64,000 nt of DNA from a virus. Of this stretch, positions 1-64,000 are shown in pieces. Location of the stretch: IMG/VR virus record IMGVR_UViG_3300017917_000321, positions 25,087 to 89,086 of that record; one strand, 5' to 3'. The position numbers and the translations under genes are program-made. Under the pieces are notes generated by a model. It was not told where the DNA came from. It ran no database searches and was given only the letters and a program-made list of their open reading frames with translations. The number at the start of each line of letters is the position of its first letter. Positions within the stretch are counted from its first letter, which is position 1.

Positions 1-1347
1 GAGGTAACAGTATCAAGTGTTTCTTATGTTTACTATGATCCTCTTACAGGAAAAATAGTAAAAATAGCAAATAAACTAGATCCGGATGATACGCTTGCAA
101 CACTAGAAGTTCAGCATGACAGTGTTGCTGAAATTATTAACGGTACAAAGAGTTCTGAGAACTTTATTGTTGAATATGATGTTGCATTAAAGCAACTAGC
201 ACTTAGAGAAATAACATACGAAGAACATCTTACCAAGATTGAGTCTCGACTTCATCGGTTACCAGTTGTTAGAACAACAACAGATGAAGCAGGAGATAAA
301 TCGTCAATTATTTTTGACAATATCTATGACGGAGTTGAAGTTTTTTTATGGACTTCCGGTAGTAGACATTTTAAGGATAGTTTAGTTTGGTATAAAAACA
401 ATGTTTATAAACTATTGGAAAATATTGAGTCTGTTAAATTTGATACAACCAAATCAGAATTATTTGTAGCAAACGTTTCTCTACCAGATATTAAAAGTGT
501 AAATCATTTCGTTGAATATAAAACAAGTTTTGACCCCATATATGAAGGAATTCATGTTGATGTTTGGTATAGAGAATTGCCACATTTCAAGGGTCAACAC
601 GTTTGGGCACATAATACTGTTTATAGATACAAATTAGACGTAGCAGAAAATGAGCCTTTTGACTTAGAGTATCTTGATATTATTGAAGAAAACGTTTTTC
701 TTTATGCTGATTCAAACAAGTATTTGAGTTTTGTTTCTATTTTATCTCCCGGAGATAAGATACTGGATAACAATAAATTATACCTGTTTGTGGACAAGAA
801 GTTAAATGTTAATCCAAATGAAAAGTCTATATTATTCTATTCATCTAGATACGAAGGTTTATATTATGATGAAATTGCAAATAGACTTACAAAATTTTCA
901 TTCATAGAACGTAATAACAAATTAACTGCTAAGTCAGAAGTCTTAGATGATGAAGTTGTGTTAACACCGAGCGTACATATCTCTAATGGACAAAAGGTAT
1001 TAATTGGAAAATCACTGTATCAGGCAAACACTCTAGATGAAAGAGATATTGACGTAAACGTTGTTCAAAATAATTTAATAGGCTGCTGGGAAATATATCT
1101 TGGAAGAAAAACAAAGAAAAGCCTTGAGATGATAAATTATATAGGTCATGATATTTTATATTTTAGTGTAACTGCTAAACATGACCCTAATGTTCTTTAT
1201 AGAACTATGGATTTTTCTTTAACTAAATTATTAGCTAATAAGGTCCAAAGATATCCGTATCAGTACAAATGGGAAAGCGATCGCACCGACGTAAGTGTGT
1301 ATACCGCAAAGTTTTTTGAAACCTATTCACATGAGATTTTAGAATGA
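1..1347 (+). CDS. Probable virion structural protein, 5'-truncated
   Basis: The frame is open from base 1 to a TGA at 1345-1347, so 448 residues are visible and the start lies outside the window. An internal TTG near 415 is only a within-frame codon. I recognise no domain. The sequence is rich in Tyr, Val and Asp with short beta-strand-like segments, including two similar stretches with a DxIYDGVEVFLW-like and DPIYEGIHVDVWY-like pattern, so an internally repeated beta fold of the tail-fibre or baseplate kind is plausible. The stop overlaps the next ATG (ATGA), so it is translationally coupled to the glycosyltransferase-like gene. Structural role is inferred from composition and position only. 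Confidence 0.5.
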   Translation, partial: EVTVSSVSYVYYDPLTGKIVKIANKLDPDDTLATLEVQHDSVAEIINGTKSSENFIVEYDVALKQLALREITYEEHLTKIESRLHRLPVVRTTTDEAGDKSSIIFDNIYDGVEVFLWTSGSRHFKDSLVWYKNNVYKLLENIESVKFDTTKSELFVANVSLPDIKSVNHFVEYKTSFDPIYEGIHVDVWYRELPHFKGQHVWAHNTVYRYKLDVAENEPFDLEYLDIIEENVFLYADSNKYLSFVSILSPGDKILDNNKLYLFVDKKLNVNPNEKSILFYSSRYEGLYYDEIANRLTKFSFIERNNKLTAKSEVLDDEVVLTPSVHISNGQKVLIGKSLYQANTLDERDIDVNVVQNNLIGCWEIYLGRKTKKSLEMINYIGHDILYFSVTAKHDPNVLYRTMDFSLTKLLANKVQRYPYQYKWESDRTDVSVYTAKFFETYSHEILE

Positions 1348-2264
1348 GCAAGATTAAAGTTGTTGACTATGACATCATATACCTTAGCTATGATGAACCT
1401 AATGCAGAAAAAAATTACGCAGACCTCTGTAAAAAGATTCCGTGGGCTAAACGTGTACACGGTGTTAAAGGCAGTGATGCTGCACACAAAGCCTGCGCTA
1501 GGCTAAGTGAAACTGATAGATTTATTACTGTTGACGGTGATAATACTGTCAGAGAAGAATTTTTAAATCAAGAAATTGATTTTAAAGAGCATCATGATCT
1601 TACTAATTGTGTGATTAGTTGGAGCGGCAGAAATGTTATCAACGGACTAATGTACGGTAATGGCGGATTGAAATGTTGGCCAAAAGAATTTGTGTTAAAC
1701 ATGAAAACGCATGAAGCAGCAGATCCCAAAAACAAACATGCTCAGGTAGATTTTTGTTGGGATGTGCAGTATATACAAATGAACAGTTGCTATTCAGATG
1801 TACACAACAATGCTAATCCTGCACAGGCATGGAGAGCAGGATTCCGCGAAGGTGTTAAGCTAGCTCTTGATAGAGGAATTAAACCCACAAAAGAAGAGTT
1901 TTTAAAAAACCATTGGCGTTGTTTGCATTGGCTCTATATATGGACTATGGTAGGCGCCGATGTTGAGTACGGCAAATGGGCAATACTAGGAGCCAGAGAA
2001 GGTCTTTTTAAAACAATGCTTACTGACTGGGATTATGTTAACGTTCGCGATTTCGAATATCTAAACGATTTATGGTCAAAAGAATTTGAAGGCATGGACG
2101 AAGATGTAATGGATGCTAGAATTAAATTCCTTGGCCGAGAACTCAGCGAAAATCTAAATGTTCCTATAGGTGAAATACTCTCACCAGATCAAAGTAAGTT
2201 TTTTAAAACAGTATACGAGCATCCTGCTAGAACAGATCATCAGAGATTTATTGAACGGCTATGA
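1344..2264 (+). CDS. GT-A-like glycosyltransferase (putative)
   Basis: A 306-residue protein. Near residue 10 it has the motif YLSYDEPNAEKN, then KRVHGVKGSDAAHKA, then FITVDGDN at about residues 60-67. This is the usual arrangement of a nucleotide-diphosphosugar GT-A fold with a DxD-type metal motif (DGD). A shorter paralogue at 15045 has ISYNEPNAESN, KRIDGVKG and VVDADA at matching positions, which supports the motif reading. A Cys/Trp-rich C-terminal half is unique to this copy. ATGA overlaps couple it to the genes before and after. Donor and acceptor are unknown; a sugar transferase acting on the phage-directed glycan pathway is inference. Confidence 0.55.
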   Translation: MSKIKVVDYDIIYLSYDEPNAEKNYADLCKKIPWAKRVHGVKGSDAAHKACARLSETDRFITVDGDNTVREEFLNQEIDFKEHHDLTNCVISWSGRNVINGLMYGNGGLKCWPKEFVLNMKTHEAADPKNKHAQVDFCWDVQYIQMNSCYSDVHNNANPAQAWRAGFREGVKLALDRGIKPTKEEFLKNHWRCLHWLYIWTMVGADVEYGKWAILGAREGLFKTMLTDWDYVNVRDFEYLNDLWSKEFEGMDEDVMDARIKFLGRELSENLNVPIGEILSPDQSKFFKTVYEHPARTDHQRFIERL

Positions 2265-3499
2265 AAAAGCAGGATAAGTTGCGCACACTATTATATCTTG
2301 AATATGAGCCTGATCAAATTTTTTATATAAACGGGTTTAAAAAAGATTTAATAATAAATTTTTTAACAGACGGCTGGGAACCGACCGGCTTATATGCGCT
2401 ATGGTCTGACTTTGATCAAATTTTTAAAAAAACTACTGCAATACCTGAATCTGAAAAATTCTTTTATCCAATAGCTATTAGTCGATGGGAAGTTTCTGAA
2501 ATTTTTAATCAGATAACAATCAGTAAAAAGATAATTAAAAAGGTCAAGCAAGGCCAGTGCAAAATTCTACTTATATGTCCCTTTGAAGGTTGGACATGGT
2601 CTTGGTGGGATAACCTAGCCTTCATTTTAAAGACAAAATTTGAACTTGACAATGAGCATATTGTTTTTCTTTCAGCTAACTATTTCCCACACAAAACTTT
2701 TAAAACAATAGTTTTTAATACCTGGGAAAAGCAAATATTTTCTAATTATTCAACATACGAGCATTACGAAAGAAGTGTAAAAGCAATAGAGACACCTAGA
2801 TCAAATAAATTCATATGTTTAAATAGGCGTCCTTCAATTCATAGATACGCAGTTGTTTCGAGTTTATTTGATAATAGAGATCAGGGAATTTTAACCTGCG
2901 CCTTAAAAGGAAGTTATAGTGACTGGTATCAAAATTGGGTAGAAGAAAATTTCTTAAATGAGTATCCGGAACTTTCAGACAAATACAAGAAAGAAATTAA
3001 ACCCAGTCTTCCTTTGACATATAATGATAATATTAATCCAGAAGTCGATAACCCTGCTGCTAACGAATGGGGTAATGTAGAAAAATATTATTCAAGCTAT
3101 CTTTATATTGTTACTGAGACTTTCTTTGAAAATAAAGCACAGGGTCAGGATACTCTATTTCTAAGCGAAAAGATTTTTAAACCTATAATATTTTTTCAGC
3201 CATTTGTAGCATTTGCAAGACCTGGCACTCTTAGATTAATGCAAGATCTAGGTTATAAAACATTCGGTGAGTTTATTGACGAGACTTACGATTTGATTGA
3301 CGACGATAAAGAAAGATTGTATAAAGCAGTTGATAGTGTTAAAAAGTTTATCAGTCTATCAAATGAAGAATTAAGAAATACAATGATTAAAATGGCACCA
3401 ATTTTTAATCATAATTATAATGTCCTAAAACAGAATTGGGAATACAAGATTTATGACAAACTTAAAAACGATTTATATAGCTGTTTGCACGGAGAATAA
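2261..3499 (+). CDS. Glycosyltransferase-like protein (GT-B C-lobe motif)
   Basis: A 412-residue protein. The C-terminal third carries ETFF...FLSEKIFKPI, then QPFVAFARPGTLRLMQDLGYKTF, then DETYD. This (S/T)EKxFKP...PFV...GTLxxLxxLG pattern resembles the nucleotide-sugar-binding lobe of GT-B enzymes such as GT10 fucosyltransferases. The N-terminal half is aromatic-rich and not recognised. A distant paralogue at 13231 keeps the same C-terminal order (LTEKTLNSVYGASFPILL, GSLQFLRNMG, DHSYD). Overlaps its upstream neighbour by 4 bases; the next gene follows after 3 bases. A glycosyltransferase role is inferred from this motif and the sugar-gene context. Confidence 0.45.
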   Translation: MKKQDKLRTLLYLEYEPDQIFYINGFKKDLIINFLTDGWEPTGLYALWSDFDQIFKKTTAIPESEKFFYPIAISRWEVSEIFNQITISKKIIKKVKQGQCKILLICPFEGWTWSWWDNLAFILKTKFELDNEHIVFLSANYFPHKTFKTIVFNTWEKQIFSNYSTYEHYERSVKAIETPRSNKFICLNRRPSIHRYAVVSSLFDNRDQGILTCALKGSYSDWYQNWVEENFLNEYPELSDKYKKEIKPSLPLTYNDNINPEVDNPAANEWGNVEKYYSSYLYIVTETFFENKAQGQDTLFLSEKIFKPIIFFQPFVAFARPGTLRLMQDLGYKTFGEFIDETYDLIDDDKERLYKAVDSVKKFISLSNEELRNTMIKMAPIFNHNYNVLKQNWEYKIYDKLKNDLYSCLHGE

Positions 3500-3502
3500 T
3501 TA

Positions 3503-4771
3503 ATGTCTCATCTTTTTGAAAAACTTAGAAACTCAAAAACATTCTGTATCATGCCATGGATTCACTGTGCAACACAGACTAATGGTGCTGTGCAGTTATG
3601 CTGTGTGGCTTCTCCTATTAAAGAATTAAATCTAAACAATATGACATGGGATGAAGTATGGAACAGTGAACAGTATAAAGATGCAAGATTAAAAATGCTA
3701 TCAGACGAAAAGGTTTCTTATTGTACGAATTGTTATAAGGAAGAAGCAGCAGGAATTAAAAGCCATAGACAGAATGAAAACGAAGTCTGGGCAAATAATT
3801 GGAGTCCTATTAAATTACATGAGTTAAGGAAAATTGTTGCTGACACAAACGATGACGGTTCTATTGATAGCGGTATTGTTAGTGTTGACTTTAGACTAGG
3901 AAATACCTGTAATTTACAGTGTGTAATGTGCAGGCCTCATGACAGCAGCAAATGGTTAAATGATTCAAAATTCCTTGCTGAAAATCTAACAAGCGAAGCT
4001 AAATGGGACTGGAAACACAAAAGTAACATTGTTATAGAACAATTTGAATGGTATAAGAATCAAAAATTTTGGGATAGCTTTTATGAATCTGCGCATAATA
4101 TTAGAGATCTAATATTCGGCGGCGGAGAACCTATACTCATCAAACAGCATAAAGAACTTATCAAACATCTTGTTAAGATCGATCATGCTAAAAATGTTGA
4201 AATTCGTTATCATACTAACGGAACAATGTTGGATGAAGAATTGTTGGAACTATGGACACACTTTAAGAAAGCTCATATCATGGTGAGCCTAGATGCTCAT
4301 CAAGACCTAAACAGTTACATTCGTTATCCTGCCAAGTGGGAAGATATAGAAAAGCATCTAAGAATCTATGATAATACAACTGGCGGTGATATTATACTAG
4401 ATATCAATTGTACTGTACAGGCTCTTAATGTAAATTATCTGCCAGAGTTTGCAGAATGGATCTGGGCCCAAGATTATAAGAAGATTGGTAAGAGAACACT
4501 GTCATCTCCGTTCCATACAGCAACACTGCACTGGCCAAAGTATCTATGCACCAAGGTTTTGCCACTAGAATCAAAAAAACGTGTGGCTGAAAAGTTAAAC
4601 ACATTCATGGCTAAGCATCCTAATAATCCAGAGATACAAAAATGGTCTGCAATCGTAGATTTTATGATGAGTGAAGACTGGTCTGACATGCTGGATCAAA
4701 CAAAAGACTATCTCAGAATGCTGGATAAAATTAGACCTGTGCAATTTCCTGAAATATACAAACTGTTATAA
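3503..4771 (+). CDS. N-twitch radical SAM enzyme 1
   Basis: A 422-residue radical SAM protein with an N-terminal twitch/SPASM-like cysteine domain ahead of the catalytic barrel. Visible ligands are C15 (CIMPWIH), C33-C34 after a Gly turn, and C74/C77 (CTNC). The [4Fe-4S]-SAM motif is C136-x3-C140-x2-C143 and GGGEP follows near residue 208. YIRYPAKW lies near residue 275, and related YIR-x-x-x-x-W motifs occur in all five paralogues here. Such enzymes make 5'-deoxyadenosyl radicals to modify peptides, sugars or small molecules; the twitch cluster often binds substrate. GGAG lies 8 bases before the ATG. Substrate unknown. Confidence 0.9.
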   Translation: MSHLFEKLRNSKTFCIMPWIHCATQTNGAVQLCCVASPIKELNLNNMTWDEVWNSEQYKDARLKMLSDEKVSYCTNCYKEEAAGIKSHRQNENEVWANNWSPIKLHELRKIVADTNDDGSIDSGIVSVDFRLGNTCNLQCVMCRPHDSSKWLNDSKFLAENLTSEAKWDWKHKSNIVIEQFEWYKNQKFWDSFYESAHNIRDLIFGGGEPILIKQHKELIKHLVKIDHAKNVEIRYHTNGTMLDEELLELWTHFKKAHIMVSLDAHQDLNSYIRYPAKWEDIEKHLRIYDNTTGGDIILDINCTVQALNVNYLPEFAEWIWAQDYKKIGKRTLSSPFHTATLHWPKYLCTKVLPLESKKRVAEKLNTFMAKHPNNPEIQKWSAIVDFMMSEDWSDMLDQTKDYLRMLDKIRPVQFPEIYKLL

Positions 4772-4773
4772 GA

Positions 4774-5547
4774 ATGAAATATCTAGTAACATCTGGTTGT
4801 AGTTTTTCTGATAATCACGGTATGCGCTGGCCGCATTATCTAGCTGAAGCGTTAAACCTACAGCTATTTAATAGGGGTCAGGGTAGCTCGGGTAATCATT
4901 GGATAGCTAAATCTTCTATATATCAAACTCAGTTATTACTGGATAAGGGAATCGACCCTAACGATATAATGGTTGCTGTTATGTGGTCTGGTATTGATAG
5001 AAAAGATTGTTTTATTGATACTGAGACAATTAACTATGAAAGGCTAATTAACAACCTCAACGATCATCCTAATCCTGTTAATTTCTTAGACAATGAACCT
5101 AACGTAAGAAATAAACACAGCCTACCAACAGCTGATGGATATTTGTCAGGTTCTGCTAGCTGTACTTTTGCAAACGAAAATATTAATAAATTTAAAAAAG
5201 ATCTAGTGTTGAGATATTTTTCTCCGCAAGCTCTTGCTATCGAATCTTATGAAAACTTTTTAAGATTACAATGGTTTTGTAAAAGTGTAGGGGTGCGATT
5301 AATTAATCAAACTTTTATGGAAATAATGAAATTTCCTACAGGTAATATTTTAACAAAAGATTATTATAGAAATATAACACCGCTTTACAATATGATTGAT
5401 TTCAATCAATGGATATTTTGGAATCAAACTCAAGGTATATACGAATACTGTAGAGATAATAATTTAACCTTTTATGAAGATAAGATACATCCGTCAGAAG
5501 AATCACATTATAAATATGTTTATGATTTTTTACGGAAAAAATTATAA
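4774..5547 (+). CDS. SGNH/GDSL-like hydrolase 1
   Basis: A 257-residue protein with the SGNH block pattern: GCSFSDNHG at residues 8-16 (block I Ser), NRGQGSSGNHW near 33-43 (blocks II/III), MWSGIDR near 70-76, and DKIHPSEESH near the C-terminus (Asp-x-x-His catalytic pair). SGNH enzymes are esterases or acyl-ester hydrolases and include carbohydrate O-acetyl esterases. No signal peptide is visible, so it probably acts in the cytoplasm of the infected cell. It starts 2 bases after the radical SAM gene and overlaps the next SGNH gene by one base (TAATG). O-acyl removal or transfer on a glycan is a plausible but unproven role. Confidence 0.7.
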   Translation: MKYLVTSGCSFSDNHGMRWPHYLAEALNLQLFNRGQGSSGNHWIAKSSIYQTQLLLDKGIDPNDIMVAVMWSGIDRKDCFIDTETINYERLINNLNDHPNPVNFLDNEPNVRNKHSLPTADGYLSGSASCTFANENINKFKKDLVLRYFSPQALAIESYENFLRLQWFCKSVGVRLINQTFMEIMKFPTGNILTKDYYRNITPLYNMIDFNQWIFWNQTQGIYEYCRDNNLTFYEDKIHPSEESHYKYVYDFLRKKL

Positions 5548-6287
5548 TGAAAAAAAATAATCATAATCTAGTTGTATTTGGAGATAGTTGGGGTCGAGGA
5601 GCATGGACTTTACCTGATGAAACTACCTTACATTCAACGCAGGGAGATAATTATTTTTCTGAAAAATGGCAAGAACATTTTAACAGCGTTGAGAATTTTT
5701 CCAAAGGCGGATCATCTAATTCGAACTCTCTAATTTCATTAATGGATTATCTTCAAACAGAAACAACATTGAGTTTAAGAGAAAATAAAAAGAAAATATT
5801 AGTTATTCAAACAGAGCCAATGAGAGATGTAATACCTCAAATAAATTTTGGTAATGTTAGTCCTTATTATCCAATATTTAAAGACTCTGATTACAAGGCA
5901 TTTAACGAAACTCTAATTAATTTTTTCTATTTTAATTTAAATGAAATTGGAAAGAAATTTAAAACACGTATTAATTTAACAGGCGGCTGTTCAGATGTTA
6001 ATATTTCTTTAGCCAGACAGTATGCTTATATAAATGTTTGCTGCGAATCATTTTACAGTCTTATTGATACAACGCACACACCAACAATATTTTCAGTTAC
6101 CCATGATGTTTCGAAAGCCATGCAGAAAATGACAAAATCAAATATCTTTGTAGTTGATAGTATTGCCAAGAAGCAAGGGATACAGAGTGAATATCAACGA
6201 GATGTATTTGGCTACGGTCTTGATAATCATCCATCTAGAAAAGGTATTGACATTTGGATCTCTCATATGTCAAAAAACATAAAATAA
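5547..6287 (+). CDS. SGNH/GDSL-like hydrolase 2
   Basis: A 246-residue protein. Block I is VVFGDSWGRG at residues 9-18, followed by FSKGGSSNSNS near 49-59, VIQTEP near 92-97 and LDNHPSRKG near the C-terminus, which supplies the Asp-x-x-His pair. It is too diverged from the preceding SGNH gene to be a recent duplicate, but the back-to-back arrangement with a one-base overlap implies co-translation. Small-molecule or glycan esterase activity is the family expectation. It closes the first coupled block; an 81-base gap follows before the dehydrogenase. Confidence 0.65.
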   Translation: MKKNNHNLVVFGDSWGRGAWTLPDETTLHSTQGDNYFSEKWQEHFNSVENFSKGGSSNSNSLISLMDYLQTETTLSLRENKKKILVIQTEPMRDVIPQINFGNVSPYYPIFKDSDYKAFNETLINFFYFNLNEIGKKFKTRINLTGGCSDVNISLARQYAYINVCCESFYSLIDTTHTPTIFSVTHDVSKAMQKMTKSNIFVVDSIAKKQGIQSEYQRDVFGYGLDNHPSRKGIDIWISHMSKNIK

Positions 6288-6368
6288 AAATTTATTGTAT
6301 TCTACGGTATTTCAGAAGTATCGATCTTTAGAAAAGTAATCATTAAATAAAAGAACAAGGACTAAAAA

Positions 6369-7589
6369 ATGAAAATAGCAATGATTGGTTGTGGTAAACT
6401 TGGCTTGCCGTGTGCAGAAGTTATGGGTAAACATTATGACATAGTTGGATATGATATAATCAAAGATCCGGCTGCTGAAATACCTATGTTAGATTCTATT
6501 CAAGAAGCAGTGAACAGACGAGATCTTATTTTCGTTGCAGTCCCAACACCACATGATCCTGAATACGGCGGCAGTAAACCAATTGCTGAAATGCCTCCAA
6601 AAGATTTTGATTATAGTATTGTTCAGCAAGTGCTAGAAGAAATAAATCGGTATGTAAACAAGAATCAGCTGGTTGTATTAATTTCAACAGTTCTTCCAGG
6701 AACAGTGCGAGCCCATCTTGCCCCTAAAATAACTAATGCGCGATTCATTTATAACCCATACCTTATTGCTATGGGCTCTGTTAAATGGGATATGGTAAAT
6801 CCAGAATGCCTAATCATCGGAACAGAAGACGGCAACAGAACAGGCGATGCTGGTTTACTCATAGATTTTTATAAACCTATAATGGAGAATGATCCGCAGA
6901 TCAATGTAGGCACATGGGACGAAGCTGAAGCCATTAAGATTTTTTACAATACGTTCATTTCTGCCAAAATTGGCCTTGTTAATATGATTCAAGACGTTGC
7001 TGAAAAAAATGGTAATATCAATGTTGATGTAGTAACAGATGCGCTTAAGGCAGCTACACAGCGTATTACAGGACCTAGATACTTAACAGCAGGTATGGGA
7101 GATGCTGGCGCATGTCATCCTAGAGATAATATTGCACTACGCTATCTAGCGGAACGTTTGGATCTAGGCTATGATTTATTCCACGCTATTATGCACAGCA
7201 GAGATCGACAGGCTAAAAACATGGCGCTTAAACTTGTTGCATTAGCTAAAGAACATCAACTACCAGTTGTAATTCACGGTCGTGCATACAAGCCATATGT
7301 ACCTTATACCATCGGTAGCTACTCTGAATTAGTTGGTCACTTTGTTGAAGCAGAAGGTGTTGAAGTATTTTATGCAGATCCACTAACTGATGATTCATGG
7401 TCAGGTCGCGCAGTAATATTAATGGCACATAATCCTGCTATTACTTATTTTGGAACTGGAGTTGATATTAAACCAGAACAGTTTTATTTTTATATTGAGC
7501 CAGGCAGCGTTATACTAGACCCCTGGAGAACAATAAATGATATTCCTGGTTGCACTGTTATTCATTACGGCAATACTCGACTTCAATGA
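6369..7589 (+). CDS. Nucleotide-sugar 6-dehydrogenase (UDP-Glc/GDP-Man DH family)
   Basis: A 406-residue protein. The N-terminal NAD-binding motif is IGCGKLGLPCAEVM (residues 7-20); VAVPTPHDP follows at the typical second position, then STVLPGT. The catalytic cysteine region is GMGDAGACHPRDN, equivalent to the family GGxCxPKD with Lys replaced by Arg. Family enzymes oxidise the C6 hydroxyl of UDP-glucose, GDP-mannose or UDP-HexNAc to an acid using two NAD+. AAGGA lies 8 bases before the ATG. The C-terminus overlaps the next radical SAM gene by 4 bases. A different, shorter family member lies at 56145, so this copy probably belongs to the island's own sugar pathway. Confidence 0.85.
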   Translation: MKIAMIGCGKLGLPCAEVMGKHYDIVGYDIIKDPAAEIPMLDSIQEAVNRRDLIFVAVPTPHDPEYGGSKPIAEMPPKDFDYSIVQQVLEEINRYVNKNQLVVLISTVLPGTVRAHLAPKITNARFIYNPYLIAMGSVKWDMVNPECLIIGTEDGNRTGDAGLLIDFYKPIMENDPQINVGTWDEAEAIKIFYNTFISAKIGLVNMIQDVAEKNGNINVDVVTDALKAATQRITGPRYLTAGMGDAGACHPRDNIALRYLAERLDLGYDLFHAIMHSRDRQAKNMALKLVALAKEHQLPVVIHGRAYKPYVPYTIGSYSELVGHFVEAEGVEVFYADPLTDDSWSGRAVILMAHNPAITYFGTGVDIKPEQFYFYIEPGSVILDPWRTINDIPGCTVIHYGNTRLQ

Positions 7590-8689
7590 GCAAGCAAAAC
7601 ACTTTTTGTAAAGCACTTAGTAACGCTGTAAGTTTTAGAATACCAGGCGAGTCTAATTCTTTAACTTTTAATCCTTGCTGTTTATACGATCATTACTTAC
7701 CCTTTCATCCAACCTACTATAAAAAGCATAGAGAAATTTTTATTAATGCAGATCAAGATTTCCTACCAGGTTGCAGTAAGTGTAAGCTAAAAGAAAAAAC
7801 ACACAAAGGACAAAGCCATCGAGCATTTAATAATAAAGACATACCCGATGGTATAGGAAGTGATATACACAAGCTAGAAATAGTTTTAGATACTACTTGT
7901 AATGCAGCCTGTATACAATGTGGAACGTATCAAAGCAGTCTATGGCGCAACGAAGTTGCTAACAGAGATAAAAACTATCAACATATACAACCGGAAACAC
8001 AGATTGATTCTAAGATCGATTTAATCCAGTCTAGTGTAGATTTTTCCACAGTAAAAGAATTTCACTTCTGGGGAGGTGAACCGTTATTAACAGACACTCA
8101 TTTAAAATTTTTAAACAGGATAGAAAATCCGTCTGATGTTGTTATTCGCTACACTACTAACGGAAGTATTTTTCCAGATGACGATGTTTTAAAGTTATGG
8201 GAAAAATTTAAAGAAGTAAAGATTGGTCTAAGCGCAGACGGAATTGGTGATAGATTTCATTATATACGATGGCCCTTAAAATGGGACAAGTGGGCTAGAA
8301 ACGTTATTCGTTTTAGAGACGAAGCGCCTTCAAATGTTGATTATCATATTAATTGCTGCGTTATACCTTTGAATGCGCTCTACATACTAGAGCTAGTTGA
8401 ATGGTTAGATAATAATTTTGATGTTCATCAAAGAGGCGCCTATGCAGGACGAAAAATTAATTGTAACTTTATAAGAGGCGAAGGAACTCTTGATATCGGT
8501 TGCTCACCTATGAGTTTGCGTGAAGAAATATGGAAACTATTAGGTGAAGATCATGCTGTAAGCAAAATATTAAAAGAACTTCCTGTTATGGATCCTCAAC
8601 ACATGCTACGTCATATCAATGAATGGGATCCAATTAGAAAATTAAACTGGAGAGAAACTTTTCCAGATGTTGTGAGACATTTTGAATGA
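7586..8689 (+). CDS. N-twitch radical SAM enzyme 2
   Basis: The start is set at the ATG overlapping the upstream TGA (ATGA at 7586-7589); an in-frame ATG 36 bases earlier is inside the dehydrogenase and less likely. The protein has 367 residues. N-terminal cysteines are C8, a CC pair near residue 31 and CSKC near 61-64, forming a twitch-like domain. The core is TTCNAACIQC (C-x3-C-x2-C) near residue 108, with WGGEP and YTTNGS downstream. The YIRWPLKW motif matches the other paralogues. A radical SAM modifying enzyme with unknown substrate, in a coupled run with the next two genes. Confidence 0.88.
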   Translation: MSKQNTFCKALSNAVSFRIPGESNSLTFNPCCLYDHYLPFHPTYYKKHREIFINADQDFLPGCSKCKLKEKTHKGQSHRAFNNKDIPDGIGSDIHKLEIVLDTTCNAACIQCGTYQSSLWRNEVANRDKNYQHIQPETQIDSKIDLIQSSVDFSTVKEFHFWGGEPLLTDTHLKFLNRIENPSDVVIRYTTNGSIFPDDDVLKLWEKFKEVKIGLSADGIGDRFHYIRWPLKWDKWARNVIRFRDEAPSNVDYHINCCVIPLNALYILELVEWLDNNFDVHQRGAYAGRKINCNFIRGEGTLDIGCSPMSLREEIWKLLGEDHAVSKILKELPVMDPQHMLRHINEWDPIRKLNWRETFPDVVRHFE

Positions 8690-9291
8690 TTGATCAACCT
8701 AGTTTAGCAATACTAATTGACTGCTGGCACATGGGGTCAAAAGCATCTGTTTCAGAAGTTGTATATTCTAACATCATAAATTTTTTAGAAACTAATCAAA
8801 ATATTAAAACAGTTGCACTAGCTTCATATAACTGTAAGAATGAATTTTTATCAAATAGACTCTGGTACAATAATTATAGAGATTTTTTTGATAATGAAAA
8901 AAACTCTAGGAAAATTAGAGATCTAGCAGTAGTTCACAATGTACATAGGCATCAAGATAACAGATTTCCAAATGAATATACAGATCCAATGATATTGAAT
9001 TATCAAAATGATAGTCAGTATCAGATAGCCATGTGGTGGGGATGGGAATTGGAATATTATCTATCGCTCAACCCGCATATAAAAAATATTTACGTTTTAG
9101 GACTAGCCTGGGATCAATGTGTGAAAATACGTCCCTTGGGTTACGAAGCACTAAGCGAAATCCCTAACATAAATGTCTTGACAAAAGTAGATTGTTCTGC
9201 TAATATGAATGCTTCAGCTGTGGAATTAGATTCTAATCCTAATTGGCAGAAAATAGAAGAAAAAATTTATTGTCTAAAATATGCTAAATGA
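8686..9291 (+). CDS. Uncharacterised protein, isochorismatase-like features
   Basis: A 201-residue protein. Residues 7-13 (LAILIDC) resemble the first beta strand and catalytic Asp of cysteine hydrolases of the isochorismatase superfamily. IYVLGLAWDQCVKIRPLGYEAL near residues 144-165 resembles that family's xVxGLxTxxCVxxTxxDA strand with the nucleophile Cys. The expected catalytic Lys is not clear, so this may be a degenerate or unrelated alpha/beta protein. It overlaps upstream by 4 bases (ATGA) and downstream by 11, between a twitch radical SAM enzyme and a PP-loop ATPase. Confidence 0.35.
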   Translation: MIDQPSLAILIDCWHMGSKASVSEVVYSNIINFLETNQNIKTVALASYNCKNEFLSNRLWYNNYRDFFDNEKNSRKIRDLAVVHNVHRHQDNRFPNEYTDPMILNYQNDSQYQIAMWWGWELEYYLSLNPHIKNIYVLGLAWDQCVKIRPLGYEALSEIPNINVLTKVDCSANMNASAVELDSNPNWQKIEEKIYCLKYAK

Positions 9292-10405
9292 TAGACTGGG
9301 ATATTATCGTGTAGGATGGAAAAAGTTCTATAATAAAACTCTAGCTCTGCTAGAGAGCAATAAGACTGGCTATAAGATCGATTGGGTTTTTAACAACGAC
9401 ATTTACGGTAAAATTGATTGGACATTACCAGTTTTAGAATCTCTAGATTTATTATATGCTCTGCGAGCTAGACAGCTTAGAGAAAAATATGACTATCTTG
9501 TTTTGTACTTCAGCGGTGGCGCAGACAGTACTAATATTTTAAAAACATTTATAGATAACAATATTTTTCTAGATGAAATTGTAATGCAATGGCCTGAGCC
9601 TCAAGTAAAGCAATATTCTGATGTTAACGATAAAAGTAATCTAAATATCTACAGTGAAATTAAGTACCAAGCAGTACCTACATTAAACAATTTAAATTTA
9701 CATCCTAATACTAAGATTAGATATCAGGATTTTGCTAAACCCCTGTTAGATTTGCTAGCAAAGGACAATTGGTTTGATGAAATGCCTATGGGAACAAATA
9801 TTAGTCCTTCGGGGATTGGTAGACAGATATCACAAGTGACCGAACCGCATATTCTTAATTTGTGTATGCAGGGTAAATCGTGCGCACAGATACTAGGTGT
9901 TGATAAGCCATTGGTTCACTCTAACGGTTCTGATTACTTTGCATATTTTTCAGATGTATCAGCTATGCATTCTCCACCGGTAGATTATACGATGGGCGAT
10001 ATTTTTAATAATTTGTATCATACAGAATTCTTTTATTGGACACCTGATCTACCAAATATTGTTGTTAAACAGGCACAACTGATTAAAGCATACTGCGAAA
10101 CTAGCTCAACAGCTAAAGCTCAAATTATGAGCTCGATGAAAAAACACATCGGAACATTTAGACCATTATTACATTCTATAATTTATTCGCCCGATTTGAA
10201 AATTGAATGGGACCCAGAAAAACCAAACTCTGCTGTAGTTAGACCTATGGACGAATGGTTTTGGAAGTCTGCATCAAAAACTCAGATCGGCAATTATCTA
10301 TCTGTAATTGACTATATAAAGAAAAACTCAAGCTCTGAATATATGATAGATAATAATATTGAGAATGGCTTGGCCGCCCATACAACCGGCTTTTATAAAC
10401 TTTAA
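9281..10405 (+). CDS. PP-loop (N-type) ATP pyrophosphatase 1
   Basis: A 374-residue protein. LVLYFSGGADSTNIL at about residues 73-87 is the PP-loop SGGxDS signature of ATP-pyrophosphatases, which adenylate a carboxylate, carbonyl or RNA base before nucleophile transfer. It lacks an N-terminal Cys glutaminase domain and the C-terminal zinc Cys motif of QueC, so it is neither a complete asparagine synthetase nor QueC. A second PP-loop protein lies at 12044. Amide or thioamide-type bond formation on an island metabolite is a reasonable but untested role. Translation is coupled to the previous gene by an 11-base overlap. Confidence 0.75.
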   Translation: MLNDRLGYYRVGWKKFYNKTLALLESNKTGYKIDWVFNNDIYGKIDWTLPVLESLDLLYALRARQLREKYDYLVLYFSGGADSTNILKTFIDNNIFLDEIVMQWPEPQVKQYSDVNDKSNLNIYSEIKYQAVPTLNNLNLHPNTKIRYQDFAKPLLDLLAKDNWFDEMPMGTNISPSGIGRQISQVTEPHILNLCMQGKSCAQILGVDKPLVHSNGSDYFAYFSDVSAMHSPPVDYTMGDIFNNLYHTEFFYWTPDLPNIVVKQAQLIKAYCETSSTAKAQIMSSMKKHIGTFRPLLHSIIYSPDLKIEWDPEKPNSAVVRPMDEWFWKSASKTQIGNYLSVIDYIKKNSSSEYMIDNNIENGLAAHTTGFYKL

Positions 10406-10418
10406 GAGGAGAATGACA

Positions 10419-10868
10419 TTGGAAAAGATGAACGAAGTACAAAAGAGAAGTATAGCAAAAGCAATAACAGCACGAGTAATGTTTACATGCAGCCACTTGG
10501 TTAACGGATTTATAGTAACAGGGTCTCTGGTGTTGGGCGCACAAATCGTAGGTGTGGCAGCAGTTGTGAATCTTTTGTTATTTTGGTTACACGAACGTGC
10601 ATGGAATTTCTTTCAGTTTAATAGAAAGCCCAAGGATGGTTTAATGTTCCTTGACGGACATCCTAGAACAGTTAGTAAGTCAGTAACATGGAGAGCAGTA
10701 ATTACTGCAAATAATTTCCTTATTCCATATCTACTAACAGGCTCATGGCAGACTGCTGCGGCATTCTTAACAATCGCAACTGTAATGAATATTGTGCTTT
10801 ATTATGTACACGAACGAGTCTGGAATAGATTTGCCTGGGGCAAAACAGCAGAACCGCAGCCTGTTTAA
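10419..10868 (+). CDS. DUF2061-type membrane protein (two tandem copies)
   Basis: Two repeats of the DUF2061 pattern are visible: KRSIAKAITARV...LLLFWLHERAWN and KSVTWRAVITANN...IVLYYVHERVWN, each ending in a (L/V)HERxWN motif. Each half is a hydrophobic helical hairpin, so a small inner-membrane protein of four helices is expected. AGGAG at 10407-10411 is 7 bases before TTG 10419, ideal spacing; ATG 10413 is too close and ATG 10428 rather far, so the TTG start is preferred. DUF2061 has no established biochemical role. It sits between the two PP-loop genes. Confidence 0.75.
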   Translation: MEKMNEVQKRSIAKAITARVMFTCSHLVNGFIVTGSLVLGAQIVGVAAVVNLLLFWLHERAWNFFQFNRKPKDGLMFLDGHPRTVSKSVTWRAVITANNFLIPYLLTGSWQTAAAFLTIATVMNIVLYYVHERVWNRFAWGKTAEPQPV

Positions 10869-11730
10869 TTCTCGCTACCCTATAGTAGCAGCATTAATGA
10901 ATCAGGTGTCTGAGGAGACCCTAGCTATTGCAATAAGCAAGGCTGGGGGATTCCCTAGCATTAGCGGTTATTGTTATGATTCAGACAATGGTATTATTAA
11001 TGCTTTACACTGCTTTGTTGATGCAACAGGCAGCTCCGATCTCATTTTAGGTGTAGACGAACGATCTTTACTTAACGAAAAGCTAGTTAATACTATAAAA
11101 GATTTACAGATCTCTCATCTATTAAGATATGAAAATGAAGACCCTGCAATATCTGATACTGTTAGAAAAGAATGGCGCGGTATAACTGATAAACTTCTTA
11201 ACGAATTGTCCTGTCGAAGAATACAACTAAGGGATAATTTTAATGAAATTAAAGTTAGAAATGCGATCTATTTTATAAAAGGCAATGACGGCGCTGGCCG
11301 CCCTGGAGCAGCTTCAACTAGAGAGCTGTTTGACTATCACAGAGAAAAAACACCCGAAGCATTACTAGTACCTACGGGAGGCATAGGAACTGCTGCACAG
11401 GTCAAGTACTATTTAGAATCAGGTGCAGTAGCAGTTGGATGCGGTACGATTTTTGCAGCGGCTGAAGAAAGCGTATTAAGCCAGCAAACAAAAGAACGTA
11501 TTATAGCATCGACTAACAAGGATCTTTCTAGGGTTGACCCTAGATTAAACCAACTCGGGCTAGTCTTTAACAAGCTATCATTAGATAATCTCAATAATAC
11601 AGCTTCTTTAAAAGAGGGCATAAAGTCTTCAAAAAACGGATTAATTTTTGCAGGACATGCAGTAGAGCATATTAATAGTATAGAACCTGTAAACGTAATT
11701 TTACACAGGCTAATGAACTATTCTAGATAA
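10804..11730 (+). CDS. Nitronate monooxygenase-like FMN TIM-barrel protein
   Basis: The protein begins, after a short variable leader, with YPIVAALMNQVSEETLAIAISKAGGF, matching the first strand and loop of nitronate monooxygenases and related FMN barrels. The phosphate-binding part is PTGGIGTAAQVKYYLESGAVAVGCGTIFAAAEES, equivalent to the family GGI...ALxxGAxGVxxGTxFxxxxES. At about 300 residues it is near family size. The start is uncertain: ATG 10804 and TTG 10831 both overlap the DUF2061 gene in another frame and neither has a strong Shine-Dalgarno. FMN-dependent oxidation of a small molecule is the family expectation; the substrate is unknown. Confidence 0.7.
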   Translation: MYTNESGIDLPGAKQQNRSLFNSRYPIVAALMNQVSEETLAIAISKAGGFPSISGYCYDSDNGIINALHCFVDATGSSDLILGVDERSLLNEKLVNTIKDLQISHLLRYENEDPAISDTVRKEWRGITDKLLNELSCRRIQLRDNFNEIKVRNAIYFIKGNDGAGRPGAASTRELFDYHREKTPEALLVPTGGIGTAAQVKYYLESGAVAVGCGTIFAAAEESVLSQQTKERIIASTNKDLSRVDPRLNQLGLVFNKLSLDNLNNTASLKEGIKSSKNGLIFAGHAVEHINSIEPVNVILHRLMNYSR

Positions 11731-11733
11731 ATA
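11726..11733 (+). promoter_or_regulatory. T4-late-like box
   Basis: GATAAATA differs from the T4 late promoter consensus TATAAATA at one position. It overlaps the stop of the upstream gene and lies 31 bases before the ATG of the small gene at 11765, at suitable distance for a short leader. In AT-rich DNA this can arise by chance. Confidence 0.35.
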
Positions 11734-11764
11734 TTAGAACAACAGTATTTTAAAGGATACAATC

Positions 11765-12037
11765 ATGAGTTTCAGAATACAAACTAAAAAAGAAAGACTA
11801 AGCCCAGATGTGCCTTGGTATCAGTTTTCAGCGGCATATAGAACAGCTATTACACAGCACAACGGCTCAATTTCTATAGAGGAACCCGATAATCTTACAA
11901 CTGTAACAACATTGACTTTTGCTGACGAAGCTGCATACAATGCATTTGTAGCAGACCCGGTAGTTGTTAAAGAGTTTGCAGATCACGCAGCATACAACAA
12001 TTTTGCTAAAATTGAAAAGAAATCAAGAGAACTCTAA
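11765..12037 (+). CDS. Small uncharacterised protein
   Basis: A 90-residue acidic protein not assigned to a family. It has the layout beta-helix-beta (TTVTTLTFADEAAYNAFVAD and then EFADHAAYNNFAKIEKK), which would suit half of a ferredoxin-like dimeric alpha-beta barrel, though this is only a secondary-structure impression. AAAGGA at 11752-11757 sits 7 bases before the ATG. It lies between the nitronate-monooxygenase-like gene and the second PP-loop gene, so a partner role in the same step is possible. Confidence 0.6.
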   Translation: MSFRIQTKKERLSPDVPWYQFSAAYRTAITQHNGSISIEEPDNLTTVTTLTFADEAAYNAFVADPVVVKEFADHAAYNNFAKIEKKSREL

Positions 12038-12043
12038 GGTTGA

Positions 12044-13234
12044 ATGCTAGAAAAGTTCATCTATGTAGAACAGACTAAGAATCAGTTGCCTCTAATGGCA
12101 ACTGATTTTTATTATATAAACCCTTTGATGTTACTGCATACATCAGAGCATAGAAATGAAATATTATCTAGTCTAGACAAAGATCTTAAATCGGATATAC
12201 TTTTTGGTGTACACTTTTTAGGACCAGTGTATCCAAGATTCAATAGAGAAAACTATTTCTACAAAGTTTCTCAAAATCCAATATATAGCTTTTTACCAAA
12301 TCTACAGATTAAAAGAAAGCTAGACTTTTCATCTATAACTGATTCTAGGGCTTTAGAATTAGAGTCTAAGTTAGATAGATTTAAAAATGTATATCTATTT
12401 TGGAGCGGCGGGATAGATTCTACTGTAATACTCGTTTCTATACTAAAGAATTGGCAAAAGCAAAGTTTAGAAAAATTAATAGTTGTTCTAAATTCTTATA
12501 GTATAGAAGAAAATCAACAGATGTATGAACAGTTCATACATAACAAAATATCTACAGTATCAACTGATAAATTCTTTTCGGGAGAAGTAAATTTTTCTCA
12601 CGACAATCTTTATGTAGACGGAAATGCTGCTGACACACTTTCTGCTACTATAATGTTTTATGAATTTGAAAAACGTTTCCCAAACTATTACCTAAAGCCA
12701 TGGAAGCAGAACATTGACATTCTAATTAAATTTTTTAGTGAGTATGAGGATGTCAACTATGGTCAATATATGTATAAAAAAGTAGTAAGGTCTTTAATAT
12801 ACAATAAGTTTGAAGTCGAGACTATTTTTGATTTTCTTTGGTGGATGGGCTTTAATTGGATACACGATAGAAATCTACACTGTGTATTATGGCAGTATAC
12901 TCCGTGCTTTTTTGCAGATCCTAATATAAGTGTAAAACGGTTCCTTGAAGAAAATATGTTTCAGTGGTTCAACAGCAATGATTATCAGGACTGGAGAGTT
13001 GCTGCTGTAGGAACAGATGAAATTATAGGAAATACTGTAGCTGAACATAAATTGGCATTTAAAAAATACATATTTGAATTTAATAGAGATAGTGATTATT
13101 TCCTCTATAAAGATAAAGTAGCATCAACACCTAAAAACGAAACCAAAAGCAGCCATATTATCTTGTGCGGCATTGACACAGACTATAATTACTATTATAG
13201 ACATGCTCATGAGAAGATATGGCCGCCTAAATGA
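12044..13234 (+). CDS. PP-loop ATP pyrophosphatase 2
   Basis: A 396-residue protein. VYLFWSGGIDSTVILVSIL at about residues 114-132 is the PP-loop, followed by a Rossmann-like strand KLIVVLNSYS and a conserved-looking GNAADTLSA segment. It is a distant paralogue of the protein at 9281 and likewise lacks a glutaminase domain, so ammonia or another nucleophile would have to come from elsewhere. AAGG lies a few bases before the ATG. Its stop overlaps the next ATG by 4 bases. Two PP-loop genes separated by a DUF2061 gene, an FMN barrel and a small gene suggest a multi-step activation module; that is inference. Confidence 0.72.
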   Translation: MLEKFIYVEQTKNQLPLMATDFYYINPLMLLHTSEHRNEILSSLDKDLKSDILFGVHFLGPVYPRFNRENYFYKVSQNPIYSFLPNLQIKRKLDFSSITDSRALELESKLDRFKNVYLFWSGGIDSTVILVSILKNWQKQSLEKLIVVLNSYSIEENQQMYEQFIHNKISTVSTDKFFSGEVNFSHDNLYVDGNAADTLSATIMFYEFEKRFPNYYLKPWKQNIDILIKFFSEYEDVNYGQYMYKKVVRSLIYNKFEVETIFDFLWWMGFNWIHDRNLHCVLWQYTPCFFADPNISVKRFLEENMFQWFNSNDYQDWRVAAVGTDEIIGNTVAEHKLAFKKYIFEFNRDSDYFLYKDKVASTPKNETKSSHIILCGIDTDYNYYYRHAHEKIWPPK

Positions 13235-14433
13235 TTATCTTAAAACGTCCTCCTGGCGATTCTTTTACTTTTCGATTGTTCGTTGAATTAACTTCAAAAG
13301 TAAAACGCCCTAAAGATTCAATATACATATGGTCAGCTGCAATAGACCCGCATTACACGGGTTGGTCAGCTGCAATAGATCCTGTATACATTGGTCAGCG
13401 TCCTGACGAAAATGGTTATCAACACGAAACTGAGTTGTATTATAGAAGTCAGTTAACTAACGCAATTAAATCAGATCTAGTAATATTAGGAATTAAAGAT
13501 CATTTAACATCCGGAGATTTTAATTTTTGGAATAACAAATTGCCCACTATAGTTGAATATGTTTCAACTATGGTAGATTTTTACAGTGATAAGAAGTTTA
13601 TAATTTTAACCTCTGTAGAAAATTTAGAAAAGTATCTAGTAAACCCGAATGTTAAAATTGTACCCTGGGGAGGGGACATAACAAATCATCAACGGGAATA
13701 TCAAAAACTAGAACCTGTATTAGCTAAAAATCTCAACAGCTCGTATACTTTTTTAAGTCTTAATAGAAACAAACGAGCTCATCGAGCTATGTTAGTATCA
13801 TATCTATATGCTTTAAACATACAAGACAGTGGTTTGATATCCTGTATGTTTAAAGATAAAATTGACGATCTATTTTCTTACACCAACTGGACAGTATCTC
13901 GTCCTGAATTATATGTAGAAGGGTTTCAAAAATTTAAATCTTCTACACTGTTGCTCAATGATGATTTTCAAATCTATGACAATTATAACAATGACAACGT
14001 TTCTAATTTTAGAAACAAATTAAGTAACTATTACAGAGATACATTTGTAGAAATCATATCCGAAACAAGCTACACTGAATACTGTTTTAATCTCACAGAA
14101 AAAACATTAAACAGTGTCTATGGAGCATCATTCCCTATTTTATTATGCAGCAAAGGCAGTCTTCAATTTTTAAGAAATATGGGTTTGGATGTATTTGATG
14201 ACATTATTGATCACAGCTACGACACTATTGACGATCCTGCTGTACGATTAGAAACGGCCATAAACAATAATTTAGAATTACTAACCAATAATGCTAGGAC
14301 CAAACAACTGTGGATTCAAAATATTGATAGGTTTAAAAATAACATTGACTTTTGTCAAAAAAGAATGTATAATTACTACAATTCAAGATCTATAGATCTA
14401 TTTGATGAGATAATTAATGACCCAAACTTTTAA
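13231..14433 (+). CDS. Glycosyltransferase-like protein, paralogue of 2261 gene
   Basis: A 400-residue protein. The C-terminal lobe has EIISETSYTEYCFNLTEKTLN, then ASFPILLCSKGSLQFLRNMGLDVF, then DHSYDTIDD, which aligns in order with the 2261 gene product. The middle has SLNRNKRAHRAMLVSYLYA, matching CLNRRPSIHRYAVVSSLFD in the paralogue. Shared order over more than 200 residues indicates homology although identity looks low. Residues 38-54 contain a near-perfect local duplication (WSAAIDPHYTG then WSAAIDPVYIG). A glycosyltransferase function is suggested by the GT-B-like C-terminal motif only. Confidence 0.45.
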   Translation: MIILKRPPGDSFTFRLFVELTSKVKRPKDSIYIWSAAIDPHYTGWSAAIDPVYIGQRPDENGYQHETELYYRSQLTNAIKSDLVILGIKDHLTSGDFNFWNNKLPTIVEYVSTMVDFYSDKKFIILTSVENLEKYLVNPNVKIVPWGGDITNHQREYQKLEPVLAKNLNSSYTFLSLNRNKRAHRAMLVSYLYALNIQDSGLISCMFKDKIDDLFSYTNWTVSRPELYVEGFQKFKSSTLLLNDDFQIYDNYNNDNVSNFRNKLSNYYRDTFVEIISETSYTEYCFNLTEKTLNSVYGASFPILLCSKGSLQFLRNMGLDVFDDIIDHSYDTIDDPAVRLETAINNNLELLTNNARTKQLWIQNIDRFKNNIDFCQKRMYNYYNSRSIDLFDEIINDPNF

Positions 14434-15034
14434 AACTGATGATTCTTTTTTTACAGTAGTAATGCCTACAAGATGTCCTATAAGATTCTGGGATGTTTTC
14501 AAATGGGTAGAAGAAGATGCTAATGCTAAATTTAGATTCATACGAGATTTTGAAATAGAACAAGGCCGTCTACCTTTAAGAGAAGTTGAAGAAATTTATC
14601 CAGGCGTTAAAACGATTGGCATAGTAGTTAATCCTTGGGCTAGGGCTGCGTGGTCTTATGCTATGTCTATAGATCCGCCTGAAGGATATCCAGGTGTTGA
14701 GCAGATACAAAAACAATTTGAAGGATTAGATTTTTCTTCGTTTGATACGTACATATCTAGTATACTACATTGTACCTCAATATCAAATAAGTATCATCCA
14801 ACTGTAACACAATCTTCTTGGTTAACGCACGGCGAGAAAAATGTAGATTTTTTACTAAGAGCAGAAACTGTAAATCAAGATTTTAAACAGATACAAGATT
14901 ATTTTTGTACAGATAGGTCATTAGGAGTAGAAGATTTTAATTTTGATTATAGACCATACTATTCGGAAATCAGTAAAGGAATAATTGAACAAATTTTTAT
15001 TGAAGATATAAATCGTTATGGATACACCTTTTAA
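14417..15034 (+). CDS. Sulfotransferase-like protein
   Basis: A 205-residue protein resembling the Sulfotransfer_2 type. IGIVVNPWARAAWSYAMS near residues 73-90 matches the family (V)RNPxxRxxSxY 3'-phosphate-binding element, although the usual Arg is replaced by Val. VDFLLRAETVNQDFKQIQDYF near 148-168 matches the F(L)xxExLxxDFxxL element, and the C-terminal RPYYSEISKG...DINRYGYTF is typical of the last helix. The N-terminal PAPS P-loop (PKxGGTS-like) is not obvious, so activity is uncertain. It would transfer sulfate from PAPS to a sugar or other hydroxyl. It overlaps the upstream gene by 17 bases. Confidence 0.55.
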   Translation: MTQTFKTDDSFFTVVMPTRCPIRFWDVFKWVEEDANAKFRFIRDFEIEQGRLPLREVEEIYPGVKTIGIVVNPWARAAWSYAMSIDPPEGYPGVEQIQKQFEGLDFSSFDTYISSILHCTSISNKYHPTVTQSSWLTHGEKNVDFLLRAETVNQDFKQIQDYFCTDRSLGVEDFNFDYRPYYSEISKGIIEQIFIEDINRYGYTF

Positions 15035-15044
15035 GGATTGATAT

Positions 15045-15728
15045 ATGTATGACATAGTATTCATAAGTTATAATGAACCTAATGCAGAGTCTAATTGGAA
15101 ATTGCTCAAAGATAAATTTCCAATGGCTAAAAGAATAGATGGAGTTAAGGGCATACATCAAGCACACATAGCCGCAGCAAAAAAATGTTTTACTAAAATG
15201 TTTTGGGTAGTTGATGCTGACGCACAAATACTACCATCTTTTATCTTTGATTACGAACCTAACGAATGGGACTTAGAAACAGTTCACGTATGGCGCAGTA
15301 AAAATCCAGTTAACGACTTAGAATATGGCTACGGAGGTGTAAAATTATTACCTAGGCTACTAACTTTAGAAGTTGATGTTTCTCAGACTGACATGACCAC
15401 TAGTATTTCGAAAAACTTTAAAGCTATGTCAGATGTTTCAAATATTACAGCATTTAATACTGATCCGTTTAATACTTGGAGAAGTGCGTTTAGAGAATGT
15501 GTTAAACTGTCAAGTAAAATTATAAGAGAACAAAACAACGAGGAAACAGACCAACGTCTCTATGCGTGGTGCAATAAAGGTATTGACAGACCATTTGGAG
15601 ATTATTCTATTCACGGTGCTAACATTGGCCGTGCTTATGGTACTAAAAACATTAATAATCCAAATGAACTAAAGAAGATAAACGATTTTGATTGGTTGTA
15701 TGAGCAATTTTCAGAATATACCGTTTGA
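15045..15728 (+). CDS. GT-A-like glycosyltransferase, paralogue of 1344 gene
   Basis: A 227-residue protein. Motifs FISYNEPNAESNW, AKRIDGVKGIHQAH and FWVVDADAQIL match the 1344 gene product in order and spacing; DADA is the candidate DxD metal motif. It is about 80 residues shorter, lacking part of the C-terminal region. NTWRSAFRECVKL matches AWRAGFREGVKL of the paralogue, so the similarity extends past the nucleotide-binding half. A short 10-base gap with weak AAGGATTG precedes the ATG. The downstream radical SAM gene starts inside its 3' end. Confidence 0.5.
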   Translation: MYDIVFISYNEPNAESNWKLLKDKFPMAKRIDGVKGIHQAHIAAAKKCFTKMFWVVDADAQILPSFIFDYEPNEWDLETVHVWRSKNPVNDLEYGYGGVKLLPRLLTLEVDVSQTDMTTSISKNFKAMSDVSNITAFNTDPFNTWRSAFRECVKLSSKIIREQNNEETDQRLYAWCNKGIDRPFGDYSIHGANIGRAYGTKNINNPNELKKINDFDWLYEQFSEYTV

Positions 15729-16698
15729 TAAGATTGTACACTTTGGACAAAAGACGCTCTTAGAGCGTCGTTTGTTTACTGTCTCTTGGATACTGGCTAG
15801 ATTCTGTAATTATAATTGTTCGTATTGCTGGCCTTATGCTCGTAGTGATACACCTGATCATCGCAGTTTTGAAACTTATACCAAGACTATTGATGAGATA
15901 AAGCGTCAAGCTAGAGAAAATGGTTTTACTGATTTTCATTTTAGTTTCAGCGGTGGCGAACCGACTGCGTATAAACAGTTTGGTGAACTTATAGAGCATT
16001 ATGCAAGCGACCAAGAGCCGGCATATCAGAGCATACACATGACAACTAATCTAAGTCCTGGCAGCAAATGGTGGGACAAGTGGTTAACAGTTACTGATCA
16101 TCTACAGCGTCGTAGTATTACTGCAAGTTTCCATGCTGAATTTGCTAAGGAACAGGAATTTGGAGACAAGTGTCTTCAATTAATTAATAACGGAGTTCTT
16201 CTCACAGTTAATCAGGTAATGGTTCCTGAGCGATTTGACGAATACTATGATAGATGCAAGCGATTGTTTGATAGGGGCATTAACGTAACATTAAAACCTC
16301 AGAGTGATCCCACTGCTAGTTTTGTTGTCAGCGGTTATACACAAGAACAGTTAAACATACTTCAAACAGGATTTCCTCAACACATCGATGGAGAGGAACA
16401 GACTCAAATAGAACTAACAGACGATCAAGGTAATAAGTACTACATGGATCAAGCTGAGCGTTTTAATGCTTTTGGGTTTAATAAGTTTAAGGGATGGTTG
16501 TGTAACAGCGGCTATCAAAGTTGTATTATTAGAGAACCGGACGGCGAAGTAAAACGCAGTTATAGTTGCAGGGATGAGCCTTTAGGTACAATAGATACAG
16601 GGTTTAAATTATTTAAAACTCCTATCCCTTGCAAAACAGAAACATGTGTATCGAGTGCAGACAGTAAAATTCCTAAGATGAAAATATGTACAAATTAG
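15700..16698 (+). CDS. Radical SAM enzyme, CNYxCxYC type A
   Basis: The ATG at 15700 is preferred over an in-frame TTG 12 bases earlier. The 332-residue protein has FCNYNCSYCWPYA (C-x3-C-x2-C) near residue 40 and FSFSGGEPTAYK near 83, the radical SAM cluster and GGEP motifs. The C-terminal part carries further cysteines (GWLCNSG, YSCRDEP, PCKTETC) likely to bind an auxiliary cluster. Two related proteins are encoded at 19560 and 21228. It overlaps both neighbours by 13-29 bases, so it sits within one tight operon. Substrate unknown. Confidence 0.85.
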   Translation: MSNFQNIPFDKIVHFGQKTLLERRLFTVSWILARFCNYNCSYCWPYARSDTPDHRSFETYTKTIDEIKRQARENGFTDFHFSFSGGEPTAYKQFGELIEHYASDQEPAYQSIHMTTNLSPGSKWWDKWLTVTDHLQRRSITASFHAEFAKEQEFGDKCLQLINNGVLLTVNQVMVPERFDEYYDRCKRLFDRGINVTLKPQSDPTASFVVSGYTQEQLNILQTGFPQHIDGEEQTQIELTDDQGNKYYMDQAERFNAFGFNKFKGWLCNSGYQSCIIREPDGEVKRSYSCRDEPLGTIDTGFKLFKTPIPCKTETCVSSADSKIPKMKICTN

Positions 16699-17672
16699 AA
16701 GATATAAAATCAATTCATTTAGAAGTGACATCAAAGTGTCAGGCTAGATGTCCTATGTGTCCACGTAGAATACATGGAGGACCTCTCTTAACAGGTTTAG
16801 AACTTGAAGAAATTGATTTAGATACATTTAAAAAATGGTTCAGTGATGACTTTATTTGTCAGCTAGGTCACTTAATGATGTGTGGAAATCTAGGAGATCC
16901 TATTATTGCTAAAGATACACTGGCGATTTTTCAACATTTAAGATCCGTTAACCCTAATATCATACTTCACATGCACACTAACGGAAGTGCTAGATCAAAA
17001 GACTGGTGGGAAAAACTTGCAGAAGCAGGTGTTGAGGTTACATTTGGTATTGATGGAATGGAAGATACGCACAGTCTCTATAGAATAGATACCGACTGGA
17101 ATAAAATTATAGAAAACGCAAAGGCATTCATTGCGGCCGGCGGATCGGCTCAGTGGCACATGTTAGTATTCGAACACAATGAGCATCAAGTACATCTTTG
17201 CCAACAGGTCAGCAGAGCATTAGGATTTAAATCATTCTCATCTAAGCACACTACTAGATTTAAACAAGGAAAGTTTGATGCTGTAGATGAAAATTATAAA
17301 GTAACACATACTCTTTATCCATCAAAGAAAAGCGTTGAAATGATTGTTCCTGCAAAGATAGCACAAGAAGAATCTTTGCCAACTATAACTTGTAAAGCAA
17401 AAGAAGAAAATCAGTTATATGTTAGTGCTACAGGATATGTAACGCCCTGTTGTTGGTTAGATTTAGAATGGTTGCCAGATTTTAGTGATTCTAAAATTGA
17501 TTATAAGATTAAAATTAATCAGTCCCCTAACCTGCATAATATGTCATTTAAAGAAATCTTTGACAGCAATTATTTTAATAAAATTCAGGGATGTTGGACT
17601 AACTCGGGTTTAAGAGAATGCTCTAAGCAGTGTGGTAGTTTTGATAAGTTGAAAGAACAGTTTGAAAGATGA
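16686..17672 (+). CDS. Radical SAM/SPASM enzyme
   Basis: A 328-residue protein with canonical domain order. TSKCQARCPMC near residues 15-25 gives C-x3-C-x2-C; MCGNLGDP near 62-69 takes the place of GGEP; HTNGS follows at 97-101. The C-terminal SPASM-like region has TCKAKEEN, VSATGYVTPCCWLDLEW and RECSKQCGSFD, which can bind auxiliary Fe-S clusters. Enzymes of this build make peptide crosslinks, dehydrogenations or sugar modifications. It overlaps the radical SAM gene before it by 13 bases and the methyltransferase after it by 4. Confidence 0.87.
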   Translation: MYKLEDIKSIHLEVTSKCQARCPMCPRRIHGGPLLTGLELEEIDLDTFKKWFSDDFICQLGHLMMCGNLGDPIIAKDTLAIFQHLRSVNPNIILHMHTNGSARSKDWWEKLAEAGVEVTFGIDGMEDTHSLYRIDTDWNKIIENAKAFIAAGGSAQWHMLVFEHNEHQVHLCQQVSRALGFKSFSSKHTTRFKQGKFDAVDENYKVTHTLYPSKKSVEMIVPAKIAQEESLPTITCKAKEENQLYVSATGYVTPCCWLDLEWLPDFSDSKIDYKIKINQSPNLHNMSFKEIFDSNYFNKIQGCWTNSGLRECSKQCGSFDKLKEQFER

Positions 17673-18271
17673 AAGTAGATATACAAGATGTTTTATTTTG
17701 GATGGACGCTATCCGTAATAGCGAGGATCGGTATCGCACCTTAGAAAGTTTCTGGAAGGGGCAAGTTAACAGTAAAATTTGGTTAATTGAAAACTTATCT
17801 AAGTTTGTTATGACTAATACTAATAATACTATAATAATTCATGGCGGATGGAACGGTGTTCTAGCTAGCTTACTCTTTAATAGTGACATTGGCATTAAAC
17901 ACATCACTAGTTTAGACATTGATCCAACGTGTGAGCAAATAGCATGTACTGTAAACAAGCGTCAAGAGATCGAAGGAAGATTTAATGCTGTAACTGCTGA
18001 TATGTCAGATTATGAATATAATGCTGACATTGTAATCAACACTAGTTGTGAACATATTACCCACGGAGCATATCTTAGATGGTTAGATCTGGTTCCTAAG
18101 AGTTCTTTAATTGTAATTCAAAGTAACAATTATTCTGAATTAGAAGAACATATTAATTGTGCTACTAATCTTAATGATTTTATTAAACAATCTAAATTAA
18201 ATGTGTTGTTCTCTGCAGAATTAAAATTACCTAAATACGACAGGTATATGATTATTGGGAATAAGAAATGA
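17669..18271 (+). CDS. Class I SAM-dependent methyltransferase-like protein
   Basis: A 200-residue Rossmann-type protein. TIIIHGGWNGVLASLLF near residues 53-69 is a motif I glycine loop, ITSLDIDPTCEQIA near 78-91 is motif II with the acidic residue that binds the ribose of SAM, and VTADMSDYEYNADIVINTSCEHI is the motif III/IV strand. The loop is shorter than the classical ExGxGxG. Target unknown. It is flanked and overlapped (4 bases each side) by radical SAM genes, consistent with a tailoring step in one pathway. Confidence 0.6.
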   Translation: MKVDIQDVLFWMDAIRNSEDRYRTLESFWKGQVNSKIWLIENLSKFVMTNTNNTIIIHGGWNGVLASLLFNSDIGIKHITSLDIDPTCEQIACTVNKRQEIEGRFNAVTADMSDYEYNADIVINTSCEHITHGAYLRWLDLVPKSSLIVIQSNNYSELEEHINCATNLNDFIKQSKLNVLFSAELKLPKYDRYMIIGNKK

Positions 18272-19563
18272 GCAAAACATTTTGCCCATTACCGTGGATA
18301 CATCTTGCAACACGACCCAACGGTGATGTGCGAGTTTGCTGTACTGCTAATGCTAGCGGCGCTGGAATAGTAGATAGTAAAGAAGAAGGTTTGGTTAAAC
18401 AAGATGGCATAACAATGAACCTTCGTGATCATACCATTGAAGAAGTATGGAATTCTCAGCAGATGAAGTATACTAGACTTCAGATGTTGCGAGGAGAGAT
18501 TCCCGAAAGCTGCAAGAAATGCTTTGTAGAAGAATCGAACGGTATTGACAGCAAACGAATATGGGAAACAAAAGTATGGCAAGAGAGATTAGATCTTGAA
18601 AGCATAGTTGAACAAACTAAAGCTGACGGGAGTCTTCCTGTTAACATTCCTTATTTTGATCTTAGATTAGGAAATCTATGCCAACTAAAATGTATAATGT
18701 GCAGTCCTCATGATAGTAGTTCGTGGATAAAGGATTGGAAGATACAATATCCGAAGTACAAAAATATAGAACTAAAGAAAGACCAAACTTGGAGTTTAGA
18801 CTTTGATTATACTTGGTATAAGAAAGGTTCTTTCTTAGAATCAATGAAAGCACAAGCCAGCTCCATTAAAGAATTATATTTTGCAGGTGGTGAACCTTTA
18901 TTAATACCTGAACATTATAACATTTTAGAGTTTATGGTTAACAGTGGTAATGCAAGACACTGTGTATTAAGATATAATTCAAACGGCTTAGAAATTTCTG
19001 AAAGATTGCTGTACTTGTGGAATCAATTTAAACAGGTCAAATTTAATTTTAGTGTAGATGCGTATGGAGATAAGAATGATTATATTCGTTATCCATCTAA
19101 GTGGAAAGACATCGAAACAAATTTACGTCTATTAGACAACACAGGTGATAATGTAGTAGTTAACCTGGCATGTGCAGTACAAGCTCTTAATGTATTATAT
19201 ATTGATGAATTAGCCGGGTGGAAATTGAATAACGGTTTTAAAAAAATCAATCTAGCACCCTACGGTGCAGGAATTATAGGACTTCATTTAGTCTATCTAC
19301 CTAGTTATTTAAATATTCGTGTGTTGCCAATGGAATTAAAACAGATGGCAGCAGATAGAATAACACGTTTTATAAAGACAATTAATACAGACGAATTTTC
19401 AAATAACTCGTATGGTCGTCAACGGTGGGAAGGTATTATTAAGTATATGATGGAAGAAGATTGGTCTAACAAGTTACCGTCTCTTGTTGAATACTTAAAT
19501 GTAACTGATGCAAATAGAGGCACAGATTTTAGAAAAACTTTTGTAGAGTTGGGTAGATTATGA
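18268..19563 (+). CDS. N-twitch radical SAM enzyme 3
   Basis: A 431-residue protein closely patterned on the 3503 enzyme. N-terminal C6 (CPLPWIH), CC near residues 24-25 and CKKC near 88-91 form the twitch domain. LRLGNLCQLKCIMCSPHDSS carries the core C-x3-C-x2-C near residue 150, AGGEP follows near 212, and YIRYPSKWKDIETNLRLLDN is shared with other copies. The C-terminal region (LPxxLxxRVLP) also matches the 3503 product, suggesting duplication within the island. It couples to the methyltransferase and the next radical SAM gene by ATGA-type overlaps. Confidence 0.9.
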   Translation: MSKTFCPLPWIHLATRPNGDVRVCCTANASGAGIVDSKEEGLVKQDGITMNLRDHTIEEVWNSQQMKYTRLQMLRGEIPESCKKCFVEESNGIDSKRIWETKVWQERLDLESIVEQTKADGSLPVNIPYFDLRLGNLCQLKCIMCSPHDSSSWIKDWKIQYPKYKNIELKKDQTWSLDFDYTWYKKGSFLESMKAQASSIKELYFAGGEPLLIPEHYNILEFMVNSGNARHCVLRYNSNGLEISERLLYLWNQFKQVKFNFSVDAYGDKNDYIRYPSKWKDIETNLRLLDNTGDNVVVNLACAVQALNVLYIDELAGWKLNNGFKKINLAPYGAGIIGLHLVYLPSYLNIRVLPMELKQMAADRITRFIKTINTDEFSNNSYGRQRWEGIIKYMMEEDWSNKLPSLVEYLNVTDANRGTDFRKTFVELGRL

Positions 19564-20546
19564 AAATAATTAAGATCGATTCTAATGTTTCAAAAGATCG
19601 CTTAAGAATTGAATTATTTTTAAGCAATGTTTGTAATTACAAGTGTTGGTATTGCTTTCCTGGTAGTAACACAGGAACGCATCCGTGGCCTGATTTAGAT
19701 CTAATAAAAGAAAATCTCAGCCACGTTATTGAATATTATAAGACCAACTTAAATAAAAAACAGATTTATCTACACATCATCGGCGGCGAACCAACGCTCT
19801 GGAAAAACTTTGGAGAATTTGTAAAATTCTTTAAAGAAACACACAACTGTTTAATTAGCATATCAACAAACGGTTCTAGAACCTTAAGATGGTGGAATGA
19901 ATATGGACATTATATAGATCAAGTAATGTTAAGTTGCCACCATGAATACGTGGATACAGCACACACAATTGAAGTAGCATCTATTCTATACAAAAAAAGG
20001 ATTGACCTAGTGGCGTTAGTACTGATGGATCCTTCTGCATGGGACAAGTGCGTAGAAATTATTCAGCAGCTAGAAACCAGCAAGTATAAATGGCCTATAG
20101 CTGCAATGGAAGTTCATCACGAAACACTGAAATACACTGAAGATCAAAAAGAATTTCTAAAAAATTATAAAAGTCCTAGATCAAATCTTTGGTATAAAAT
20201 ACGCAGTTCTAAAATAACTCATCCGCTACCCACAGTTACATTTGAAGATGGTAGTAAAAAACAAGTAGACCAAAATTATTTGTCTCTTAATAACCTTAAT
20301 AAGTTTTATGGCTGGGAATGTAACTTAGGTATTGACACACTGTATATTGAAAAAAGCGGATACATGCAGGGAGCGTGTGGACAACCTTTATATAATTTAG
20401 ATTTTAAGTATAATATTTTTGATACAGACTTCAAGGAAAAATTCTCACCAGCTATTGTGCCTGTTATCTGTAAGAAAACAGGGTCGTGCGGATGTCAACC
20501 TGAAACGAATGCCAGAAAACAAAACGTTCTAGCATTAAAAAGATAA
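19560..20546 (+). CDS. Radical SAM enzyme, CNYxCxYC type B
   Basis: A 328-residue protein. VCNYKCWYCFPGSNTGTHPWPD carries C-x3-C-x2-C near residues 24-31, and LHIIGGEPTLWK near 76-87 is the GGEP motif. The C-terminal cysteines (WECNLGIDTLYI, GACGQP, ICKKTGSCGC) repeat the arrangement seen in the 21228 product (KCYGGIDSLHV, DCKQ, CSKQICGC), pointing to a shared auxiliary cluster fold. An identical WPD motif after the third cysteine also links these two. It ends the coupled run; the next gene follows after 28 bases. Confidence 0.87.
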   Translation: MKIIKIDSNVSKDRLRIELFLSNVCNYKCWYCFPGSNTGTHPWPDLDLIKENLSHVIEYYKTNLNKKQIYLHIIGGEPTLWKNFGEFVKFFKETHNCLISISTNGSRTLRWWNEYGHYIDQVMLSCHHEYVDTAHTIEVASILYKKRIDLVALVLMDPSAWDKCVEIIQQLETSKYKWPIAAMEVHHETLKYTEDQKEFLKNYKSPRSNLWYKIRSSKITHPLPTVTFEDGSKKQVDQNYLSLNNLNKFYGWECNLGIDTLYIEKSGYMQGACGQPLYNLDFKYNIFDTDFKEKFSPAIVPVICKKTGSCGCQPETNARKQNVLALKR

Positions 20547-20574
20547 TATACAACACGAATAGAAGGAAACCGCA

Positions 20575-21231
20575 ATGACTAACGAAGAAATTACCAGAGC
20601 TTGTTTATACAACAGTCTAGCTAACCTCGGTGATGTTGTTAAGCTCAAATGGAAGTTTGATCCATATGAAGTAGAAAGACAGATAGAACAATTTAAAGAT
20701 AACTGGTGTCCTTACAACGTAAAAAAGGACACTGTTAACAATAGATGGGGATTACCTGTAACTAGTCACAGCGGTGATGTAATAGATAATTATCATTTAA
20801 ACAGTTTTGGCTACATGCAAAAATATCATAGTGTAGAAATGAAGGAAGAAAATTTTACTACACCTACACAAGTATATCATGCAATACCTGGGATAAGAAA
20901 TTTAGTAGATGTATTTCGACCTGACATAGGTAGGGTACATCTTTTGAGAGTGGACAAGGGAGGTTTCTTTCCTCCGCATAGAGATTTTCATGGAGCTGCT
21001 CCGGAGTATTTTAGACTGTTAGCTGTGTTTGGTCGTTGCAGTCCTGAGAATTATGTTCAATTGATCGACGGTAAAGCAGTGTATCCTGAACCGGGCTGGG
21101 TCTATTTTATTAACTTTCAAAAGGATCACAGTGTGTTTAGCTTTAGCGATAACTTGCATTCTTTAATACTAACAGTTAAGTTGAATGAACGCACACATTC
21201 ACTTATTATGAACAACACAATGGCCGAATGA
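20575..21231 (+). CDS. 2OG-Fe(II) oxygenase-like protein 1
   Basis: A 218-residue protein of the double-stranded beta-helix type. VDKGGFFPPHRDFHG near residues 126-140 supplies the HxD iron motif (His-Arg-Asp), and INFQKDHSVFSF further on supplies the distal histidine. LHSLILTVKLN is the last strand; the basic residue that binds 2-oxoglutarate is not obvious. This is the Asp/Asn-hydroxylase-like pattern. AGAAGGAAA lies just upstream of the ATG. It sits between two radical SAM genes and overlaps the second by 4 bases. Confidence 0.7.
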   Translation: MTNEEITRACLYNSLANLGDVVKLKWKFDPYEVERQIEQFKDNWCPYNVKKDTVNNRWGLPVTSHSGDVIDNYHLNSFGYMQKYHSVEMKEENFTTPTQVYHAIPGIRNLVDVFRPDIGRVHLLRVDKGGFFPPHRDFHGAAPEYFRLLAVFGRCSPENYVQLIDGKAVYPEPGWVYFINFQKDHSVFSFSDNLHSLILTVKLNERTHSLIMNNTMAE

Positions 21232-22136
21232 AAATAACTTACCTTAACCCGGAAAAAGAAAATTGGTTTCTAGTTACCTGGGATATTTCAAACAAATGTA
21301 ATTACCGTTGTTCCTATTGTCCTGATTTTTTACATGACGGATCTTCAGGTTGGCCAGACTTTGAAAAGGTAACTAGATTTGTTGATACACTTAACGAACA
21401 ATATCCTGATAAAAAGATCTGCTTTCGCTTTAGCGGCGGAGAGCCTACATACTGGAAAAGATTTGATGAGCTTGGGAAGTATATAAAGGCGAAAGGAAAT
21501 TATTTTTCTTTTTTAACTAATGGTAGTCAAACTGTTGAATATTTTCAAAATATAAAAGATCATACTGACGGTGTTATTATCAGTTATCATTCTGAATTTG
21601 CAGAAACACAACATATAATTGATGTAGCTAATACGCTGTCTTGTCCTGTATCAATTAATCTAATGCTGGTTCCTGAAAAATTTGACACTGTTGTTGATAT
21701 AGCTAAACAAATATACGAAAATAGCAATGCAGCAATATGGCCTAAAGTAATTCTAACCAAGACAGGCGATCTAGGTCTTACTAACGAACCTAAAATTTAT
21801 ACCGAAGAACAACAGCATTTAATAAAACATTGGCCCTATTTTAGAAAATTAGATGAGACTAAAATACACAGAGGCGGAATAGCACTCAATGATAAACCTA
21901 TTACTGCTAATGAAATTATTTTAACAGGTCTTAACAAGTACTCTGGCTGGAAATGCTACGGCGGCATAGATAGTCTTCATGTATCGGCTTGGGGAGAAGT
22001 TTACAGATCCGATTGTAAACAAAATAAAATTGGACATATAGATAATTTTATTAGACCAACTGAGCCTACGGTATGCTCTAAACAGATCTGTGGTTGTTTA
22101 AGCGATCTATATCTTAGAAAAGAATTAGAAATCTAA
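21228..22136 (+). CDS. Radical SAM enzyme, CNYxCxYC type C
   Basis: A 302-residue protein. NKCNYRCSYCPDFLHDGSSGWPDF carries the C-x3-C-x2-C cluster motif near residues 24-31 and FRFSGGEPTYWKR the GGEP motif near 69-81. C-terminal cysteines (WKCYGG, DCKQNK, CSKQICGC) match those of the 19560 product. It is the last gene of the first plus-strand block and its 3' end overlaps the convergent propeller gene by 12 bases, so no separate terminator fits between them. Confidence 0.87.
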   Translation: MKITYLNPEKENWFLVTWDISNKCNYRCSYCPDFLHDGSSGWPDFEKVTRFVDTLNEQYPDKKICFRFSGGEPTYWKRFDELGKYIKAKGNYFSFLTNGSQTVEYFQNIKDHTDGVIISYHSEFAETQHIIDVANTLSCPVSINLMLVPEKFDTVVDIAKQIYENSNAAIWPKVILTKTGDLGLTNEPKIYTEEQQHLIKHWPYFRKLDETKIHRGGIALNDKPITANEIILTGLNKYSGWKCYGGIDSLHVSAWGEVYRSDCKQNKIGHIDNFIRPTEPTVCSKQICGCLSDLYLRKELEI

Positions 22137-23276
22137 AACAGATTTGTAATTTAAATCTTTATCAAACTCTAGTATTGACTGTGACTTATCTTTTAAGTTA
22201 TAGGATATTGCGTACATCTTATCTTTGAATAACAGAGGTCTTCCTAACATTGTATCATCAAAGTATAATTTCTTTTCAACAGTTCCTTCCCGACTTACCT
22301 TAATAATAGGGCAACTTGGGCTTCCGCCTGGAAAGAAAAATGCAGATCCTTTGTAAGAAATACCAGACCTATATCTATATTTGCCGCCATGTGCAATACC
22401 TATATCAAATTGTTTAATATCTTTTGTGTTAACGTCAAACACTATACCAAGATTGCTGTCATAACAGAACTCGTCACCATAGGGTACGCCTATAATTTTA
22501 TCTTCAACTAGTGTAGCAACATTATACTTTTTAGCAAAGTCGTGACCGTGCAAGGGATAGGACTTAAATTCTTTAGTATTAGTGTTAAATTCTATTACTT
22601 CATTAAGGCCTGCTGTTTCGCCAAAAGGTAATGCGTATAAAATATCACCCACTGCTACAACATCTGTATACTTTCTTGTAACAGATGGATTTATATTAGG
22701 TATAGGGTATGTTTCTAATTTAGTTCCATCAAAGCTAACAAGATTAAGGTATCCCTCTGTATCACTTCTAGGCATACTCCAGTAACGGCCATTTGAGAAC
22801 GCACAGCCCATGTGCAATTTAACATGTTCCTGCTTATTAAAACTTATTGCATGAACTGTATCATTTTTAATATATAGCCCATAGCTAGTATCTTCATAAC
22901 CTAACGGGAAGCTAAACGCAGTCTCGCCATCAGATGCTACACTATAGAATTGACCCTTCCCTGTATTATCTATTTTATGATATATGGGAGTCTTATCTTT
23001 TAATTGAACAACGATATTAAAATCATCCCATATGCCGTAAGGTACTAACCAAAGACTATCTTTTACTGTAACAACAGCATTAGTCTTACTAGTTACCGGT
23101 GGAAGATCAAGATCTATATATTCGACACTAGTTCCATTCCATACAAGTATTTTACTATAGTCTTTGCACAACTCTGTTGCAAAAGGAGGACTAACAATAT
23201 TACCTTGATACTCTGCTAGTATCAAATGTCTTATTTCTGCTTCGTGGTAGAAGTCTGCAAATGCTTTATAGGCCAT
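22125..23276 (-). CDS. Beta-propeller repeat protein A (eight repeats)
   Basis: A 383-residue protein built of about eight repeats of 40-50 residues. Each has a strand ending in (V/A/S)xP(Y/F/L)G followed by an acidic loop and a strand of the type VxFDxNTKxxxxFDI. Clear examples are LWLVPYGIWDDFNIVV, LYALPFGETAGLNEVI and IIGVPYGDEFCYDSNL. This repeat length and periodicity fit a seven- or eight-bladed propeller. No catalytic motif or signal peptide is visible. It is a tandem paralogue of the next gene upstream, overlapping it by 11 bases. A scaffold, ligand-binding or virion role is possible; function unknown. Confidence 0.65.
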   Translation of the reverse strand: MAYKAFADFYHEAEIRHLILAEYQGNIVSPPFATELCKDYSKILVWNGTSVEYIDLDLPPVTSKTNAVVTVKDSLWLVPYGIWDDFNIVVQLKDKTPIYHKIDNTGKGQFYSVASDGETAFSFPLGYEDTSYGLYIKNDTVHAISFNKQEHVKLHMGCAFSNGRYWSMPRSDTEGYLNLVSFDGTKLETYPIPNINPSVTRKYTDVVAVGDILYALPFGETAGLNEVIEFNTNTKEFKSYPLHGHDFAKKYNVATLVEDKIIGVPYGDEFCYDSNLGIVFDVNTKDIKQFDIGIAHGGKYRYRSGISYKGSAFFFPGGSPSCPIIKVSREGTVEKKLYFDDTMLGRPLLFKDKMYAISYNLKDKSQSILEFDKDLNYKSVLDF

Positions 23277-24495
23277 TTAGATCAATCTCTTTAATAACTG
23301 TTTCTGTTAGTGTGTCGAAAACTAGTACGGTTTGAAAGCTATCACTTTGACCATAAGGCATAGCAAAAATCTTATCATCAACTATTACACTAGCATTATA
23401 TTTTTCTATTGTTGTGTTATCTGTAAAATGTTTACTTACATCTACACTGTAAAAACTATCATCAGCAGTATTCACAACAAGTATTTCTGCAAGATCGCCT
23501 TGACTTTTCCAATTTTCAAAAGGTTCACAAACACAACCGCCCCTGGGTATCCAATAGATTTTTCCTTTGCTATTTTCCCAACCTGTAAAATATTTTTTAC
23601 TTTCTTTACCTAGATTTACATTAACAGTTTTCCATTGGTCAGTGTTAGCGTCGATGATTAACATTTCACTCCATGACTCTTCATGACCTGCAGGAGGACA
23701 ATACACTTTACCATTTTTAGATACTGTATGACTGTAATATTTTCTCGAAGTTGCCTTTATTCCGGTACGCTCTGAGCTCCAGTTTGTTCCATTAAATTTT
23801 AACATTACGTCAAAGTTATCATTTTCACTATAAGGAGGTGCATACAATTTATTTCCTACCTGTGCCATAGTCGTATACTTTTTATTTGTTATAAACTTTT
23901 GGTCATCATAATCTTTCCACAGATTAGAAAAATCATTTAATTCATAACTAAAATCTCGACAATCTAGTTTTATAACATAGGGAAAATATGGAGGATCACA
24001 ACGTTCTCCTCTTGGGACGCCGTAGATAAAATCACCTACAATTTTACTAGTATGCCATTTCTTCTGATCATTTATTGGACAGCGTATATGTTTGTAGAAA
24101 AGTTCTTTTGTGTATACATCGTATGACAATGCATAATCAAATTCTTCAAATTCACCGTAAGGTAATGCTACAACCTTATTGCCCCATCTATGAGATGCTA
24201 TGTATTTTCCTTTTTGTGGTAATGGAACGGATATCTGCTTTACTTCGTCAGTGTCTGTGTTAAGTACAATAATGCTAGTTTCGTTATAAGGAAAGAAAAC
24301 AATAAAATTATCTATTACAGTACCGTACTGCCATTTTTCAAAACTATCATCAACTGATAATTTTATTTTTGTAATTTCATAAGTATTAGGATTAATTTTA
24401 AGCATATAATCTAAACTCTCTTTGAGGCCGTACGGCGGCACATAGATCATATTATTATTTCCTAGTGTAGGAAAACTAAATGCTTGCGGGGTCAA
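23266..24495 (-). CDS. Beta-propeller repeat protein B (eight repeats)
   Basis: About 409 residues with eight repeats, for example MIYVPPYGLKESLDYML, VVALPYGEFEEFDYAL, LYAPPYSENDNFDVML and IFAMPYGQSDSFQTVL, each followed by a FDxxTxE-type strand. TTG at 24495 is chosen because GGAG at 24502-24505 lies 6 bases ahead; an in-frame TTG at 24507 overlaps that GGAG. The propeller fold is inferred from repeat period and the PYG turn. The gene lies immediately downstream of a kinase-fold gene, overlapping it by about 20 bases. Ligand unknown. Confidence 0.65.
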   Translation of the reverse strand: MTPQAFSFPTLGNNNMIYVPPYGLKESLDYMLKINPNTYEITKIKLSVDDSFEKWQYGTVIDNFIVFFPYNETSIIVLNTDTDEVKQISVPLPQKGKYIASHRWGNKVVALPYGEFEEFDYALSYDVYTKELFYKHIRCPINDQKKWHTSKIVGDFIYGVPRGERCDPPYFPYVIKLDCRDFSYELNDFSNLWKDYDDQKFITNKKYTTMAQVGNKLYAPPYSENDNFDVMLKFNGTNWSSERTGIKATSRKYYSHTVSKNGKVYCPPAGHEESWSEMLIIDANTDQWKTVNVNLGKESKKYFTGWENSKGKIYWIPRGGCVCEPFENWKSQGDLAEILVVNTADDSFYSVDVSKHFTDNTTIEKYNASVIVDDKIFAMPYGQSDSFQTVLVFDTLTETVIKEIDLNGL

Positions 24496-24931
24496 ATTTA
24501 TCTCCAAAGGCTGATTTTAGATCAGATAACAACTTGTTTTGTACATCCTCGTAGGAATAGATTCCTACATTATCCCAATCAATCAAAAACATTTCCTCAC
24601 CGTCAACTATTATATTACTAAGCACCCAATCATAGTGTGCATACGGTGAAGTTTTCTTTATATTTTCTAAACAGAACTCATAAACTTTTTTTATAAATTC
24701 TTTTGTATGTTCTAGTTTGCTAGCTTCTATGCCACTAATCTTCTTGAAATCAATCCACATAGAATTATCTGTCCAGCCGTATCTTAAAATATATTCTGGC
24801 CAGATTCCTTTCATTATACTGACATGTTTTTCTAGAGTCTGAACATCTTTAAAGTCCCAGGTCTTTCTGTAACAATCTTCAAGTTCAAAAACTTTTCTTT
24901 TCTTTTCAGGTGTTGATTTAACTAAGACCAT
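24476..24931 (-). CDS. Small kinase-fold (APH/choline-kinase-like) protein
   Basis: A 151-residue protein. YAHYDWVLSNIIVDGEEMFLIDWDNVG near residues 99-125 matches the catalytic segment of aminoglycoside/choline kinase-like enzymes: H-x-D-x4-N (Brenner-type loop) then IDWD in place of DFG. The N-lobe appears reduced and no Gly-rich loop is seen, so it is far shorter than typical family members (about 250-300 residues). It could be a minimal small-molecule kinase or a pseudo-kinase. It overlaps the upstream radical SAM gene by 14 bases. Confidence 0.6.
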   Translation of the reverse strand: MVLVKSTPEKKRKVFELEDCYRKTWDFKDVQTLEKHVSIMKGIWPEYILRYGWTDNSMWIDFKKISGIEASKLEHTKEFIKKVYEFCLENIKKTSPYAHYDWVLSNIIVDGEEMFLIDWDNVGIYSYEDVQNKLLSDLKSAFGDKFDPASI

Positions 24932-25958
24932 ATGCAGCAGCTACCTCCGGCAAGTAATCTTTAATACTAACTTTCCTCCAACTATCTAGTGCAGTTATTC
25001 TCTGTTTAAAGAGTTCAATCGCAGCAGGGTTTGCAGGAGCCGACGACCACATTCTAATATTTTTAGATTGATAGTTGTCTTTTAGACTTTGCGGTGCGTT
25101 TTTGCAATTGAGCCAATCCGGAGTATTTAAAATGTTTTCGTAATATCCGAAATTATTTTTGTCAGCATATTCTTCAATCTCATTTGTAAATGTAGCATTG
25201 AGCACACTTATAGTTGGTGTTAAATCTACTTTGCAGAAATCTGCATAGCGTTTAGCATTTTCGTGTATTTGATCCCACTTGCTCCCGTAGCGTATATAAT
25301 CAATGCGCCTATCAACTGCGTCAAGGCTAAGTGCCATTAAGACTTTATCAAATTTTCTAAGAATCTTTTCAAGCTTCGGATTCCATATAGTACAGTTAGT
25401 GTTAAAGCGAAGAGCAACACTTCTATCTAAACGTTCTAAAAATTCAGGAAGGTGCTTAACCATCATCGGTTCGCCACCTGTTAGATACACTTCTTTAATA
25501 TCAGCAGTTTCTATTCTTTGAAAAGTTTCTTCAGTAGCCCAGTTAAAATTAGGAATTTCTAAAATACTATATAGGGGTTGTACTCCTGCTTTGTGCATGT
25601 CTATTGCTTCTTCTGCAATACTGCTACTGCTCATGTTCCAGCAGCTTAAACACTTTAAATTACAACTGTTTCCAAATCTGAGATCAAAGTGGCTAAGACC
25701 TGGTCCATAAACTCTTGGCTTTTGACGTTGACTTTGAATGCCTTTAGCTTCTAAATTCCTGCAAGGTTCGCATGCCGCAGGCCAAACATCATTGTTCAAT
25801 TGTTCCCTGATTTTAACATGAAACTCGCTGTCATGCCATTCTTGTGGAGTATGTGTAAAGATAGTTTCTTTATTTTCTGGTTCCAAACTAGCACAGCACA
25901 GACGATACTGACCGTCACTTCGTATACAAATTTGGTGTTCTAGATATTTACATTTCAT
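24918..25958 (-). CDS. N-twitch radical SAM enzyme 4
   Basis: A 346-residue protein. N-terminal C3, C11, CC near residues 21-22 and CEPC near 63-66 form the twitch domain. LRFGNSCNLKCLSC near 92-105 is the core motif, followed by LTGGEPMMV and FNTNCT. YIRYGSKWDQIHENAKRY corresponds to the shared YIRYPxKW element. It heads the minus-strand cassette that continues with the kinase-fold and propeller genes. A consensus -10 box and a fair -35 box lie just upstream. Substrate unknown. Confidence 0.9.
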   Translation of the reverse strand: MKCKYLEHQICIRSDGQYRLCCASLEPENKETIFTHTPQEWHDSEFHVKIREQLNNDVWPAACEPCRNLEAKGIQSQRQKPRVYGPGLSHFDLRFGNSCNLKCLSCWNMSSSSIAEEAIDMHKAGVQPLYSILEIPNFNWATEETFQRIETADIKEVYLTGGEPMMVKHLPEFLERLDRSVALRFNTNCTIWNPKLEKILRKFDKVLMALSLDAVDRRIDYIRYGSKWDQIHENAKRYADFCKVDLTPTISVLNATFTNEIEEYADKNNFGYYENILNTPDWLNCKNAPQSLKDNYQSKNIRMWSSAPANPAAIELFKQRITALDSWRKVSIKDYLPEVAAAYGLS

Positions 25959-25972
25959 GAGTAACTCTGGCT

Positions 25973-26001
25973 ATTATATGCTAACATAAATATTTAGTAA
26001 A
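25973..26001 (-). promoter_or_regulatory. Sigma70-type promoter for 24918-25958 gene
   Basis: On the minus strand, TTTACT (26001-25996) and TATAAT (25978-25973) are separated by 17 bases. The -10 box is a perfect match and the -35 box matches at four of six positions. The start codon at 25958 lies just downstream, giving a very short leader. The site lies in the 70-base divergent gap between two twitch radical SAM genes. Confidence 0.6.
25985..25992 (+). promoter_or_regulatory. T4-late-like box upstream of 26029 gene
   Basis: CATAAATA differs from the T4 late consensus TATAAATA at one position and lies 36 bases before the plus-strand ATG at 26029. It shares the divergent gap with the sigma70-type promoter on the other strand. 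Chance occurrence in AT-rich DNA is possible. Confidence 0.35.
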
Positions 26002-26028
26002 GGGTAACACCTAAGGTTCAATTATAGA

Positions 26029-27228
26029 ATGACTGTTGATAACAATACAAGTAAAAAATGCATACTTCCGTGGATTCATCTTAATGTTGAAACCAATGGT
26101 GATGTGTATCCCTGTTGTCAAGCAGACTTATCATTGCCGGCCCTTGGAAATTTAAATAAAAACACAGTTTCTGAGATACGAAACAGCGATAAATTTATTC
26201 AATTACGGCAGCAAATGATAGATGGAATCGAACCTTCCTATTGTAGGGGCTGTTATGATAGAGAAAAACAATTTCCGGCATCAATGCAGAGCAAGCGTGT
26301 TAGAGAAAATAAGCAGTGGGAGAAGCTTTGGTCCTTAACTGATACTCCTACAGTAGGCGATCATATTTTTTATCTTGATGTAAGATACAGTAATGTATGT
26401 AATTTCAAATGTAGATCTTGTGATCCTAGCGGAAGTCATTCTATTGCAGCTGAACAACAAAAGCTAGGGTTAAGTTCTGATGATTCTATTATTAGACGAT
26501 TTGATTCTAGATCAATATTTAAAGCAATAGATAATAATATATCTAATTTAGAAGAAATTTATTTTGTAGGCGGTGAACCGTTATTAATGGAAGAGCATTA
26601 CATTCTTTTAGATAAATTAATAGCCGCAGGAAATACTTCAGTTAGGCTAAGATACAACACTAATCTAAGTAGGTTTGATTTTAAATCAAAAAATGTTTTA
26701 GAATACTGGAGTAATTTTGATTCGATTTTAGTGAATGCAAGTTTAGATCATTACGGAAATAAATTAGAGTACATTCGTAACGGAGCAGACTGGAATATAA
26801 TACAGCAAAATTTAAAAGATTTAAAGAATATACCTTCTGTAAAATTGCAAATACACTGGCTAATGTCGGTCTTTAATGCAACAGATATATTTGAAATATT
26901 TGATTATTATGTTTCTAATAACTTTATAAATGAAGAAGATTTTTTCTTAAATGTTTTACTTGATCCATATTATTACTGTATACAGACGTTGCATCCTACT
27001 CTAAAAATAGTAGTTAATGGTCAGATTGATTTACTTTTAGAAAAGTATAAAAACATAAACGAATTTTTAAGAACAAATCTGGAACAAATTAAATATCACA
27101 TGAATGCGGTTAATGCATGGGACATTCACAAAGACAGATTTATAAAAATAACTTCTTTACTAGATAATGCTAGAAATGAAAATTTTAAAGAAACTTTCCC
27201 TCAGTTAAAGGTACAAATAGATGGATAA
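26029..27228 (+). CDS. N-twitch radical SAM enzyme 5
   Basis: A 399-residue protein. CILPWIHLNVETNGDVYPCC near residues 11-30 and YCRGC near 70-74 are the N-terminal twitch ligands; RYSNVCNFKCRSC near 116-128 is the core motif, followed by VGGEP and YIRNGADW. It is divergent from, and 70 bases away from, the minus-strand copy at 24918. It opens the cassette that includes four oxygenase genes and the halogenase-like gene and overlaps the first oxygenase by 8 bases. Confidence 0.9.
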   Translation: MTVDNNTSKKCILPWIHLNVETNGDVYPCCQADLSLPALGNLNKNTVSEIRNSDKFIQLRQQMIDGIEPSYCRGCYDREKQFPASMQSKRVRENKQWEKLWSLTDTPTVGDHIFYLDVRYSNVCNFKCRSCDPSGSHSIAAEQQKLGLSSDDSIIRRFDSRSIFKAIDNNISNLEEIYFVGGEPLLMEEHYILLDKLIAAGNTSVRLRYNTNLSRFDFKSKNVLEYWSNFDSILVNASLDHYGNKLEYIRNGADWNIIQQNLKDLKNIPSVKLQIHWLMSVFNATDIFEIFDYYVSNNFINEEDFFLNVLLDPYYYCIQTLHPTLKIVVNGQIDLLLEKYKNINEFLRTNLEQIKYHMNAVNAWDIHKDRFIKITSLLDNARNENFKETFPQLKVQIDG

Positions 27229-27940
27229 CACACATAAAGAAATACTTGAAAGATTTTGGAATGAAAATTCTAAACCTATTGAGTATAGATACCCTGATTT
27301 TTTTGATCCTAAATGGACAGTGATGGAATCAGGATGGCCCTGTTTTAAATTGAGCATTTTTGATAATCAACCTTGGAAAGAAATGCACAAAGAAGCTGAA
27401 CAGTTACTTGATAGTTTTCATCCACATAGAGAAGACTATGGTAATGGTTGGAAAAGTTTAACAATACATGGTCTAGATGAAGATACACAAAGTCTAGGAC
27501 AGTATGGCAATGATCGAAATAAGACGCTCGGCGAATTAGAGTGGACATGGGTAGCTGATAAGTGTCCTACAGTTAAAAAGTTTTTAACGGATGTGTGGCC
27601 TGCAGAATTTTTAAACAGAGTAAGATTTATGCTCTTAGAACCAGGTGGTTATATACTACCTCATCAAGACAGACCTGATAGCCAAAAGCGTTTAAGTGTT
27701 TGTAACATTAGTTTGAATAATCCTGAGGGTTGTGAATTTCTTTTTAAAGGACACGGTAAAGTTCCCTTTAGTGATCAGGGTAGTGCCTTTTTAATGGATA
27801 TATCAAATGTGCATTCTGTATGGAATAGAAGTAACACTCCTAGACTGCATATGATTATACATTATGAGCTAGGGCATAGAATCAGAGACTTCTTTTATGT
27901 ACTGCGCAGTAGCTATTACACTAACAGAGGTGCAAAATGA
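27221..27940 (+). CDS. 2OG-Fe(II) oxygenase (Asp/Asn beta-hydroxylase-like) 2
   Basis: A 239-residue protein. FMLLEPGGYILPHQDRPDSQKRL near residues 136-158 has the His-Gln-Asp iron motif and a following Arg; NPEGCEFLFKG is the next strand; LMDISNVHSVWNRSNTPRLHMIIH contains the distal His and an Arg able to bind the 2-oxoglutarate carboxylate. This is the complete aspartyl/asparaginyl beta-hydroxylase-like set. Family members hydroxylate peptide or free amino-acid side chains. It overlaps both neighbours. Confidence 0.78.
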   Translation: MDNTHKEILERFWNENSKPIEYRYPDFFDPKWTVMESGWPCFKLSIFDNQPWKEMHKEAEQLLDSFHPHREDYGNGWKSLTIHGLDEDTQSLGQYGNDRNKTLGELEWTWVADKCPTVKKFLTDVWPAEFLNRVRFMLLEPGGYILPHQDRPDSQKRLSVCNISLNNPEGCEFLFKGHGKVPFSDQGSAFLMDISNVHSVWNRSNTPRLHMIIHYELGHRIRDFFYVLRSSYYTNRGAK

Positions 27941-29418
27941 GAGATTGGAATAGCATTACATATGATAGATATCTTGATCATTACAAGCTAGATATTCCTG
28001 TTGGCTTAGGCATACTAGATATTTCTAGAGACATTGATAGTGAGTTCGTAAGAAAAAGATCTTTCGATATGACCTTTTGGATGACCAATCAAAGTCTAAA
28101 GATGGGATATGGTACCTATCGAGGATTTAATGATAAAGTAGAAGATATCTTAGAGGAAAGTCTATCTAAAGGTGATCATATTTGTATTATACAGTGCCAA
28201 GGTATGATGAGTCTTAGACTTGCACACATTATTTCAACTAGCGTTAATTACTTTAAACAAAATCCTGATAAGTTTGTGATAGGTCATATAATGGCTCGCA
28301 AGGGCCGTTATCCTGGAATACATAGACAGATGCTTATTGTAAATTTAAAAGTTTGGGAAAAGTTAGGTAAGCCACCTTATTTAGAGCAGGGGTTCTTTTG
28401 GGATAGAAAACGAGAGTACTGTAATTTTGAAGTCAGTGAAAATAAAATTGCAGCAGAATATACACCAGACTGGATAGGACCAAAAGAAGGTACATCTAAA
28501 TTTGATAATACAGAAGATGGTGCTAATTGGGTTCACATAGCATTATCTAATGGGATAGTTATAGAAAATTTAAATCTTGAAATGAGAGAATGCAAGTGTT
28601 TCTTGTACCCCTACGAAGATACTGCACAGTTAGAAAAAGTATGGAATAATCTTCAACAGGAAGAAGAAGTAGACAAACTTAAAAATTACAGTGCAAGAAC
28701 ATGGATGAGAAAACTTGCCTATCAAGAATTTATTGAAAAGGATAGGGTCTATGCGTTTAATACTGAAAGACTAAGTGCTGACGGTGTTAGAAGTGATGGT
28801 CCAGTAGATCATTTGTTTAGTGCAGCAGCCGGTTTCAAACCTTTAGCATTATTAAGGAATAATAAGTTTCATGAAGGTACTACTGTACACTATTTTGATT
28901 GGTGTCGCGCAAGTTTAGACTTTAAGAAACATGTATTAGAAACATGGGACGGTTATGATTTTCATAAGTGGTTGCTAGAGAATGATGGTAAGTATAACCT
29001 ATCCAGTACTTACAGAGGTAACTACGAAGAATTCTGGAGATTAGAACTAACCAAAGAATTCGGGTCTGCTGATCAGTTTAAAGAATTATGGGATCGTTAT
29101 AGAAAATTAGAACATCATTTCCATGTAATTGATATAGTTAGTGAGCCTGAAAAACTCTTTAACATAATTAATCAGACTACAGGTAATAGAGTACTTTGGA
29201 CAACTAATATTTGGGCTAGTATGCAATTACACTGGAACGTTGAAATTGATGAACTAGAACAAAAATGGTTAAAGTTTCAGAGTCTAATACCTGAAGGTCT
29301 AGCAATCTACGGTCAAGACTACTTAGCTAGGGATATACAGCGTAGAGTAAGACATAAATTAGATTACACACACCCGCGGTATGTTAGTACTAATAAATAT
29401 GTACAACAATGGGGGTAG
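27937..29418 (+). CDS. Large uncharacterised protein in the halogenase cassette
   Basis: A 493-residue protein without a recognised domain. The N-terminal third has GDHICIIQCQGMMSL and FVIGHIMARKGRYPGIHRQMLIVNLKVWEKLG, which resembles the mid-section of some GT-A glycosyltransferases (an RxGRYPGxHxQ...INLxxW element). The C-terminal half contains VYAFNTERLS, SAAAGFKPLALLRNN and TTVHYFDWCRASLDFKKHVL, perhaps a second alpha/beta domain. A two-domain enzyme is likely. It overlaps the oxygenase gene upstream by 4 bases and is 3 bases from the next oxygenase. Confidence 0.6.
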   Translation: MRDWNSITYDRYLDHYKLDIPVGLGILDISRDIDSEFVRKRSFDMTFWMTNQSLKMGYGTYRGFNDKVEDILEESLSKGDHICIIQCQGMMSLRLAHIISTSVNYFKQNPDKFVIGHIMARKGRYPGIHRQMLIVNLKVWEKLGKPPYLEQGFFWDRKREYCNFEVSENKIAAEYTPDWIGPKEGTSKFDNTEDGANWVHIALSNGIVIENLNLEMRECKCFLYPYEDTAQLEKVWNNLQQEEEVDKLKNYSARTWMRKLAYQEFIEKDRVYAFNTERLSADGVRSDGPVDHLFSAAAGFKPLALLRNNKFHEGTTVHYFDWCRASLDFKKHVLETWDGYDFHKWLLENDGKYNLSSTYRGNYEEFWRLELTKEFGSADQFKELWDRYRKLEHHFHVIDIVSEPEKLFNIINQTTGNRVLWTTNIWASMQLHWNVEIDELEQKWLKFQSLIPEGLAIYGQDYLARDIQRRVRHKLDYTHPRYVSTNKYVQQWG

Positions 29419-29421
29419 ACA

Positions 29422-30153
29422 ATGTACGGTCGCGTAATCAAAAACTATGATCCAATTAATCATGGCATAACTAAACACTTTTTGTATGAAACTAATGACT
29501 GGGATCTTATTGAATTAAACTATAACGTAGATGTTGAACGTTTACAAGACTGGTGGAAGACCGTTCTAAAGAACTACGAGAACATGGTTTTTGATTTTAA
29601 CAAGCACTACCAGTCTTTAGAATTAGAAAAAAGCAAAGAGATGGTAGAACAGGGCTACTGCGGATACTATTGCGGCCCGATTGACGGAGTCACACTAGCA
29701 TGGCCCGAAGAAAAATACGAAGCATTGCCTCCGCCTGTACAAGCCAACTTAGAAAAGTATCCAGAGGTCAACAGAGAAACTTTCTTTGATGACGCTACGC
29801 TATTACCTAAGTTAAGATTTGGATACTTTGACGAACTAATTAATGAACTAGGAGAAGATAGTTTCAGGCAAGCGATTGTTACTAGACATCATCCTGGAAT
29901 GTATATTAGGCAGCATAGAGACAGTAAGGTTTTAAAACTGCATATACCTATCGAGTCTCACGAAAATGCTTTCTTCCATTTTGGCGAAAATAAGGAACAT
30001 GGCAAATATCATTTAAAGCCTGGAAAAGTTTACATACTTAACACAGGTGACTGGCATGGTACAACCAATGAGACTGATATTTTTAGATCTCATATTATAA
30101 CAAGAATTGCAGATTGGCATATACTAAAGGTAATTGGGATGACTAATGACTAA
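29422..30153 (+). CDS. 2OG-Fe(II) oxygenase-like protein 3
   Basis: A 243-residue protein. YIRQHRDSKVLKLHIPIESH near residues 164-183 contains the His-Arg-Asp iron motif. YHLKPGKVYILNTGDWHGTTNETDIFRSHIITRI near the C-terminus contains the distal His and an Arg. The NTxxxHxxxN element recurs in the oxygenases at 30146, 31815 (both halves) and 36229, so these four genes form one paralogous set. The reaction is probably hydroxylation; the substrate is unknown. It overlaps the next oxygenase by 8 bases. Confidence 0.75.
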   Translation: MYGRVIKNYDPINHGITKHFLYETNDWDLIELNYNVDVERLQDWWKTVLKNYENMVFDFNKHYQSLELEKSKEMVEQGYCGYYCGPIDGVTLAWPEEKYEALPPPVQANLEKYPEVNRETFFDDATLLPKLRFGYFDELINELGEDSFRQAIVTRHHPGMYIRQHRDSKVLKLHIPIESHENAFFHFGENKEHGKYHLKPGKVYILNTGDWHGTTNETDIFRSHIITRIADWHILKVIGMTND

Positions 30154-30808
30154 GGTGATGAAAAGGTATATAGAGCAGTACGAGCCTATTGATTTAGGTT
30201 TTACTATTATGCCTTGGATACCTGTAGATGTACAAGCCATAAGAGAATGGTACACTGATTTAGAAAAAAATTACAGTGATTGGAAATTTGTAATAGGTGA
30301 AAATCATCATGTTTGGAAAATGCCTATCTCTGACCCCACAGGAGAGACAGGTCATATTTTGCCTGATGATGCATTTTATTATACTCTGTGTTGGAATGGA
30401 GATGAACCTGGACCAAAACCCTTTGAACAAGGTTGTGCAAAACCTGAGTACAGAGATGATGACAATGACGAATTAAATCCTAGACAGTGTTTTAATGGCT
30501 ATGCATTAGATTTTGTAAAACAACTTCCGGTTAGAAGTAAGAAATGGTTAATAACAGGCCACACACCGGGAACTAAATTAATAACACATCAAGATGCTAC
30601 CGATAAAATAAGAGTACACATTCCTATATACACTAATGAAGATAGTAACTGGACAATTAACGGTGAAGAATATCACATGGAGCCTGGGTGGGCATATCTA
30701 GTTAATACAACACTGCCACACAGTGTAGAAAATAAAGGTTCAACTAACAGAATACATTTATACGGTAAAGTATGGACTGATGATGTAAGGAAAGTATTGT
30801 GCGTGTAG
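30146..30808 (+). CDS. 2OG-Fe(II) oxygenase-like protein 4
   Basis: A 220-residue protein. TGHTPGTKLITHQDATDKIRVHIPIY holds the His-Gln-Asp motif and YHMEPGWAYLVNTTLPHSVENKGSTNRIHLYG the distal His and a following Arg, which match the facial triad and 2-oxoglutarate ligand of the family. An acidic insertion (EYRDDDNDELNPRQ) sits before the barrel. It overlaps the previous oxygenase by 8 bases and the next Rossmann gene by 10. Confidence 0.75.
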   Translation: MTKVMKRYIEQYEPIDLGFTIMPWIPVDVQAIREWYTDLEKNYSDWKFVIGENHHVWKMPISDPTGETGHILPDDAFYYTLCWNGDEPGPKPFEQGCAKPEYRDDDNDELNPRQCFNGYALDFVKQLPVRSKKWLITGHTPGTKLITHQDATDKIRVHIPIYTNEDSNWTINGEEYHMEPGWAYLVNTTLPHSVENKGSTNRIHLYGKVWTDDVRKVLCV

Positions 30809-31380
30809 TAATAACAGGATCTAAAAAATCTAACACACCTGGACATGTAATGAATGGTTGGATGCATGATTATTTTGAAGATCATGAGATTATAACTATT
30901 TCTAAATCTAACGGTTATGACTTTTACACCGATTATGATAGGATATTAGAAGTAGCAAAGACGGCAGACATTTTCGTTAATAGTGCTGCCGTAGACAAAT
31001 TTCAAATTAAATTTTTTCAAGACTTATATGGTCATGTACCTAAGATAATTTCTTTAGGAAGTATTGCAGCAGATTTTAGCGATGCACTTAATGATTTTTA
31101 TCCAAAGATGAAAAAAGAGTTAAAGACAAAGCATAAGTTTTTACCTTTAACAAATCTTAATGTTTCTAGCGATATCTTGCATATTACTTTAACAGAGGTA
31201 GAAAATATAGAAGAACATATTCAGGGTATGACCTACAATCAACTTAAAAGAATTTTAGATTTTTGGTTTGAAAATCCTTTCTTCACTAATATAGATTTAA
31301 AATACTTCACAGAAACATACACTGACTCTGATAAGCTATCTAAAATACAGAGAGTGCTAGCACACTATGAAAATAAATAG
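30799..31380 (+). CDS. Rossmann-fold (SDR-like) protein
   Basis: A 193-residue protein starting at GTG 30799, with AAGGA at 30787-30791 and 7-base spacing. RVVITGSKKSNTPGHVMNGW near residues 2-21 resembles the TGxxxGxG dinucleotide loop of short-chain dehydrogenases with an altered glycine pattern. ADIFVNSAAVDKFQIKFF matches the NNAG strand, and IISLGSIAADF the strand with the catalytic Ser; an obvious YxxxK is missing. It may be a degenerate SDR. It overlaps both neighbours. Confidence 0.5.
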   Translation: MRVVITGSKKSNTPGHVMNGWMHDYFEDHEIITISKSNGYDFYTDYDRILEVAKTADIFVNSAAVDKFQIKFFQDLYGHVPKIISLGSIAADFSDALNDFYPKMKKELKTKHKFLPLTNLNVSSDILHITLTEVENIEEHIQGMTYNQLKRILDFWFENPFFTNIDLKYFTETYTDSDKLSKIQRVLAHYENK

Positions 31381-31828
31381 AATTTCTCAAGCAAACTTTA
31401 AATCCTTAATGGAGCAACAGAATATTACAGACCAAACCGTAGATAGCTCTAACGATTTCTATATCTGCTTAAATTCCACAGGATGGATACACAGTATCCC
31501 TTATTTTAAAGAAGAACACGCAAATGTAATCAATCTATATTTTGACGATGTTGAGTCATCAGGTCCAAAAGAGATACAATGGTTTGGCGGAGAAACAAAA
31601 ATCATTGATGCAATAGCAATGAACGAAAGTCAAGCAGAACAGCTAGTTAGGTTTATTTCTACAATACCTTCCGATGCTATTGTTTATATTTATTGTGCTA
31701 AAGGAAAGTCACGCTCGAGAGCTGTTGAAGATTTTATACTGAGCATTGAAACTAATATTGATACTATATCTGAAGGATCTAATCAACATGTTTATAAAAG
31801 TTTAAGAGAAGCCTATGCTAGACTTTAA
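31367..31828 (+). CDS. Cysteine phosphatase-like (DSP/PTP) protein
   Basis: A 153-residue protein. IVYIYCAKGKSRSRAVEDFIL near residues 105-125 has the C-x5-R signature loop (CAKGKSR) of dual-specificity and tyrosine phosphatases, followed by a helix as expected. The residue before Cys is Tyr rather than the usual His. A candidate general-acid loop is YFDDVESSG near residues 59-67. It is about the size of a minimal DSP domain. Possible substrates include a phospho-sugar or RNA end. It overlaps the Rossmann gene by 14 bases and the tandem oxygenase by 14. Confidence 0.6.
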   Translation: MKINRISQANFKSLMEQQNITDQTVDSSNDFYICLNSTGWIHSIPYFKEEHANVINLYFDDVESSGPKEIQWFGGETKIIDAIAMNESQAEQLVRFISTIPSDAIVYIYCAKGKSRSRAVEDFILSIETNIDTISEGSNQHVYKSLREAYARL

Positions 31829-32996
31829 AATTAAAGAATTACCTAACATAAAGTTTTCACATACAGCACTACTCAATTATTATAATGAAGTAGTGCAAAA
31901 TTATCAACATCTAAAATGGACACCGGCAGGTATTGATACTTTAAATCACAAAGTTGGCGGAGTTTATAGTTGGGCAATACAAAGTAACTTAAAGGACCCT
32001 TCGAAGCCCTGTCCTCCTTACGACATTAAAAACGACGTTGACATACATCCTAACAATGATTTTAAAGTCCCAACAGAACTAATTTTTGGATTTGGAAAAA
32101 TAGTAGTTGAAGCGTTTCCTGAAGTTAGACAAACTGTTATAAGCGCACATCCTCCTGGAACAGTAATCGGTGAACACATAGATAATGATGAATTTGTAAA
32201 AATACATATACCTATTAAAGCTAATAATAACAGCTTCTTTGTATTTGGCGATGAGAAATACAATTTAGAAGAAGGCAAGGCGTATCTTATTAATACAACA
32301 CTACCTCATGGCACTACAAACGAAGGTGATACAGATAGAATACATTTAATTTTTAAATTTCCAATTGAACTAGTTGATACTGTATTATCTACTGATTGGA
32401 TACTTGATCCTAGCTTCATTGATTTTGATCTTTTAGAGATAAAAAATTTAGAGTTTGATTTTAACGAACTTGTTGATTACTATAATACAATTAAGCAAGA
32501 CTATCAATATCTTAAATGGACAATGCCAGACATTCCTAAAACAAACCTAGGTGGTCTTTACGGATTTGGAATTTTAACAAACAAAGACAATCCTGACGAC
32601 CCTACCGATCCTCCGGGAATACGTACGGATAAGAAAAAATTTGAACCTTTGATTAAACCTACAAAGATGCTAACAGGATTTGCTAAGAAGATCTACGAAA
32701 AGATTCCGTATCTAGAGGAATTGGTAATAACAGGTCATCCTGCTAACAGCGGTATCCCACCGCATATTGATAAGGATGAGCATATTCGTATACACTTACC
32801 TATTTTTGCTAATGACAGATCATATTTTATGATAAACGGAAATGAGTATGTGTTAGAGCCCACTAAGGTATATCTAGTTAACACAAAAAGGATACATACT
32901 ACTATAAACAGTGGAAATGAAGATAGAATACATCTACATTTTAAAATACCGATTGGTAAAATAGACTACTTTTTAAAGACCGGAGTAAAACTATGA
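31815..32996 (+). CDS. Tandem double-domain 2OG-Fe(II) oxygenase
   Basis: A 393-residue protein of two homologous halves. Half one has SAHPPGTVIGEHIDNDEFVKIHIPI, then AYLINTTLPHGTTNEGDTDRIHL. Half two has TGHPANSGIPPHIDKDEHIRIHLPI, then VYLVNTKRIHTTINSGNEDRIHL. Each half keeps His-Ile-Asp, distal His and Arg, so both could bind iron and 2-oxoglutarate. N-terminal parts also match (YYNEVVQNYQHLKWT and YYNTIKQDYQYLKWT). This is an in-frame duplication and fusion within the oxygenase set. It overlaps the halogenase-like gene by 4 bases. Confidence 0.8.
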   Translation: MLDFKIKELPNIKFSHTALLNYYNEVVQNYQHLKWTPAGIDTLNHKVGGVYSWAIQSNLKDPSKPCPPYDIKNDVDIHPNNDFKVPTELIFGFGKIVVEAFPEVRQTVISAHPPGTVIGEHIDNDEFVKIHIPIKANNNSFFVFGDEKYNLEEGKAYLINTTLPHGTTNEGDTDRIHLIFKFPIELVDTVLSTDWILDPSFIDFDLLEIKNLEFDFNELVDYYNTIKQDYQYLKWTMPDIPKTNLGGLYGFGILTNKDNPDDPTDPPGIRTDKKKFEPLIKPTKMLTGFAKKIYEKIPYLEELVITGHPANSGIPPHIDKDEHIRIHLPIFANDRSYFMINGNEYVLEPTKVYLVNTKRIHTTINSGNEDRIHLHFKIPIGKIDYFLKTGVKL

Positions 32997-34231
32997 AAAT
33001 AGCAGTTGTTGGTGGTGGTACAGCAGGTTGGATGGCTGCTGCATATCTAAGTAAAACATTCGATGTTACGATTATCGAAAGTGCAGATATACCTATTGTG
33101 GGTGTAGGAGAAAGCACACTTCCTATTGTTAAGAAGTTTTGCGATGATTTAGGACTTGACGAAGCAGATTGGATGCCATTATGTCAAGCAGAATACAAGC
33201 TAGGTATTAGACATGAAGGTTGGAAAAAGGATCGAAAAGATCCTTGGTGGCATTGGTTCTTATATGACAGAAACAAAGATAGCGAAATGCTCAAGCACGT
33301 AGAAAATCATACAGTACCCCCTAGCGGTAGTTATGCTTATCACGTAGATGCTATGAAATTTGGTTCAGCAGTAATGAAGCCTGTTGCCCTTAAAAACGGA
33401 GCCAAACATTTAATAGATACTGTTGAAGATGTAGCGTTAAATGCTGATGGAGAGATTGACCATTTATTGTTAAAAAATAACGGTCCTAAATGTTTTGACC
33501 TTTATGTTGATGCAACAGGATTTGCAAAAGTTCTAGCAAAGAAAGTGGGAATAAACTATCTTCCATACGAACATTTAATCAATGACAGTGCTGTGGCCTG
33601 TCCTCAAGAACCTGCACCTATTCAGAATAGATACACTATTACTAGGACTATGAACCACGGTTGGATGTGGGAAATTGCACTACAGAATCGTAGAGGCGCA
33701 GGTTATGTTTTTAGCAGTAAACACTGTTCAGACGAAGAAGCGATTGAAGAATACCTACAGTATTTTCCAAACTCGGATAGATCGAAACTGCGTGTTATAA
33801 AATTCAAACCTGAGTATGCAGAAAATCCATTCTACAAAAATGTAGCAACAGTTGGTATGAGCTGCGGATTCATTGAACCTTTAGAAGCTAATAGTATATG
33901 GATGATATCTTATAATGTATTGGGACTTTATAGATGTTTAACAGAGGGAAAGTCTTTTGATACATTTAATAGAGCCTTTAGAAAAACCAGTTTTGAAATG
34001 TATGATTTTATCCTAAGTCATTATACACTGTCTGATAGAGATCATACAGACTACTGGAGATACTATAAGGATCTAGAACAGAAGATTAATACTAGAGATA
34101 GAGTTAAAGAAAAGAGTAAACTAATGGATGTAGAACTAGGAAGACATCCTGGGATATTCTATCCCTACAGTTGGTGGACTAAAGACAAATACTTTAATCA
34201 AGACGCCACGCTTTATACTCAGGAACATTAA
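32993..34231 (+). CDS. Flavin-dependent tryptophan-halogenase-like protein
   Basis: A 412-residue protein. VVGGGTAGW (residues 5-13) is the FAD GxGxxG loop. VGVGESTLP and YKLGIRHEGW follow; K69 in the latter aligns with the lysine that carries the reactive halogen in tryptophan halogenases. GWMWEIALQNRRGAGYVFSS matches the WxWxIP region but Pro is Ala. GFIEPLEANSIW holds the conserved Glu near residue 296. It is shorter than characterised tryptophan halogenases (about 500-540 residues). It would need reduced flavin from a host reductase. Its 3' end overlaps the convergent gene by 38 bases. Confidence 0.82.
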   Translation: MKIAVVGGGTAGWMAAAYLSKTFDVTIIESADIPIVGVGESTLPIVKKFCDDLGLDEADWMPLCQAEYKLGIRHEGWKKDRKDPWWHWFLYDRNKDSEMLKHVENHTVPPSGSYAYHVDAMKFGSAVMKPVALKNGAKHLIDTVEDVALNADGEIDHLLLKNNGPKCFDLYVDATGFAKVLAKKVGINYLPYEHLINDSAVACPQEPAPIQNRYTITRTMNHGWMWEIALQNRRGAGYVFSSKHCSDEEAIEEYLQYFPNSDRSKLRVIKFKPEYAENPFYKNVATVGMSCGFIEPLEANSIWMISYNVLGLYRCLTEGKSFDTFNRAFRKTSFEMYDFILSHYTLSDRDHTDYWRYYKDLEQKINTRDRVKEKSKLMDVELGRHPGIFYPYSWWTKDKYFNQDATLYTQEH

Positions 34232-34754
34232 CACGCCATAGCTTTTGCTTGGTGTACATGTACTCAAAGTTGTCATCGACTAGCGTAAAGATTCCAGTCC
34301 TAGCTACCCTAGGAACCATGTTTTCATTCATGCGTTGACTCTTGCCGTTGGTTGATGACTTTTCTATATTAGTTGTGAAATAAAATTCAGCAACTGGATT
34401 AATATTAGTAATAAAATCAATCTGCATATTTAGAACTTCCATTAGCTGATAGCTGGCTCTAAAACTATGCTGACCAGTGGTGTATCCTGGTAGCGTTGCT
34501 CCTCTATAGAATACTCTATATGCATTTGTATTCAGTTCTTTCATAGAATGAACACCGCATAAATTAAAAATAATATCTTTGTCTACATCGTACCCTACAA
34601 AAAACTGTCCATGAGGCATCTTCATTTTTTCTAAATTTATTGCCTTAAATGAACTGTTATTATAGTAACCTAATGAGTCGCATCTATTACAAAAATCTTG
34701 CAACTTATTATGATCACTATCTTGGAGGAGTCTAAACAGAATATTAGAATTCAT
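34194..34754 (-). CDS. GNAT-like protein (putative)
   Basis: The ATG at 34754 is preferred: the protein then begins MNSNILFRLLQDSD, a natural domain start, and overlaps the upstream gene by 11 bases. The frame stays open to an ATG at 34793, which would add 13 residues. FFVGYDVDKDIIFNLCGVHSM and AYRVFYRGATLPGYTTG resemble the central strands of N-acetyltransferase-like proteins found in phages, but the acetyl-CoA loop (R/QxxGxG/A) is not clear. The 3' end overlaps the halogenase-like gene tail-to-tail. Confidence 0.45.
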   Translation of the reverse strand: MNSNILFRLLQDSDHNKLQDFCNRCDSLGYYNNSSFKAINLEKMKMPHGQFFVGYDVDKDIIFNLCGVHSMKELNTNAYRVFYRGATLPGYTTGQHSFRASYQLMEVLNMQIDFITNINPVAEFYFTTNIEKSSTNGKSQRMNENMVPRVARTGIFTLVDDNFEYMYTKQKLWRVNVPEYKAWRLD

Positions 34755-35415
34755 TCTTCCATGTTGTTCTATTTGCTTCTTGTCTTCTACCATAAAACTC
34801 TAACGTATTCATGTCAAAAATATCACCAGTTGATCGACCATTGATAATGCATTCGGCTAATTGAGATGTAGCACTAACAGGCATAAACATTATGTGCTCA
34901 TCTTTAGCCAGTGTAGACATGTCAAACTTTGTTGAATTGTATCCTACTAGTATAGGAGGAGGGTACTCGGTCATACCATACCAATTAGCAACTATCTGTA
35001 CACCGTGATTTCTAAATGTGTCAATAAACTCCTGAGTAATTTTATTACTACCTGTGACCATGTATCTTACACAGCTCATGTCTAACTGTGCAAATCCTTT
35101 GGTCTTTTTTAGTAATTCAAAGTGTCTCGGTATAAGACTAATAAAAGTAGGCTGTACTTCTTTAAACAGTTCAATGTATGAGTACGCATTAAATGCAGCA
35201 GTGCATAGGTGTGCGCCACTTAGCATTGCTGGATAAGCAGTTATTGTATAGTGTGCTATGGTGTTAGATGGAAACACATCTAACACTCTATCCTCTGGTC
35301 CTAGTTTGCTTTCTTTAATAGAGCGTAATGCGTAGGACTTCATTCTTTCCCAACTGTGGTTTACCTTTTTAGGTTCATCTGTACTGCCTGACGTGAATAG
35401 AGTAATACCGCTCAT
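34744..35415 (-). CDS. Miniature AMP-binding (adenylation) domain
   Basis: A 223-residue protein that starts directly at the adenylate-forming A3 motif: ITLFTSGSTDEPKKV at residues 4-18. WYGMTEYPPP near residues 144-153 is the A5 motif and TGDIFDMNTLEFYGR the A7 motif with the ATP-ribose Asp. The N-terminal A1-A2 region and the C-terminal A8-A10 subdomain with the catalytic Lys are absent, so full family length (about 500) is halved. Partial reactions or acyl-AMP binding are possible. The start overlaps the upstream stop by one base (TAATG). Confidence 0.75.
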   Translation of the reverse strand: MSGITLFTSGSTDEPKKVNHSWERMKSYALRSIKESKLGPEDRVLDVFPSNTIAHYTITAYPAMLSGAHLCTAAFNAYSYIELFKEVQPTFISLIPRHFELLKKTKGFAQLDMSCVRYMVTGSNKITQEFIDTFRNHGVQIVANWYGMTEYPPPILVGYNSTKFDMSTLAKDEHIMFMPVSATSQLAECIINGRSTGDIFDMNTLEFYGRRQEANRTTWKNEF

Positions 35416-36236
35416 TACAAATCCTTTAGTATTTCGTTAGCTGTGTGTAAATGCACACCTGTGCCAGGATGGGCAGAGATGTTATTATTTTGTTTCATTA
35501 CATCACGGGCGTAACGTTCGCTAACATTATATATGTTTAAGCTGTCCATGTCAATGCTTTTAAGGTTGAAATCCTGTACAAATTTGTCGTCTGGATAATA
35601 GGATAGTTCAATTAATTTACAGCCTAGGCTTTTACAAAACTCTCTAAGCATTGTTGAATAACACTGTGCTTCTTTTAGCAAAAAGTCTGTGTTCGTTAAT
35701 AAATTGTATGCATCAATATACGTTGGATACTCAAGTGGAATATGTTTTCCCGAGAATGTTAGAGATTTGTCATTATCAAAAAATGTATATCCATGAATTG
35801 GGGGGTATTCAAAAATGCATATTTTTGGAGTAGTAAATTTTTTTATGTAATTAAAAAATGAATACACCTGTAGTTTAATACTAAAGGTAGGTCCTGCATA
35901 GTTAATGTAATCAAAATTTAAACGATCTGCAATGATATCAGAAAATCTTTTTTCTTCTGGTATGCCTATCCCCATGGCATAACTAGTACCTGACACATAG
36001 ACAAGGTTTGATGATAACGTGTCTAACTCTTTAGTCATACGCAATCCGTGAGAATTAAAATTATATACAACCGGAGTATCTTTATACATCCAATCATCAG
36101 GCATATATTTTAGATTTCTTTCAAACAGATCTTCTCTATCAGGACCGTAAAACCGGTAAGACCCCGGCTTCATGCTGTCATGAGTATACGGCCAATCCTG
36201 AACGTTGTATAGTTGTACTGTGTTTAACTTAGACAT
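35415..36236 (-). CDS. SGNH hydrolase-like protein 3
   Basis: A 273-residue protein. YVSGTSYAMGIGIPEEKRFSDIIADRL near residues 79-105 fits SGNH block I, with a Ser in GTS; NYAGPTFSIKLQVY follows with the block II Gly; FEYPPIHGY lies at the block III position; and ISAHPGTGVH near the C-terminus gives the catalytic His. This type is often found with glycan or lipid modification genes in phage and marine bacteria. It overlaps the oxygenase gene upstream by 8 bases. Confidence 0.6.
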   Translation of the reverse strand: MSKLNTVQLYNVQDWPYTHDSMKPGSYRFYGPDREDLFERNLKYMPDDWMYKDTPVVYNFNSHGLRMTKELDTLSSNLVYVSGTSYAMGIGIPEEKRFSDIIADRLNFDYINYAGPTFSIKLQVYSFFNYIKKFTTPKICIFEYPPIHGYTFFDNDKSLTFSGKHIPLEYPTYIDAYNLLTNTDFLLKEAQCYSTMLREFCKSLGCKLIELSYYPDDKFVQDFNLKSIDMDSLNIYNVSERYARDVMKQNNNISAHPGTGVHLHTANEILKDL

Positions 36237-36960
36237 CGGTTGGCTTGAATTTAAAGAGAGACTCTAAATCTTCCTTTTTAGGAGTTCCGTAAAGTATTAC
36301 CCAATCATCTCCTTCGTGATTAATAACAGAATGAAATACTGCTGTGTTTACAAGATATACTTTTCCAGGTTGTAGTATGTATTCTCTTTCAGCAGTATGA
36401 CCAAAATACCATACGCAGTTTTCATGTATCTGAAGGTTCATGTGCATGCGAGCAATAACATTAGGATAAGGCACGTCTACATGTAAGTGCAGTCCTGATC
36501 CTTCTGGTATAACTGTTACTCGCATGTTTAGTAGATACTGTGCTGCCTTGTTGTATAGCTTTTCAAATGCACCAAATTTATACTTTGATAAAATTGGATT
36601 AGATTGATCGCTAAAATTAGGATCACCAATTTCTGGATACAACTCTTTATTTGCTATGAAACTAAAAGGAAGAGGGTCGTAGCGTTCTTTTGACCAATTT
36701 AACAACCACCAATAAGTGGGGTTACCGCTATCGAATGATGGATCGGCAGCTTGCCATCGCCTCACCATATTCGAATCATAATATTTTTCGTATTCCTTAC
36801 TTACTACAAATTTAGCTGATTGTAAATTGAGTTTGACCTGTTGGTACCATTCTAACAGACCTGTGTGATCTACGCTAAAAGGCAACTCGATAATATCCCA
36901 ATCTATATTTTGCAGATCGGAAGTCTTTAAATTTTCAATGTCTGTTATATATCGCTGCAT
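36229..36960 (-). CDS. 2OG-Fe(II) oxygenase-like protein 5
   Basis: About 243 residues from ATG 36960. An in-frame TTG at 36978 lies in the U-tract side of the upstream terminator and is less likely, and the protein then begins MQRYITDIEN, comparable to the 29422 product. GSGLHLHVDVPYPNVIARMHMNL gives His-Val-Asp, and LQPGKVYLVNTAVFHSVINHEGDDWVILYG gives the distal His within the shared NTxxxHxxxN element; the usual 2OG Arg is not clear. No clear Shine-Dalgarno precedes the ATG. Confidence 0.7.
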   Translation of the reverse strand: MQRYITDIENLKTSDLQNIDWDIIELPFSVDHTGLLEWYQQVKLNLQSAKFVVSKEYEKYYDSNMVRRWQAADPSFDSGNPTYWWLLNWSKERYDPLPFSFIANKELYPEIGDPNFSDQSNPILSKYKFGAFEKLYNKAAQYLLNMRVTVIPEGSGLHLHVDVPYPNVIARMHMNLQIHENCVWYFGHTAEREYILQPGKVYLVNTAVFHSVINHEGDDWVILYGTPKKEDLESLFKFKPTDV

Positions 36961-36980
36961 GCAGTATTTAACAGTCAAAA

Positions 36981-37009
36981 AAAATGGCCTAACTAAATTA
37001 GGCCATTTT
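36981..37009 (-). terminator. Strong intrinsic terminator after the tail-fibre gene
   Basis: A perfect 12-bp inverted repeat, AAAATGGCCTAA (36981-36992) and TTAGGCCATTTT (36998-37009), with a 5-base loop. Read on the minus strand it is followed by a run of eight T, the classic intrinsic terminator layout. It sits 18 bases past the stop codon of the 37027 gene and separates the conserved phage block from the accessory island. Confidence 0.9.
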
Positions 37010-37026
37010 CGTATTAGTTATAATTA

Positions 37027-38262
37027 TTATCCTAGTACAACCCAAGCTGTACCATTGTAACCTTTAAATTCGTTAGTTGTGCTATCAAAGACAATCCAAC
37101 CTGCTTCCGGACTTGATGGCAAACTACCTGTTGCGTATCCAGTTGCTTTAAATACTGGAGCAGTAAATACACCGGCTGTGCTAAATGTTGCCTTCTTAAA
37201 TGCTGCTGGATTTGGTCCATTTGGCATAGTTAGTTCCATAAGTGACTGAGGTGCAGTTGATACACCGTCACTTGGAGTTACTAGTTTAACATTGATAAGA
37301 CCTAGTGTAGCAGATATAGTTCCTACTGGGGTAAGTGCTAGACCGTTGAATCTTATATTACCTGCACTATCTCCTGAATCAAGAGCAACAGTACTAACTG
37401 TGCTGCTTGAAATAGCATTTAATACTAAGTGAGGACCATTTTGTCCGTTACTAGAAGAATCAATTCTAATGCCAGGATCTGTATAAGGATTGACACATAC
37501 TAGTGCTGGACCAACCGGTCCACCTATACCATTAATTTCGACACTACCTAATGAACTAGTAATAGTATCATTAACAATTGAAATTACTCCATTGGAAAGA
37601 ATTCTATTAGTTCCGTCAACTAAAATAGTACTATCTTCACCTGCTACAGAACCTTTAAATGTTCCGTAGTGCTCGTCATTATTGCCATTGACTAAAAGTC
37701 TGCCATGTATTGACGAAATATTACCTGTTACATTGCCTGTTACATTGCCTGTTACATTGCCTGTTACATTACCAGTTACATTACCAGTTAAGTTGCCAGT
37801 GACATTGCCACTAACATCACCAGTTACATTACCAGTTAGATCTCCAAAGAAATCTGCATACATGCGTTGATTATAACTGTCAACAAGTATAGCAACACCG
37901 TCTGGTGTCCTAACTGATCCTAAAAATACTCTGGTATCACTATTTAGAACAGGATCACCGACAGAGTCTTCAAGATCTATATAATAGCTGCCGCCGGGTG
38001 TTGTTGGTGATGATTCTGGCGAAGCAATCCAGTCAGTACCGTCATAACGTAGAACATCACCTTCTTGCGGTGTAAGTGTTAGATCAACATCGGAAAGATC
38101 GTCTAGTCCGTACACAGCTCCTGTGTTAACTAGTATTCCGCCTATAGTAGTACCGTCACCAATCCATAAACGTTTGGTATCAGTTGTGTAGATAAGCTCG
38201 CCTTCAGCAGGCGTTATCAGCTGGCGCTGTGTATCTGTTCCGCGTCTAAGACGTAATGCCAT
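37027..38262 (-). CDS. Tail fibre protein with MTD-like N-terminus and GNVT repeats
   Basis: ATG 38262 is chosen because GGGAG lies 8 bases ahead; the in-frame TTG at 38277 overlaps that site. The 411-residue protein starts with LRRGTDTQRQLITPAEGELIYTTDTKRLWIGDG, a pattern typical of the N-terminus of phage tail fibres and major tropism determinants. A tract of eleven 4-residue repeats (GNVT and variants) lies near residues 138-181. The C-terminus has the GWIVFDSTTNEFKGYNGTAWVVLG ending seen in receptor-binding fibres. A T4-late-like box lies upstream and a strong terminator downstream. Confidence 0.85.
   Translation of the reverse strand: MALRLRRGTDTQRQLITPAEGELIYTTDTKRLWIGDGTTIGGILVNTGAVYGLDDLSDVDLTLTPQEGDVLRYDGTDWIASPESSPTTPGGSYYIDLEDSVGDPVLNSDTRVFLGSVRTPDGVAILVDSYNQRMYADFFGDLTGNVTGDVSGNVTGNLTGNVTGNVTGNVTGNVTGNVTGNISSIHGRLLVNGNNDEHYGTFKGSVAGEDSTILVDGTNRILSNGVISIVNDTITSSLGSVEINGIGGPVGPALVCVNPYTDPGIRIDSSSNGQNGPHLVLNAISSSTVSTVALDSGDSAGNIRFNGLALTPVGTISATLGLINVKLVTPSDGVSTAPQSLMELTMPNGPNPAAFKKATFSTAGVFTAPVFKATGYATGSLPSSPEAGWIVFDSTTNEFKGYNGTAWVVLG
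37719..37850 (-). repeat. 12-bp tandem repeat encoding (GNVT)n
   Basis: About eleven copies of a 12-base unit (plus-strand form GTTACATTGCCT and variants). The first four or five copies on the plus strand are nearly identical and the others degenerate, which points to recent expansion by slippage. It encodes GNVT/GDVS/GNLT in the fibre shaft. Confidence 0.9.
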
Positions 38263-38291
38263 TCGAGTAACTCCCAATATACTTTATTACA

Positions 38292-38301
38292 AGTATTTAT
38301 G
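38292..38301 (-). promoter_or_regulatory. T4-late-like promoter of the tail-fibre gene
   Basis: Minus-strand CATAAATACT matches the T4 late promoter core TATAAATA at seven of eight positions and shares the following CT often seen there. It lies about 30 bases upstream of the ATG at 38262, between two genes, which is where a late promoter for a virion gene would be expected. Confidence 0.55.
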
Positions 38302-38313
38302 CCTTTTAGGCAT

Positions 38314-38625
38314 TTACTTAGGGCGTTTCATAAAGCGTTTTGTACGCTCTTGTACGTCTTTTTTGACCTTTTGCGTATTAAGATTAAAGTCCACGCTCTC
38401 AATAAGTTCGTCGTGTTCTTTGAAGAATTCGTCTAGAATTTCTTCTACAGCTTCTAACGTAGTACCGCGGCGTCTACGCAGATCAATATTCCACTGTCTA
38501 CCGTCTTTAAAATGTACGTTTACACCCTGCAAATACTCAATAGGTATAGCTTTAATTTCTACATCTTCAAATATTTCGGGCCAGTGATCAATAATTTCTT
38601 GCGGTAATTTGTTGTTTTTAGGCAC
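38314..38625 (-). CDS. Small conserved-type phage protein
   Basis: A 103-residue charged protein of unknown function. It has a segment VNVHFKDGRQWNIDLRRRR followed by a helical acidic stretch (TTLEAVEEILDEFFKEHDELIE) and a basic C-terminus. Similar small acidic/basic proteins are typical near structural genes in T4-like marine phages. It overlaps the start-proximal gene at 38618 by 8 bases. No enzymatic motif is seen. Confidence 0.65.
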   Translation of the reverse strand: MPKNNKLPQEIIDHWPEIFEDVEIKAIPIEYLQGVNVHFKDGRQWNIDLRRRRGTTLEAVEEILDEFFKEHDELIESVDFNLNTQKVKKDVQERTKRFMKRPK

Positions 38626-39223
38626 TTGGTTCAGATGACTTTTTCTTGGTAGGAGATAGCTTTTCAGCTTCTTCTCTTAGACGCTTGGCTTCTTTATAGA
38701 GCCTATCAGCATCACTACGATATTTAGCCGCAAGGGCATCATCTGAAAGTGGTTGTTCGTTACTTGCAAATGCTTCAAAAGTTTCTGGAGTAGCAGCCGC
38801 AACTGGAGCAGCTTTTGGTGCTTCATTAACATTAGCTGGCTTTACTGCTAGATCAGCTACCGAAACACCTTTTTGCTGAGCAACCATCTCATTTAGTTCT
38901 TTAAGAGAAATGGTAGTCTGCATGTTTGGAGTCATTTCAACCATGCTGGTATTGATTTTAATCATCTTACCTGTAGCATGAAACGCGGCTAACATAATGC
39001 GTCCATCGGGCAGTCTAGATCTTGCCATGGCATCTGCTAGCTCATTGGCCTGCTGTCCAGCATCGGATTCGACCAGCTTCATTAGAGCGTCGTGTTCGTC
39101 TGCCATTAAGTTTTCAGTAGTAACTACAATACAATTTTCTGGATCGTTTGGTACTACACGATACGCTACAATGACCTTACGTTTTGTTGTAGCAATGCGT
39201 CCTACGTGTTTGATATTAGCCAT
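38618..39223 (-). CDS. Uncharacterised phage protein with Ala-rich linker
   Basis: A 201-residue protein. The N-terminal 100 residues form a beta-rich domain (KVIVAYRVVPNDPENCIVVTTENL). After NEMVAQQKG comes a Pro/Ala-rich linker (KPANVNEAPKAAPVAAATPE) and a charged C-terminal helix (KYRSDADRLYKEAKRLREEAEKL). The domain-linker-helix layout suggests a binding protein that docks a partner through its tail. Function unknown. A purine-rich site (AAAAGGAAAAATAAA) precedes the ATG. Confidence 0.65.
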   Translation of the reverse strand: MANIKHVGRIATTKRKVIVAYRVVPNDPENCIVVTTENLMADEHDALMKLVESDAGQQANELADAMARSRLPDGRIMLAAFHATGKMIKINTSMVEMTPNMQTTISLKELNEMVAQQKGVSVADLAVKPANVNEAPKAAPVAAATPETFEAFASNEQPLSDDALAAKYRSDADRLYKEAKRLREEAEKLSPTKKKSSEPSA

Positions 39224-39236
39224 TTTATTTTTCCTT

Positions 39237-39470
39237 TTAGTTAGCTTGTGGTGCAGCCACTGCCTTGAGGAAAGTGTCTAGCTTAGTATAGACAGTTCCA
39301 ACAGCAGTCATCTCGTTTGGTTTAAAAGCACCCCGAGAGCTTGCTACATCTATGATGCTTCTTAATGCTTGAAGATCCTGTACAGTCAAGTCCGGACCCT
39401 GTTCTTGCTTTGCTTGAGAAGCAGGTGCTTCGTTCTTCTGTGCAGTTTCGTTCTTTTGTTCTTCGCTCAT
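39237..39470 (-). CDS. Small uncharacterised phage protein
   Basis: A 77-residue protein with a Gln/Glu/Ala-rich disordered N-terminus and a helical C-terminal domain (LTVQDLQALRSIIDVASSRGAFKPNEMTAVG). The pattern LxxLxxIIDxASxRGAFxxxE is common to a family of small phage proteins of unknown role. AGGAG lies 6 bases ahead of the ATG, with a TATAAT-like sequence further upstream but no good -35 box. Confidence 0.65.
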   Translation of the reverse strand: MSEEQKNETAQKNEAPASQAKQEQGPDLTVQDLQALRSIIDVASSRGAFKPNEMTAVGTVYTKLDTFLKAVAAPQAN

Positions 39471-39506
39471 ATGAATCTCCTATACTATTATATATGCGCA
39501 GTTTAT

Positions 39507-39800
39507 TTATTTGTACTTCAAATGTGGACAGGCTAACATGAAATAGGACAGCTCTTTTGGCTCTTCAAATCCGATTCTTAAAGAGTAGTTTAATTTATTA
39601 TCGCTGTCTATGATAGCATTACGACCGATATAGTACTTGCTCTTTAGATTAGATTCTATCCATTTCTCTAGAGCATCTTTCATGTTATAGGGCAATACAA
39701 GATCCGCATATTCAAAGTGGATAGGAGGGACTATAGCCCTCCTAATCCCAAACACGTCTAACGGATTTACTGTGAGTGTCTTATGCATTAGCCTCTTCAT
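39507..39800 (-). CDS. Small uncharacterised protein
   Basis: A 97-residue protein, not recognised. It contains FEYADLVLPYNMKDALEKWIESNLKSKYYIGRNAII, an alpha/beta segment, and ends with YFMLACPHLKYK. It overlaps the end of the VWA-metallopeptidase gene by 20 bases and is likely co-expressed with it. Confidence 0.6.
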   Translation of the reverse strand: MKRLMHKTLTVNPLDVFGIRRAIVPPIHFEYADLVLPYNMKDALEKWIESNLKSKYYIGRNAIIDSDNKLNYSLRIGFEEPKELSYFMLACPHLKYK

Positions 39801-41058
39801 AGTGCGCGGTTACACCAAACGGAGCCTGTAGGTTCTTGTCGTGATGTCCATGAATGATGAATATAGTATCGCAGTAGTTATCTTCACCCCAACTATCAAA
39901 AGGATATCCGTCTGTAAACATGATAAACTTTTTAGGTTGGATGTCATGGTCACGCATGTACTTCCAATTAGCCATAAAGTCAGTGCCGCCACCTCCCATA
40001 ATATCATAGTCTGCGAGGCTGTCACCACCGTCAGCACTAAAGTCCTGTTCGTTATACACCTTGGTATCAAAGCACCACAGTTTGATCTTGTAGTCTTTGT
40101 ATTCGTCCATAATGCCTTTGATTTCGCCCAAGAAGTCTTTAGCCTGAGCATCACCAATCGAACCGCTCATGTCCAAACTGATAGCAACATCAATGGTCTC
40201 ATCAAAGTTCATACCTGGCAAGATAGCACCAGTGTGCCAACCCTTACGGCTAGGACGAGCAAAGGTATAGTCATTGCGAATAGTACTTTGGATCTGTTGA
40301 CGTAGCAACTGACGCCAATTCATTTTGGGTTCAGTAAGTTCTTTGATCATGCGTTTGATTTCGCCCGGAACGTTACCAGCGCCAGCACTCTGTGCCGCAC
40401 TGATCATACCTTCCTTGATCTCGTCGCGAATCTTACGGAGTTCTTCCTTGCTATACTTTGGACGCTTACCTTTACCGTCCTTTTCTTTGCCATCACCGTC
40501 CTCGTCGTCACCATCGCCTTCCCAGTCAATGTGCTCGTCAAGAAGTTCACCGAGCTTTTCGAGTTCTTCTTTAGTTTTCTTGAATAGGTCGTCGTATACA
40601 GCTTCTGAAGTCCAATCAGTGTATTTGAAGTCTTGATAGCAGTCTACAACCTTTGGCTTCTCACCAATGCGGTCTCGTACCAGAAGATTGTTCACAATAT
40701 AGTCAGATGCAATGTTGTGAAGGATTGGATTACGATCTTCTCTACGACTGAGGTGATCAAAAACGCAGTGAAGGATTTCGTGTGCAATAACAAACTCAAT
40801 TTCTTTATTGTTCATAGCATTAAAGAATTGAGTGTTAAAAAATAGATTACGTCCGTCTACAGCGGCAGTAGGAAGCCAATCATCTGCTGCCTGGATGCGC
40901 AAACGAGTAGCCATATTACCAAAAAATGGGTGACGCAACAGTAGTCCGATGCGAGCAGTGATAATGCGATCGATTACTTCCTTACGCATAGCATCTAGCT
41001 TTTCGGGAGTAATGTTTGGATCTGGTTGCCAGTGTTTCTTTTTGCTAGCTACGCTCAT
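39781..41058 (-). CDS. VWA domain / metallopeptidase-like protein (DUF2201 type)
   Basis: A 425-residue protein. HEILH at residues 93-97 is an HExxH zinc motif in the N-terminal peptidase-like domain. A charged, Asp/Gly/Lys-rich linker spans about 177-205. The C-terminal VWA-like domain has a MIDAS start DMSGS (296-300), GGGGTDF as the Thr-containing metal loop, and FTDGYP near the end. The combination matches DUF2201 proteins, which pair with MoxR-type AAA+ ATPases. The MoxR partner lies directly upstream at 41161, with its own terminator between. Confidence 0.85.
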   Translation of the reverse strand: MSVASKKKHWQPDPNITPEKLDAMRKEVIDRIITARIGLLLRHPFFGNMATRLRIQAADDWLPTAAVDGRNLFFNTQFFNAMNNKEIEFVIAHEILHCVFDHLSRREDRNPILHNIASDYIVNNLLVRDRIGEKPKVVDCYQDFKYTDWTSEAVYDDLFKKTKEELEKLGELLDEHIDWEGDGDDEDGDGKEKDGKGKRPKYSKEELRKIRDEIKEGMISAAQSAGAGNVPGEIKRMIKELTEPKMNWRQLLRQQIQSTIRNDYTFARPSRKGWHTGAILPGMNFDETIDVAISLDMSGSIGDAQAKDFLGEIKGIMDEYKDYKIKLWCFDTKVYNEQDFSADGGDSLADYDIMGGGGTDFMANWKYMRDHDIQPKKFIMFTDGYPFDSWGEDNYCDTIFIIHGHHDKNLQAPFGVTAHYEEANA

Positions 41059-41088
41059 AGCATGTTCCTTATTCAGTTCCTATACTAT

Positions 41089-41116
41089 ATAATAACATAT
41101 TTACAGGATATGTCAA
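41089..41116 (-). promoter_or_regulatory. Sigma70-type promoter of the VWA gene
   Basis: Minus-strand TTGACA (41116-41111) is a perfect -35 box; TATTAT (41094-41089) matches the -10 box at five of six positions, with a 16-base spacer. The MoxR promoter has the same boxes and spacer. The start codon follows at 41058. Confidence 0.75.
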
Positions 41117-41127
41117 CCTGGAATAGA

Positions 41128-41154
41128 AAAAGTGGGCCTTTTGGGCCCACTTTT
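41128..41154 (-). terminator. Intrinsic terminator after the MoxR gene
   Basis: Inverted repeat AAAAGTGGGCC (41128-41138) and GGCCCACTTTT (41144-41154) with a 5-base loop, followed on the minus strand by a T-rich run. It lies directly after the MoxR stop and before the VWA promoter, so the two partner genes are separate transcription units. Confidence 0.85.
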
Positions 41155-41160
41155 GGCTCA

Positions 41161-42249
41161 TTACGCAGCCTGTGCTGCCTTAATATACTTACCAAACCGA
41201 TCGTGGAACTCATCAAAGCAAGGTACAGCATCCGGATCAATTGGAAGATTGTATTGGGTAAGAGCAACTTTAATGCCCATTACAACCAATTCAGTTTCAA
41301 AATTGTCCATTGCAAAGCGCAGGAAGTTATGGACTTTTTCGTCAAACTTCTTGTCACCCTTGTCACTTGCTTCTTTGAGCTCGTAGCAGAGCGAAATAGT
41401 CAAGGAATACATGGCACTGATTTCTTTTGCTTTCAGCTCTTTTACCTTGCCATCCAAAATATCGGTTGGGTTAGGCATATTGCCAGCAACCTTGCGGTGA
41501 GCCATAAACTTGACAGCTAGTCCTTCACCAACTGAACCGCTTACAAGATCAGTAATAGTGTTACTGTCAAGGTCATCTTCCAACAGTTCGCTTACGAAAC
41601 TCCAAGAACGAGGAGTAGCAAAAGAACGGCTAGGAGACTTTGGGTCAAAGTCGTAGAGGTCTTGTTTTGCAAATTGCAAGTAACCAACTACGTCCTTGTG
41701 GATTTTGTTTTCAACTGCCCACTGGAACCAGTCTTCAAAGCTGACTGACATTTCCAAGTGAACAAAACGGTTAGCCAACGGAGCAGGCATACGATAAGTA
41801 ACACCCTTGTCAGCTTCGCGGTTACCAGCCGCAACAATATAAACATTGTCCGGCAAGTGATAGGTACCAACCTTACGGTTGAGAATTAACTGATAAGCCG
41901 CTGCCTGTACAGCAGGAGCCGCAGAATTCATTTCGTCCAAAAATAGAACGATAGCTTCGTACTGTGAAGCCATTTCCTCATCTGGAAGTTCCATCGGCGG
42001 AGCCCAAACCATTTTGTTAGCATTGCTATCAAAATAAGGAATGCCTTTAATGTCAGTGGGTTCCCAAAGGCTTAAACGAACATCAATGACGTGAGCATCA
42101 ATGCTGTCTGCAATTTGGTGAACGATGTCTGACTTACCAATTCCTGGAGGACCCCAAAGGAAGATTGGACGCTTCTTAGAGATAGCGTGTTTGATACTTG
42201 CCTTAGCCTTGTTTGGGCTAACAGTGCGGATAACGTCTGAATGTGCCAT
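41161..42249 (-). CDS. MoxR/RavA-type AAA+ ATPase
   Basis: A 362-residue protein. Walker A is GPPGIGKS (residues 33-40) and Walker B AIVLFLDEMNSA (99-110); VAAGNREADKGVTYRMPAPLANRF is the sensor I and arginine-finger region. MoxR ATPases act as chaperones with VWA-domain partners, remodelling or inserting cofactors into protein complexes. GAGGG precedes the ATG by about 8 bases. A strong sigma70-type promoter lies upstream, an intrinsic terminator downstream, and its probable VWA partner follows at 39781. Confidence 0.87.
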   Translation of the reverse strand: MAHSDVIRTVSPNKAKASIKHAISKKRPIFLWGPPGIGKSDIVHQIADSIDAHVIDVRLSLWEPTDIKGIPYFDSNANKMVWAPPMELPDEEMASQYEAIVLFLDEMNSAAPAVQAAAYQLILNRKVGTYHLPDNVYIVAAGNREADKGVTYRMPAPLANRFVHLEMSVSFEDWFQWAVENKIHKDVVGYLQFAKQDLYDFDPKSPSRSFATPRSWSFVSELLEDDLDSNTITDLVSGSVGEGLAVKFMAHRKVAGNMPNPTDILDGKVKELKAKEISAMYSLTISLCYELKEASDKGDKKFDEKVHNFLRFAMDNFETELVVMGIKVALTQYNLPIDPDAVPCFDEFHDRFGKYIKAAQAA

Positions 42250-42283
42250 GTAGTATTCCCTCTTAAACAGTGTCTACATGTAT

Positions 42284-42311
42284 ATAATAGCACCTTTACG
42301 CATGTTGTCAA
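42284..42311 (-). promoter_or_regulatory. Sigma70-type promoter of the MoxR gene
   Basis: Minus-strand TTGACA (42311-42306) and TATTAT (42289-42284) with a 16-base spacer. The arrangement is the same as the VWA promoter, including the ATA after the -10 box, which suggests matched expression by host-type RNA polymerase. Confidence 0.8.
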
Positions 42312-42314
42312 GAG

Positions 42315-42704
42315 TCAATCTGATTCTTTTTGGGCTTTTTTCATGGCTTTTATGAGTCCAAGTTTGCGGACATCGCCCGAAAATAGTGTCAGCTCTACAG
42401 CCTTGCGTTCGTTAGTAACCACGATGCTATGGTCAAACAGATAGTAAGGGCAATCGATATAGTTGTCCAAAAATACAACAACTTGGACAGTGAGCACCAT
42501 ATCTTTTGGGAATGGAATATCATAGGTAGCTAGTCCAATTTCCATTACGGTTTCGTAACCAGCCTCTGTTAGACGTAAGCCACCAGACTCTTTTTCTCTT
42601 GTGTTCTTCCACCAAATTGGAAGATACTGCTTGACTGTGGATTCGTCTGTGCTCTTGTCAAGCTCTTTTAAAAAAATTTTGGTATAGGTCTCTTTCCAGT
42701 TCAT
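42315..42704 (-). CDS. Uncharacterised phage protein
   Basis: A 129-residue protein of unknown function. It starts NWKETYTKIFLKELDKST and contains a beta-rich core (MVLTVQVVVFLDNYIDCPYYLFDHSIVV) and a Lys-rich C-terminal helix. It overlaps the gene upstream by 4 bases and ends just before the MoxR -35 box. Confidence 0.65.
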   Translation of the reverse strand: MNWKETYTKIFLKELDKSTDESTVKQYLPIWWKNTREKESGGLRLTEAGYETVMEIGLATYDIPFPKDMVLTVQVVVFLDNYIDCPYYLFDHSIVVTNERKAVELTLFSGDVRKLGLIKAMKKAQKESD

Positions 42705-43021
42705 TCTTCGTCAATGTCAACCGACACCACCGCATTCTCAGATACCACATCCCCTGACACTAGTTTGTGTACAGCAAAGTCCTCGCATTTGAACATGGTG
42801 TTCAATTTCTTCGCAAGGTTAAAGGCATGGCCTGGATTTGAAAAGGAAACCTTTTTGTATTTAGGTCCTGGATAATTGGTAAGAGAATTAGAACTTTTCA
42901 GATTGAAAGGCTGGCCCTTATAAAATACTGCCCAAATAGCATCGGCCTCTAAGACTTGTTCAGTCTTATAGGTTTTGTTATTTGTATATTCTAATATTAT
43001 TTTTGGTTTGGGCCGACTCAT
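42701..43021 (-). CDS. Uncharacterised phage protein
   Basis: A 106-residue protein of unknown function. The core has ADAIWAVFYKGQPFNLK and a K-rich segment PGPKYKKVSFSNPGHAFNLAKKLN, then an acidic tail VVSVDIDEE. The loop of a 9-bp inverted repeat holds its Shine-Dalgarno and the repeat reaches into its start codon, suggesting translational control. It begins a short operon with the gene at 42315. Confidence 0.65.
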   Translation of the reverse strand: MSRPKPKIILEYTNNKTYKTEQVLEADAIWAVFYKGQPFNLKSSNSLTNYPGPKYKKVSFSNPGHAFNLAKKLNTMFKCEDFAVHKLVSGDVVSENAVVSVDIDEE

Positions 43022-43052
43022 ATGCGTATCCTTGATATTTAAGTACGCATAT
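43020..43052 (-). promoter_or_regulatory. Perfect hairpin enclosing the ribosome-binding site
   Basis: Arms ATATGCGTA and TACGCATAT (nine perfect pairs) enclose a 15-base loop that holds AAGGA; the 3' arm includes the first two bases of the ATG at 43021. If transcribed in full, the hairpin would hide the start codon. Confidence 0.6.
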
Positions 43053-43059
43053 ATTTATC
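43052..43059 (-). promoter_or_regulatory. T4-late-like box upstream of 42701-43021 gene
   Basis: Minus-strand GATAAATA matches TATAAATA at seven of eight positions and lies about 30 bases ahead of the ATG at 43021. A start about 10 bases downstream would remove part of the hairpin's 5' arm. Confidence 0.4.
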
Positions 43060-43085
43060 TCTTTTTAAGAGTTATCTACGCAGTT

Positions 43086-43328
43086 TTACCAGCTGGCATT
43101 AGAGCCAATCTGCACTTGTATAACCTCATCAGTGCCGCTTTTAGCGTTAGAAACTAGCTTTTCCAGGTCTCCGTGCAGTCTACTCATAACTATACCTAGC
43201 GTAAGAGCTAGGTTTTTAGCTTGATCGATAGTTAGCTTTACTTCTTTAGATCTACTGTTTTCAGCAGCCTTTACCTGCTGTATAAACTGCTGTAATGGAG
43301 CAGTATTTAAAGGTTCAACGGTTTGCAT
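43086..43328 (-). CDS. Small uncharacterised phage protein
   Basis: An 80-residue helical protein of unknown function. LQQFIQQVKAAENSRSKEVKLTIDQAKNLALTLGIVMSRLHGDLEKLV shows heptad-like spacing of hydrophobic residues, so a coiled coil or helical bundle is likely. It overlaps the gene upstream by 14 bases. Confidence 0.6.
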   Translation of the reverse strand: MQTVEPLNTAPLQQFIQQVKAAENSRSKEVKLTIDQAKNLALTLGIVMSRLHGDLEKLVSNAKSGTDEVIQVQIGSNASW

Positions 43329-43791
43329 TTGATAATTCCATTCTCATTTCTAATTCAGTTTTAAACGGTCCTCTGGTTTCGTACCTTTCAACTGTAATTA
43401 GCTTTGGACAAAAGCTCTTAACCCAACCTTTTTCAAATTTAATTATGTAATAGCCAGCACAGTACAGACTCTTAGACTTTGACGACTTAGTAAATAGTGG
43501 TAGCTTTCTTTTTACGTCGTACATAGAGTTGAAAGGTTCTACGCTGGATTTGAACCCGTGTACATCATATTCTTTTTTCTTTTCTTTCTTAACTTCATTG
43601 TCTGTGTCAGTCCAGATAATGTCAACACCAAACTTCTTTTTAATCTGTCTCTTGTTGTCAAAGAAACAAGTCTCTGCACTGCTGGAGAACATATAACGAT
43701 TATCGTTGAGTGAAAGAGTACCTACTCTTTCACCGTCATTCTCAACTATCCAAAATTTATCTTTTAAAACTGATTTCGCTTTTACTGTCAT
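43315..43791 (-). CDS. Uncharacterised phage protein
   Basis: A 158-residue basic protein without a recognised domain. It contains FWIVENDGERVGTLSLNDNRYMF and a Lys-rich central part (EVKKEKKKEYDVHGFK), then YIIKFEKGWVKSFCPKLITVERYETRGPFKTELEM. It is directly coupled (4-base overlap) to the RNase H gene and may be a small nucleic-acid-binding accessory protein; that is only inferred from charge and context. Confidence 0.65.
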   Translation of the reverse strand: MTVKAKSVLKDKFWIVENDGERVGTLSLNDNRYMFSSSAETCFFDNKRQIKKKFGVDIIWTDTDNEVKKEKKKEYDVHGFKSSVEPFNSMYDVKRKLPLFTKSSKSKSLYCAGYYIIKFEKGWVKSFCPKLITVERYETRGPFKTELEMRMELSNANR

Positions 43792-44774
43792 CCTGGGTAC
43801 CTTGCATTAAGTGATTCTGAATAGAGTGAAGATTGGTCTGCAATCTTTTGCATGTTCCACTTGCCGCAGAACTTGATTAATTTCATTCCAACCTGTGACA
43901 CAGACTTAGGAAAACTAGCCTGCTTAATTGTATTATTGATTACTTCCTTAATTTCAGGAGGTTGTGCTGTAAGGTCGCATAGTACTACGTTTCTATTATA
44001 GTCGTCAAGAACTCTATGTTCGACACCTTCGTGGTCGACCCAACGTTGCAACATCATGTTATTCCAGGAATATCCTTTGGCTTTTTTATCGCTAAACGCT
44101 TCCATGAGACCAACTTTATTTTTGGTCCCCTTTGTACGTACACCTGGATAAGCACTAAAGACGTTGTCAGATGTGTCACCTCGCATACACTTTTCGAAAA
44201 GTAGCCATTGCGGGTCAGGAGCGGCCTTGTCTTCGCCTGTCTTTTTATCTTTGATCTTATGACCTTTGGAATCATAGTACCCCTCATGGGTTATGGTGGT
44301 ATTGCTAACACCGTTATACTGTTTTACATTAGGAGCGATAAGTTGCTCAAAATCTCCATCAGTTGAAATAATAACATGATTGTCGTTTGGATGATTAGCA
44401 ATCCAACCTGCAATAAGATCATCTGCCTCTAGCACAGGATTGTGCAAGACAGTGCAGTTTGTTTTGGTATTAATGAAATCTTTAAACTCATCAAAGATTT
44501 CCCAAAACACTTTATCTTCTTCTGCTTCTCTTGGACTTAATGCCGCCCTAGCATCACTGCGATTGCGTTTATAAGGCTCGTAGTAATCTTTGCGCCACGA
44601 CCGACCTTCTAAGCAGAACACTACATGACTGCCGTTAAAATCAGTCCATGCCTTCTTGATACTGTTCAACGTGATATGCAGTGCCATACCAACTTTGGTA
44701 TCAAGGTCGCCACGAATCACGTGCCTAGCACGAAAGAATGTATTAGCAGTGTCTACTAGAATGTAATTGTTCAT
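43788..44774 (-). CDS. rnh: RNase H / 5'-3' exonuclease (T4 Rnh, FEN family)
   Basis: A 328-residue protein. Metal-binding acidic residues are visible in YILVDTANTFFRARH (D8), NPVLEADDLIAGWIA, VIISTDGDFEQLI and CMRGDTSDNVFSAYPG, the order expected in the FEN/T4 RNase H family; the last is the helix-hairpin-helix region. The enzyme removes RNA primers and adjacent DNA during lagging-strand synthesis, and so works with the gp43 and gp45 homologues in this window. It overlaps the genes on both sides by 4 bases. Confidence 0.88.
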   Translation of the reverse strand: MNNYILVDTANTFFRARHVIRGDLDTKVGMALHITLNSIKKAWTDFNGSHVVFCLEGRSWRKDYYEPYKRNRSDARAALSPREAEEDKVFWEIFDEFKDFINTKTNCTVLHNPVLEADDLIAGWIANHPNDNHVIISTDGDFEQLIAPNVKQYNGVSNTTITHEGYYDSKGHKIKDKKTGEDKAAPDPQWLLFEKCMRGDTSDNVFSAYPGVRTKGTKNKVGLMEAFSDKKAKGYSWNNMMLQRWVDHEGVEHRVLDDYNRNVVLCDLTAQPPEIKEVINNTIKQASFPKSVSQVGMKLIKFCGKWNMQKIADQSSLYSESLNARYPG

Positions 44775-45208
44775 GATACTTGCGATTTGCCTTTACTAAT
44801 GGGTACTACATTAATATAGCCGGAACCGCGTGATTTGTCAAGTCCTTCTTCGTCGAGCATTTGGTAAATTATGTCTCTAAACCAACGATCCACAATCTCT
44901 TCTGGAGCATCGTTGGCAACACCATACCCGTTTTGGATTAATTCTTCAATGAATAGGTCATTCCAATCCAATTCAAAGAATCCATTCCTGATATTGTCTT
45001 TGTTCAATTTAACATCCAAAACACTTACCCAAGGTTCTCCCTTGCGTGTTGCATACGCCTTTGGATCGCGCTTTTTTAGTATCTCGAGCTCTGCTTCCTC
45101 AATAGCCTTGCGTTTTGCTTCTGCATCTTCTTCAATTCGCTTGGCTTCGGCTGCAAGAGCCTGTTCTTTAGCTTCGATTCCTGTAATCTTTTTAAGCCAT
45201 TGTTTCAT
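44771..45208 (-). CDS. Uncharacterised protein with N-terminal coiled coil
   Basis: A 145-residue protein. Residues 12-48 are Ala/Glu/Lys-rich (EAKEQALAAEAKRIEEDAEAKRKAIEEAE), a likely coiled coil. The C-terminal domain has FELDWNDLFIEELIQNGYG and EIVDRWFRDIIYQMLDEEGLD. Proteins of this layout occur beside RNase H genes in T4-like marine phages; the role is unknown. Confidence 0.65.
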   Translation of the reverse strand: MKQWLKKITGIEAKEQALAAEAKRIEEDAEAKRKAIEEAELEILKKRDPKAYATRKGEPWVSVLDVKLNKDNIRNGFFELDWNDLFIEELIQNGYGVANDAPEEIVDRWFRDIIYQMLDEEGLDKSRGSGYINVVPISKGKSQVS

Positions 45209-45282
45209 AACATCTCCCGTATTCTTTTAAATTCTTCGTCTGACTTGATACTTGGCAGTGCAGGTTTAGGTACCCCATGCAT
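45205..45282 (-). CDS. Possible 25-residue peptide between queE and the coiled-coil gene
   Basis: A short frame starting MHGVPKPALPSIKSDEEFKRIREML. It overlaps the queE stop by 17 bases and its TGA overlaps the next ATG (ATGTTATGA), a coupling layout like the surrounding genes. The upstream GGAAA is a poor, close Shine-Dalgarno. It fills the only gap in an otherwise gapless run, which is the main support. Confidence 0.4.
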   Translation of the reverse strand: MHGVPKPALPSIKSDEEFKRIREML

Positions 45283-46138
45283 TTCCGAAGATGTCAACGT
45301 GGAGACGGGGCGTATATCTCCATCCCCGCTCCATTGCGAGGTTTGCAACTCGTTTTGTGTTTTGCTGGTAGAGCCCATCCTTGCCGCCAACTGGCATAAC
45401 ATATACCGGACATTCGATGCCAGCACCCCGATATTCTTTAACAGCCTTTTCAACTTCATCCACGTCCACTTCATCAGCAACAACGAACTTAAAATAGATG
45501 TCACTGTTAGGTACGGTGCTATAAGACAAAGCAATATCAGGCTTGATAGCATCATTCCAAGACTCCCCCGAAACAGAAAGCTTCGGTGAGCAGGACCAAG
45601 TAATTCTGAGTTTTGTTTGTTTATTGAGATAGTCTCTAAAATCAGGTCTGAGAGCTTGTGTAGTATTCGTTTCAAAAGTAACATTTTTTAAATCCTTCAT
45701 CTTAGGATGTTCAAACAATTCTTGATAAAACTTTTGCCACCCTAGCAAAGGTTCACCGCCTGTAATAATAAAATGAATATCTTGTCCATTGTCCAGTGTC
45801 CATTTACCTGACGGGGTAAGACTCAGCAAATGCTCAACTACTTCATCTACTGTCTTATCCTGCATGTACTTTTTAAATTCAGGATAAATGCTAGCGTAAG
45901 TGTCACAACCTGTACCGATAATTGGTAAGTCTTTAAACTCTGCAATAGACTCTAGTCTTCCGCTATCTAATAGTTCTTTTACTTCTGGGTTGTACTTATC
46001 GTTTACAGTTCCTCTAGGAAGACCGAAATTCATGCAACGAAAGTTACAACCAAAAGTACGTAGGAATACACTAGGCACTCCTACGTAACGTCCTTCACCT
46101 TGAATTGAATAAAATGCTTCACTGTATCTTAATTTCAC
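45266..46138 (-). CDS. queE: 7-carboxy-7-deazaguanine synthase (QueE)
   Basis: A 290-residue radical SAM protein. YSIQGEGRYVGVPSVFLRTFGCNFRC (residues 10-35) is the QueE signature; IITGGEPLLGWQ is GGEP; TFETNTTQ and SCSPKLS are the substrate-binding strands. QueE converts 6-carboxy-tetrahydropterin to CDG. Unusually, the cluster cysteines are C31, C35 and C78 (in GCDT), with about 42 residues inserted between the second and third. With FolE, a QueD-like protein and DpdA in the same block it fits phage DNA 7-deazaguanine modification. Confidence 0.87.
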   Translation of the reverse strand: MKLRYSEAFYSIQGEGRYVGVPSVFLRTFGCNFRCMNFGLPRGTVNDKYNPEVKELLDSGRLESIAEFKDLPIIGTGCDTYASIYPEFKKYMQDKTVDEVVEHLLSLTPSGKWTLDNGQDIHFIITGGEPLLGWQKFYQELFEHPKMKDLKNVTFETNTTQALRPDFRDYLNKQTKLRITWSCSPKLSVSGESWNDAIKPDIALSYSTVPNSDIYFKFVVADEVDVDEVEKAVKEYRGAGIECPVYVMPVGGKDGLYQQNTKRVANLAMERGWRYTPRLHVDIFGNAWGT

Positions 46139-46500
46139 TTCATATGCTCCAATGTAGCGATCCTGGCAATCTTCTCACCAAAGTCTTCATCCTTACCTAT
46201 AATATACAGTGTACTTTCACTTCTGTCAATCTTGCGATCTATTCTACGGAACTCAACAATAGTACCGCCAATAGCAGAATAAACTCTAAAATTTAACTTA
46301 GGATCTTGCTCTGGGGTTTCACGCTCAAGAGGTTCCGGTACACGCAATCTATTAGAAGGCATGTTTGCACCAGCATGTTCCCAATCTTCTCTAACCCAAT
46401 TAATAATCATTCGCTTAAACCAATTCATTTTTCTTGGTTTTACGTAATCTCTATCTACTGGCATTTTTGCTTCTGTTTCAACTGCATATCCTGTTCCCAT
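46135..46500 (-). CDS. Uncharacterised phage protein
   Basis: A 121-residue protein of unknown function, with a Trp-rich basic segment (KPRKMNWFKRMIINWVREDWEHAG) followed by a beta-rich domain (NFRVYSAIGGTIVEFRRIDRK...STLYIIGKDEDF). It is coupled by 4 bases to queE downstream and lies 11 bases after folE, so it may be expressed with the deazaguanine genes. Confidence 0.65.
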   Translation of the reverse strand: MGTGYAVETEAKMPVDRDYVKPRKMNWFKRMIINWVREDWEHAGANMPSNRLRVPEPLERETPEQDPKLNFRVYSAIGGTIVEFRRIDRKIDRSESTLYIIGKDEDFGEKIARIATLEHMK

Positions 46501-46511
46501 AGTGTGTCTCC

Positions 46512-47210
46512 TTAACGTGGTGCAAATTCTTGCTGTAATTTAATGTTATCAAAGAATTCCTTCTTTGTACCTGCATCATCTTTAAATGCACCCTTTAGAA
46601 CAGTAGTCTGGGTCAATGATGAATGTGCCATAATGCCGCGATTTTCACAGCATCCATGTGTTGCTTGGATATAAACGCCTAGGTCTTTGGCTCCTGTGGC
46701 GCTTTGAATTTCCTTGGCAATATCATTAGCAAGTTCCTCCTGGAGAGTACCTCGTCTTGCACACCACTGTGCGATTCTTGTATACTTTGAGAGTCCGATG
46801 AGTTTCTCGGCAGCAATAATGCCAATATAAGCAACGCCAGTAACGGGTTGGTGATGATGGCTACACATACTGCGAAGCTCACTGCGAACAACCAACATAC
46901 CTTCGTAGCGGTCCGCCGAGTCGTTTGGAAATGCTGTTGCGTCTGGTCTTGGTTCATATCGTCCTGCCATAATTTCATTTACATACATTTTAGCAAGACG
47001 TCTTGCAGTGCCCTGGCTGTTGGGATCTGTATGTCTATCAATAACAAGTGCGTCTAGCACACCTTCAAACTGTTCAGTAATTTCATCAATTAACTGATCC
47101 TTCTCACTAGGAGCGATCCACTGGCTGATGTTGTCACCAGCCCAATAGCGTCCGCCTTCCTTTTTAATTCTATTTCTAATTACTTGTGATAAATTCTTGT
47201 CCTGTGTCAT
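46512..47210 (-). CDS. folE: GTP cyclohydrolase I (FolE type)
   Basis: 232 residues from ATG 47210, which has GGAG 9 bases ahead. An in-frame ATG at 47249 would lie only a few bases after the likely transcription start and is less likely. SMCSHHHQPVTG (C116, H118-120) and ATHGCCENRG carry the zinc and catalytic residues; GLSKYTRIAQWCARRGTLQEEL is the family core. It turns GTP into 7,8-dihydroneopterin triphosphate, the first step toward 7-deazaguanines. A near-consensus promoter precedes it. Confidence 0.9.
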   Translation of the reverse strand: MTQDKNLSQVIRNRIKKEGGRYWAGDNISQWIAPSEKDQLIDEITEQFEGVLDALVIDRHTDPNSQGTARRLAKMYVNEIMAGRYEPRPDATAFPNDSADRYEGMLVVRSELRSMCSHHHQPVTGVAYIGIIAAEKLIGLSKYTRIAQWCARRGTLQEELANDIAKEIQSATGAKDLGVYIQATHGCCENRGIMAHSSLTQTTVLKGAFKDDAGTKKEFFDNIKLQQEFAPR

Positions 47211-47263
47211 TATTTCTTTCTCCGATGTTAAGGCAGAGGATTGCCGCATATACTATAAGTTAT

Positions 47264-47292
47264 AGTATACATACTATTTAGGTTTTTGTCAA
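47264..47292 (-). promoter_or_regulatory. Sigma70-type promoter of folE
   Basis: Minus-strand TTGACA (47292-47287) and TATACT (47269-47264) with a 17-base spacer. The QueD-like gene has the same boxes and spacing. Confidence 0.85.
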
Positions 47293-47294
47293 GA

Positions 47295-47672
47295 TTATAC
47301 TGCAATTTTAGTTTCTTTTTTATAATTGCCTTTTTCTGGTATAACGTGTCTTACGCCACCTCTTGGATCTTCCATATCGCCTTTGCGTCTAGGAATCAAA
47401 TGTATGTGAGGATACATTACAGTTTGTCCTGCAGCCTCGCCTACATTCTGACCAATATTGAACGCATCACAATAACCACGTTCAACCCAGTCATAGCCCC
47501 ACTTGTAAGCAGCTTCCCAGCATTTTACCATGTGCTGCCAATCTTCAACTTTTGGTACAAAAAGAATGTGCCCTTCGGTGACAGGGAATCCGTCTTTATA
47601 GACTGTAAAGTCTTTACTATCTAATAGTACATTAGTCCATGGTCCGGGCATTCTTTTTCCTTTCGTATTCAT
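47295..47672 (-). CDS. HIT-family protein
   Basis: A 125-residue protein. FPVTEGHILFVPK and GQTVMYPHIHLIPRR match the HIT (histidine triad) pattern, but the first His of HxHxH is replaced by Tyr (YPHIH), leaving the two later His including the nucleophile position. HIT enzymes hydrolyse or transfer nucleotides from mono- or dinucleotide substrates. The N-terminus overlaps the upstream gene by about 41 bases; an internal ATG (residue 8) would reduce this to about 20. It ends two bases from the folE -35 box. Confidence 0.78.
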   Translation of the reverse strand: MNTKGKRMPGPWTNVLLDSKDFTVYKDGFPVTEGHILFVPKVEDWQHMVKCWEAAYKWGYDWVERGYCDAFNIGQNVGEAAGQTVMYPHIHLIPRRKGDMEDPRGGVRHVIPEKGNYKKETKIAV

Positions 47673-47898
47673 GTATCAATATTGATACTGCATCAACCTT
47701 GTCATTACTTTCAAAGACATCCGGTACTATGGTACCAACAATATCCATATGATACTTAGATGGATAGTGTCTCAAACACCAGTATGCTTGCTTACGAATG
47801 TCTTTAGGAACACGCGGAGTCTTTTTAGGATCAAGTAGGTCCTGTAAGAACTTTTCAGTGTTTATTACTGCACGATAGCGTTCATCGGGTAGTGTCAT
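47632..47898 (-). CDS. BPSL0761-type small protein
   Basis: About 88 residues from ATG 47898. TLPDERYRAVINTEKFLQDL and DPKKTPRVPKDIRKQAYWCLRHYPS match the BPSL0761 family pattern (MTLPDERYRA...TPRVPxxIRxxAxxxLRHYP), found in phages and proteobacteria without known function. An in-frame TTG 15 bases earlier is possible but the ATG has AAGAAG 6 bases ahead. Confidence 0.7.
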   Translation of the reverse strand: MTLPDERYRAVINTEKFLQDLLDPKKTPRVPKDIRKQAYWCLRHYPSKYHMDIVGTIVPDVFESNDKVDAVSILIHEYERKKNARTMD

Positions 47899-48289
47899 AA
47901 AATTCTTCTTCAATATAACGTTTTAGTTCATGATCCCCTACATTTTCAGGGACCTCCTTTTTGTAGAAAAGGCGATAGCTATCAGAACCATACTTGCCTA
48001 TGCCGTATAGCTCTGTAGCATCGTCGCCATTCCAATTTAAGAAATCAATGCTCATGCGATAGATACGCTTGGCCCTGATGTGCCGCATACCTAAAGGAGC
48101 AATAACTTCTTCAATGTCAATAATTCTAGATCTTAGTAATGATTCAGGAGTAGGCCAGCGACCGAAGAATTCAGGCAATACCTTTTTAACCTGCTTGCGA
48201 CCTGTTTGATTTAGACAGATAACTCCGACCATGTGCTGCCAAACAGTTTCAACCTGTTGCTGCACCATAAGGTCATCTCGCATTGTCAT
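47882..48289 (-). CDS. MBD4-like HhH-GPD DNA glycosylase
   Basis: A 135-residue protein. VGVICLNQTGRKQV, PLGMRHIRAKRIYRMSIDFL and ELYGIGKYGSDSYRLF match the MBD4 glycosylase core (FLNRTS, LGLxxxRAKxI, GIGKYGNDSYRIF). D103 aligns with the catalytic Asp of the helix-hairpin-helix-GPD superfamily. MBD4 removes T or U opposite G; the phage enzyme may guard against deaminated bases or act on modified DNA. It is shorter than typical HhH-GPD enzymes. GGGAG precedes the ATG; the start overlaps the upstream stop (TAATG). Confidence 0.8.
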   Translation of the reverse strand: MTMRDDLMVQQQVETVWQHMVGVICLNQTGRKQVKKVLPEFFGRWPTPESLLRSRIIDIEEVIAPLGMRHIRAKRIYRMSIDFLNWNGDDATELYGIGKYGSDSYRLFYKKEVPENVGDHELKRYIEEEFYDTTR

Positions 48290-48829
48290 TTATTTCTCCC
48301 AGGGATAAACTAACCACACATCGTTTTCTGCTTTATTAACTTCGTGCGTATAATAAGAAATATTATCAAAGTTACTGGCAAGATTATTTGTCAATACAGC
48401 AAACCTAACATTACCACCGAATACATTATGCCAACCGGCTTCTTCATTGGGTAGGCAACTACTGCGCCAGTCATTTACTATCCATTCTAGCGTAGCACCT
48501 GTATCATTAATATCGTCAACTATGAGAATATTCTTTCTACGTGAAGGATCCCACCGACTCTTATATATTTCCTGTTCTTCTATAGGAACATAACCAAATG
48601 CATCTTCGCTCATCCAGCAGTTGCTTTCGCACTCGCCACCGTCACGAAGACTAACCTTGAGAGTTTCGCACGGAACATCTATCATGTGAGAAATGATAGT
48701 TGCAGGAATGTTGCCGCCTCTTGTTAATCCAACAATATAGTCAGGATGCCATTTATCCTTGTACATTTGCAGTACAATATCAGTACACATCTTTTCTACA
48801 TCCTGCCAAGAGTAGAAATGTTTGTTCAT
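48290..48829 (-). CDS. Phosphoribosyltransferase-like protein
   Basis: A 179-residue type I PRTase. ILIVDDINDTGATL (residues 101-114) is the PRPP-binding motif, and YIVGLTRGGNIPATIISHMI near 31-50 the pyrophosphate loop. An Arg/Cys-rich hood region lies between (GGECESNCWMSED). Purine salvage such as (hypo)xanthine-guanine phosphoribosyl transfer is the best family guess; it could also supply nucleotides for the deazaguanine pathway. Overlaps the next upstream gene by 4 bases. Confidence 0.8.
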   Translation of the reverse strand: MNKHFYSWQDVEKMCTDIVLQMYKDKWHPDYIVGLTRGGNIPATIISHMIDVPCETLKVSLRDGGECESNCWMSEDAFGYVPIEEQEIYKSRWDPSRRKNILIVDDINDTGATLEWIVNDWRSSCLPNEEAGWHNVFGGNVRFAVLTNNLASNFDNISYYTHEVNKAENDVWLVYPWEK

Positions 48830-49101
48830 TGTAGTTTCCTCTTACGGGGCATGCCCGCACGTTCTAATTCTTCTAATTCATCATCATCGCAGATAAATTC
48901 TGCAATTTGTGCTAATACTTCGGGCGGAAGATCGTTAACATCGACGGGTCTAGCACCTAATGCTTCAATTTCACTAGGTGTTTTACCTTCGAACATACTA
49001 GTAACTTCTTTAATAAACTCATCAAGTTCTTCCTGGGTACCTTCGAAATTATCAAAGCATCCTGGTGCAAACTCTACCTTCATTTTCTTTTCTTCGGTCA
49101 T
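48826..49101 (-). CDS. Small acidic uncharacterised protein
   Basis: A 91-residue acidic protein. It has FAPGCFDNFEGTQEELDEFIKEVTSMFEGK, an alternate helix, and a Glu/Asp-rich C-terminus ending in a basic tail MPRKRKLQ. Proteins with this FAPGxFDxFxGTQEELDxxI layout recur in marine T4-like phages. Role unknown. Overlaps both neighbours by 4 bases. Confidence 0.65.
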   Translation of the reverse strand: MTEEKKMKVEFAPGCFDNFEGTQEELDEFIKEVTSMFEGKTPSEIEALGARPVDVNDLPPEVLAQIAEFICDDDELEELERAGMPRKRKLQ

Positions 49102-49520
49102 TTTGAATCCTTAATGGCGTCAAAGGTTTTGTATTTTTCTAAAGCACGTTCATAAGCATCCTTGAGTTCTTTGAGCTTGGGATACTTTTCTTCCATGTTT
49201 ACGTCACGCTTTAATAATAACAGAGCATCACGCATTTCGTCAAGTTCTTTTAAGATGTCTCTGCCATTTACTTCCAGCGGTGAAGTTATTTTGGTTATAC
49301 CAGTTCCTACAGTAATTGCAGGTTGAGGAGAAATGCTCCAACTAGACCCATTAAATCCAGAAGCAGTAAGCAAACTTCCGCTTGCGCCACCACCACCTAT
49401 TGCTGAAACAGTAACACTACCTAGGGGCGGAGTTGGGACAATTCCTTGACAGAAGCCACCAACGGTAGCTCCGGAAAGTTCAGTTACTAACGGAATATTT
49501 TTCTCTAAGGTATCGCTCAT
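49098..49520 (-). CDS. Uncharacterised bipartite phage protein A
   Basis: About 140 residues from ATG 49520 (MSDTLEKNIP); an ATG at 49547 would overlap the upstream gene more deeply. A Gly/Ser-rich N-terminal part (SVTVSAIGGGGASGSLL) is followed by ITSPLEVNGRDILKELDEMRDALLLLKRD and KYPKLKELKDAYERALEKYKTF. The C-terminal YPxLxxLxxxYxxxxxxYK element resembles that of protein B at 49898. Unknown role; a virion-associated or assembly protein is possible. Confidence 0.55.
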   Translation of the reverse strand: MSDTLEKNIPLVTELSGATVGGFCQGIVPTPPLGSVTVSAIGGGGASGSLLTASGFNGSSWSISPQPAITVGTGITKITSPLEVNGRDILKELDEMRDALLLLKRDVNMEEKYPKLKELKDAYERALEKYKTFDAIKDSK

Positions 49521-49920
49521 GCTGTATCCATTCTCCATCGACATCAAATCCCCAATCTCTCTGTTTAGGACCAGGCATGAATAGTGTCCAACAATCTACT
49601 CCCGGCTCTAGCTCAACTCTATGATAGCTAGTAGCTTTGCAGATTCTAAAATGACCGCGACCTCTCCAAAAGCGACCTTCTGGAGTAGTTTCCCAATATC
49701 CTCCCTTTAAGATAAGGGTAGCATAAGGCCAAGGATGATCATGTAAATCGTCTAGGTCGCCCTTTAGAAACTTATGTAAGAATACATTAAATGGAAACCA
49801 TTTACGGTCTTTTAAGAAAATGTAATATCTTTCTAGATAAGGCTCATTGTAAGCACGATCCATAATGATACGCTTGCGATCAGTTTTTTCTAGCAGTTTA
49901 AAAAAGAGACGTTTGATCAT
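49480..49920 (-). CDS. Cupin-fold protein
   Basis: A 146-residue protein. DLHDHPWPYATLILKGGYWETTPEG near residues 57-81 is a cupin motif 1 with metal-binding His residues, and YHRVELEPGVDCWTLFMPGPKQRDWGF is motif 2. The fold could support a metal-dependent isomerase, dioxygenase or binding function. The N-terminal basic segment (MIKRLFFKLLEKTDRKR) may bind nucleic acid or membrane. It overlaps the genes on both sides. Confidence 0.68.
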   Translation of the reverse strand: MIKRLFFKLLEKTDRKRIIMDRAYNEPYLERYYIFLKDRKWFPFNVFLHKFLKGDLDDLHDHPWPYATLILKGGYWETTPEGRFWRGRGHFRICKATSYHRVELEPGVDCWTLFMPGPKQRDWGFDVDGEWIQHERYLREKYSVSN

Positions 49921-50287
49921 CTTTCATTTTACCTTTCCAGTCTTGTTCGACCATTTTGTAAACAGTTTTAAAATTTTCAAATGCTTTAGCTAGTCCGGGA
50001 TATTCTTCGCACATTTTTTCTACAGTATTGAAATCTGGAAAACAATCTTTCCATTCTGTTCTATCAAAAACAAATGTACTGCTAGATAAGCCGTCTAAAT
50101 TAATTGTAGTATCTGATGATAATATATAATCAGTACCAGAACTCGTTATTGGGCCGAGTGTAATAGTTTCTATGCCACCTGCCATGTTAGATATTGTAAT
50201 AACATCTCCTGCGGCATAATCGTTACCAACAGTTATAGTAACGTCATTTGAAGATTGATAAACGAACGTATCGCCTTTATTTTCCAT
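49898..50287 (-). CDS. Uncharacterised bipartite phage protein B
   Basis: A 129-residue protein. Residues 1-75 are beta-rich with Asp/Thr/Ser turns (DVTITVGNDYAAGDVITISNM) like a small virion decoration domain; residues 76-129 are helical (EKMCEEYPGLAKAFENFKTVYKMVEQDW). The C-terminal EYPGLxxAxExFxxVYxxV pattern parallels protein A at 49098, suggesting the same binding module fused to different N-termini. Function unknown. Confidence 0.55.
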   Translation of the reverse strand: MENKGDTFVYQSSNDVTITVGNDYAAGDVITISNMAGGIETITLGPITSSGTDYILSSDTTINLDGLSSSTFVFDRTEWKDCFPDFNTVEKMCEEYPGLAKAFENFKTVYKMVEQDWKGKMKDDQTSLF

Positions 50288-51380
50288 TCTTTATAGATCC
50301 ATAGATATCTTTTCCGTTAAAGAATTCCTTCTTTAACTTAGCGACCTGCTTATCTAAACTTACTAAGAAATCTTCATAATTTTCCATATATTCAACTATT
50401 TGGGAAACTATTTTAGTTCTATTATCTTTGTAAGCAAAGAAGTCAGTGGTCCACTCTGACGGATACTTAAATTCAGGCAGTGCCATTTCACTGTAGCTTA
50501 GTCTGTCTGGCACCATCGGAATAGCGTCAACAAGAGCACCTTCATACCAACTAATACCTAGTGTTTCTTGTAGATTAGCACTAAACACTAGTTTAGATTG
50601 TCCTAACAAGTTATGATATTCATTCTTAGTTAGAGTACGTTCTTGACAGACAACAAACTCATATTGCGGCAGTTGTTCTGCTAGATCTCTAAAGATATCA
50701 ACTTGTTTCTCGGGAGCAATGCGATGCGGGAAAAGAATTAGATCTTTCTTCTCCATGCCCTTGTATTGACTTAGACTGTTTGCTAGATATTCCATAGGCC
50801 AACCAGCACGTACAATCTTACCGTCATCGTAACGATCATTCCAGTCTTCGTCGTACCAAGGATTGTCTAACGGAACACCATCGTGTAGAAGTTCATCAAA
50901 GAACATCTTTATGTGGAATTCTGTTGCAAAGAAGTTTTGATCATAACAGTGGAACATGCTCTTTTCAGCATGTCTAACCCAACGAGCTGGTCCGATCAGT
51001 CTTCCTAAGAAGTCTGCTTCATCATAAGAACCAGCATGCCATAAACCGCCAATTCGAATGTTGATGCCCAAAAGCTCAGCCATGTACCGAAGCTGTATAA
51101 CTGTGGGGTTCCAAGCATCCGTGTAAAGAAAATAGTCGCCATCTTTAATTTCTCCTTTGCAGAACATTTCACCAATTTGTTCAAGCTGTTTACTCTTGTA
51201 CACATTAGTACCGCCGAAATTGAGAAAAGCCCCAGGCGTAGTAGCCTGAGGCGTTTCACCGCCACTAATTACAACGACTTTTTCATTCGTAGCATGGCGA
51301 AGCTGTTGTGGAAGGTATTCCTTCCATTGCTTTGTGTAGCGTGTATCTACTGCTTCAATGTCTACGATGTATATTGTCAT
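50277..51380 (-). CDS. GT-B glycosyltransferase (GT4-like)
   Basis: A 367-residue protein. LILFPHRIAPEKQVDIFRDLAEQLPQYEFVVCQERTL begins the C-terminal Rossmann lobe (HRxxPEK is the GT4 RxxxxK region), and LVFSANLQETLGISWYEGALVDAIPMVPDRLSYSEM contains the Ex7E-like motif that binds the nucleotide sugar. The N-terminal lobe starts with IYIVDIEAV. It may glucosylate phage DNA, a deazaguanine base, or a surface sugar. It overlaps upstream by 4 bases. Confidence 0.75.
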   Translation of the reverse strand: MTIYIVDIEAVDTRYTKQWKEYLPQQLRHATNEKVVVISGGETPQATTPGAFLNFGGTNVYKSKQLEQIGEMFCKGEIKDGDYFLYTDAWNPTVIQLRYMAELLGINIRIGGLWHAGSYDEADFLGRLIGPARWVRHAEKSMFHCYDQNFFATEFHIKMFFDELLHDGVPLDNPWYDEDWNDRYDDGKIVRAGWPMEYLANSLSQYKGMEKKDLILFPHRIAPEKQVDIFRDLAEQLPQYEFVVCQERTLTKNEYHNLLGQSKLVFSANLQETLGISWYEGALVDAIPMVPDRLSYSEMALPEFKYPSEWTTDFFAYKDNRTKIVSQIVEYMENYEDFLVSLDKQVAKLKKEFFNGKDIYGSIKNGK

Positions 51381-51583
51381 TGCTGTGGATTCTTCTCAAA
51401 TCTCTTTGTGTTTTTAAACTTTGAACGTTGCCATCCACGATAACGTTCGTATGCCTGCCAATTGGGATCCTGCTTGTTATACAGGGCCTTCTCGTTGAAC
51501 ACCTTACCTTCAAAGCGGCAATAGTCGCGATATGCATCGAGATCATTGAATACCTTGTTGATAACGGGATTACTGATAGACAT
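51377..51583 (-). CDS. Small basic phage protein
   Basis: A 68-residue basic, aromatic-rich protein. It has INKVFNDLDAYRDYCRFEGKVFNEKALYNKQDPNWQAYERYRGWQR, a pattern (DLDxYRDYCRFEGKxFxExxLY) recurring in marine T4-like phage genomes without known function. Charge suggests nucleic-acid binding. It overlaps the glycosyltransferase gene by 4 bases. Confidence 0.65.
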   Translation of the reverse strand: MSISNPVINKVFNDLDAYRDYCRFEGKVFNEKALYNKQDPNWQAYERYRGWQRSKFKNTKRFEKNPQQ

Positions 51584-51597
51584 TTTTATTTCTTCCT

Positions 51598-51990
51598 TTA
51601 GATCAAGTTGTAAGGATAATAGACAAGTGAGCCATTTTCTCCGTCTTCGGAGACTTCAATTTCTACAAAGCGGCCCGGATACCTTGCAGAAATTTCCCCA
51701 TACAAGTCATCTGAAATCATTTCGCATGACTTGTGATTGAGTTCTAGTGTGCCTTGGTTATAAAGATTTTCAAGCCAACGCTTGAATTGAATGAATTCAA
51801 TATCTCTGTCATCATGGAAGACTTCAATACGAACCTTGAAATGAAAGATGTGTCTGTGGGGTGTAGCTAGAAAACTTACATCATATTCATCCCCAGTAGC
51901 TAGATTGGGTTCAGTAGCGGCTGCTGGATAGCAGTGGATACCTTCTTTACGAAAGGTTACCCAAATACTTTTTGTATTAGCTTGACTCAT
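51598..51990 (-). CDS. 6-pyruvoyl-tetrahydropterin/QueD-like protein
   Basis: A 130-residue protein. PHRHIFHFKVRIEVFHDDRDIEFIQFKRWLENLY matches the 6-PTPS/QueD pattern (HxHxFxxxVxxxV...DFxxLK) with zinc-type His residues, and RFVEIEVSEDGENGSLV fits the terminal ExxxxG element. LNHKSCEMISDDL could correspond to LDHxxLN...PTxE. QueD makes 6-carboxy-tetrahydropterin, the substrate of QueE, so it would join FolE to QueE. The full residue set is diverged, hence moderate confidence. Its promoter matches that of folE. Confidence 0.55.
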   Translation of the reverse strand: MSQANTKSIWVTFRKEGIHCYPAAATEPNLATGDEYDVSFLATPHRHIFHFKVRIEVFHDDRDIEFIQFKRWLENLYNQGTLELNHKSCEMISDDLYGEISARYPGRFVEIEVSEDGENGSLVYYPYNLI

Positions 51991-52018
51991 GTGTTACCTT
52001 TATTTTTGTTATACTTTA

Positions 52019-52047
52019 AGTATATGTTCACTTAATGGCCTTGTCAA
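52019..52047 (-). promoter_or_regulatory. Sigma70-type promoter of the QueD-like gene
   Basis: Minus-strand TTGACA (52047-52042) and TATACT (52024-52019) with a 17-base spacer. The -35 box lies inside the 3' end of the upstream gene. Confidence 0.85.
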
Positions 52048-52576
52048 GTGTATACTTGGACCAGTCAGTAAATTTTTCTCTGTTCATTAGGTCGTGCAAA
52101 CTGTGACTCCATACGCCTGGATTGGTTGCACGGAAATCCTTGTCGTCAATTTTGAGCATGGTGTTATAGTTCCATAATCTAATATATGGAATTGGTACAC
52201 GGATCTGTGGAATAAAATTATCTCTGTCGTTTAATCCACCGTCGTTAAATTCTTCAACACAGTTAATTGGAATGTCTAAACTGCACAGATAGTTCTTGTC
52301 AAGATAGTATGTGATCATATCTTCCCAAGCCTTCCAATCGTCATAATCATTATGTTTAGGATTGAAACTGTGATTGGCACCAAAGAAAATATGGCGAATA
52401 TGCTTGCTAGTATCTGAATAGGAGTTTTGATCGTTGAGGATACTGTCAATAGCATCAGTGGGTTGTACTCCTGTAACAAACAGGGTTTTCATTCCATATG
52501 CCGGAGTATGCTCAACTTCGTTCCCAACGAAGAAGATAACATCGTCTAACACGCCTTCTGTATAATCTCTATTCAT
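52028..52576 (-). CDS. Uncharacterised phage protein
   Basis: A 182-residue protein. It has VIFFVGNEVEHTPAYGMKTLFVTGVQP near the start, HIFFGANHSFNP, an acidic helix YDDWKAWEDMITYYLDKNYLCSLDIP, and IRVPIPYIRLWNYNTMLKIDDKDF. The order suggests an alpha/beta enzyme-like domain but I cannot place it. It is coupled to the small gene upstream by 4 bases and the promoter of the QueD-like gene lies at its 3' end. Confidence 0.65.
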   Translation of the reverse strand: MNRDYTEGVLDDVIFFVGNEVEHTPAYGMKTLFVTGVQPTDAIDSILNDQNSYSDTSKHIRHIFFGANHSFNPKHNDYDDWKAWEDMITYYLDKNYLCSLDIPINCVEEFNDGGLNDRDNFIPQIRVPIPYIRLWNYNTMLKIDDKDFRATNPGVWSHSLHDLMNREKFTDWSKYTLDKAIK

Positions 52577-52779
52577 AAGTCTAAGGTTCTTAGTTTGGTT
52601 TCGTATAAATTGATTTCGTCTTTAAGCCAAAGTTTCTTGGTTTTTAGCCTAGTAACTTTTGCATCAGGAGCATACTTACTATACAACAGATCTATTTCGT
52701 CGTCAAGCTCTCTATGCTTTTTGTACAGCTCTTGTAGGTGTGCCACAAGTTTATCGTGGTCTTCTTCAAAGTTGCTCAT
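52573..52779 (-). CDS. DUF465/YdcH-like small protein
   Basis: 68 residues from ATG 52779, with GGAG 7 bases ahead. HDKLVAHLQELYKKHRELDDEIDLLYSKY and RLKTKKLWLKDEINLYETKL match the DUF465 (YdcH) pattern of two antiparallel helices (LKxxKLxLKDEI). Function unknown; a small helical hairpin that may bind a partner protein. It overlaps the dpdA C-terminus by 14 bases in another frame. Confidence 0.7.
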   Translation of the reverse strand: MSNFEEDHDKLVAHLQELYKKHRELDDEIDLLYSKYAPDAKVTRLKTKKLWLKDEINLYETKLRTLDL

Positions 52780-54298
52780 CCTCCAACTCCTCCAATTTTG
52801 TTTCATCAAGATTGTCTTCAGTGTCTTCTTCTACAGTTTCTTCAACTTCAAAAAGAGAACCAAAGAAAGTACTGGCATTTACAGTCTTTTTACCAACTGC
52901 ACCTCTAGTACCAGGAATAGCCATATAGAAACGACTATGTTCATCAACTAATTTTAATGCTTTATCACGATCGTCAGTTGCAAAGATTTCTTCAACGATA
53001 TCTTTAAAGAACACCCTGTCAAACTTTTCTTGGACAAGCATGTTTGGAACAACGCCTGCGTCATACTGCCTATTTGCTTCTTGTACAGCGTTAATATGAC
53101 TCCACACGTTATGCCCCATCTGAATAGCGTAACTAAATGAATCCCAAGAAGTTTTACCTTCCTTACCAATCTTATTTAGGTCGCCTGGCGCATATACACA
53201 AACATCTGAAACCTTTAGTTGTTCAGTGATTGGACTATCTTCAAAGTTTTTAAAGATGCCATCTTGTAGTACAGCATCACGGAATAGTCGTTGATCACTT
53301 GCGTACTTCTTATTGTCCACTGATGGTACCATGCGATAAGTCCACTTTGAACGATCTGCTGTTTCATTTTGAATATAGATCTGTCCATTAGCAGTTGCTA
53401 AGAATGGACTAGCACAATCAAACGTAACCATGAACTGTTCATTGTGATGTTTACGCACAGCACGTTGGATGTCTGTTAGCAAACAAGCCCATTCTAGTTT
53501 ACTTGTGCCCAGGAAGTGCATACAGTCCTGTACACCCTTTTCCAACAAGCCGTCATAGCGCAGTGCAATGATACGCTTTAATACTAGATGAACATCGCAC
53601 ATGTTCTGACCACCCATGGCCCATCCGTTAAAATGAACACCTGGATATTGTTTAGGATCAGAATACTTTTTCATACGCTGATACCAATCTTCGGCGTCTG
53701 CGTGATTTTCACCCTGTAGTACGTTTAAGAACTTACAGTTGCCGTTGCGATTGTTAATAAACCAATCGTTGTTGATATAAGTGCCTTGAACTGCTTCTGT
53801 ATAAGAAGTAATGCCTGTTGCCTTTTGTCCTGCAGGTGAACGAGCAACCCACGCAGGAATATCAAGGATCATTCCATAGTCCATGTAAGCATCCATCCAC
53901 GTGAGCACTTGTTCACGTTTCTTTTGTGCCTTGGGACAGTTAGGATCTTTCCAATCACCTTCCCAAACGCCTTTACCGATCTGGAAGCCGCCTGAGTCGC
54001 CTAATATCCAACTGGTATTCCTATTACGATTACGTACCATATCTTCTTTAGGACTAAACTTGTTAACATCGAGTTCTGCATGTCCTGCAGAATACAAAGT
54101 CCAATGATAGTTGAAAAGTCCCTTTCTTGGATCTAAGTAATTAAGGCTTTCAACTCCATTAGTAAAGTTTGAAGGAATACGAGCAGGATCTACATAATTG
54201 TCATATCTCTGCTTGCCCACATAAGTGGCATAGAACCCACTCAGTGCAGGCAAGAAGTGCGCATAATCGCTTTGTGTTGCTGTTAAATCTCGATTCAT
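52766..54298 (-). CDS. dpdA: DpdA-like DNA 7-deazaguanine transglycosylase
   Basis: A 510-residue protein related to tRNA-guanine transglycosylases. GDSGGFQIGKG (residues 100-110) is the TGT DSGGFQ motif; NVLQGENHADAEDWY matches VQGG; GWAMGGQ is the GxxxGG loop; VTFDCASPF has D294 at the nucleophile position (TGT MFDCV). Length and the acidic C-terminus separate it from tRNA TGTs. DpdA exchanges guanine in DNA for a deazaguanine base, so it is the last step of the FolE/QueD/QueE set. It starts one base after the membrane-protein gene (TAATG). Confidence 0.82.
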   Translation of the reverse strand: MNRDLTATQSDYAHFLPALSGFYATYVGKQRYDNYVDPARIPSNFTNGVESLNYLDPRKGLFNYHWTLYSAGHAELDVNKFSPKEDMVRNRNRNTSWILGDSGGFQIGKGVWEGDWKDPNCPKAQKKREQVLTWMDAYMDYGMILDIPAWVARSPAGQKATGITSYTEAVQGTYINNDWFINNRNGNCKFLNVLQGENHADAEDWYQRMKKYSDPKQYPGVHFNGWAMGGQNMCDVHLVLKRIIALRYDGLLEKGVQDCMHFLGTSKLEWACLLTDIQRAVRKHHNEQFMVTFDCASPFLATANGQIYIQNETADRSKWTYRMVPSVDNKKYASDQRLFRDAVLQDGIFKNFEDSPITEQLKVSDVCVYAPGDLNKIGKEGKTSWDSFSYAIQMGHNVWSHINAVQEANRQYDAGVVPNMLVQEKFDRVFFKDIVEEIFATDDRDKALKLVDEHSRFYMAIPGTRGAVGKKTVNASTFFGSLFEVEETVEEDTEDNLDETKLEELEDEQL

Positions 54299-54651
54299 TA
54301 ATTTACCAAATGTTGTGCTAGAACCATACAGCTAATCCAAGCCCATATAGTATTAAATCCTACTAGTGTTGGCAGAAGTTTCTTATTGCTAGCCCATATT
54401 AGTGCAAGACTAGTTGCCAGCGTTAGAAAGTATAACCACCAAATTTGAATACCAAATATCAAGCCAGGAATAATGATAACAGCCTTAGCCGCCCAACTTA
54501 AAAACTCTACAGTATTGTAGTTGGTCCAATATTCCTTTGTGAACCACATGCCATAGCATTCTCGTATGTTTTTCCATCCTGTGCGACTATAAACAATGCC
54601 GCACAGGACTAAGAATGCAAGACACGCAGAAAATATCTGTGTACTATTCAT
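54298..54651 (-). CDS. Small multi-pass membrane protein
   Basis: A 117-residue hydrophobic protein with about four predicted membrane segments: IFSACLAFLVLCGIVYS, SWAAKAVIIIPGLIFGIQIWW, YFLTLATSLALIWAS and FNTIWAWISCMVLA. It sits between dpdA and the clamp gene in one coupled run. Role unknown. Confidence 0.65.
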   Translation of the reverse strand: MNSTQIFSACLAFLVLCGIVYSRTGWKNIRECYGMWFTKEYWTNYNTVEFLSWAAKAVIIIPGLIFGIQIWWLYFLTLATSLALIWASNKKLLPTLVGFNTIWAWISCMVLAQHLVN

Positions 54652-55394
54652 TACTTGCTCTGAGCAGGTAGGATATAGTCGTACTTGGCTAAGCCGCTAT
54701 CAACGGAGATCATCATAGCACCTTGATCTGAAATGCTTACAGTTGCTTCACCATCTAAGTTTAGGATTGACTGTACCTGTGCAACTGGCCAACTCCATGC
54801 ATGCTTCAAACTACCTGTAACATTGTTTTGGAAAACAAACTTACCTGCGTGTGTGCTGGCATCACCAAAGTAAAACACTAGGTCAGTAACTCCGCCTGTA
54901 ACTTCTGTCTTAACAGTAAAGATTGGTTCTTCGGAGTGTGCAGTGCTCATTAGCTTCATACGCTGAATAGCTGCCATTGATGGCTTAAACTGAACATCCC
55001 AGCTCGCACCTTTGAACTTAACAGTCTTGAGCTTTTCTTCGATAATGGCCTTATTCATAAAACGATAATCGTTTTCAAAGTCGCCTGCTGCATTTTCAAA
55101 GTGAATATGTGTAGGGATAGTTTCACCGTTTCTATCAGCACTGACTACTTCGATCTTAGCGTTATCCTTGTATTCAGGATTCTTTAAGTGTAGAGCTAAC
55201 TTATCTAGGTTAGGCATACCAAATGTTCCAGTAAACTCACTTACAGCCTTATGTGTTGCTGAAGTAAGAATAACAGAACGGTCTTCTGCCATTGAGTCAA
55301 TCGTAGTTGAACCGTTTTCGCTAGTTACCTTAACTAAGGATAGGAAGCCCAGCGAATGGGTATGGGCTACGATGTCTTGTAAAATGTCTTTCAT
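54651..55394 (-). CDS. 45: Sliding clamp (T4 gp45-like)
   Basis: A 247-residue protein. LGFLSLVKVTSENGSTTIDSMAEDRSVILTS and KLALHLKNPEYKD fit gp45 of T4-like marine phages, as do the central EDRxV and terminal GLAKYDYILPA segments; length is close to T4 gp45 (228). The trimeric ring tethers the polymerase and acts as the activator in late transcription. AGGAG lies 8 bases before the ATG. The start overlaps the upstream stop by 4 bases. It is the natural partner of the gp43 and DsbA-like proteins here. Confidence 0.85.
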   Translation of the reverse strand: MKDILQDIVAHTHSLGFLSLVKVTSENGSTTIDSMAEDRSVILTSATHKAVSEFTGTFGMPNLDKLALHLKNPEYKDNAKIEVVSADRNGETIPTHIHFENAAGDFENDYRFMNKAIIEEKLKTVKFKGASWDVQFKPSMAAIQRMKLMSTAHSEEPIFTVKTEVTGGVTDLVFYFGDASTHAGKFVFQNNVTGSLKHAWSWPVAQVQSILNLDGEATVSISDQGAMMISVDSGLAKYDYILPAQSK

Positions 55395-56143
55395 GGGTTT
55401 TCTCCTGTAATATATTGTAGTTTAACGTCAAGGCCTTTATTTGTCAAGAAGTTTTCTACGGTGTATTTAGGTTTGAAGCCTAAACTTGTTAAAAATTTTA
55501 TGTCTGCCTGGGTGTGTGTTCTTTCGTGGGGTGTATATTCTTTTATCTTTAGATTGGGAGCGATGCTAGGAATGTAAACACTAGTGCCAGTTCCAACATC
55601 AACTACGCCCTTTAGGGTAGTATCTTCAATAAGGTGTAGGAAAGCAGAACAAACATCTTCCAAATGAATAAAATCTCTATAATGCTTAGTCGCATATTCT
55701 AGTCCTCCGTTTAGTAGCTTATCAAAGAACATGTCTTTGCGGGGTGTGTCACTGTACACAGTATGCAATCTAATACCCAACGAGTCAGGATGTTTAGCAC
55801 CCAAAAACTCAGTTAATAGTTTTGTAGCGGCATAGGGATTGCGTTCGGGCTCATATGCAGAACTGGAACTGGCATAGATAATTCTAGTATTTCGAAATAC
55901 TTCAAATATTCTTCTGCTGCCTTCTACATTGTTATACCAATAGGCACTAGGTGTCTTAAGGCTTTGACGAACACCGCTCTTTCCTGCCAAGTGGATTACT
56001 AGGTCAACTTCATAATCCAAGCTACAGGTATTAATGTCTTTGCCGTCTACAAGGTCAATACCATAAACAACATGATCTTTTTCTAAGACCTCTTTCAATC
56101 TTGAACCAACAAATCCTTTATGGCCTGTTAAAAGAATACGCAT
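55391..56143 (-). CDS. NAD-dependent epimerase/dehydratase (extended SDR)
   Basis: A 250-residue protein. ILLTGHKGFVGSRL is the GxxGxxG loop; YASSSSAY and NPYAATKLLTE hold the catalytic Ser and YxxxK; DFIHLEDVCSAFLHL is a typical later motif of sugar-nucleotide epimerases. It lies just downstream of a nucleotide-sugar dehydrogenase and a cytidylyltransferase-like gene, so a nucleotide-sugar pathway is likely; the exact sugar cannot be read. Confidence 0.85.
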   Translation of the reverse strand: MRILLTGHKGFVGSRLKEVLEKDHVVYGIDLVDGKDINTCSLDYEVDLVIHLAGKSGVRQSLKTPSAYWYNNVEGSRRIFEVFRNTRIIYASSSSAYEPERNPYAATKLLTEFLGAKHPDSLGIRLHTVYSDTPRKDMFFDKLLNGGLEYATKHYRDFIHLEDVCSAFLHLIEDTTLKGVVDVGTGTSVYIPSIAPNLKIKEYTPHERTHTQADIKFLTSLGFKPKYTVENFLTNKGLDVKLQYITGENP

Positions 56144-56144
56144 A

Positions 56145-56894
56145 TTATTTTCTTACTCTACGATTATAGTTGTCTGCTTCTTGTATAAGACTCAATGACA
56201 CGCCTTCTAATTCTGCGGTATGCATTAGAGCAGCAACGTCTTTGGGGAAACAGTGTCCACCCCAACCTCTGGCAGCAGTTACTTCTGTATGGCTACGACC
56301 AATTCTAGGATCATTTCCTACGCCAGCAGCGACGTTGTTATAGTTAACACCAAATGCTTCGCACATGTCATATACTTGATTGAAGAAACTTACTTTAGTA
56401 GCAAGAAATGCATTTCTAAAATATTTTACTAGTACTAGTTCTTCTGGTTGCATATGAACTGAGGTTACTTTGGGAAATAATTTTCTAAATATATCTTCCC
56501 ATAAAGCTACACCATCGCCTCCGAAATACATGTACTCTGTATTTCTAAAATCTTGTTCAGCTGTTTCTGCTCTTAAAAATTCTGGACTGTATGTTATACT
56601 ACGCTCAGGAAAAGTTTCTTTTAGATAAAGCCAGCCTTCTAAACTAATAGTACTACGTATTAGAATAGGAATTTCTTTAGGAGTGTCTGCGATAACTTCA
56701 TAGACATTATTAATATTACAAGCACCTGATTTATGTTGAGGTGTGTTTACACAAATAATGACAGCATCGCAGACAGTGTGATGCACCTTTTCTGGACCTA
56801 GTTTAGGGTCTACTATGTTAACTGAATAATATTGTTTTAATAGTTCTGCATGTGCCTTGCCTACAAAACCGTACCCTGCTATTGTAATGTTCAT
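56145..56894 (-). CDS. UDP-glucose 6-dehydrogenase-like protein
   Basis: A 249-residue short member of the UDP-glucose/GDP-mannose dehydrogenase family. ITIAGYGFVGKAHAELL is the NAD loop, CVNTP and RSTISLEGWL the later Rossmann strands, and GWGGHCFPKDVAAL near residue 213 the active-site Cys. It lacks the C-terminal UDP-binding domain present in full-length enzymes (about 390-440 residues). It sits with an epimerase and a nucleotidyltransferase. Confidence 0.82.
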   Translation of the reverse strand: MNITIAGYGFVGKAHAELLKQYYSVNIVDPKLGPEKVHHTVCDAVIICVNTPQHKSGACNINNVYEVIADTPKEIPILIRSTISLEGWLYLKETFPERSITYSPEFLRAETAEQDFRNTEYMYFGGDGVALWEDIFRKLFPKVTSVHMQPEELVLVKYFRNAFLATKVSFFNQVYDMCEAFGVNYNNVAAGVGNDPRIGRSHTEVTAARGWGGHCFPKDVAALMHTAELEGVSLSLIQEADNYNRRVRK

Positions 56895-57331
56895 AATTGA
56901 TTCTTAATTATAAATTTTTCTGCTTCAGCATCAACTACACGCTGCCTAAGTTCAGTAGTAGAAAAAGTATGTTCGCGTTTATTAAAATAAAACTTTATAC
57001 CTCTTGATATACATTCCTGTCGACCAGTAAATTCCCTGTGCTCATATTCATCGCCTAAGATTCTAATATTGATAGGATAACTAAGCAATATATCAACAAG
57101 GTCCTTTTCAGTAGCATACACTACAATTTCATCAACATACTTACAGGCCTGTAGTTGAACAAACCGCTCAAAGATACTTTGTACTGGCTTATTCTTTTCT
57201 TTGCGATCGATTGTAGGATCTGTTTGTAGCCCTACTATCAAATATTCGCACTGTTGTTTTGCTTCTTTGAGCATGATAATATGACCTGCATGAAACAGGT
57301 CAAATGTTGAACAAGTAAATCCTACTTTCAT
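56891..57331 (-). CDS. Cytidylyltransferase-like nucleotidyltransferase
   Basis: A 146-residue protein. GFTCSTFDLFHAGHIIMLKEA has the HxGH nucleotide-binding motif (HAGH, residues 14-17), and FSTTELRQRV near 123-132 the ISSTxxR-like element. RxDxI-type segment IDRKEKNKPVQSIFER lies between. It would join a phospho-alcohol or phospho-sugar to a nucleotide, as in glycerol-3-phosphate cytidylyltransferase. ATGA couples it to the 36-residue gene just upstream. Confidence 0.8.
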   Translation of the reverse strand: MKVGFTCSTFDLFHAGHIIMLKEAKQQCEYLIVGLQTDPTIDRKEKNKPVQSIFERFVQLQACKYVDEIVVYATEKDLVDILLSYPINIRILGDEYEHREFTGRQECISRGIKFYFNKREHTFSTTELRQRVVDAEAEKFIIKNQL

Positions 57332-57438
57332 AGTTTCATTTTATCTGCTAGACTTCTCAGGGCTGCAATAATTTCCTCAATAACATCGAGGTCACGATCT
57401 TGGTCTGTGTCTATTTCGATTTCAATTTTAATTTTCAT
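57328..57438 (-). CDS. 36-residue uncharacterised protein
   Basis: A short acidic frame: residues 1-12 are an alternating Lys/Ile/Glu strand, followed by DLDVIEEIIAALRSLADKM, a helix. GGAG lies 6 bases before the ATG, the polymerase stop is one base upstream, and the TGA overlaps the next ATG (ATGA). These three signals strongly support translation although it is very short. Function unknown. Confidence 0.7.
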   Translation of the reverse strand: MKIKIEIEIDTDQDRDLDVIEEIIAALRSLADKMKL

Positions 57439-57439
57439 T

Positions 57440-60130
57440 TTATTCTCCAAAGTCAAATAAACTTGAGAAGGTGTTGTGCTGTTTTGTGTCTTCTAAACTA
57501 TAGTTTAGAACACCGATCAAGTTATCTAACTTATTGTCAATAATTGTTTCTTCCATAGCACTGTCATCGAATGGAAGATCTTTAAACCACTCAGGCAATC
57601 TTAGTTCATCAACTGGATAAGCTACCGATGTATAGCCTAACGGATTGTCCTTGAGTTTGCAAACAATAACTTTCATACCATCAACAATCTCCATTGAGTA
57701 TCTGTCACCGTTCATTCTCTTTAAAGAATTCCAGTTGATACTAGCACGGACATGTCCGGGCATGTTTGCTTTGCCCTTCTTCTGCTCTTCTTTTTGATAG
57801 AAGCCAATCTTGTTAGCTCTCTTAGGCGAACCCTTCTCCCAGCCTGGACGCTCTTTGAATTCCTGTCTAAACTGTGTGATACGTTCAATAACTTCTTTTT
57901 CTTCCTTGCCTGTAAGTACCATCAGAAGGACTTCACTCAAAAACTCCTGCATAAACACAGGGGTATCTGAACGACGCAGATCTAAGCCCATAGCTTTTAC
58001 TTTGCCTGGCTTGCCGCCTTCGTCCTTGCGCACACCTTCCTGATCATATACTAGAGCTGCATAGCGTTTCTTTGTAATGTAAAGTCCGCTCTCAGCAACG
58101 ATTTCTCTACCAGCCGCAATAACTTCTGAACGACTCTTAGGACAATGAAATGCTTTGCCCATAAAATCTGGGAACGTTTTATTAGCCTCTTCGCAGACTT
58201 GATCGTAAAGTGTTACGATTGTTTCCTTTGTCCACGGTATACGTCCTGCATCAATATCTTCTTTAAGTGTTGTGTAGGCACTAAAGTACACAGAGTCAGT
58301 ATCACCGTAGATAACTGATTTACCTATGTGATCATACTCACCTGTAATAATCTCGTTTACCTTACCAGCCATGTGCTTGGCAATTTGTCTTCCAGTAAGT
58401 GTGGTAGACTGACCAATGCGCTTGTCAAAGAAACGGCAACCAGGGTTGAGAATAGCACCATACAAACTATTAAGATTAATCTTTTTAACAAGCTGACGTT
58501 TGTCCCAAAAAGCAATTTCTGTATCATTACCGGCCTCCTGAGCCTTTTTCTTCATAGCCTGGAGTTCTTTACGTTCGGCATACCAACGCTTGAGTAGTCC
58601 AGGAATAACACCTTCGTATTCTGTTGTAAATATAGTTCCGTTAGCACTGAGCATCCAAGGCATGTGACTGTCAAAGATTAATTTGAATATTTCAGCACCA
58701 CTGAGCACATCGCTGCGTCCATCTTCCCAATCAACTGTAATAGCAACATCTTTGCGCCGATCCATTACTGCTTCGTATTCTTCAGATCCAAATCTACCTT
58801 CCCATGAACCCGCAAAGCTCATCTTCTTAAGATTAGTATCTTCGTGAACTCGCGCATCGGTGATAGTTGGACGTAACTGTCCTACAATAGTTTCTGGCGC
58901 CATATTCAGCGCACGAATCACGCTAGGATATAGACTGTTTAAGTCCATTGACGCAATCCACTTGTGTAAACCTACTTTAGGATATGCAACATACGCACCT
59001 GCTGCCTGTGTGTTCTCGTCATCCTGTTTAGGGCGATTAGGTACCTGTAGTCCTCTGTTGTGTGCTTCGTTAATAATAGCCTGCTCAGTAACAGCTACAG
59101 CACCCATAGTTGTTTGTAGTAGAACTGTATTAGCATGTGCTAGTTCATTTGATAAGTCAATAAACTTCAGTTTCTTATCTAGTTTGTCTAACAGCGCAAC
59201 GTCCTGTCTGTTGTATTCAATAAACGTTCTAAAGTCATTGTTGTACAACTGATCTAGTGTACCTTCATACACTGTCTTGTTTTCGCCAATTTCCATTTCA
59301 CCAATAGCATCTAATCGATAGCTGTGGCGTTCTTCATATGTATACTTGCGATAAAGTTCAAGACTGTCTAGGTGTACACGACCTACAAAGTCATATGTTT
59401 CAGCAGCCTTGCCATACTTTTCGTATTCACGCTTCTTGGGCAATTGACCCCATAAACAGAATCTACGAGTGTCATCTTTGCTGAGAATACGTGCTACACG
59501 ATTTACAGTATAAGGAACGTCATATCCTTCTGAGTTCCAACCGCTTACAATGTCAGCATCTTCAATTAAGTCAAGAAACGTCTTGAGCATTTCTCGCTCA
59601 CCATTTCCGTCCTTGTCATTTTCAAATAGGATAACATTGTCACCCCATTCACTACACATTTCCTTAGCCTGTTCCATAGTCAGTCCTTTGGGAGGAACTG
59701 CTAGTGTGATCAGTGCATTGAGCCACTGTAAGCATACAGTGATAGCAGTAATGGGCATAAATGGATCTGACGGATCGGCGAACCCTCGCTCAGGATCAAA
59801 GTCCGTCTCAATATCCCAGAATGCAATGTTTAGTTTTGGTGCATCCTGATTGAGATAGTTTTCACTGAGACATTGGAATATAGGATTGATATCGCTTTCG
59901 TACAACTTCTTACTGTTGTTGATAGCTAGTTCTTTGCGGAAGTCTTTTGTATTCTTACAAACAATACGACTTAACTGAGTGCCATAAACACTCTTGTACT
60001 TGCCCTTGGGGTCTTCATAGTAAAAGGTATATTTTACCGGGTGTTCTGTAAAGCGTCTCTTTCCATCTTTACGCTCTACGATTCTGATAATGTCAGAATC
60101 TCTGTCAAAAATTGCATCTACGTAACTCAA
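57440..60130 (-). CDS. 43: Family B DNA polymerase (T4 gp43-like)
   Basis: An 896-residue replicative polymerase. Exonuclease motifs are FWDIETDF (near residue 105), SGWNSEGYDVPY and YNRQDVALL; polymerase motifs are DLNSLYPSVI (A, near 395), KKINLNSLYGA (B, near 550) and YGDTDSVYF (C, near 610). It is an uninterrupted single frame, with no intron or split. The start is TTG at 60130: GGAG lies 6 bases ahead and the sequence downstream (YVDAIFDRD) fits the N-terminus. A hairpin abuts the GGAG. It works with the gp45-like clamp and RNase H. Confidence 0.95.
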   Translation of the reverse strand: MSYVDAIFDRDSDIIRIVERKDGKRRFTEHPVKYTFYYEDPKGKYKSVYGTQLSRIVCKNTKDFRKELAINNSKKLYESDINPIFQCLSENYLNQDAPKLNIAFWDIETDFDPERGFADPSDPFMPITAITVCLQWLNALITLAVPPKGLTMEQAKEMCSEWGDNVILFENDKDGNGEREMLKTFLDLIEDADIVSGWNSEGYDVPYTVNRVARILSKDDTRRFCLWGQLPKKREYEKYGKAAETYDFVGRVHLDSLELYRKYTYEERHSYRLDAIGEMEIGENKTVYEGTLDQLYNNDFRTFIEYNRQDVALLDKLDKKLKFIDLSNELAHANTVLLQTTMGAVAVTEQAIINEAHNRGLQVPNRPKQDDENTQAAGAYVAYPKVGLHKWIASMDLNSLYPSVIRALNMAPETIVGQLRPTITDARVHEDTNLKKMSFAGSWEGRFGSEEYEAVMDRRKDVAITVDWEDGRSDVLSGAEIFKLIFDSHMPWMLSANGTIFTTEYEGVIPGLLKRWYAERKELQAMKKKAQEAGNDTEIAFWDKRQLVKKINLNSLYGAILNPGCRFFDKRIGQSTTLTGRQIAKHMAGKVNEIITGEYDHIGKSVIYGDTDSVYFSAYTTLKEDIDAGRIPWTKETIVTLYDQVCEEANKTFPDFMGKAFHCPKSRSEVIAAGREIVAESGLYITKKRYAALVYDQEGVRKDEGGKPGKVKAMGLDLRRSDTPVFMQEFLSEVLLMVLTGKEEKEVIERITQFRQEFKERPGWEKGSPKRANKIGFYQKEEQKKGKANMPGHVRASINWNSLKRMNGDRYSMEIVDGMKVIVCKLKDNPLGYTSVAYPVDELRLPEWFKDLPFDDSAMEETIIDNKLDNLIGVLNYSLEDTKQHNTFSSLFDFGE

Positions 60131-60135
60131 ATCTG

Positions 60136-60158
60136 TCTCCCGTTGCTTGTGGCCAACG
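60136..60158 (-). promoter_or_regulatory. Hairpin operator candidate at the polymerase RBS
   Basis: In the minus-strand mRNA, CGTTG and CAACG form a 5-bp stem with an 8-base loop (GCCACAAG) at 60158-60141, directly followed by the GGAG Shine-Dalgarno. This is the layout of the T4 gp43 autogenous translational operator. An outer 7-bp repeat (TGCCGTG/CACGGCA) lies just upstream. Confidence 0.6.
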
Positions 60159-60224
60159 CTGCCGTGCTACATGCTCGTAAAGTGAGCGACTCTATACTAA
60201 TGCCGCTGTTACACGGCACTAATA

Positions 60225-60485
60225 TTACTTATCATAGCCAAGTGTTGAAACTAGTGTTTCTAGATCTTCGAAGCTATCAGCATACTTTTCCCAGTCACGC
60301 TTTTGGGCAATCTTAATTGCCTTGTTAATCAGTGCTGGCTTAACATCTAGTTCTTCTGCTACTGCCTTTACAGTTTCCTTGAGACCTTCTTGTAGGTCTT
60401 CAATCTCCTGAAGCACAGTAATGCCTTCTCTTACTAGACGCTCTAGCTTTGCCTTTTCTTCTGCACCATAGGTACGATCGCTCAT
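60225..60485 (-). CDS. dsbA: DsbA-like late-transcription accessory protein
   Basis: An 86-residue helical protein. The N-terminal helix (AEEKAKLERLVREGITVLQEIEDLQEGLKETVKAVAEEL) and the following DVKPALINKAIKIAQKRDWEKYADSFEDLETL segment align with T4 DsbA, a double-stranded DNA-binding protein linked to late promoters. GGAGG precedes the ATG. A perfect TATAAT lies upstream with a 17-base spacer to TTGCTC. Assignment rests on pattern and length (T4 protein is 89 residues). Confidence 0.75.
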   Translation of the reverse strand: MSDRTYGAEEKAKLERLVREGITVLQEIEDLQEGLKETVKAVAEELDVKPALINKAIKIAQKRDWEKYADSFEDLETLVSTLGYDK

Positions 60486-60511
60486 TCGGTTATCCTCCGT
60501 TAATAGTAATA

Positions 60512-60540
60512 ATTATATAGTGATTTTGTTTTTAGAGCAA
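60512..60540 (-). promoter_or_regulatory. Sigma70-type promoter of the dsbA-like gene
   Basis: Minus-strand TTGCTC (60540-60535) and a perfect TATAAT (60517-60512) with a 17-base spacer, in the gap between the 60549 gene and the DsbA-like gene. The -35 box matches at four positions. Confidence 0.65.
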
Positions 60541-60548
60541 GAGATATT

Positions 60549-61160
60549 TTAGAGAGACTTGAGTGTTCTCTCAGCAAATGTCCAGCCAAATATCTCTTTG
60601 GCTTTCCAATCGTTTTGTTTGAAACCTTCAAGATTGGACCATTCACTTTCTTTTGCTATAATGTGTTTACTTATGCTTTCCCAGTCGGTGCTGAGAATTT
60701 TTTCTTGTATAGATTCTTTCATTTCAACTATTTCGTTAAAATGATAACTGTCCCATTCAATATGAACTATTTCCCAAATATTTCCTGTGTCGTCTATATA
60801 GTCGAGAGCAAAATCAAAACCCCATTTCTTTTTTGATTTTAAAAGCATTTGAGCTTTTGGATTTTGAGTTGTGAGATTTGTAATTTCGTTTCTAGCATCA
60901 TCAGCAAAGTCGCAACGATGTAATAGCATACAGTGATCTAAAATAAATTTAGGATGCTGTACGTTCATCCATGTGTCTTGCCAACACAAGTGATACAAAC
61001 ATTCAGTAAGGGGAAAATCCATTGCAGCATATAATTTTTTTTCTGCTGCACATAGTTCAAAACCGTCTTTGTCATACCAACGGAAATCTTCTGCAATTAG
61101 ATTTGCAGTTTTGGTACAGGTTATATCTTTTGTGAATTCGTTAATAACAAGATCAAACAT
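60549..61160 (-). CDS. Uncharacterised phage protein
   Basis: A 203-residue protein not assigned to a family. It has an aromatic-rich core: FRWYDKDGFELCAAEKKLYAAMDFPLTE, YHLCWQDTWMNVQHPKFILDHCMLLHRCDF and IWEIVHIEWDSYHFNEIVEMKE. A cluster of His/Cys (DHCMLLHRCDF) could bind metal. The frame overlaps the upstream gene by 8 bases and lies at the edge of the virion-associated genes. Confidence 0.65.
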   Translation of the reverse strand: MFDLVINEFTKDITCTKTANLIAEDFRWYDKDGFELCAAEKKLYAAMDFPLTECLYHLCWQDTWMNVQHPKFILDHCMLLHRCDFADDARNEITNLTTQNPKAQMLLKSKKKWGFDFALDYIDDTGNIWEIVHIEWDSYHFNEIVEMKESIQEKILSTDWESISKHIIAKESEWSNLEGFKQNDWKAKEIFGWTFAERTLKSL

Positions 61161-61980
61161 CGTCTTTATTTAACGCTGCCCACAATCTATCTTTAATGGA
61201 TTCGGTAGCATAATCTTTTTTATGCTTTTCCTTGCCCATCTTCATGTCATGCTTCTTGTCTTTGTGCATACCGCCAGCACCACTGGTACGCTTTGCCAGC
61301 ATAGTGCGCCAGTTAGGGTCTCTCTGTTTAGGTGCTTGCACTTTCATTTTATCTGCCTCTTCAATGCCTTCTTTATTAACTCTTAAGGATGGATCTGCCT
61401 TTTTCATTAGTTCTATGAACTCTCTTTTAAGCTCTCTTTCACTAGTAAATCTTTTTTCTAGAGCATACTTAAAAGGTTCTAGTTTTGATTGTAGCTTAGG
61501 ATGTAGTGTGCTTGATGCTGTTGAACTAGTAGTAGTCTTAACAGTTTTTTCTTTGTCTTTGTCTTTACTGGGGTCACCAGTAAAGACTTTTTTAATGCCT
61601 TTTTCTAGAGCACTAGGATCATAATCTCTTACACCCTTTTGTATTTGATCTAACGGGCCTTCGCCTACTAGTCTATCTTTAAACGGATGCTTAGTTCTAC
61701 CTGGTTCTGCTTCTGGTTTTGGCTCATTCCCTCTAACCTTATCAGCAGCCTTTTGTTTACCTTCGTTAATTGTAACACCAGCTAGTTTAGCAAAGTCTGC
61801 TATATTGTCAAGTTCTAATGGTAAAGAACCTTTAGACACAGAAACAGATTCGTTTAAGTAATCTTTGGTTGGAGCAATATCAACAGGACCTCTAGCTGCC
61901 TGCTGCAACTTTTTTAAATCTTCTCTTGGATCACTGGGATCCATTTCAAATAGTTTGCGTTGCAGAGCATGGTAATCCAT
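61153..61980 (-). CDS. Uncharacterised, probably virion-associated protein
   Basis: A 275-residue, Lys-rich, low-hydrophobicity protein. It starts MDYHALQRKLFEMDPSDPRED, a form seen in marine T4-like phages, followed by disordered KP/KE-rich tracts (GDPSKDKDKEKTVKTTTSST) and a basic C-terminal MHKDKKHDMKMGKEKHKKDY. No enzymatic motif. A structural or capsid-packaged DNA-associated protein is plausible. Confidence 0.65.
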   Translation of the reverse strand: MDYHALQRKLFEMDPSDPREDLKKLQQAARGPVDIAPTKDYLNESVSVSKGSLPLELDNIADFAKLAGVTINEGKQKAADKVRGNEPKPEAEPGRTKHPFKDRLVGEGPLDQIQKGVRDYDPSALEKGIKKVFTGDPSKDKDKEKTVKTTTSSTASSTLHPKLQSKLEPFKYALEKRFTSERELKREFIELMKKADPSLRVNKEGIEEADKMKVQAPKQRDPNWRTMLAKRTSGAGGMHKDKKHDMKMGKEKHKKDYATESIKDRLWAALNKDDV

Positions 61981-61982
61981 GA

Positions 61983-62642
61983 TTAGTCCTTCTTAACGTG
62001 TTCTGGCTTGCCCTTGTGCTTGGTTGAAGCATAATCCTTAGCAGACTTTTTGCTCATGCCTTTAGCAGCTTTGGCTACTTCTGGACTAGCAGCAGGTTCG
62101 CCCTTCTTGGCAGCATAAACCATACCCATAAATTTTTGTTGTGCTTTAGACTTGGCTTTTTCTGTTACTTGAGAGTAGAGTCTTGCTTTAAATGGATCTT
62201 CTTTTAAACGACCATCCTTTTTCGCACTCTTTAGCATGTCAATACGATCTTTGTAACCTTTTACACCTGGCTTGATATCCTTAGCAGCTTTCTTTTCGCC
62301 ATCTGTAGGATCTTTAATGTGCTTCATTGTAGTTTTAGATTGATGACTTGCTTCGCCTACTTGAATTTCAAGCTCAGGCCCAGCACCACCACCGTCAGCA
62401 CCAAACTTCATTTCGTAATCCAAGTTGTGATATACTGAACCAATATAGTCTGCGGCTTTAGTAATCTTAGCCTGTACCCAACCTTCTAAGCCTTCTGCTT
62501 CAGATACGTTTTTTAGCATCTCATGTAGCTTAATTGAATACTTGGCAATCTTGTATAGCTCTGCTCGGGCCATCTGTACTTCGTGGTCTCTTTCAGCAGC
62601 GCCAGCTAGATCGGCCAATCCTTCTTTAATTTTATCTGTCAT
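61983..62642 (-). CDS. Virion-associated protein with DUF3008-like C-terminus
   Basis: A 219-residue protein. The C-terminal KAQQKFMGMVYAAKKGE followed by SPEVAKAAKGMSKKSAKDYASTKHKG matches a DUF3008-like pattern (KAQQxxxG...GxxxASxxV...MSxxxLxxxAxTKHKGLPEH). The N-terminal half is helical. GGAG lies 8 bases before the ATG and a GATAAATACT late-like box lies about 30 bases upstream, consistent with late expression. Exact role unknown. Confidence 0.7.
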   Translation of the reverse strand: MTDKIKEGLADLAGAAERDHEVQMARAELYKIAKYSIKLHEMLKNVSEAEGLEGWVQAKITKAADYIGSVYHNLDYEMKFGADGGGAGPELEIQVGEASHQSKTTMKHIKDPTDGEKKAAKDIKPGVKGYKDRIDMLKSAKKDGRLKEDPFKARLYSQVTEKAKSKAQQKFMGMVYAAKKGEPAASPEVAKAAKGMSKKSAKDYASTKHKGKPEHVKKD

Positions 62643-62670
62643 ATTTTTAACTCCAATGCGGCATTGATGC

Positions 62671-62680
62671 AGTATTTATC
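62671..62680 (-). promoter_or_regulatory. T4-late-like promoter of the 61983-62642 gene
   Basis: Minus-strand GATAAATACT matches TATAAATA at seven of eight positions plus the common CT. It lies 28 bases upstream of the ATG at 62642 and overlaps the stop of the upstream small gene. The tail-fibre gene has the same ATAAATACT core. Confidence 0.55.
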
Positions 62681-62843
62681 GTTTAACTAACTTGCCGCCA
62701 AATAAACTAACACCCTTCATATCTAGAGCATTATCTGAGGGTTTTTGCTTTTTAGGCTTCTTTTTACTGTGTGCAGCAGGCGGATTATTTACTACAGCTA
62801 TACTTCCTGCACTAGTAGTTTCTATTAATTCTCGTAGTCTCAT
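62676..62843 (-). CDS. 55-residue uncharacterised basic protein
   Basis: A short frame starting MRLRELIETTSAGSIAVV, then a Lys/Pro-rich stretch (SKKKPKKQKPSDNALDMK) and GVSLFGGKLVKR. ATG overlaps the upstream TGA (ATGA), matching the other genes. The basic tract suggests DNA association; the MRLREL... start resembles other phage virion proteins. It fills a 197-base gap that would otherwise be empty. Confidence 0.65.
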   Translation of the reverse strand: MRLRELIETTSAGSIAVVNNPPAAHSKKKPKKQKPSDNALDMKGVSLFGGKLVKR

Positions 62844-63817
62844 TTGCTGCGCCCTGATTTCATATTAGCACACCAGTGAGCCATACGAGCTTTCTCACCA
62901 GAACTATTCTTTGCTACACTGCGTAGTTTTGTAACACTCTGCTTACAGTTAACACCTGAGCGTTTAGCTAGACCCTTGCGTCCAGGCTTCTTGCCATCAG
63001 CAAAGTTTTCGTCAAAGTTTCCACTCATAGAAGATTGTTTAATACCAACATCTCTAGCAAAGCGATCTATAACCATTGCAATTTGAAAGTCTAGCAGTGT
63101 TAGACCTTTAACGTCACTAGTACTGGTCTTTACAGTTACTTCTGCAACGTCTTGTGTTACTTCGCAGAAATGATCCATCTTTTCACTGAGTCGATTAATA
63201 ATTTTAACAAACGCAACAGCAGCTCTGTGATCATCTGCTACATATTTTGCCTGTAGCGTTCTATGATCGAGCATTTCCCAATCTGGCAAATATTTGCTTT
63301 TTAGGTTGTCTAGTGAATCATTGCTTGGTTTAAATTCTTCAACATCGTCGGATCTGAATTCACCTTCTTTAACAGATTCTACGTTATAAGTAGGATCTAC
63401 CTTCTGTCGAGGCATCTTTTTAGGTTGTTTAGGATCAACTGGATCAATGTCTGTAGTTGTAAGACCTAATTTTAATAAGTCTTTAATAAATTGGTGCTCA
63501 ATGTCTTCAGCACCAAATGATATAATGGCACTAGGTGGCCCTTTGCCAAACTCACTTTTATCTACATTTTTTAGATTAGCAATATGTTTCCCTAACTTGT
63601 ACCAATCGTATACATCACTGACATCAACTCTTACAGTACCCTTAGGCATAGTAGGTTTGGTTTCAGGACCTCTAGGTTTTTCGTTAGGATGCTGATCTTC
63701 GTTTTTCTTGCGGCCAGCGCAGTGAGCCTTTTGACTGAAACCTTTTGGATTAGAACAGTTTATAGAGCGTTTGTATTTGTTGCTCCATTTTTCAGGAAGT
63801 AAATCTTTTGATCTCAT
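62840..63817 (-). CDS. Multidomain phage protein with PCD-like core
   Basis: A 325-residue protein of three parts. The N-terminus has NKYKRSINCSNPKGFSQKAHC (residues 13-33), a motif widespread in marine phage proteins. Residues 60-125 form an unassigned alpha/beta part. Residues 177-255 match pterin-4a-carbinolamine dehydratase: KYVADDHRAAVAFVKIINRLSE...STSDVKGLTLLDFQIAMVID, but the catalytic HHP is DHF (215-217). The C-terminus is a basic GKKPGRKGLAKRSGVNCKQS...EKARMAHWCANM module. Enzyme activity is doubtful; it may be a virion protein. Confidence 0.7.
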   Translation of the reverse strand: MRSKDLLPEKWSNKYKRSINCSNPKGFSQKAHCAGRKKNEDQHPNEKPRGPETKPTMPKGTVRVDVSDVYDWYKLGKHIANLKNVDKSEFGKGPPSAIISFGAEDIEHQFIKDLLKLGLTTTDIDPVDPKQPKKMPRQKVDPTYNVESVKEGEFRSDDVEEFKPSNDSLDNLKSKYLPDWEMLDHRTLQAKYVADDHRAAVAFVKIINRLSEKMDHFCEVTQDVAEVTVKTSTSDVKGLTLLDFQIAMVIDRFARDVGIKQSSMSGNFDENFADGKKPGRKGLAKRSGVNCKQSVTKLRSVAKNSSGEKARMAHWCANMKSGRSK

Positions 63818-64000
63818 TTCTTACCTCCTTCTACAGGCTTTTCACCTGTTAGATAAGGAAGGCTGAACCAAAGTTGAAACCATTCTTTAGTTCCAGGTTG
63901 TATATTGTTTTCTCTCTGTAGTCTGCCCTTTTCGGAACCAGTTACAGAAATGTTACTACCCTTGTATTCGTGTAGTCTTGCCGCATGTCCTAGACCTGCA
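63814..64000 (-). CDS. C-terminal end of a phage protein, cut by the window
   Basis: The minus-strand frame is open from 64000 to TGA at 63814-63816; about 61 residues are visible. They include AARLHEYKGSNISVTGSEKGRLQ and EWFQLWFSLPYLTGEKPVEGGKK. The stop overlaps the next ATG (ATGA) and GGAGGTAAGAA within its tail is the Shine-Dalgarno for that gene. Function unknown; the context is virion-associated genes. Confidence 0.65.
   Translation of the reverse strand, partial: AGLGHAARLHEYKGSNISVTGSEKGRLQRENNIQPGTKEWFQLWFSLPYLTGEKPVEGGKK

What the first reader, a model, noticed from the sequence alone, without database searches (positions are those of the whole stretch)
60131..60224. Structured polymerase leader resembling the T4 gp43 operator
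The polymerase mRNA leader has a 5-bp stem with an 8-base loop abutting GGAG, preceded by a 7-bp outer repeat (TGCCGTG/CACGGCA) with an inner GCTC/GAGC. In T4, gp43 represses its own translation by binding a hairpin of this size (the eight-base loop used in early SELEX work). The loop sequence differs from T4, as expected if operator and protein evolve together. The TTG start would further limit expression.
Basis: partly seen in the sequence, partly recalled or inferred. Interest (0 to 1): 0.65.

Follow-up and report, generated by a model that had tools for sequence, protein, structure and literature searches.

The report
Pseudoknot leader of phage DNA polymerase
The mRNA of this giant phage's DNA polymerase starts with a small folded RNA, a hairpin plus a pseudoknot touching the ribosome-binding site, that many uncultured relatives keep by matched base changes and only in front of this gene, so it is probably the switch by which the phage sets how much polymerase it makes.

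Summary
The 5-bp stem with an 8-base loop against GGAG is present on the minus strand (60158-60141), but single-sequence folding does not support it. Comparison does. Loci found by polymerase similarity, and loci found by two DNA-pattern scans that ignored the polymerase, share one leader: hairpin P1, a linker, and an H-type pseudoknot. In the pseudoknot the first three loop bases pair with the linker. The pairs are GGU/GGC:GCC, AGU/AGC:GCU, AGU:ACU and GGU:ACC, with matched changes in different branches. The Shine-Dalgarno lies mostly 0-5 nt from the pseudoknot, or inside it. A P1-only scan put 116 of 117 hits in front of this polymerase. Covariance models find one strong copy per genome. Where another ORF sits between leader and polymerase, the junctions examined overlap or abut (translational coupling). 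No Rfam family matches.

Best reading: an autogenous translational operator bound by free polymerase. It works like the T4 gp43 operator, but is not shown to be homologous to it: different loop sequence, a pseudoknot, an extra hairpin. The RNA structure and its restriction to polB are well supported. Polymerase binding is inferred (about 0.6). A metabolite, another protein or an mRNA-stability role remain open.

The parts
57440..60130 (-). T4-type family B DNA polymerase gene, TTG start at 60130
   Evidence: Pfam PF00136/PF03104, PHROG 262 E=2e-202; 28% identical to T4 gp43
60131..60224 (-). polymerase mRNA leader (intergenic between upstream stop and polymerase start)
60135..60190 (-). conserved RNA element: P1 hairpin + linker + pseudoknot + SD
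   Evidence: covariance model R1 match 65.9 bits, E=1.9e-21; next window match E=2.7
60173..60187 (-). P1 hairpin GCTC[ACTTTAC]GAGC
   Evidence: 3 of 4 pairs change on both sides among relatives; closing G-C, flanking C and A invariant or nearly so
60161..60163 (-). S1 5' strand of the pseudoknot (GGC, linker)
   Evidence: complementary to loop 5' end; GG[TC] with GCC 64/65, AG[TC] with GCT 43/43
60154..60158 (-). S2 5' strand (CGTTG)
   Evidence: pairs covary GC/AU/UA/CG
60151..60153 (-). S1 3' strand (GCC, first three bases of the 8-base loop)
60146..60150 (-). L3 (ACAAG), family consensus ANAAR
60141..60145 (-). S2 3' strand (CAACG)
60137..60140 (-). Shine-Dalgarno GGAG directly 3' of the pseudoknot
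   Evidence: in relatives SD begins mostly 0-5 nt after S2, in about 17 of 124 inside its last bases
60195..60224 (-). additional 12-bp hairpin (P0) next to the upstream stop codon; found only in the window's closest relatives
   Evidence: pairing kept in L003/L004 despite substitutions
60225..60485 (-). upstream gene, DsbA-like small transcription regulator; the upstream gene differs between loci while the leader stays
   Evidence: PHROG 12534/639; leader comparison

Best explanation
The leader is a cis-acting RNA operator of the polymerase gene. A 5' hairpin (P1) and an H-type pseudoknot (S1 3 bp, sometimes 4-5; S2 3-6 bp; A-rich third loop ANAAR) abut or include the Shine-Dalgarno. When the pseudoknot is held folded by its ligand, the 30S subunit cannot bind, and the polymerase, or any ORF placed between leader and polymerase and translationally coupled to it, is not translated. 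The most likely ligand is the polymerase itself when not engaged on DNA, giving autogenous feedback as for T4 gp43. Shown here: the structure, its pseudoknot, its position, its restriction to polB, one strong copy per genome, coupling of the ORFs in between. Inferred: polymerase as ligand, repression as the sign, translation as the step.
For: Covariation of P1 and S2. Unforced test of S1: the partner is found in 112 of 124 leaders versus a shuffled mean of 64 and maximum of 80. S1 G-C/A-U swaps at least 3 times on the polymerase tree, with sisters L346 (AGU:GCU) and L352 (GGU:GCC). GGU:ACC in L472 beside GGC:GCC in L401. Leader-first DNA scans land on polB: 143/152 directly with 7 of the other 9 shown to be leader-ORF-pol; P1-only scan 116/117. 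One strong copy per record in contigs up to 374 kb. The upstream gene varies while the leader stays. In the 13 leader-ORF-pol cases examined, the ORF's end overlaps or abuts the polymerase ATG (plus ORF-length arithmetic). T4 precedent of polymerase autoregulation by a leader hairpin (PMC3014915).
Against: No binding or expression data. The leader is absent in many related polymerase genes, so control by it is dispensable, and the T4 review notes that some T4-related gp43 proteins do not autoregulate (PMC3014915). No match was found upstream of the polymerase in the four cultured relatives examined (43-46% identity). Conserved unpaired bases and a compact pseudoknot are also typical of small riboswitches.
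Confidence: 0.6

Rival explanations
1. The pseudoknot is a small-molecule riboswitch (for example a nucleotide or deazapurine sensor) that sets polymerase synthesis by hiding or freeing the SD.
For: H-type pseudoknots with A-rich third loops next to an SD are the build of preQ1-I, SAM-II and similar riboswitches (own knowledge); invariant unpaired A's in L3.
Against: No Rfam riboswitch matches at E<=1; apart from coupled ORFs it controls only polB, whereas riboswitches usually precede metabolic or transport genes; one strong copy per genome.
Confidence: 0.12
2. The fold is a constitutive 5' UTR element: it protects the 5' end or aids ribosome loading, without a ligand.
For: In many loci a sigma70-type -10 element ends 7-12 nt before P1, so the hairpin would stand at the mRNA 5' end; related polymerases without it have a -10 element 5-8 nt before the ATG, that is, predicted leaderless mRNAs.
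Against: A stabiliser would not need an invariant L3 and a pseudoknot, would not be expected to stay with one gene, and the pseudoknot overlaps the SD rather than freeing it.
Confidence: 0.15
3. Another phage or host RNA-binding protein (RegA-like or other) is the ligand.
For: T4 RegA represses many early mRNAs including replication genes (PMC3014915).
Against: A trans regulator usually has several targets; here there is one strong copy per genome, always at the polymerase. RegA sites are unstructured (PMC3014915).
Confidence: 0.09
4. The leader is a direct homologue of the T4 gp43 hairpin operator.
For: Same gene, same place, stem-loop of 5 bp and 8 bases.
Against: Loop sequence differs, pseudoknot and P1 are absent in the described T4 operator, polymerases 28% identical (PMC3014915).
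Confidence: 0.03
5. Chance inverted repeats, no functional RNA.
For: Single-sequence folding is unremarkable.
Against: All comparative tests.
Confidence: 0.01

Closest known systems
Phage T4/RB69 gene 43 translational operator
   Same: Leader of a T4-type DNA polymerase gene; short stem with an 8-base loop just 5' of the SD; probable autogenous translational control
   Different: Loop GCCANAAR instead of AAUAACUC; loop pairs with the linker as a pseudoknot; extra covarying P1 hairpin; SD adjoins or lies in the stem instead of about 7 nt away; polymerase 28% identical; binding not shown
Phage T4/RB69 gene 32 pseudoknot operator
   Same: Pseudoknot 5' of the ribosome-binding site of a replication gene, autogenous regulation
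   Different: There it nucleates cooperative gp32 binding over more than 40 nt of UUAAA-rich RNA (PMC535899); here the start codon is about 10-15 nt from the pseudoknot, without such repeats, and the gene is polB
Pseudoknot riboswitches (preQ1-I, SAM-II)
   Same: Compact H-type pseudoknot with A-rich loop controlling the SD (own knowledge)
   Different: No Rfam match; gene is a DNA polymerase, not a metabolic gene; ligand unknown

Membership tests
T4 gp43 translational operator | lies in the leader of a T4-type family B DNA polymerase gene | tested here: met
T4 gp43 translational operator | stem of 4-5 bp closed by an 8-base loop | tested here: met
   window 5 bp/8 nt; T4 compared; relatives range 3-6 bp and 7-9 nt
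T4 gp43 translational operator | loop bases UAAC (T4, RB69) or UAAA (RB49) | tested here: not met
   loop GCCANAAR in nearly all GCC-type leaders; T4 loop read; PMC3014915
T4 gp43 translational operator | simple hairpin, no pseudoknot | tested here: not met
   S1 pairing covaries
T4 gp43 translational operator | bound by its own polymerase, which represses translation | not testable with these tools
   needs binding and repression assays
T4 gene 32 pseudoknot operator | pseudoknot 5' of the RBS | tested here: met
T4 gene 32 pseudoknot operator | more than 40 nt of UUAAA/UAAA repeats between pseudoknot and start; ssb gene | tested here: not met
   SD mostly 0-5 nt after S2, start 3-11 nt after SD, gene is polB; PMC535899
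Rfam-described RNA families, riboswitches included | match to a covariance model of Rfam 15 | tested here: not met
   no match with E<=1 in the window or in five relatives' loci
autogenous regulation in general | single target site in the genome, at the regulator's own gene | tested here: met
   one strong model match per record, at polB; some records lack it; records are mostly fragments; the weak second hits were not followed up

The most novel reading that the evidence does not exclude
A new class of riboswitch-like pseudoknot that senses a replication-related metabolite (nucleotide or modified base) and directly sets the level of a viral replicative DNA polymerase.
Probability: 0.12. Interest if true: 0.85.

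Novelty: new variant of a known kind. Interest (0 to 1): 0.62.

Why it matters
Autogenous control of a DNA polymerase by its own mRNA is a textbook case (T4 gp43, the first SELEX target) known from a few closely related phages. A covarying pseudoknot operator seen in hundreds of environmental phage loci would show that polymerase leader control is widespread, that it is built on a different RNA fold, and that it can be lost as a unit in favour of leaderless mRNAs. It gives a large natural data set of matched RNA and polymerase sequences for protein-RNA co-evolution, and an RNA family missing from Rfam.

Tried and rejected
Single-sequence folding of leader and core: no significant structure; the first fold was on the wrong strand. 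Rfam with relaxed thresholds on the window and five relatives: nothing. The outer 7-bp repeat as a structural element: not conserved. TTG start as part of the control: most relatives use ATG. Search for the element in cultured relatives Atu_ph07, Phosso, Vibrio 2.275.O and Escherichia phage 121Q: no match upstream of the polymerase. A degenerate whole-element DNA pattern failed because its spacing was wrong and was replaced by the P1-only pattern. A DNA-level explanation (palindromic protein sites or promoter) was rejected because pairing is kept through G-U changes and through the non-palindromic S1. Literature searches for a described polymerase leader pseudoknot in phages found none in the held library; the T4/RB69 operator paper PMC137073 and PMC5737381 were not held.

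Full report
What was checked. The finding lies on the minus strand. The polymerase gene is 57440-60130, family B of the T4 type, 28% identical to T4 gp43 and 46% to its nearest sequenced phage relative, the Agrobacterium jumbo phage Atu_ph07. A contig with 96% identical polymerase is 357 kb long, so this is a jumbo T4-type phage. The leader is 60224-60131. The stem CGTTG/CAACG, the 8-base loop GCCACAAG and GGAG are there as stated. Folding the window's sequence alone gives no support.

Relatives. Eighty IMG/VR loci with polymerases 77-100% identical show a conserved leader although the gene upstream differs. Two further polymerase-based collections extend it to polymerases about 57% identical in the N-terminal part. 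The shared anatomy is P1 (G-N-N-C...G-N-N-C, with C before and A after nearly invariant), a linker of 10-16 nt beginning A-N-G, and an H-type pseudoknot touching or overlapping the Shine-Dalgarno.

Covariation of the stems. On 55 leaders the nine pairs of P1 and S2 form standard pairs in 90.1% of cells against 69.6% in shuffles, covariation 0.629 against 0.254 (0 of 500 shuffles), and at most 0.13 when slid by 1-3 columns. In 32 leaders of the second type all 13 pairs, pseudoknot included, are kept, with 8 pairs changed on both sides; these rows were chosen by their loop letters. S2 occurs as GUUG/CAAC, GUGG/CCAC, GCGA/UCGC, CCG/CGG, CCA/UGG, GUGUAA/UUACAC and others.

The pseudoknot. The first three loop bases pair with a linker triplet: GGU:GCC, GGC:GCC, AGU:GCU, AGC:GCU, AGU:ACU, GGU:ACC. 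In a parse that does not ask for this pairing, GCC loops go with GG[TC] in 64 of 65 and GCU loops with AG[TC] in 43 of 43. The complementary triplet is found in 112 of 124 leaders against a shuffled mean of 63.6 (maximum 80 of 5000); other loop offsets give 54, 16, 16, 11 and 4. On the polymerase tree the G-C/A-U swap needs at least three changes, two forced by well supported branches, and sister lineages L346 and L352 show both forms. L472 (GGU:ACC) and L401 (GGC:GCC) sit in the same arrangement before a similar small ORF. Some leaders that looked unpaired at S1 have an extended S1 (AUGGC:GCCAU) that outcompeted the short S2 in the parse. The 24- and 32-row alignments were chosen with the loop or pairing in view, so their 100% figures for S1 are not independent; one search is the test.

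Specificity. A DNA scan for S2 plus SD, blind to the polymerase, gave 152 places: 143 directly before this polymerase. Of the other nine, seven were shown to be leader, one ORF, polymerase; one ends with its contig and one was not examined. A scan for P1 alone, blind to S2 and polymerase, gave 117 places: 100 directly before polB, 16 with an ORF between, 1 chance hit without the rest of the element. Covariance models R1 and R2 find one strong match per record in contigs up to 374 kb, weak second hits (up to 21.7 bits) apart, and none in some records whose polymerase has no leader.

Operon logic. The ORFs between leader and polymerase include 2OG-Fe(II) oxygenase-like proteins, a tryptophan halogenase-like protein, a weakly sulfotransferase-like protein and small Cys-rich ORFs. 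In the thirteen cases looked at, the polymerase ATG overlaps or abuts the end of the ORF, so translation is probably coupled and the leader governs both (two of the overlaps were derived from ORF lengths). In a good part of the leader-bearing loci a sigma70-type promoter puts the transcript start just before P1. Related polymerases without leader often have a -10 element 5-8 nt before the ATG, predicting leaderless mRNAs. The leader thus behaves as a whole 5' UTR that is present or absent as a unit.

Interpretation. A single-copy, polymerase-only, SD-occluding pseudoknot is best explained as an autogenous translational operator, by analogy with T4 gp43 (PMC3014915). The binding partner is inferred. 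[quoted passage not shown] The gene 32 pseudoknot operator (PMC535899) is the other precedent, with a different layout. No Rfam family matches.

Limits. Relatedness inflates shuffle-based statistics. The promoters are consensus matches. Most records are fragments. No binding, probing or expression data exist. The held literature lacks the primary T4/RB69 operator papers.

Noticed in passing
L208, L209, L290-L292, L302, L304, L305 and others, start codon region: Related polymerase genes without the leader carry a -10 element (TATAAT-like, often with a -35) ending 5-8 nt before the ATG, predicting leaderless mRNAs.
   Followed up: partly
L390:1899-2760 (also L427, L483): An opposite-strand DUF723 ORF (homing-endonuclease-like) sits between the leader with the first polymerase codons and a re-started polymerase ATG; that polymerase also seems to hold an intein at its GDTDS motif.
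   Followed up: partly
L080:1318-1471, L297, L315, L324, L333, L441, L472: A small ORF (about 50 aa; Cys-rich where its sequence was read, L080) repeatedly lies between leader and polymerase, in the cases examined overlapping or abutting the polymerase start.
   Followed up: partly
L013:1498-1560: Two tandem pseudoknot-like modules (GGU + stem + GCC loop) with a consensus sigma70 promoter before a 2OG oxygenase-like ORF that abuts polB; P1 is missing.
   Followed up: partly
window 60195-60224: A 12-bp hairpin next to the upstream stop codon, seen only in the window's nearest relatives, kept in L003 despite substitutions.
   Followed up: partly
window 52766-54298 (-): 510-aa ORF with a very weak match to tRNA-guanine transglycosylase (E=0.078); could be a DpdA-like DNA-modification enzyme.
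   Followed up: no
window 37720-37838: Tandem array of a 12-bp unit (about 10 copies, 48-bp higher-order unit).
   Followed up: no
L200 (Atu_ph07) 1501-4470: The nearest sequenced polymerase is annotated as two ORFs (split polymerase).
   Followed up: no
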